From Holosporales bacterium (GTDB lineage: Bacteria > Pseudomonadota > Alphaproteobacteria > RUG11792), in the NCBI GenBank assembly GCA_031275915.1, contig JAISOC010000031.1:1-14035 (forward strand): a stretch of 14,035 nt of DNA. Reading direction: 5' to 3'. Below are positions 1 to 14,035 of the stretch, one piece after another. The notes beneath the pieces are model-generated. The model saw only the letters and a list, made by a program, of their open reading frames with translations, was not told the origin of the DNA and did not search any database. How positions within the stretch are numbered: position 1 is the stretch's first letter; each line of letters starts with the position of its first letter. The position numbers and the translations under genes are program-made.

Positions 1-1073
1 TGAGCGAATATCAAGATAGATGCATTCGGTCCTTTGCGATCTCTGTATATTTTCACTGCTCCAGCATCAACCAGCTTTTGTATAATTGCCCTACCTGCTC
101 TTGTGCTGGTAATTCCTGTTTTTTTCACAAGATCTGTTGATTTTACTATAGGCCAATTGAATAGCAAATCCAGCATTTTTATCGAGAATTTGGATTTAGT
201 AACATCCAGAAATGTCTGCTTCATGTGATCATACAGATTTATCATGCCCTTTACTTTTTGAATATTATTCTCTGCCTGAACACACAACGCATTTAAGAAA
301 AATTCTATCCACTCATTCCAGTTATTATTTTTAGAAATTTCATTTAATTTCTGATAATACAGCATCCTATTATTTTCGAAATACTCGCTTAAATAGAACA
401 CAGGTCGTTTAATATATAGTTTTTGTTGTAAAAACAAAGGAATTAAAATACGACCAATCCTGCCATTACCGTCAAGAAATGGATGAATTAATTCAAATTG
501 AGCGTGCATAATGGCAAGTTGAACAAGACTTTCCACATCATCTCTATTAATAAATTTTTCAAGATTATCCATAGCTGACATTACATTTTCAGGACGAGGA
601 GGTACATAGGTTGCCTCCTCAATTTTACAACCATATGGCCCTATATAATTTTGAGTAATCCTGAAATTACCACGAGATTTATCCTCTCCTCGAACTCCGC
701 AAAGTAATGTTTCATGTAGCTTTTTGATCATATTTAGATGAATAAATGGATGTCTAGCAAACATTTCCTCAGCTTCAAACAAAGCGGTTTTATAATTAGT
801 AATCTCCCGAATATCAGCTAATTTTGAAGAATCATATTTCTCTCCGACCTCGCTCTTGAATATTTCAGAAAAAGAAGCCTGAGTGCCTTCAATTCTGGAA
901 GAGAGAACGGCCTCTTGAACCGCCATTGGAGCCATTAAAATATCAACATTTGGAATTGCCTCCAACATTCCTGAATACAAAGAAATTTTCCTATTGGCAA
1001 ATCCAATCAATACAGCAAGTCTATTGTAATTCACACAATCTATTGGCAAATCCTGAGTTACGAAAGGTTCCAT
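1..1073 (-). CDS. Fic-domain protein, class II type (partial, 3' end beyond the left edge)
   Basis: The 357 visible residues start MEPFVTQDL at the ATG at 1073. The Fic core motif HPFLDGNGRIGR lies at about residues 197-208, with the catalytic His and the nucleotide-binding Gly/Asn/Arg residues intact. An upstream SSRIEG at residues 58-63 fits the (S/T)xxxE(G/N) inhibitory motif, which in class II Fic proteins occupies the ATP site from an N-terminal helix. The C-terminal part (about 290 onward, with LVKKTGITSTRAGRAI) looks like a winged-helix DNA-binding region, as in many stand-alone Fic proteins. Family knowledge predicts AMP transfer from ATP to Ser/Thr/Tyr hydroxyls, here autoinhibited; the target cannot be read from the sequence. 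No good Shine-Dalgarno sequence precedes the ATG. A promoter lies just upstream and the mltG terminator separates it from mltG, so it is probably its own transcription unit. No antitoxin gene is visible beside it. Confidence 0.93.
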   Translation of the reverse strand, partial: MEPFVTQDLPIDCVNYNRLAVLIGFANRKISLYSGMLEAIPNVDILMAPMAVQEAVLSSRIEGTQASFSEIFKSEVGEKYDSSKLADIREITNYKTALFEAEEMFARHPFIHLNMIKKLHETLLCGVRGEDKSRGNFRITQNYIGPYGCKIEEATYVPPRPENVMSAMDNLEKFINRDDVESLVQLAIMHAQFELIHPFLDGNGRIGRILIPLFLQQKLYIKRPVFYLSEYFENNRMLYYQKLNEISKNNNWNEWIEFFLNALCVQAENNIQKVKGMINLYDHMKQTFLDVTKSKFSIKMLDLLFNWPIVKSTDLVKKTGITSTRAGRAIIQKLVDAGAVKIYRDRKGPNASILIFA

Positions 1074-1105
1074 AGCACCATTGATTATCTAAACTACACC
1101 AAATG

Positions 1106-1135
1106 ATTATACCAAAATGACACATATTTTGCCAA
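1106..1135 (-). promoter_or_regulatory. Promoter of the fic gene
   Basis: Reading the minus strand, TTGGCA (1135-1130) is followed after 18 bases by a perfect TATAAT (1111-1106). Transcription would start about 25 bases before the fic ATG. The site lies in the gap between the mltG terminator and fic. It was read by eye only. Confidence 0.55.
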
Positions 1136-1183
1136 CAAAGACACCTAAACGGCATTGAGAATGTCAATTTTGACACTCTTTTC

Positions 1184-1215
1184 AAAAAGCCGGCATTATA
1201 ATGCCGGCTTTTTTT
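1184..1215 (-). terminator. Perfect hairpin terminator downstream of mltG
   Basis: A fully self-complementary 20-base stem, GCCGGCATTATAATGCCGGC (1189-1208), is flanked by A5 on the left and T7 on the right. Transcripts from either strand therefore form a GC-rich hairpin followed by a U-run. The mltG stop codon is 57 bases away, so the natural use is ending minus-strand transcription from mltG before the fic promoter. Confidence 0.85.
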
Positions 1216-1271
1216 ATATTTGCTTTCCTTATAGCTCAAACTTGGCTCACAAATTAAATTACGCAGCAGCT

Positions 1272-2189
1272 CTATCTATTCTTGCGTTTCTTTATTCCCT
1301 GTATGTTTTTCACATGGATTTTATAATCACTAGAGAATATGTGAGAATCATCATTTTCTGCAACAAAATACAAATAATCAGTATTTGCTGGATTGAGGGC
1401 AGATATTATGGATTCCTTGGATGGACAGCATATTGGAGATGGAGGCAGCCCTTTGTTCCTATATGTATTGTATGGAGAATTAAAAAGCAATTCATTCCTT
1501 GTGAGAGGGTGATCAATTTTCCCATATCCATTTGAGAGGGCATATATTACAGTTGGATCACTTTGCAATCTCATATTCTTTTTGATTCTGTTTTTAAAAA
1601 CTGAGGCAACAAAAGGTCTTTCTTTCGCCGTTTTTGTCTCTTTTTCTATTATAGAGGCCATTATTATTGTGTCCCTTATATATTCCTTCGTTTTCTTTGA
1701 GAATAGTTCCCTTATTACCTTCTCCATTTCACCCTTCATCTTTTGAATAATGCTGTTCTTACTATCATTTTTCTTATAGAAATACGTGGAGGGGAAAAGA
1801 GAGCCCTCCTCTGAAATATTCTCAATCACTCCCTTTAGAGAATCTTCATTGTTTAATTTTTCAACAATCATCTGAACAGTATATCCTTCTGGAATAGTTA
1901 TCTTCCTTATAACTGTATCTCCTTGAAACATTCTGGATATGAAAGAATACACAGTCTCATGTCTGTTTATTACATATTCTCCTGTATAAATTCTTCTGTT
2001 TAAAGCCGGTATTTTTTCAAGAAGAAAGAAGACAGCTCCATTCCCAAATGAACCATCCTCCTTGATTGTTTCGTATAAATTATTTCCATTTGTAAAAAAT
2101 ATATTATGAGTTTCGCGAGTGCTTTCCTGAAATAAAGCCATATACCCGAATACAACAATACACAAGAAACAAGCGAGTACCTTGAACAT
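1272..2189 (-). CDS. mltG: Endolytic murein transglycosylase MltG (YceG-like)
   Basis: A 305-residue inner-membrane protein that cleaves nascent glycan strands and so sets their length. Residues 3-20 form a single N-terminal membrane segment. The YceG fold follows, with EGYTVQMIVEKL (101-112, LysM-like part), EGSLFPSTYFY (128-138), ASIIEKET (178-185) carrying the catalytic Glu at 182, LQSDPTVIY (208-216), FNSPYNTY (236-243) and GLPPSP (247-252). All family landmarks are present. The length is slightly below the 330-340 of the E. coli enzyme, mostly at the N-terminus. The start at 2189 has no Shine-Dalgarno sequence, but an in-frame stop about 27 bases upstream rules out an ATG/GTG extension. 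In many alphaproteobacteria mltG follows fabF; here it follows an unrelated gene across a 198-base gap in which I find no gene. Confidence 0.95.
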   Translation of the reverse strand: MFKVLACFLCIVVFGYMALFQESTRETHNIFFTNGNNLYETIKEDGSFGNGAVFFLLEKIPALNRRIYTGEYVINRHETVYSFISRMFQGDTVIRKITIPEGYTVQMIVEKLNNEDSLKGVIENISEEGSLFPSTYFYKKNDSKNSIIQKMKGEMEKVIRELFSKKTKEYIRDTIIMASIIEKETKTAKERPFVASVFKNRIKKNMRLQSDPTVIYALSNGYGKIDHPLTRNELLFNSPYNTYRNKGLPPSPICCPSKESIISALNPANTDYLYFVAENDDSHIFSSDYKIHVKNIQGIKKRKNR

Positions 2190-2387
2190 TTTTGGTATCA
2201 GGTCACAACGGGAATCGAATGTATTTTATTCTTTCCTAAACTCTCAAAACTTCTTGCCATATTATAAATATTGCTTTTTAAGAAGCAGTAACACCTATAT
2301 TATCGTACCTTTCCTGAAATTGTTCTATAAAAACATTGAGGTAAAACTGGGATTTCTACAATGCCTTTTATATGAAACTGGTGCCTT

Positions 2388-3887
2388 TTAAGGCATGTGG
2401 AAGTTACTCTTTCCGACATCTATAATTCTTTCTTCGCAATACTTGGTTTTTATCGGTTTTGTTACTATTGTAATGGTTGTTTTATTTTCGCTTAGGAATT
2501 TATTAATTACTTGTTTGTAATTATTTTTATTGAACGAAGTAGTTTTCATAAATGCCATTAATTTCTCTGTTTGGGAGAATCCGTCATTTGTAACAACTAT
2601 GTTATGTATTATGTTATCGACTCCTATTTCGTTAAATTGCATATGAGGTATATTTGGTACATTTACTGCTGTTTCGTGGTTTTTCTTCAAAAATTCTCTA
2701 AATTGAGTATCAGCAAATGCCTGTGCTTCGATTTCAACTATGTCTTTATTAATAAATTTTAAATTCGTTATTTTTGCAGTCTTATTTTGAATTTTTATCC
2801 AGTTTTTGCAACTGATATCATTTGTATATGGAATTTTAAACCTAAATGTGAGATTTCTCATGGAGAGGGCCATATATAATCCAACCATATGCATTATGTG
2901 CTTATAAACCTTCTCCCCTTTTTTCGTTTCAAAAAAACTTTGAGAATACACATCAGGAAGAAATTCCTGCACATTTCTAAGATCTATACATACCTTCTTA
3001 GAGCCTTCGTTCCCACAATATTGGTTATTAATAGAGACTCTGATTATTTCTTTTCTATATTGTTCATACCCAAAACATATAGAAAGTTTTGGATTGTACC
3101 AATACTTTCTTAGACGTATGGGTTGTTCATCTACAGTTGCTATTATTGGAGTATAAACGTCTTGCTGAAACATATGTGTGGTACTTTCACGGAGCAATCT
3201 CGAGTGACCAATGTAGTATCTGGATTTTCTGGCAGTTTTGATTGTAGCTATTTTTTCTCCAAATTTTGGCCATGAAGCCTCGAATTTTTGAGGAGTAAGA
3301 GTATTTGCCCTTCCACCATTAAATTTGTTATTTATTTTTGAAGTAATGTCTATATCATTCTCCTCTCTTGATATCCACGATGCTCTTATTTCTAATTCTA
3401 TGTTTGCTATGTTTTTTTCATTTGATTCACTTATCTCTAGAGAATTTTTTATAATTTTGCTTTCAATGTTGTCTATGAAATTGTCTTCATGTATTAAGGA
3501 TACAGTTGAGGAAGTGGTAGTTGCTCTGTCATAGTATGGAACCTTAAGTTTGCAAAATATCTCAGGGATTTCCAGATTTTTATTATCATACAGAACATCA
3601 ACAATATCAGAGTCAGTCGTTGAAACATCTATTGTCGGAGGATCTACAGTATTTGTTAGCTTAATGACAATGGTATTTGAAAAAGTTTCCATGTTTACTA
3701 CATTTCCATGAAAAATTAATTTTTCTCCATCCATAATGCTAGCTACAGCTTTTAAATTCTTAATCTGTTCAAGAAATCTGAAAGGTATCTCAACCAAAGC
3801 AATAGGTGAAGTTCCTTCTGTTTCTCGTATTTCCAGAGACAATATATCTATATTGAGGTTTTGGATTAATAATAGTATTTTATTCAT
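2388..3887 (-). CDS. Uncharacterised 499-aa protein, possibly phage/GTA tail-associated
   Basis: I do not recognise this family with certainty. The ATG at 3887 is preferred over a GTG nine bases upstream because GGAG sits 8 bases before it. There is no signal peptide or membrane segment. The protein looks rich in beta strands. The N-terminal part (SLEIRETEGTSPIALVEI, then GEKLIFHGNVV) resembles from memory the front domain of proteins in alphaproteobacterial prophage tail modules, which read like 'VxSFxIxxxEGxxAxLEI ... LFxGRLV'. A central ASWPKFGEKI fits the 'WPKxG' stretch I associate with the same proteins. The C-terminal region is acid/base mixed with no known motif. It stands alone, divergent from the EamA gene with 29 bases between starts. 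The phage link is inference; the ORF itself is secure because of its length and ribosome-binding site. Confidence 0.8.
   Translation of the reverse strand: MNKILLLIQNLNIDILSLEIRETEGTSPIALVEIPFRFLEQIKNLKAVASIMDGEKLIFHGNVVNMETFSNTIVIKLTNTVDPPTIDVSTTDSDIVDVLYDNKNLEIPEIFCKLKVPYYDRATTTSSTVSLIHEDNFIDNIESKIIKNSLEISESNEKNIANIELEIRASWISREENDIDITSKINNKFNGGRANTLTPQKFEASWPKFGEKIATIKTARKSRYYIGHSRLLRESTTHMFQQDVYTPIIATVDEQPIRLRKYWYNPKLSICFGYEQYRKEIIRVSINNQYCGNEGSKKVCIDLRNVQEFLPDVYSQSFFETKKGEKVYKHIMHMVGLYMALSMRNLTFRFKIPYTNDISCKNWIKIQNKTAKITNLKFINKDIVEIEAQAFADTQFREFLKKNHETAVNVPNIPHMQFNEIGVDNIIHNIVVTNDGFSQTEKLMAFMKTTSFNKNNYKQVINKFLSENKTTITIVTKPIKTKYCEERIIDVGKSNFHMP
3853..3881 (+). promoter_or_regulatory. Possible promoter of the EamA transporter gene
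   Basis: TTGAGG (3853-3858), a 17-base spacer and TATTTT (3876-3881) would place the start about 25-30 bases before the ATG at 3917. The site lies within the first codons of the divergent 499-aa gene. Both hexamers are imperfect matches in AT-rich DNA, so this is a weak call. Confidence 0.3.
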
Positions 3888-3916
3888 GATTTTCACTCCA
3901 TTTTTATAAAAAAAAT

Positions 3917-4789
3917 ATGTTAGGTTGGTTCTTGAGGAGGGGAGTCAAACAAGGAATAACTTTTGCGTTATTGATTTACCTTGTTTGTGCCCTAAATGAT
4001 GTCCTCATGAAGTTTCTAGGAGATAGATTGCATTTCATTGAAATCTCCTTTTTCCGATTTTTGTTTTCAGCAGTAACGGCGGCAATTCCTTTGCTGTTGG
4101 TGAAAAAGAACTTCTTGCAAACTGATATGCATGGTATGCATGCCGTAAGAGGATTATTAGGAACTGTGGCCGTTGCTCTTTGCTGTCTTGGTGTTAATGT
4201 TATGCCTTTGGCTGAGAATACAACTATCCTTTTCTCAGAGGCCTTGTTTCTTCTACCTATGGCTGGATTTGTTTTAAAAGAACATATCAATTGCAAAAGT
4301 ATTATTGCAACAGTCATAGGTTTTCTTGGACTTGTTATTATGTTTAGACCGAGCTTAGATCACTTAAACCTGCTGGCTATTATTCCAACAGCCGCCTCGT
4401 TTTTGTTCGCAATTATGAGCATTATGATCAAGATCATGGTAGATAAGGGAGAGAACAACATTACAATGCTTTTGTACTTCTCGATCTATACAACTATTAT
4501 ATCACTATTTTTCGTTCCGTTTTTTTGGATATCCCCAACAATTGAGGAATTAATTCTCCTGTTTCTGTTGGGAATCGGGGCTAACCTCGTGCAATTATTT
4601 TTATTTTTGGCATATAGGGCAACTCAAGCTTCAATAATTTCTCCCATTCGATATGCAGAATTGCCCTTTACTGTCCTGTTTGGATTCATAGCGTTCGGAC
4701 AAATTCCAGATGCTATCACTATAATAGGAGCTCTCTTCATAGTAATTGGAACTCTCCTTGCCTCATGTAATAGAGCAAATGGAATATAA
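3917..4789 (+). CDS. EamA/DMT-family transporter, similar to the rickettsial S-adenosylmethionine importer
   Basis: A 290-residue polytopic membrane protein with about ten hydrophobic segments, in the two-times-five layout of the drug/metabolite transporter superfamily. Several stretches match from memory the EamA-type S-adenosylmethionine transporter of Rickettsia: NDVLMKFLGDRLHFIEISFFRF near the N-terminus, HAVRGLL, IGFLGLVIMFRP, WISPTIEELILLFLLG and PIRYAELPF. If correct, the cell imports S-adenosylmethionine from its host, which would fit an intracellular lifestyle and a missing synthetase. EamA proteins as a group carry varied metabolites, so the substrate is inference. The start at 3917 gives an N-terminus of about the same length as the rickettsial protein. 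An AGGAGGGGAG tract lies inside codons 7-10, without a convincing in-frame ATG/GTG start after it. Confidence 0.88.
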   Translation: MLGWFLRRGVKQGITFALLIYLVCALNDVLMKFLGDRLHFIEISFFRFLFSAVTAAIPLLLVKKNFLQTDMHGMHAVRGLLGTVAVALCCLGVNVMPLAENTTILFSEALFLLPMAGFVLKEHINCKSIIATVIGFLGLVIMFRPSLDHLNLLAIIPTAASFLFAIMSIMIKIMVDKGENNITMLLYFSIYTTIISLFFVPFFWISPTIEELILLFLLGIGANLVQLFLFLAYRATQASIISPIRYAELPFTVLFGFIAFGQIPDAITIIGALFIVIGTLLASCNRANGI

Positions 4790-4940
4790 GCCACCACGTA
4801 ACTTATTCCGCAAATGTATAATCTGTTACTTGTGATGACAAAATTCAACAACTTTTATTGAAAAAAACGCTGATGTTAGTGTGGATAAGGTGATATCGTA
4901 TTGCATGAGAAATAAGCCTACTAAAGGTTATATTATAAAA

Positions 4941-5846
4941 ATGAGAAAAATTGCCGTATTAAAGGGAGGATGGTCTCCAGAACGATCAATTTCAATTAAG
5001 TCTGGAGAAAACGTAGCTAATGGCTTCAGGAAACTGGGGTACGATGTATATGAAATAGATGTCATCAAAGATTTGCGTTATCTAACAGATGAACTGTATA
5101 AGATTGACCCTGATTATGTATATAACGCTCTTCACGGCATAGGTGGAGAGGATGGGGTTATACAAGGTCTTCTTGAAATTTTTGGAAAACCGTATTCAAA
5201 CAGCAATGTTCTGAGCTCATCTTTAGCCTTCAACAAGAGCATTGCCAAGAAGATAGCGAAATCTGCTGGAGTTAATACTCCACACTATATAGACATAAAC
5301 CAAAATGAATTAAAAAACATATCTGCCAATAATCCATTAATTAGCTATCCTTTTGTGGTTAAGCCATGCAGTAATGGCTCCAGCATTGGAGTATTTGTAA
5401 TTCATGACAAAGAAGATCTCAAAAAACTGCAAAAAGAAGAGTGGATTTTTGGAAATAATATCATTGTTGAAAAATACATAGATGGTCGAGAATTTACTGT
5501 TCTCGTTATTGATAGTAAAGCTATAGGAGCAGTGGAAATACTGCCCAAACATGAATTTTACGATTATTCCAGCAAATATGATGAAGATGGATCTAGGCAC
5601 ATCCCCAATTACAATCTTGAGCAATCACGAAATGCAAATATGTATAAAATGGCAGAAATAGTGTATAATAGTTGTATGTGCAGTGGAATTGCTCGTGTTG
5701 ATTTCAGATACGATGGTATTAGGCCATATTTTATAGAAATTAACACACAGCCAGGAATGACAGGTGTGTCCTTAGTGCCTGACATTGCTGAATATAGCGG
5801 AATGTCTTTTGAGGATATATTGGAGGGTAGTCTAAAAAAGTTATGA
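4941..5846 (+). CDS. ddl: D-alanine--D-alanine ligase
   Basis: An ATP-grasp enzyme that joins two D-alanines with ATP for the peptidoglycan stem peptide, in the cytoplasm. The start at 4941 (MRKIAVLKGGWSPERSIS) gives 301 residues, the family norm; upstream in-frame starts at 4881 (GTG) and 4905 (ATG) would add a tail not seen in Ddl. Landmarks in order are KGGWSPERSIS, NALHGIGGEDGVIQGLLE, the FVVKPCSNGSSIGV phosphate-loop region, VEKYIDGREFTV, and the metal/ATP motif IARVDFRYDG...FIEINTQPGMTGVSLVP. All are complete. Its stop overlaps the start of the next gene as ATGA, so the two are translationally coupled. An intact ddl next to mltG-side envelope genes implies the organism still makes peptidoglycan. 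Confidence 0.96.
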   Translation: MRKIAVLKGGWSPERSISIKSGENVANGFRKLGYDVYEIDVIKDLRYLTDELYKIDPDYVYNALHGIGGEDGVIQGLLEIFGKPYSNSNVLSSSLAFNKSIAKKIAKSAGVNTPHYIDINQNELKNISANNPLISYPFVVKPCSNGSSIGVFVIHDKEDLKKLQKEEWIFGNNIIVEKYIDGREFTVLVIDSKAIGAVEILPKHEFYDYSSKYDEDGSRHIPNYNLEQSRNANMYKMAEIVYNSCMCSGIARVDFRYDGIRPYFIEINTQPGMTGVSLVPDIAEYSGMSFEDILEGSLKKL

Positions 5847-6646
5847 AAAAATTGATATCAAATGTATTTGCGGCCTGTTTATTATTAGTCTCATTTTCTG
5901 TTATCACAAATGCCACAAAAAAAGATAGCACTGATGAAACGTCTGTGATCATAGTGGATGAAGAAAAGATCAAAGATCAAAGAGATACAAAAAATGCTTC
6001 CACAGTAACTGATGATAAAACAAAAAATTTGGCAGATTTTCATAACAAAAAAAGCGTTAACTTCGCTGATTGCCTAGAGTTTAAATTTGGATGTGAAACA
6101 GACAACAACCCCGTGATAATATACGTCGTTCCAACATGCCTACATTGCGGAATGTTTTTGGCAGAAGATCTGAACAAATTCTTAAAGACATATGGGCAAC
6201 TCCATGGAGTTGTGGTTAGGTTTATAATTCCCACTAAAAAAGATTTATTCGTTCTTAAATTATTTTACAACAAATTTTTAAATTACAATTGGGAAAACAA
6301 AGAAGAAAAATATAAAGAAAATAAATATAAGATGTATTGGCAATATGTTGATTATGTAAAAAAAATCATAGCTACAGCAAAAAACAGACAAGATCCTAGT
6401 ATTGAAGATCTCAAAAAAATTGCCCTTAAGTTCGGATTTAGCGAACAAGACTTGGAAAAAGCAGAACCAAATCAAAAAGGTACATATGAAAATCAAATAA
6501 TAGCTAAAAGCGCAGATTACACACAGCAAATTGCTGAAATAAGCGAATCAGACGAAGTCAAAACCCCATGTATAATAAAGGGAGAGGAAGAATTGGAGGA
6601 TCTCGAAGAAGTAGTTAACACCGAAGACAACACAGTTAAGGATTAG
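5843..6646 (+). CDS. Secreted thioredoxin-fold (DsbA-like) protein
   Basis: 267 residues. MKKLISNVFAACLLLVSFSVITNA is a typical Sec signal peptide, probably cleaved after A24, so the protein acts in the periplasm or outside. After an acidic, lysine-rich linker (25-75), a thioredoxin-type domain begins at VIIYVVPTCLHCGMF, with the redox pair C99-L-H-C102. The cis-proline segment is KTPCII (240-245), where a cysteine replaces the usual Thr/Val/Ile after TP. The region between is a helical insertion as in Thioredoxin_4/DsbA proteins. It likely handles disulphides of exported proteins, but the extra cysteines (C77, C84, C243) make the exact role open. It overlaps ddl by 4 bases and converges on the DUF167 gene with stop codons sharing two bases. 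Confidence 0.82.
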   Translation: MKKLISNVFAACLLLVSFSVITNATKKDSTDETSVIIVDEEKIKDQRDTKNASTVTDDKTKNLADFHNKKSVNFADCLEFKFGCETDNNPVIIYVVPTCLHCGMFLAEDLNKFLKTYGQLHGVVVRFIIPTKKDLFVLKLFYNKFLNYNWENKEEKYKENKYKMYWQYVDYVKKIIATAKNRQDPSIEDLKKIALKFGFSEQDLEKAEPNQKGTYENQIIAKSADYTQQIAEISESDEVKTPCIIKGEEELEDLEEVVNTEDNTVKD

Positions 6647-6903
6647 CTATCATCAACAATGCGTATCAATTTTTTTCGTGATTTATGTCCGCTTTTTATA
6701 GAGATATTTGATTTGGGCACTCGAAAATGCTTTGCTAAAACTTCCACAAGGGCTTTATTAGCAAAATTATTTTCAGGACGTGGAGAGACAAAAACCTTTA
6801 GCATTGGTCTTCCATTTTCATCATTGATAGTTTCTCCAACTTCTTCCTTTTTAGCTCCTGGAGTCAGGTATATCATGAACTCTCTGTGCGTTTGTATGGG
6901 CAT
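6643..6903 (-). CDS. DUF167/YggU-family protein
   Basis: 86 residues with the whole pattern of the UPF0235/DUF167 family: IYLTPGAKKEEV, an ENGRPMLKVFVSPRPE strand pair, the NKALVEVLAKHFRVPKSNISIKSGHKSRKKLIRI core, and a short C-terminus. The usual 'GKANKAL' segment reads NFANKAL here. The family is a small alpha/beta cytosolic protein of unknown function. The gene is monocistronic and convergent with the thioredoxin-like gene, the two stops overlapping by two bases (TTAG). A TATAAT lies about 33 bases upstream of the ATG. Confidence 0.9.
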   Translation of the reverse strand: MPIQTHREFMIYLTPGAKKEEVGETINDENGRPMLKVFVSPRPENNFANKALVEVLAKHFRVPKSNISIKSGHKSRKKLIRIVDDS

Positions 6904-6935
6904 ATTTGACAGAAAACTTTTGCTGATTAATACTG

Positions 6936-6941
6936 ATTATA
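6936..6941 (-). promoter_or_regulatory. -10 element for the DUF167 gene
   Basis: The minus strand reads TATAAT at 6941-6936, about 33 bases before the ATG at 6903. The -35 region is weak (GTTACA-like, with an 18-base or slightly longer spacer). Position and perfect -10 make it plausible. Confidence 0.4.
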
Positions 6942-6980
6942 GAGGGAATGAGACCTCCATGTAACTTACTACTACACATC

Positions 6981-7030
6981 GTGTTAGAAATAGCAAAAGG
7001 CGAAAGCAAATAATTGCGCGTACCTAACAC
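6981..7030 (+). other. Nested inverted repeat in the leader of the portal gene
   Basis: GTGTTAG (6981-6987) pairs perfectly with CTAACAC (7024-7030). Between them GCAAATAATTGC (7006-7017) forms a 4-bp stem with an ATAA loop. The structure sits 45 bases before the portal ATG. No U-run follows, so it is not a normal terminator. It could be a structured leader or an operator, or chance. Confidence 0.35.
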
Positions 7031-7062
7031 CTCACTTTCCTTATCACAACCACTTTATTTTT

Positions 7063-7068
7063 AGGAGA
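7063..7068 (+). promoter_or_regulatory. Strong ribosome-binding site of the portal gene
   Basis: AGGAGA lies 6 bases before the ATG at 7075. It is one of the best Shine-Dalgarno matches in the window, which suggests the orphan portal gene is still meant to be translated well. Confidence 0.7.
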
Positions 7069-7074
7069 AAACAA

Positions 7075-8247
7075 ATGTTGTCCAAATTTTTAAAATCATA
7101 TTTCGCAAATGCGAATTCAATATCATCAGTTGTTAACTATGATGTTGGAGACAATCACTATAGCTCTGAATATTCTGATCTGTCTGAAATCGGATATCAG
7201 AAAAATGTCATAGTATACAGGTGTATTCACTTGATCGCTCGATCAGTGGCATCTGTGTCTTGGCTTTTAAAAAAATATCATCATGAAAAAAAGATCGATG
7301 AATCTCTTCACAATCATGAAATTTTAGATCTCTTTGAAAAACCGAATTCCAAACAATCTCGCTCCAGTTTTATGGAGATGGCTGTCTCTCATCTATTGCT
7401 CTCTGGAAATTGCTATATGCAAGCTCTAAGAGATGACAAGCAAAACGTAAAGGAAATACATATCCTACGCCCAGATAGGATTAGAGTTATACCAGGAGAT
7501 AGGTCAACTCCCTTGGGATATGAGTATAACGTTGGTAAGCATCATAAAGTTTTTTTTAAAGCTGATGAAAATGGATATTCAGATGTTTTTCATATAAAGC
7601 TTTTTAATCCATTGAATGATTGGTATGGACAAAGTCCTGTCGGTGTGGCTGTTAATGCAATCAGGCAACACAATGCTATAGCTAACCAAAACATATCATT
7701 TTTGGAGAACGGGGGACGTCCCTCAGGAGCTCTGATATACAAATCATCTCTTGATACAAATCAAAAAATAGCCCTTAGAAATGATATTAAAGAAGCCTAT
7801 GAAGGAGGCAGAAATGCCGGAAAAATCCTTTTATTAGAGGGAGAATTTGAATGGAAAGAAATGGGACTCTCTCCAAAAGATCTCGATTTCATATCAGGAA
7901 AGGAATTATCTGCCAAAGAAATAGCCTTGGCTTTTGGGGTGCCATCCATACTTATTGGAGCAACTTCAGACGCCACTTTTTCAAATTATAAAGAAGCAAG
8001 ATACAACTTCTGGGAAGAAACTATTATTCCTCTCTTAAATACCATTTCAGGAGATATAACAAATTGGTTTAGATACCTGTTTAACACGAACGAATATACA
8101 ATCACATATGATATAGACTCAATACAAGCCCTTTCAAAGAGACGAGAATCAGAGTGGAACAAAATAAATGATGCAAATTTCTTAACGATTGATGAAAAAA
8201 GAGAAGCTCTTGGATATTCCATATCGAAGAGTAATAGTTTATTATGA
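7075..8247 (+). CDS. HK97-family phage portal protein, GTA-like (orphan)
   Basis: 390 residues, about the length of the portal (g3) of the Rhodobacter gene transfer agent. Portal proteins form the dodecameric DNA channel at one capsid vertex. Family features in order: VIVYRCIHLIARSVASVSWLL (about 43-63), the LLSGNCYMQAL core, LRPDRIRVIPG, HIKLFNPLNDWYGQSPV, the FLENGGRPSGALIY wing region, LSPKDLDFISGKELSAKEIALAFGVPSILIG, and DATFSNYKEARYNFWEETIIPLL (clip/stem). The C-terminus, DEKREALGYSISKS, is a normal portal ending. The frame is intact. No terminase, protease, capsid or tail gene adjoins it: it sits between DUF167 and pgk, with pgk starting 31 bases later. Dispersed single GTA genes are known from Rickettsiales; assigning this one to a GTA rather than a relic prophage is inference. 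Confidence 0.93.
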   Translation: MLSKFLKSYFANANSISSVVNYDVGDNHYSSEYSDLSEIGYQKNVIVYRCIHLIARSVASVSWLLKKYHHEKKIDESLHNHEILDLFEKPNSKQSRSSFMEMAVSHLLLSGNCYMQALRDDKQNVKEIHILRPDRIRVIPGDRSTPLGYEYNVGKHHKVFFKADENGYSDVFHIKLFNPLNDWYGQSPVGVAVNAIRQHNAIANQNISFLENGGRPSGALIYKSSLDTNQKIALRNDIKEAYEGGRNAGKILLLEGEFEWKEMGLSPKDLDFISGKELSAKEIALAFGVPSILIGATSDATFSNYKEARYNFWEETIIPLLNTISGDITNWFRYLFNTNEYTITYDIDSIQALSKRRESEWNKINDANFLTIDEKREALGYSISKSNSLL

Positions 8248-8277
8248 AGAAGTCTTGTCAAATTGTGTGGTAAGTAT

Positions 8278-9468
8278 ATGCAAATTCGAGATTTTGAAGC
8301 CTTTAAAAAATGGCTTACTAGTAATCAAAACGTCAGTTACGTTCTTGTTAGGTGCGATTTAAATATTCCCTCAGATACGGAAGATTTGTCTCGTATACAT
8401 GCAATTAAAGATACAATTCTTGAATTGTTAGCTTTAAATTTGAAGGTTGTATTAATCTCCCATTATAAGAGACCCAACTCAAAGGAATATTTCAAGCGTG
8501 CTTTTTCTTTAAAGCGAATAGCAAAAAAGATATCAAAAGTTGTAGGTGAAAAAGTTAAATTTTGTGGGGGGCCTATACAAAAGATCTCACGAACCGACTT
8601 TAAATCCAAGATAACTCTTTTGGAAAACTTGAGATTTTACGAAGGAGAAGGAAAAAACGATGAAAATTTTGCAAAAGAACTTGCTAAATTTGCAGATGTA
8701 TATATCAATGAAGCTTTCTCTGTCTCGCATAGAGCTCATGCTTCTGTTGAAGCTATAACAAGGATTCTTCCTTCATTTGCAGGAATATCATTTGCTCGTG
8801 AAGTTCACGGACTCTCAGAAGTAATATCCAATATTGAAAAGCCATACACAGTTATTATAGGAGGTTCAAAAGTATCCTCAAAAATAAAGGTATTAGAATC
8901 AATTTCAATGCAGGCTGACTATCTTATAATCACAGGGGCTATGGCCACTACTTTTCAAGAAGCTCTTGGACACAATATGGGGAAGTCTCTTGTTGAGAGA
9001 GAACTATTCAAAGCTGTCTTGAAAATTTATACCGATTCAAGTGCTAAAATTATTTTACCAATGGATTTCTTGGTCTCGGAAAATATTAATGAAAAAGGAT
9101 GTCCTTGCTCAATCGATGATGTCAAAAAAAATGAAGGATGCTTCGATATAGGGCCTGTGTCTGTGCAGATTTTCAAAGATATCATTGATAAATCTAAAAC
9201 ATTGTTATGGAATGGGGCAATTGGAGCCTTTGAATTTGCGAATTTTAGTACAGCTTCCAAAAAAATCTCTAAATTTGTTGCGGAAAAAACGAAGAAAAAA
9301 GAAATAGTGAGCATAATTGGGGGGGGAGAAACAGTAGCTTCCATAGGCTCATATAAGGATAGCATGACGTTTGTGTCAACAGCTGGAGGAGCATTCTTGG
9401 AGTATGTTACTGGAGCAGAATTACCGGGAATTAAGGCATTGTCTGAATCTCACGTGGCAGCCGCTTGA
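8278..9468 (+). CDS. pgk: Phosphoglycerate kinase
   Basis: A 396-residue glycolytic enzyme transferring phosphate between 1,3-bisphosphoglycerate and ADP. The ATG at 8278 gives the normal N-terminus; an in-frame TTG at 8263 is less likely. Substrate-site residues are visible in VRCDLNIP (24-31), SHYKRP (61-66), ENLRF (116-120) and NEAFSVSHRAHAS (144-156). The nucleotide domain has IIGGSKVSSKI (193-203), ITGAMATTF (218-226), WNGAIGAFE (311-319), GGGET (348-352) and STAGGAFLE (367-375). Several signatures deviate from the usual forms: SHxGRP reads SHYKRP, NGPxGxFE reads NGAIGAFE, and GGGD reads GGGE. The key Arg, Asp, Asn and Lys residues I can place are retained. It starts 31 bases after the portal gene and may be co-transcribed with it. 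A palindromic repeat begins 28 bases after its stop. Confidence 0.96.
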   Translation: MQIRDFEAFKKWLTSNQNVSYVLVRCDLNIPSDTEDLSRIHAIKDTILELLALNLKVVLISHYKRPNSKEYFKRAFSLKRIAKKISKVVGEKVKFCGGPIQKISRTDFKSKITLLENLRFYEGEGKNDENFAKELAKFADVYINEAFSVSHRAHASVEAITRILPSFAGISFAREVHGLSEVISNIEKPYTVIIGGSKVSSKIKVLESISMQADYLIITGAMATTFQEALGHNMGKSLVERELFKAVLKIYTDSSAKIILPMDFLVSENINEKGCPCSIDDVKKNEGCFDIGPVSVQIFKDIIDKSKTLLWNGAIGAFEFANFSTASKKISKFVAEKTKKKEIVSIIGGGETVASIGSYKDSMTFVSTAGGAFLEYVTGAELPGIKALSESHVAAA

Positions 9469-9496
9469 AAACTGTAATTTAGATGTAATTATAAAA

Positions 9497-9716
9497 GTAT
9501 ACTTCCTTTTTGGAGGAACTCCATTGTACCAATTGCTCAGCTAGACTTTGTCAAGGTTCGCTTCGCTCTCCACCTTGACAAAGTGCCTCGCAATCGGGAT
9601 CACTTTTTTCGTTCCAAAAAGGAAATATACTGTAGGGGGAGAGAAAGAGGGAATGTAGGTGTGTACGCTTGCTCACTTCGTTCGCTAACGCTACTTCTAA
9701 CAGGGTTTATATAGAG
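9497..9716 (+). repeat. Palindromic dispersed repeat, copy A
   Basis: This fills most of the gene-free stretch 9469-9796. Its left part is a 134-bp module whose ends are inverted: GTATACTTCCTTTTTGGA (9497-9514) against the reverse complement of 9613-9630, 17 of 18 matching. In the centre ACTTTGTCAAGGT (9545-9557) pairs with ACCTTGACAAAGT (9572-9584) around a 14-base loop. A tail (9631-9716) is purine-rich and then carries a 41-base sub-repeat (9663-9703). Nearly the same sequence occurs in reverse orientation at 12829-13049. Read backwards the sub-repeat has an open frame encoding RSSVSERSEQAY, but I see no real gene. The hairpin could also help end pgk transcription. Confidence 0.9.
9545..9584. 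repeat. Central hairpin of repeat copy A
   Basis: A 13-bp perfect stem (ACTTTGTCAAGGT with its complement) encloses the 14-base loop TCGCTTCGCTCTCC. There is no U-run on either side, so it is not a standard intrinsic terminator. Confidence 0.85.
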
Positions 9717-9796
9717 GTGTTGTTTATGCAGCATCCTTCTACTAACTACCAAAAAATCTAAAATCAATTTATTTAAAAATAAAGGAGTATTATAAA

Positions 9797-10594
9797 ATGC
9801 ATACAAATAGAAAAATATTAAAGATTAAACAACACACAGAGCCGTTTCTGAGCAATGACATAGACACGGATCTCGTTAATTTCACAATAGGAGACACTGA
9901 CATAGGTGAGGAAGATGTATTCCTTGATAGTGAAAATCCAAAGTACATAAAGCTCCTTTGCGAGTTGAAGGGAATCAAAAATTTCCCAAAAATATCATGT
10001 ATGAAATCGAAGTATAAAAGTATGCCTTCCAGCAAAGATTTTTTAGATATCGAATACAACATATACGATGGTAAATCTGTGTCATTAAATGGACTTGTTT
10101 CGGAGATAAATGTTATATACAAGGACAGCTTCCCGGAGGTTCCAGAAGAGTGGACATCTTGGTTGCAGGAGAATTCCTCCATATATTCCAAAAAATTCCA
10201 CACGCAAAAGGAGAACGTTCAGGCAGAAATGAACATTGACCCAAGGTATGAAGTAACCGCGTATAATCACCTTATATCCGAAGCCTACCCAATAGCAGGT
10301 TCCTACCATAAAGGAATCCCCATAGAAAACATAGAGCAATATTTTTCGTATATAGGAATTGGATTACAAGCCAAGCCATACATAGATATCATTTCTTCGA
10401 AACAGCTGTTAAATGCCAAACATTTGAAGATATCCCCCTTGATAAAAAGTTCTCAGATCACCTCTCTTCAGGATGATATTCTTTCTGGGAAAATAAAGAT
10501 CACCATGCCAAATGAAACCAAATATCAGAGCCTCAACGTTGTTAAAGATACAATTGTTTCTGATATTTGCGTTATAAGTTTTAAGAAAGTTTGA
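9797..10594 (+). CDS. Hypothetical 265-aa protein
   Basis: I do not recognise it. The start at 9797 follows AGGAG with a 9-base gap, a good ribosome-binding site, and the frame is open for 265 residues. There is no signal peptide or membrane segment. The N-terminal 60 residues are acidic (SNDIDTDL, GDTDIGEEDVFLDSE). A tryptophan-bearing stretch PEVPEEWTSWLQENSS follows near 115-130, then NIDPRYEVTAYNHLISEAYPIAGSYHKGIPIENIEQYFSYIGIGLQ near 150-195. Only one cysteine pair is apparent, suggesting a cytosolic or type-secreted protein. It lies just inside the inverted repeat pair with no partner gene within 380 bases. Its location in an accessory island with secreted proteins makes an effector or phage role possible, but nothing in the sequence proves one. 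Confidence 0.75.
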   Translation: MHTNRKILKIKQHTEPFLSNDIDTDLVNFTIGDTDIGEEDVFLDSENPKYIKLLCELKGIKNFPKISCMKSKYKSMPSSKDFLDIEYNIYDGKSVSLNGLVSEINVIYKDSFPEVPEEWTSWLQENSSIYSKKFHTQKENVQAEMNIDPRYEVTAYNHLISEAYPIAGSYHKGIPIENIEQYFSYIGIGLQAKPYIDIISSKQLLNAKHLKISPLIKSSQITSLQDDILSGKIKITMPNETKYQSLNVVKDTIVSDICVISFKKV

Positions 10595-10603
10595 CAAAAG
10601 TCA

Positions 10604-10625
10604 AGCTTTATTTAGAAAATAAGCT
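10604..10625 (+). terminator. Weak hairpin after the 265-aa gene
   Basis: AGCTTTATTT and AAATAAGCT can pair with one bulged T and a three-base loop, 10 bases after the stop codon. It is AT-rich and lacks a clear U-run, so termination here is uncertain. Confidence 0.25.
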
Positions 10626-10685
10626 ATAATATTGCAATTCGCGTTATAAATGCAAAATTTTTCCTGTTATTTTATCATTTTTTAC

Positions 10686-10713
10686 TTGACAAATATTTTA
10701 AAGAGAGTATGAT
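10686..10713 (+). promoter_or_regulatory. Near-consensus promoter in the 10595-10993 gap
   Basis: A perfect TTGACA (10686-10691) and TATGAT (10708-10713, one mismatch) are separated by 16 bases. It is the best sigma-70-like promoter in the window. It points not at an ORF but at the GC-rich patch that begins a few bases downstream. Confidence 0.6.
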
Positions 10714-10718
10714 CGTTG

Positions 10719-10790
10719 CCATCCCTAACCCTCGCCCGCCCTGGGGCTCGTGCCTACCCCTTCATCTATGCCTCAGCATAGCTTCAGCTT
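10719..10790 (+). ncRNA. Candidate small RNA or repeat remnant: GC-rich patch behind a promoter
   Basis: Positions 10719-10760 are strongly GC-rich (CCCTCGCCCGCCCTGGGG and following), in sharp contrast to the AT-rich surroundings. The patch starts where a transcript from the 10686-10713 promoter would begin. It contains GGGG/CCCC arms (10743-10746, 10757-10760) and a perfect hairpin CTATGC-CTCA-GCATAG (10766-10781). In AT-rich genomes GC islands often mark structured RNAs. No U-run follows and I match no known RNA family (it is not tmRNA, SRP RNA or RNase P by eye). A fragment of a dispersed repeat is the alternative. Confidence 0.35.
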
Positions 10791-10846
10791 ATCATAAAAA
10801 GATTAAAAATGCGTTAATATGGTAAAAATAAACTTCAGAAAAGGAT

Positions 10847-10878
10847 CCATAAGGGATCTATACCATAAGGGATCTATA
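10847..10878. repeat. Perfect 16-bp tandem duplication
   Basis: CCATAAGGGATCTATA occurs twice head to tail (10847-10862, 10863-10878), preceded by a related GGATC at 10843-10847. It lies about 40 bases upstream of the promoter of the first secreted-protein gene. Replication slippage is the simple explanation; a binding-site array is possible. Confidence 0.9.
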
Positions 10879-10909
10879 AAAGTTTCTTATTTACTGTATT
10901 CATGATTTA

Positions 10910-11068
10910 TTTAATACTTGTGAATTTAGATTTACTGTGCTATAGTGAAGAATTAAGTACGGAAGAGTTAGTATTTTTTTATTGGAGTATAAAGTGCGTA
11001 TTAATCGTAGTATTAATGTTTTTGTAGGGCTGATTGCGTTGGTTCTTTCTGTTTGCCAAGTGTTTGGT
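10910..11068 (+). repeat. Expression/secretion cassette, copy 1
   Basis: This block of promoter, leader and 25 signal-peptide codons is repeated at 11741-11889. The coding parts differ at only about six positions over the 25 codons. The leader here is a net 10 bases longer, with an extra GAAGAATTAAGT after the -10. Similarity stops at about the predicted signal-peptidase site; the genes then share no visible sequence. Confidence 0.88.
10918..10946 (+). promoter_or_regulatory. Promoter of secreted-protein gene 1 (cassette copy 1)
   Basis: TTGTGA (10918-10923), 17 bases, then TATAGT (10941-10946) with an extended -10 TG (TGCTATAGT). The same layout and nearly the same sequence recur before gene 2 at 11749-11777, which supports function. 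Confidence 0.65.
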
Positions 11069-11722
11069 GATCAGAAGAGAGATTATGAGATTGTGGTGGA
11101 AGTCATTACAGAAGTCATTACAGAAAAGATTAAAGATACAATATATTGTAGTATAGCTGATGAGGTAATGATTCACGACGAGAAATTAAAAAAAGACAAT
11201 GAATCAATGAATGAAAATGAATATGAACCTGAAGACATCAATATACTAGATGACTACAGTGAACTTGAAAACTACAAAAGAACCAAAATCTACACAAAAG
11301 AACCATTGCTTGGTAAAACAGAAACTTCGAGGGTAGCATTGGAAATAGTAAATAAAATTATGAGTGATACCATGGTCATTAATTCCTGTCGTGAATTAAC
11401 GAATAAGATTTATCTTATTTCCAATCTTATTCCCGATAGGGAACCATATGAGTTAGATCCTAAATATCGTTCTGTGATACATGATAAACTTTTTAAATCT
11501 AAACCTTATGAACAGTTTAAAGAGAATGAACAGTTTAAAGAGATGGTTTCAATCTTGAAAGACGTAGGAAAAAAATTAGGGAAATTGTATTGCGATAAAA
11601 GTGATATAAACTTGGGCGAAGAAAACATAGAAAAGTGTATGGAGAAATATATAAAAGAATGTAAAGAAAAAGTTATACTCGCAACCAAAAAGGCCCATGA
11701 TTGGCATGAAATGTCCACCTAG
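10994..11722 (+). CDS. Putative secreted protein 1 (cassette-type signal peptide)
   Basis: I choose the GTG at 10994 because GGAG lies 6 bases before it; a TTG at 10982 is the longer alternative. The product is about 242 residues. VRINRSINVFVGLIALVLSVCQVFG is a Sec signal peptide with cleavage expected after VFG. The mature part is helical, charged and lysine/glutamate-rich, with about five scattered cysteines (YCSI, SCREL, YCDK, KCMEK, ECKEK). It has two in-frame microduplications: EVIT twice (11099-11122) and EQFKEN/EQFKEM (11510-11542). No family is recognised. A shared CRELT/CKRLS spot with gene 2 hints at very distant kinship but is too short to prove it. Location in a repeat-bounded island and the shared expression module suggest a host-directed or surface protein, by inference. 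Confidence 0.75.
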   Translation: MRINRSINVFVGLIALVLSVCQVFGDQKRDYEIVVEVITEVITEKIKDTIYCSIADEVMIHDEKLKKDNESMNENEYEPEDINILDDYSELENYKRTKIYTKEPLLGKTETSRVALEIVNKIMSDTMVINSCRELTNKIYLISNLIPDREPYELDPKYRSVIHDKLFKSKPYEQFKENEQFKEMVSILKDVGKKLGKLYCDKSDINLGEENIEKCMEKYIKECKEKVILATKKAHDWHEMST

Positions 11723-11740
11723 CGGTCAAACGATGTCAAA

Positions 11741-11889
11741 TTTAATACTTATAAATTTAGATTTTCTATGCTATAGTACGGAAGAATTAGAGTTGTTCTT
11801 TATTGGAGTGTAAAGTACGTATTAATCGTAATATTAATGTTTTCGTATGGCTGATTGCGTTGGTTTTTTCTGTTTGCCAAGTGTTTGGT
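11741..11889 (+). repeat. Expression/secretion cassette, copy 2
   Basis: The second copy of the promoter, leader and signal-peptide block found at 10910-11068. It begins at the same TTTAATACTT and ends at the GTGTTTGGT codons of the signal peptide. It lies 18 bases after the stop of gene 1, so the two are tandem. Confidence 0.88.
11749..11777 (+). promoter_or_regulatory. Promoter of secreted-protein gene 2 (cassette copy 2)
   Basis: TTATAA (11749-11754), 17 bases, then TATAGT (11772-11777), again with the extended -10 TGCTATAGT. The -35 box is weaker than in copy 1 (TTATAA against TTGTGA), while the -10 is identical. Confidence 0.6.
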
Positions 11890-12612
11890 GCTCGGAACCA
11901 AGTAATTGATCAACATCAAGCAGATATAGTTGGCGAAAGGCTGGCAAAAGATTTGGCAATGGATTTTAGAAATGGAGTTTTTGGAAGTATTAGTGTAAGA
12001 ACTTTTAACGGAATGGATTGTAACAAAGGCGATAGATTTGATGATGCTAACGATATACTTAATAATGCTAAAGTATATGATAAAACTTACAGTGAAATTA
12101 TTGGGCCGTGTAAACGATTAAGTACACAAATGGCGACATCTTTAAAAAATGCTGCAGAAATCGGTATAAAGTTTGACAGTGATTCTGGGAAAACGGCCTC
12201 GCTAAGATGTGTTAAAGATGTAGAAAAAATTGCAAGAAAAGCTGGTTGGGAACTAACAGATGTAAATGTGCCAGAAGAAGGTATAGCAAAAATTAAAGAT
12301 GCAATCGAATTAAAGATACAGGAAGTACAAAGTGATTCAGAGTTTGCACAAAAATTCTTGAAGGAATATGGAGAAGGTAAATCACTTATTCTTCGAGAAA
12401 ATAAGATTAATATCAACAAAATTTGTTGGCTCAAATTTCTTAAAGCTAACGGATCTCCATACAGAGAAACCGAGTTTGATGAAGTACAACGTCTTTACGA
12501 TGATTGGGAAAAAAAGGCGGATCCTCTCATTCGCGAAGCATGCAGTTCGTTGGATAGTCTTATTAGCAATGAGGATCTTAATCAACTCTGCGATAGCTTA
12601 TTGGAGAAATAG
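11803..12612 (+). CDS. Putative secreted protein 2 (cassette-type signal peptide)
   Basis: 269 residues if translation starts at the TTG at 11803. The GTG used in copy 1 is GTA here, so the SD-spaced start is lost and the true start is unsure. The signal peptide VRINRNINVFVWLIALVFSVCQVFG differs from that of protein 1 at three residues. The mature part (ARNQVIDQHQADIVGERLAKDLAMDF...) is helical and acidic with six cysteines (MDCNK, GPCKRL, LRCVKD, ICWLK, EACSSL, LCDSL). These could form disulphides in the periplasm or outside, where a DsbA-like protein such as the one at 5843 could act. No family is recognised. The gene ends before a zone of repeats. The long open frame and shared module support it being real. 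Confidence 0.75.
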   Translation: MECKVRINRNINVFVWLIALVFSVCQVFGARNQVIDQHQADIVGERLAKDLAMDFRNGVFGSISVRTFNGMDCNKGDRFDDANDILNNAKVYDKTYSEIIGPCKRLSTQMATSLKNAAEIGIKFDSDSGKTASLRCVKDVEKIARKAGWELTDVNVPEEGIAKIKDAIELKIQEVQSDSEFAQKFLKEYGEGKSLILRENKININKICWLKFLKANGSPYRETEFDEVQRLYDDWEKKADPLIREACSSLDSLISNEDLNQLCDSLLEK

Positions 12613-12690
12613 CTGCCAACTTGTCCTGAGGAGTTTCTCTCGACAGATTGGTGGTCTTACCAGCGCATTTGAAAGTAGCTCTCGTTTCCC

Positions 12691-12733
12691 CTGTTAGAAA
12701 CAGCGTCAGTAAACAGAGAGTGATCGAGCGTAC
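12691..12733 (+). repeat. Diverged copy of the 41-43 base sub-repeat
   Basis: CTGTTAGAAACAGCGTCAGT and the following bases up to GCGTAC match the sub-repeat in copy A' (12841-12882) and, reversed, in copy A (9663-9703), with several substitutions and a small indel. The bases after it (ACACACATACCATACC) faintly resemble the next part of copy A', so this may be an older, decayed repeat. The rest of 12613-12828 shows no gene. Confidence 0.75.
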
Positions 12734-12828
12734 AACACACATACCATACCATCTTTATTTTTCACAAAAGCTGACATTAACAAAGGGATTGACAACCAAA
12801 TTTAGAAGTTCTAATTGCCAAACCTTAT

Positions 12829-13049
12829 CTTCTATAAACACTGTTAGAAGTAGCGTTAGCGAACAATAGTGAGCAAGCGTACACTCCTATATATATACCT
12901 TCTTTCCCCCTACAGTATATTTCCTTTTTGGAACGAGAAAGAGAGAACCAGATTGTGAGGCACTTTGTCAAGGTGGAGAGCGTAGCGGACCTTGACAAAG
13001 GCTGGCCGAACAATCTGTACAATGGAGTTCCTCCAAAAAGGAAGAGTAC
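12829..13049 (-). repeat. Palindromic dispersed repeat, copy A'
   Basis: The reverse-oriented partner of the repeat at 9497-9716. The sub-repeat is at 12841-12882, a poly-pyrimidine stretch and the module ends lie at 12915-12932 and 13032-13049, and the central stem is CTTTGTCAAGGT/ACCTTGACAAAG (12963-12974, 12989-13000). The two copies differ at scattered sites, so they are not a very recent duplication. With the diverged sub-repeat it fills most of the gene-free stretch 12613-13157. Confidence 0.9.
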
Positions 13050-13091
13050 CATAGGCATTTGTCGATAATTTCATCAACACAAGCGCATTTC

Positions 13092-13121
13092 TTGATCATC
13101 GCACATCACATGTGTTACTAT
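13092..13121 (+). promoter_or_regulatory. Promoter of rpmF-plsX
   Basis: TTGATC (13092-13097), 18 bases, then TACTAT (13116-13121) preceded by TGT, giving an extended -10. Transcription would begin about 30 bases before the rpmF ATG. It lies just outside the repeat island. Confidence 0.5.
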
Positions 13122-13157
13122 TGATCTGTATTTAAACATCTGGATTTTTGAAGACAA

Positions 13158-13364
13158 ATGGCTGTTCCTAAGAAAAAAACATCCAAATCGAAGAAAAACA
13201 TGAGAAAATCTCACGATTTTATAAAAGCTCAAAACATATTGGTTTGCGATAATTGCGGAGCTCCGATAATTGCTCACAACGTCTGCAAATTTTGCAGTTA
13301 TTACAAAGGGCGAAACATATCAATAATAACCCCAACAGAAGAGATAACGGAAAACCAGGTATAA
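13158..13364 (+). CDS. rpmF: 50S ribosomal protein L32
   Basis: 68 residues starting MAVPKKKTSKSKKNMRKSHD, the L32 N-terminus typical of alphaproteobacteria, which sits in the large subunit near the exit tunnel. Cysteines at 30, 33, 43 and 46 (CDNC, CKFC) keep the C4 zinc ribbon, and YYKGR follows as usual. The C-terminal tail ITPTEEITENQV is slightly long. The stop is 5 bases before plsX, the conserved rpmF-plsX order, so the two are co-transcribed. Confidence 0.96.
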   Translation: MAVPKKKTSKSKKNMRKSHDFIKAQNILVCDNCGAPIIAHNVCKFCSYYKGRNISIITPTEEITENQV

Positions 13365-13369
13365 CCAAG

Positions 13370-14035
13370 GTGACCATTAGAATTGCTTTAGATGCAATGG
13401 GAGGAGACCATGGAACGAAGTCCGTTCTTGGAGGAATTCCTCTTTGTAATCCTCATTCCTCTGATGTGATATTTAATGTATTTGGAAATTCAGAACTCAT
13501 AAAAGGAATGTGTAAAAAAGATTGGCCACATAACATAGTGCACACGGACAAGGTTATTCCTTCTGACATGAAACCCTCATATGCTCTTCGCTATGGAAGG
13601 GGTTCAAGTATGTTTGAGGCTATCTCCTCAGTTGCTCGAGGAGAGTCTGATGCAGTTGTTTCTTCAGGAAATACTGGAGCTTATATGGCCCTTTCCAAGG
13701 CTATACTGAAGACGATACCTGGAATTGAGAGACCGGCTCTTGTGAGTCTCCTTCCAAATATAGATGGAGGCAGCAATGTTGTCCTGGATCTTGGGGCAAA
13801 CACAGAATGTGATCCCAATAATTTATTTCAGTTTGCGATTATGGGAGATGCAGTGGCAAGAGCACTCCTCAAAATAGAAAATCCTCGTATTGCTCTCCTT
13901 AACATTGGAGTCGAAAAAAATAAGGGAACTTCTATTGTTCAGGATGCATTTAAACTCACCTCCAATTATTTTAAGGATAGATTCATAGGATTTGTTGAGG
14001 GAACTGATCTTTCAAAAAGCACCGCCGATGTTATA
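13370..14035 (+). CDS. plsX: Phosphate acyltransferase PlsX (partial, 3' end beyond the right edge)
   Basis: 222 codons are visible from the GTG at 13370 (VTIRIALDAMGGDHG). PlsX makes acyl-phosphate from acyl-ACP for the PlsY step of phosphatidic acid synthesis at the membrane. Family marks are DAMGGDHG at the start, KPSYALRYGRGSSMFEAI, VVSSGNTGAYMALS, IERPALVSLLP, VVLDLGANTECDPNNLFQFAIMG and LLNIGVEKNKG. The next expected segment, FVEGTD, is the last thing seen. The GTG start is favoured because the gene begins 5 bases after rpmF and only this places the DAMGGD motif at the usual distance. Confidence 0.96.
   Translation, partial: MTIRIALDAMGGDHGTKSVLGGIPLCNPHSSDVIFNVFGNSELIKGMCKKDWPHNIVHTDKVIPSDMKPSYALRYGRGSSMFEAISSVARGESDAVVSSGNTGAYMALSKAILKTIPGIERPALVSLLPNIDGGSNVVLDLGANTECDPNNLFQFAIMGDAVARALLKIENPRIALLNIGVEKNKGTSIVQDAFKLTSNYFKDRFIGFVEGTDLSKSTADVI

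Follow-up and report, generated by a model that had tools for sequence, protein, structure and literature searches.

In reassorted type III effectors, an N-terminal secretion signal, together with its 5′ control region, stands before unrelated C-terminal parts, an arrangement that Stavrinides, Ma and Guttman reportedly described in 2006 as terminal reassortment. In the SVM proteins of phytoplasmas, the mature parts are varied. Terminal reassortment is also mentioned for type III effectors in two later papers (PMC7406222, PMC6460904), the signal-peptide family of the phytoplasma SVM proteins, PF12113, figures in a third (PMC8026896), and in the Crinkler effectors of Phytophthora sojae secreted proteins have diversified through duplicated genes and recombined fragments, the N-terminal part staying conserved (PMC3726527). 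Judged by titles and the beginnings of abstracts, none of the papers found to join terminal reassortment with signal peptides deals with Holosporales Sec signals, and none of those found on Holosporales, signal peptides and effectors has a title that refers to a cassette of the kind described below. A review regards the type VI system as the likeliest candidate for secretion in this group and notes that experimental data on the molecules secreted by it are lacking (PMC11909080).

Here we describe a window of 14,035 nucleotides, the whole stretch of DNA that was analysed, from the draft genome of a Holosporales bacterium. Pairwise sequence comparison revealed two tandem genes with near-identical promoter, leader and signal-peptide DNA, followed by different parts predicted to be exported (Table 1). 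An initial annotation had proposed a near-identical cassette at this place, with similarity ending at about the predicted signal-peptidase site, and the repeat comparison bears this out: copy 1 extends from 10909 to 11077 and copy 2 from 11740 to 11898, with a start-to-start offset of 831 bp, and similarity fades within about 9 nt beyond the predicted VFG cleavage site. Up to this site, 134 of 148 aligned bases are identical and two gaps occur. The non-coding part retains 53 identical bases out of 61 aligned, with gaps of 12 nt and 2 nt, so that the leaders differ by 13%; across signal-peptide codons 1-29, 81 of 87 bases agree, as do 25 of the 29 encoded residues. These codons have undergone four replacement and two silent changes (dN 0.062, dS 0.106), the dS resting on a single gene pair and two synonymous changes, with a binomial 95% range of 0.01-0.32 if 20 sites are assumed. 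On the upstream side, the 200 nt 5′ of each copy are unrelated (score 10 against a shuffled mean of 10.9, reached or exceeded in 402 of 500 shuffles), and the shared unit is therefore bounded on two sides. Copy 2 sets in 17 nt past the stop codon of gene 1. The duplicated 5′ unit is genuine and well delimited; an assembly artefact through repeat collapse is unlikely, as judged from the assembled sequence, since the copies differ throughout and both lie inside a 14-kb contig.

Table 1. Positions in the window of the cassette copies, the predicted mature proteins and the surrounding repeats
Feature	Position	Strand	Basis or remark
Larger dispersed repeat copy	9502..9711	-	Inverted relative to 12785..13049
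Dispersed repeat, about 103 bp	10716..10818	+	Directly 5′ of the relic; 14 other matches of at least 50 bp in the source genome
Relic of an alanyl-tRNA-editing-type gene (3′ end and the DNA that trails it)	10819..10931	+	Match to contig C22, with a 27-nt internal insertion
Cassette copy 1, putative promoter and leader	10909..10981	+	Repeat comparison, consensus promoter scan
Cassette copy 1, predicted signal-peptide codons	10982..11068	+	TTG 10982; likely start GTG 10994; predicted cleavage after VFG
Mature part, predicted exported protein 1	11069..11722	+	217 aa with 5 Cys, rich in Lys and Glu; searches gave no relative
Cassette copy 2, putative promoter and leader	11740..11802	+	Without 12 nt of copy 1
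Cassette copy 2, predicted signal-peptide codons	11803..11889	+	GTA for the GTG of copy 1; TTG 11803 is the remaining common start
Mature part, predicted exported protein 2	11890..12612	+	240 aa with 6 Cys; searches gave no relative
Larger dispersed repeat copy, about 265 bp	12785..13049	+	Same repeat as 9502..9711

The putative promoter of copy 1 consists of a -35 box TTGTGA (10918-10923), a 17-nt spacer and the extended -10 element TGC TATAGT (hexamer at 10941-10946); that of copy 2 combines TTATAA (11749-11754) with a spacer of the same length and the same extended -10 element (11772-11777). The spacer and the identical extended -10 element are thus as originally claimed, whereas the -35 boxes differ, that of copy 2 being the poorer, and a consensus scan accepts promoter 1 alone. 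The assignment is weak in both copies, and we speak of putative promoters because promoter-like sites are no commoner in this region than in shuffled sequence (6 between 10560 and 13200, where shuffles average 9.7).

Inspection of the encoded N-terminus identifies a KVRINR n-region, a hydrophobic stretch and the residues VFG, in agreement with the positively charged n-region, hydrophobic h-region and small residues at -3 and -1 of Sec-type signal peptides. Cleavage after VFG is predicted by the -3/-1 rule, which tolerates V at -3 and G at -1 without counting them as ideal. Bacterial lipoproteins carry a lipobox with G, A or S just before a cysteine, and such a motif is absent here, V preceding the cysteine in both copies. 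We infer Sec export, cleavage after VFG and co-expression for both proteins. The GTG start of gene 1 has a GGAG 6 nt 5′ of the codon and agrees with the database gene call. At the matching position gene 2 has GTA, and TTG, the start codon common to both frames, is the only common start left to it before the hydrophobic stretch; in the database, gene 2 is called from residue 27 onwards, without the signal peptide. Efficient translation of gene 2 is doubtful, and export of protein 2, plausible in itself, is uncertain because the well-placed GTG of gene 1 is replaced and TTG alone remains.

Beyond the cleavage site, the two proteins are unrelated in sequence, at the level of chance. Their mature parts share 37 of 209 globally aligned residues (17.7%, below the shuffled median of 21.9%), 75 of 1000 shuffles score as high in local BLOSUM62 alignment and 328 in global alignment, the scores of the first 40 to 100 mature residues are attained in 306, 1290 and 1113 of 2000 shuffles, and single-sequence hhalign returns a probability of 0.1%. 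Simple paralogy, in which the mature parts would align along their whole length, is not supported by these comparisons. Two slight resemblances were not counted as significant, namely a best local DNA match reached by 31 of 500 codon shuffles and a mature cysteine numbered 136 in both proteins, accompanied by a further close pair (204/208); about 0.1 such cysteine coincidences would be expected by chance, by our own estimate. Both look like real genes, since the codon-position base composition of the mature parts is like that of neighbouring genes. The frame of gene 2 is open over 269 codons, and its 87 signal-codon bases align without a gap. Single-sequence structure models reach mean pLDDT values of 36.6 and 44.5 and are both all-helical, without confidence. 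The best family matches of protein 1, below cut-off where one exists, are Pfam DUF5453 (E 0.017), NCBIfam Cmr1 (E 0.035) and PHROG 29802 (E 0.58); for protein 2 the best is Pfam DUF5770 (E 0.13, below cut-off), with no NCBIfam or PHROG match. A sequence search of the PDB gave best E values of 0.13 and 0.39, phage records matched neither protein, and among viral contigs a single pattern match per protein was obtained, neither of which was confirmed.

The DNA upstream of gene 1 offers a glimpse of an earlier history. The relic listed in Table 1 is identical to another contig of the assembly, C22 (L224:720-803), at 73 of 84 aligned bases, the insertion lying on the window side, and it overlaps cassette 1 over 23 nt at its start, the -35 box included; 18 of these 23 bases agree, a match that none of 2000 shuffles reached. 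Because the match runs through the -35 box and ends within the spacer, the putative promoter of copy 1 sits on an older rearrangement junction. Similarity to C22 extends 90 bp further 5′ than cassette 1 itself, for which reason copy 1 is probably the older arrangement and the likelier source; copy 2 keeps just the in-cassette portion of the relic. The intact C22 gene, of 251 codons, matches PF01411, and PF07973 just under the cut-off, and is read as an alanyl-tRNA-editing protein. C22 is unsupported as a parental cassette locus, similarity stopping inside the promoter spacer. A search with C22 760-1150 at E up to 0.001 gave one other match, on C22, at a sensitivity limited enough to miss the known short match in the window. 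About 360 nt past L224:720-803, the same contig carries an unrelated frame that is rich in Lys and Glu and begins like a signal peptide.

The locus lies among dispersed repeats, which makes rearrangement near it credible. The larger repeat, whose two inverted copies bracket the cassette genes, has at least 46 matches to a 441-base query (12620-13060) in the source genome, the two of the window included, a lower bound as 40 of 89 candidates were scored. A 281-base query of this repeat found matches in 6 of 35 family genomes: G009 (21 matches) and G018 (16) repeat a core of about 36 bp, G024 has longer pieces (3), and G003 and G029 have few matches. The repeat has no Rfam match and resembles an intergenic element that is proliferating in a reduced genome.

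Several other features of the window and of the source genome were recorded. A phage-type portal protein is encoded at 7075-8247 (PHROG 12, E 4.5e-79); five window proteins were compared with PHROGs and, besides the portal, gave no strong head-gene match, and a terminase-like frame was recognized by eye on another contig (L198:2913-4160). The protein encoded at 9797-10594 occurs in 31 of the 35 family genomes and has no Pfam or NCBIfam match, its best PHROG being 15852, unassigned in function there (E 0.0012). plsX was likewise found in 31 of 35. The closeness of these two genes is not conserved: among 26 other genomes that have both, they lie on different contigs in 25 and about 13.5 kb apart in G027, the family contigs being fragments. 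Among the best 80 of 564 PlsX relatives in the genome collection, the three closest come from Holosporales bacterium MAGs (54% and 51%) and a roe deer rumen alphaproteobacterium (53%), and in 20 stretches (1.2 to 6.5 kb) from 20 relatives the frames 5′ of plsX mostly differ, being alike in G006 and G026, which belong to one genus; none of these genomes contains the cassette itself. BspA-type leucine-rich-repeat proteins are encoded at L202:318-1466 and L208:4793-5788 (Pfam LRR_5) and at L196:10954-11793 (by likeness to the L208 frame), the first of them adjoined by an IcmF-related gene (L202:1625-6088).

The initial annotation had suggested that the two belong to a co-regulated family of exported proteins, perhaps with further members elsewhere in the genome, and had considered a mobile module; the searches lend support to neither. 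In the source assembly (727,082 bases in 112 contigs, 84.9% complete), DNA search, a two-row protein profile and a sequence-only model, with profiles run to E 10, located the cassette at just two places; a copy missed in the absent 15% of the genome is possible. The same two places were the only occurrences of the cassette DNA in 59 genomes, the 58 others having none. Among the 35 family genomes, protein 2 was found in the source genome alone and protein 1 in the source genome and in one weak G006 match, rejected as noise (E 0.0068, 24% identity, internal stop, outside the signal part). Each full-length query against 5.8 billion proteins at E 1e-3 matched only its own window protein, in a search that would miss proteins sharing the signal peptide alone. 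The first 40 residues, searched against the protein database at E up to 10, returned one candidate, the query's own record; the gene 2 record, which is without the signal peptide, is undetectable in this way, and mis-called relatives could likewise escape. In a genome collection of 84,980 species, the signal profile, expressed as two 8-residue patterns, matched 35 stretches, none of which was confirmed, and an Rfam scan of the window gave 0 matches. No donor or intermediate was found in the source and family genomes or among the 5.8 billion proteins, and neither cargo was seen there with another 5′ end.

Cassettes of other sequence were surveyed in 217,677 bases, comprising the window and 20 contigs, which amount to about 30% of the 727,082 bases and form a biased sample because they were repeat-bearing. 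After removal of dispersed-repeat matches, 51 repeat pairs were obtained, the window pair included. Ten stretches viewed around part of these pairs displayed repeats within genes, intergenic repeats and the tail of a gene resembling aspS by eye, and no second promoter-plus-signal cassette. On contig C24, a 101-bp direct repeat (L206:2794-2894 and 3890-3990, 95% identical) of the 3′ end of an aspartyl-tRNA synthetase-like gene, so identified by eye, flanks two small membrane-protein-like frames without Pfam matches; it resembles the cassette in being a direct repeat of at least 100 bp around coding DNA. Within the limits of these searches, a wider cassette family or a mobile or dispersed module is not seen, and the pair looks like local reuse of a gene front rather than a widespread mobile module.

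The best reading of these observations, which we consider probable, is recombinational copying of the 5′ end. A cassette of about 170 bp, containing promoter, leader and Sec-type signal peptide, would have been copied once, locally and recently, and would have ended up before two unrelated coding sequences. With the breakpoint just beyond the signal-peptidase site, the fusion would retain export and swap the cargo; both products, under similar promoters, would be exported by Sec and cleaved after VFG to yield two different cysteine-containing envelope or secreted proteins. Recombination as the cause, and the direction of copying, we infer from the sequence comparisons. Of the two alternatives originally raised, movement of the cassette before new cargo is thereby favoured over fast divergence of the mature parts. 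In that second account, a whole-gene tandem duplication would have been followed by very fast, selected divergence of the mature parts, promoter and signal peptide being conserved. The tandem order, the similar mature lengths, the all-helical if unreliable models, the shared cysteine 136, and the lack of homologs for either protein, as expected of fast-evolving genes, all agree with it, and a similarity boundary at the cleavage site would be produced by selected divergence just as by recombination. We nevertheless regard it as unlikely, since a signal-codon dS of about 0.11 and moderately diverged leaders stand beside mature proteins at chance and mature DNA near chance. With four replacement and two silent changes, the signal codons show little constraint, and their similarity suggests that they arose recently. 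With dS and dN low in these codons and the mature parts at chance level, it is unlikely that whole paralogs drifted apart by point changes, as a whole gene duplicated at that time should have left mature parts that remain largely identical.

Low 5′ divergence, unrelated mature parts and tandem position would also be accounted for by gene conversion, in which two neighbouring exported genes of older date, sharing either a front end alone or a kinship no longer recognizable, recently had their 5′ ends homogenised. Such a process requires sufficient prior 5′ similarity, the copies still differ by the two gaps and 14 bases, and no older paired arrangement could be traced, the cassette being absent from the 58 other genomes; we hold it to be quite improbable. 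That gene 2 is a by-product, the cassette having landed before an existing frame and lost its start, with a product that is unexported or decaying, is suggested by the GTA codon, the poorer -35 box and a gene call starting after most of the signal peptide; given an open frame, ungapped signal codons and an available in-frame TTG 11803, we judge it very improbable. Against recombinational copying itself speak the slight excess of similarity in the mature DNA, the cysteine coincidence, the failure to find a donor and the restriction to one pair, and our confidence in it is held where it is because substitution counts are small and the structure models too poor for folds to be compared. It is a more tentative and rather doubtful extension of this reading that reassortment of Sec signals is an origin of new exported proteins in this reduced-genome lineage, whereby a junction-born promoter and signal peptide, recopied before unrelated coding DNA, would create exported orphans at a single stroke.

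One such pair, from one draft genome, is suggestive only. Should the reading be true, terminal reassortment would extend, in a Holosporales-like bacterium, to ordinary Sec signals and entire promoters, and it would constitute one route to export-ready orphan genes. Searches of the source and family genomes found no further copy of cassette or cargo and no parent genes that combine these parts differently; only the flank could be traced to another locus, on C22. Compared with the Crinklers, the locus shares the diversification of secreted proteins behind a conserved N-terminus, whereas the Crinklers are a eukaryotic superfamily whose conserved motif follows the signal peptide. Like the phytoplasma SVM proteins, it places one type of signal peptide before different exported proteins in a host-dependent bacterium, but PF12113 matches neither protein (Pfam, E up to 1) and a single pair is involved. 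The closest known parallel is the terminal reassortment described for secreted effectors: as in type III effectors, a homologous 5′ end with a secretion signal is joined, at the level of sequence, to a non-homologous remainder, with the difference that the signal is predicted to be of Sec type, cleaved and 29 codons long, and that the chimeras form one tandem pair.
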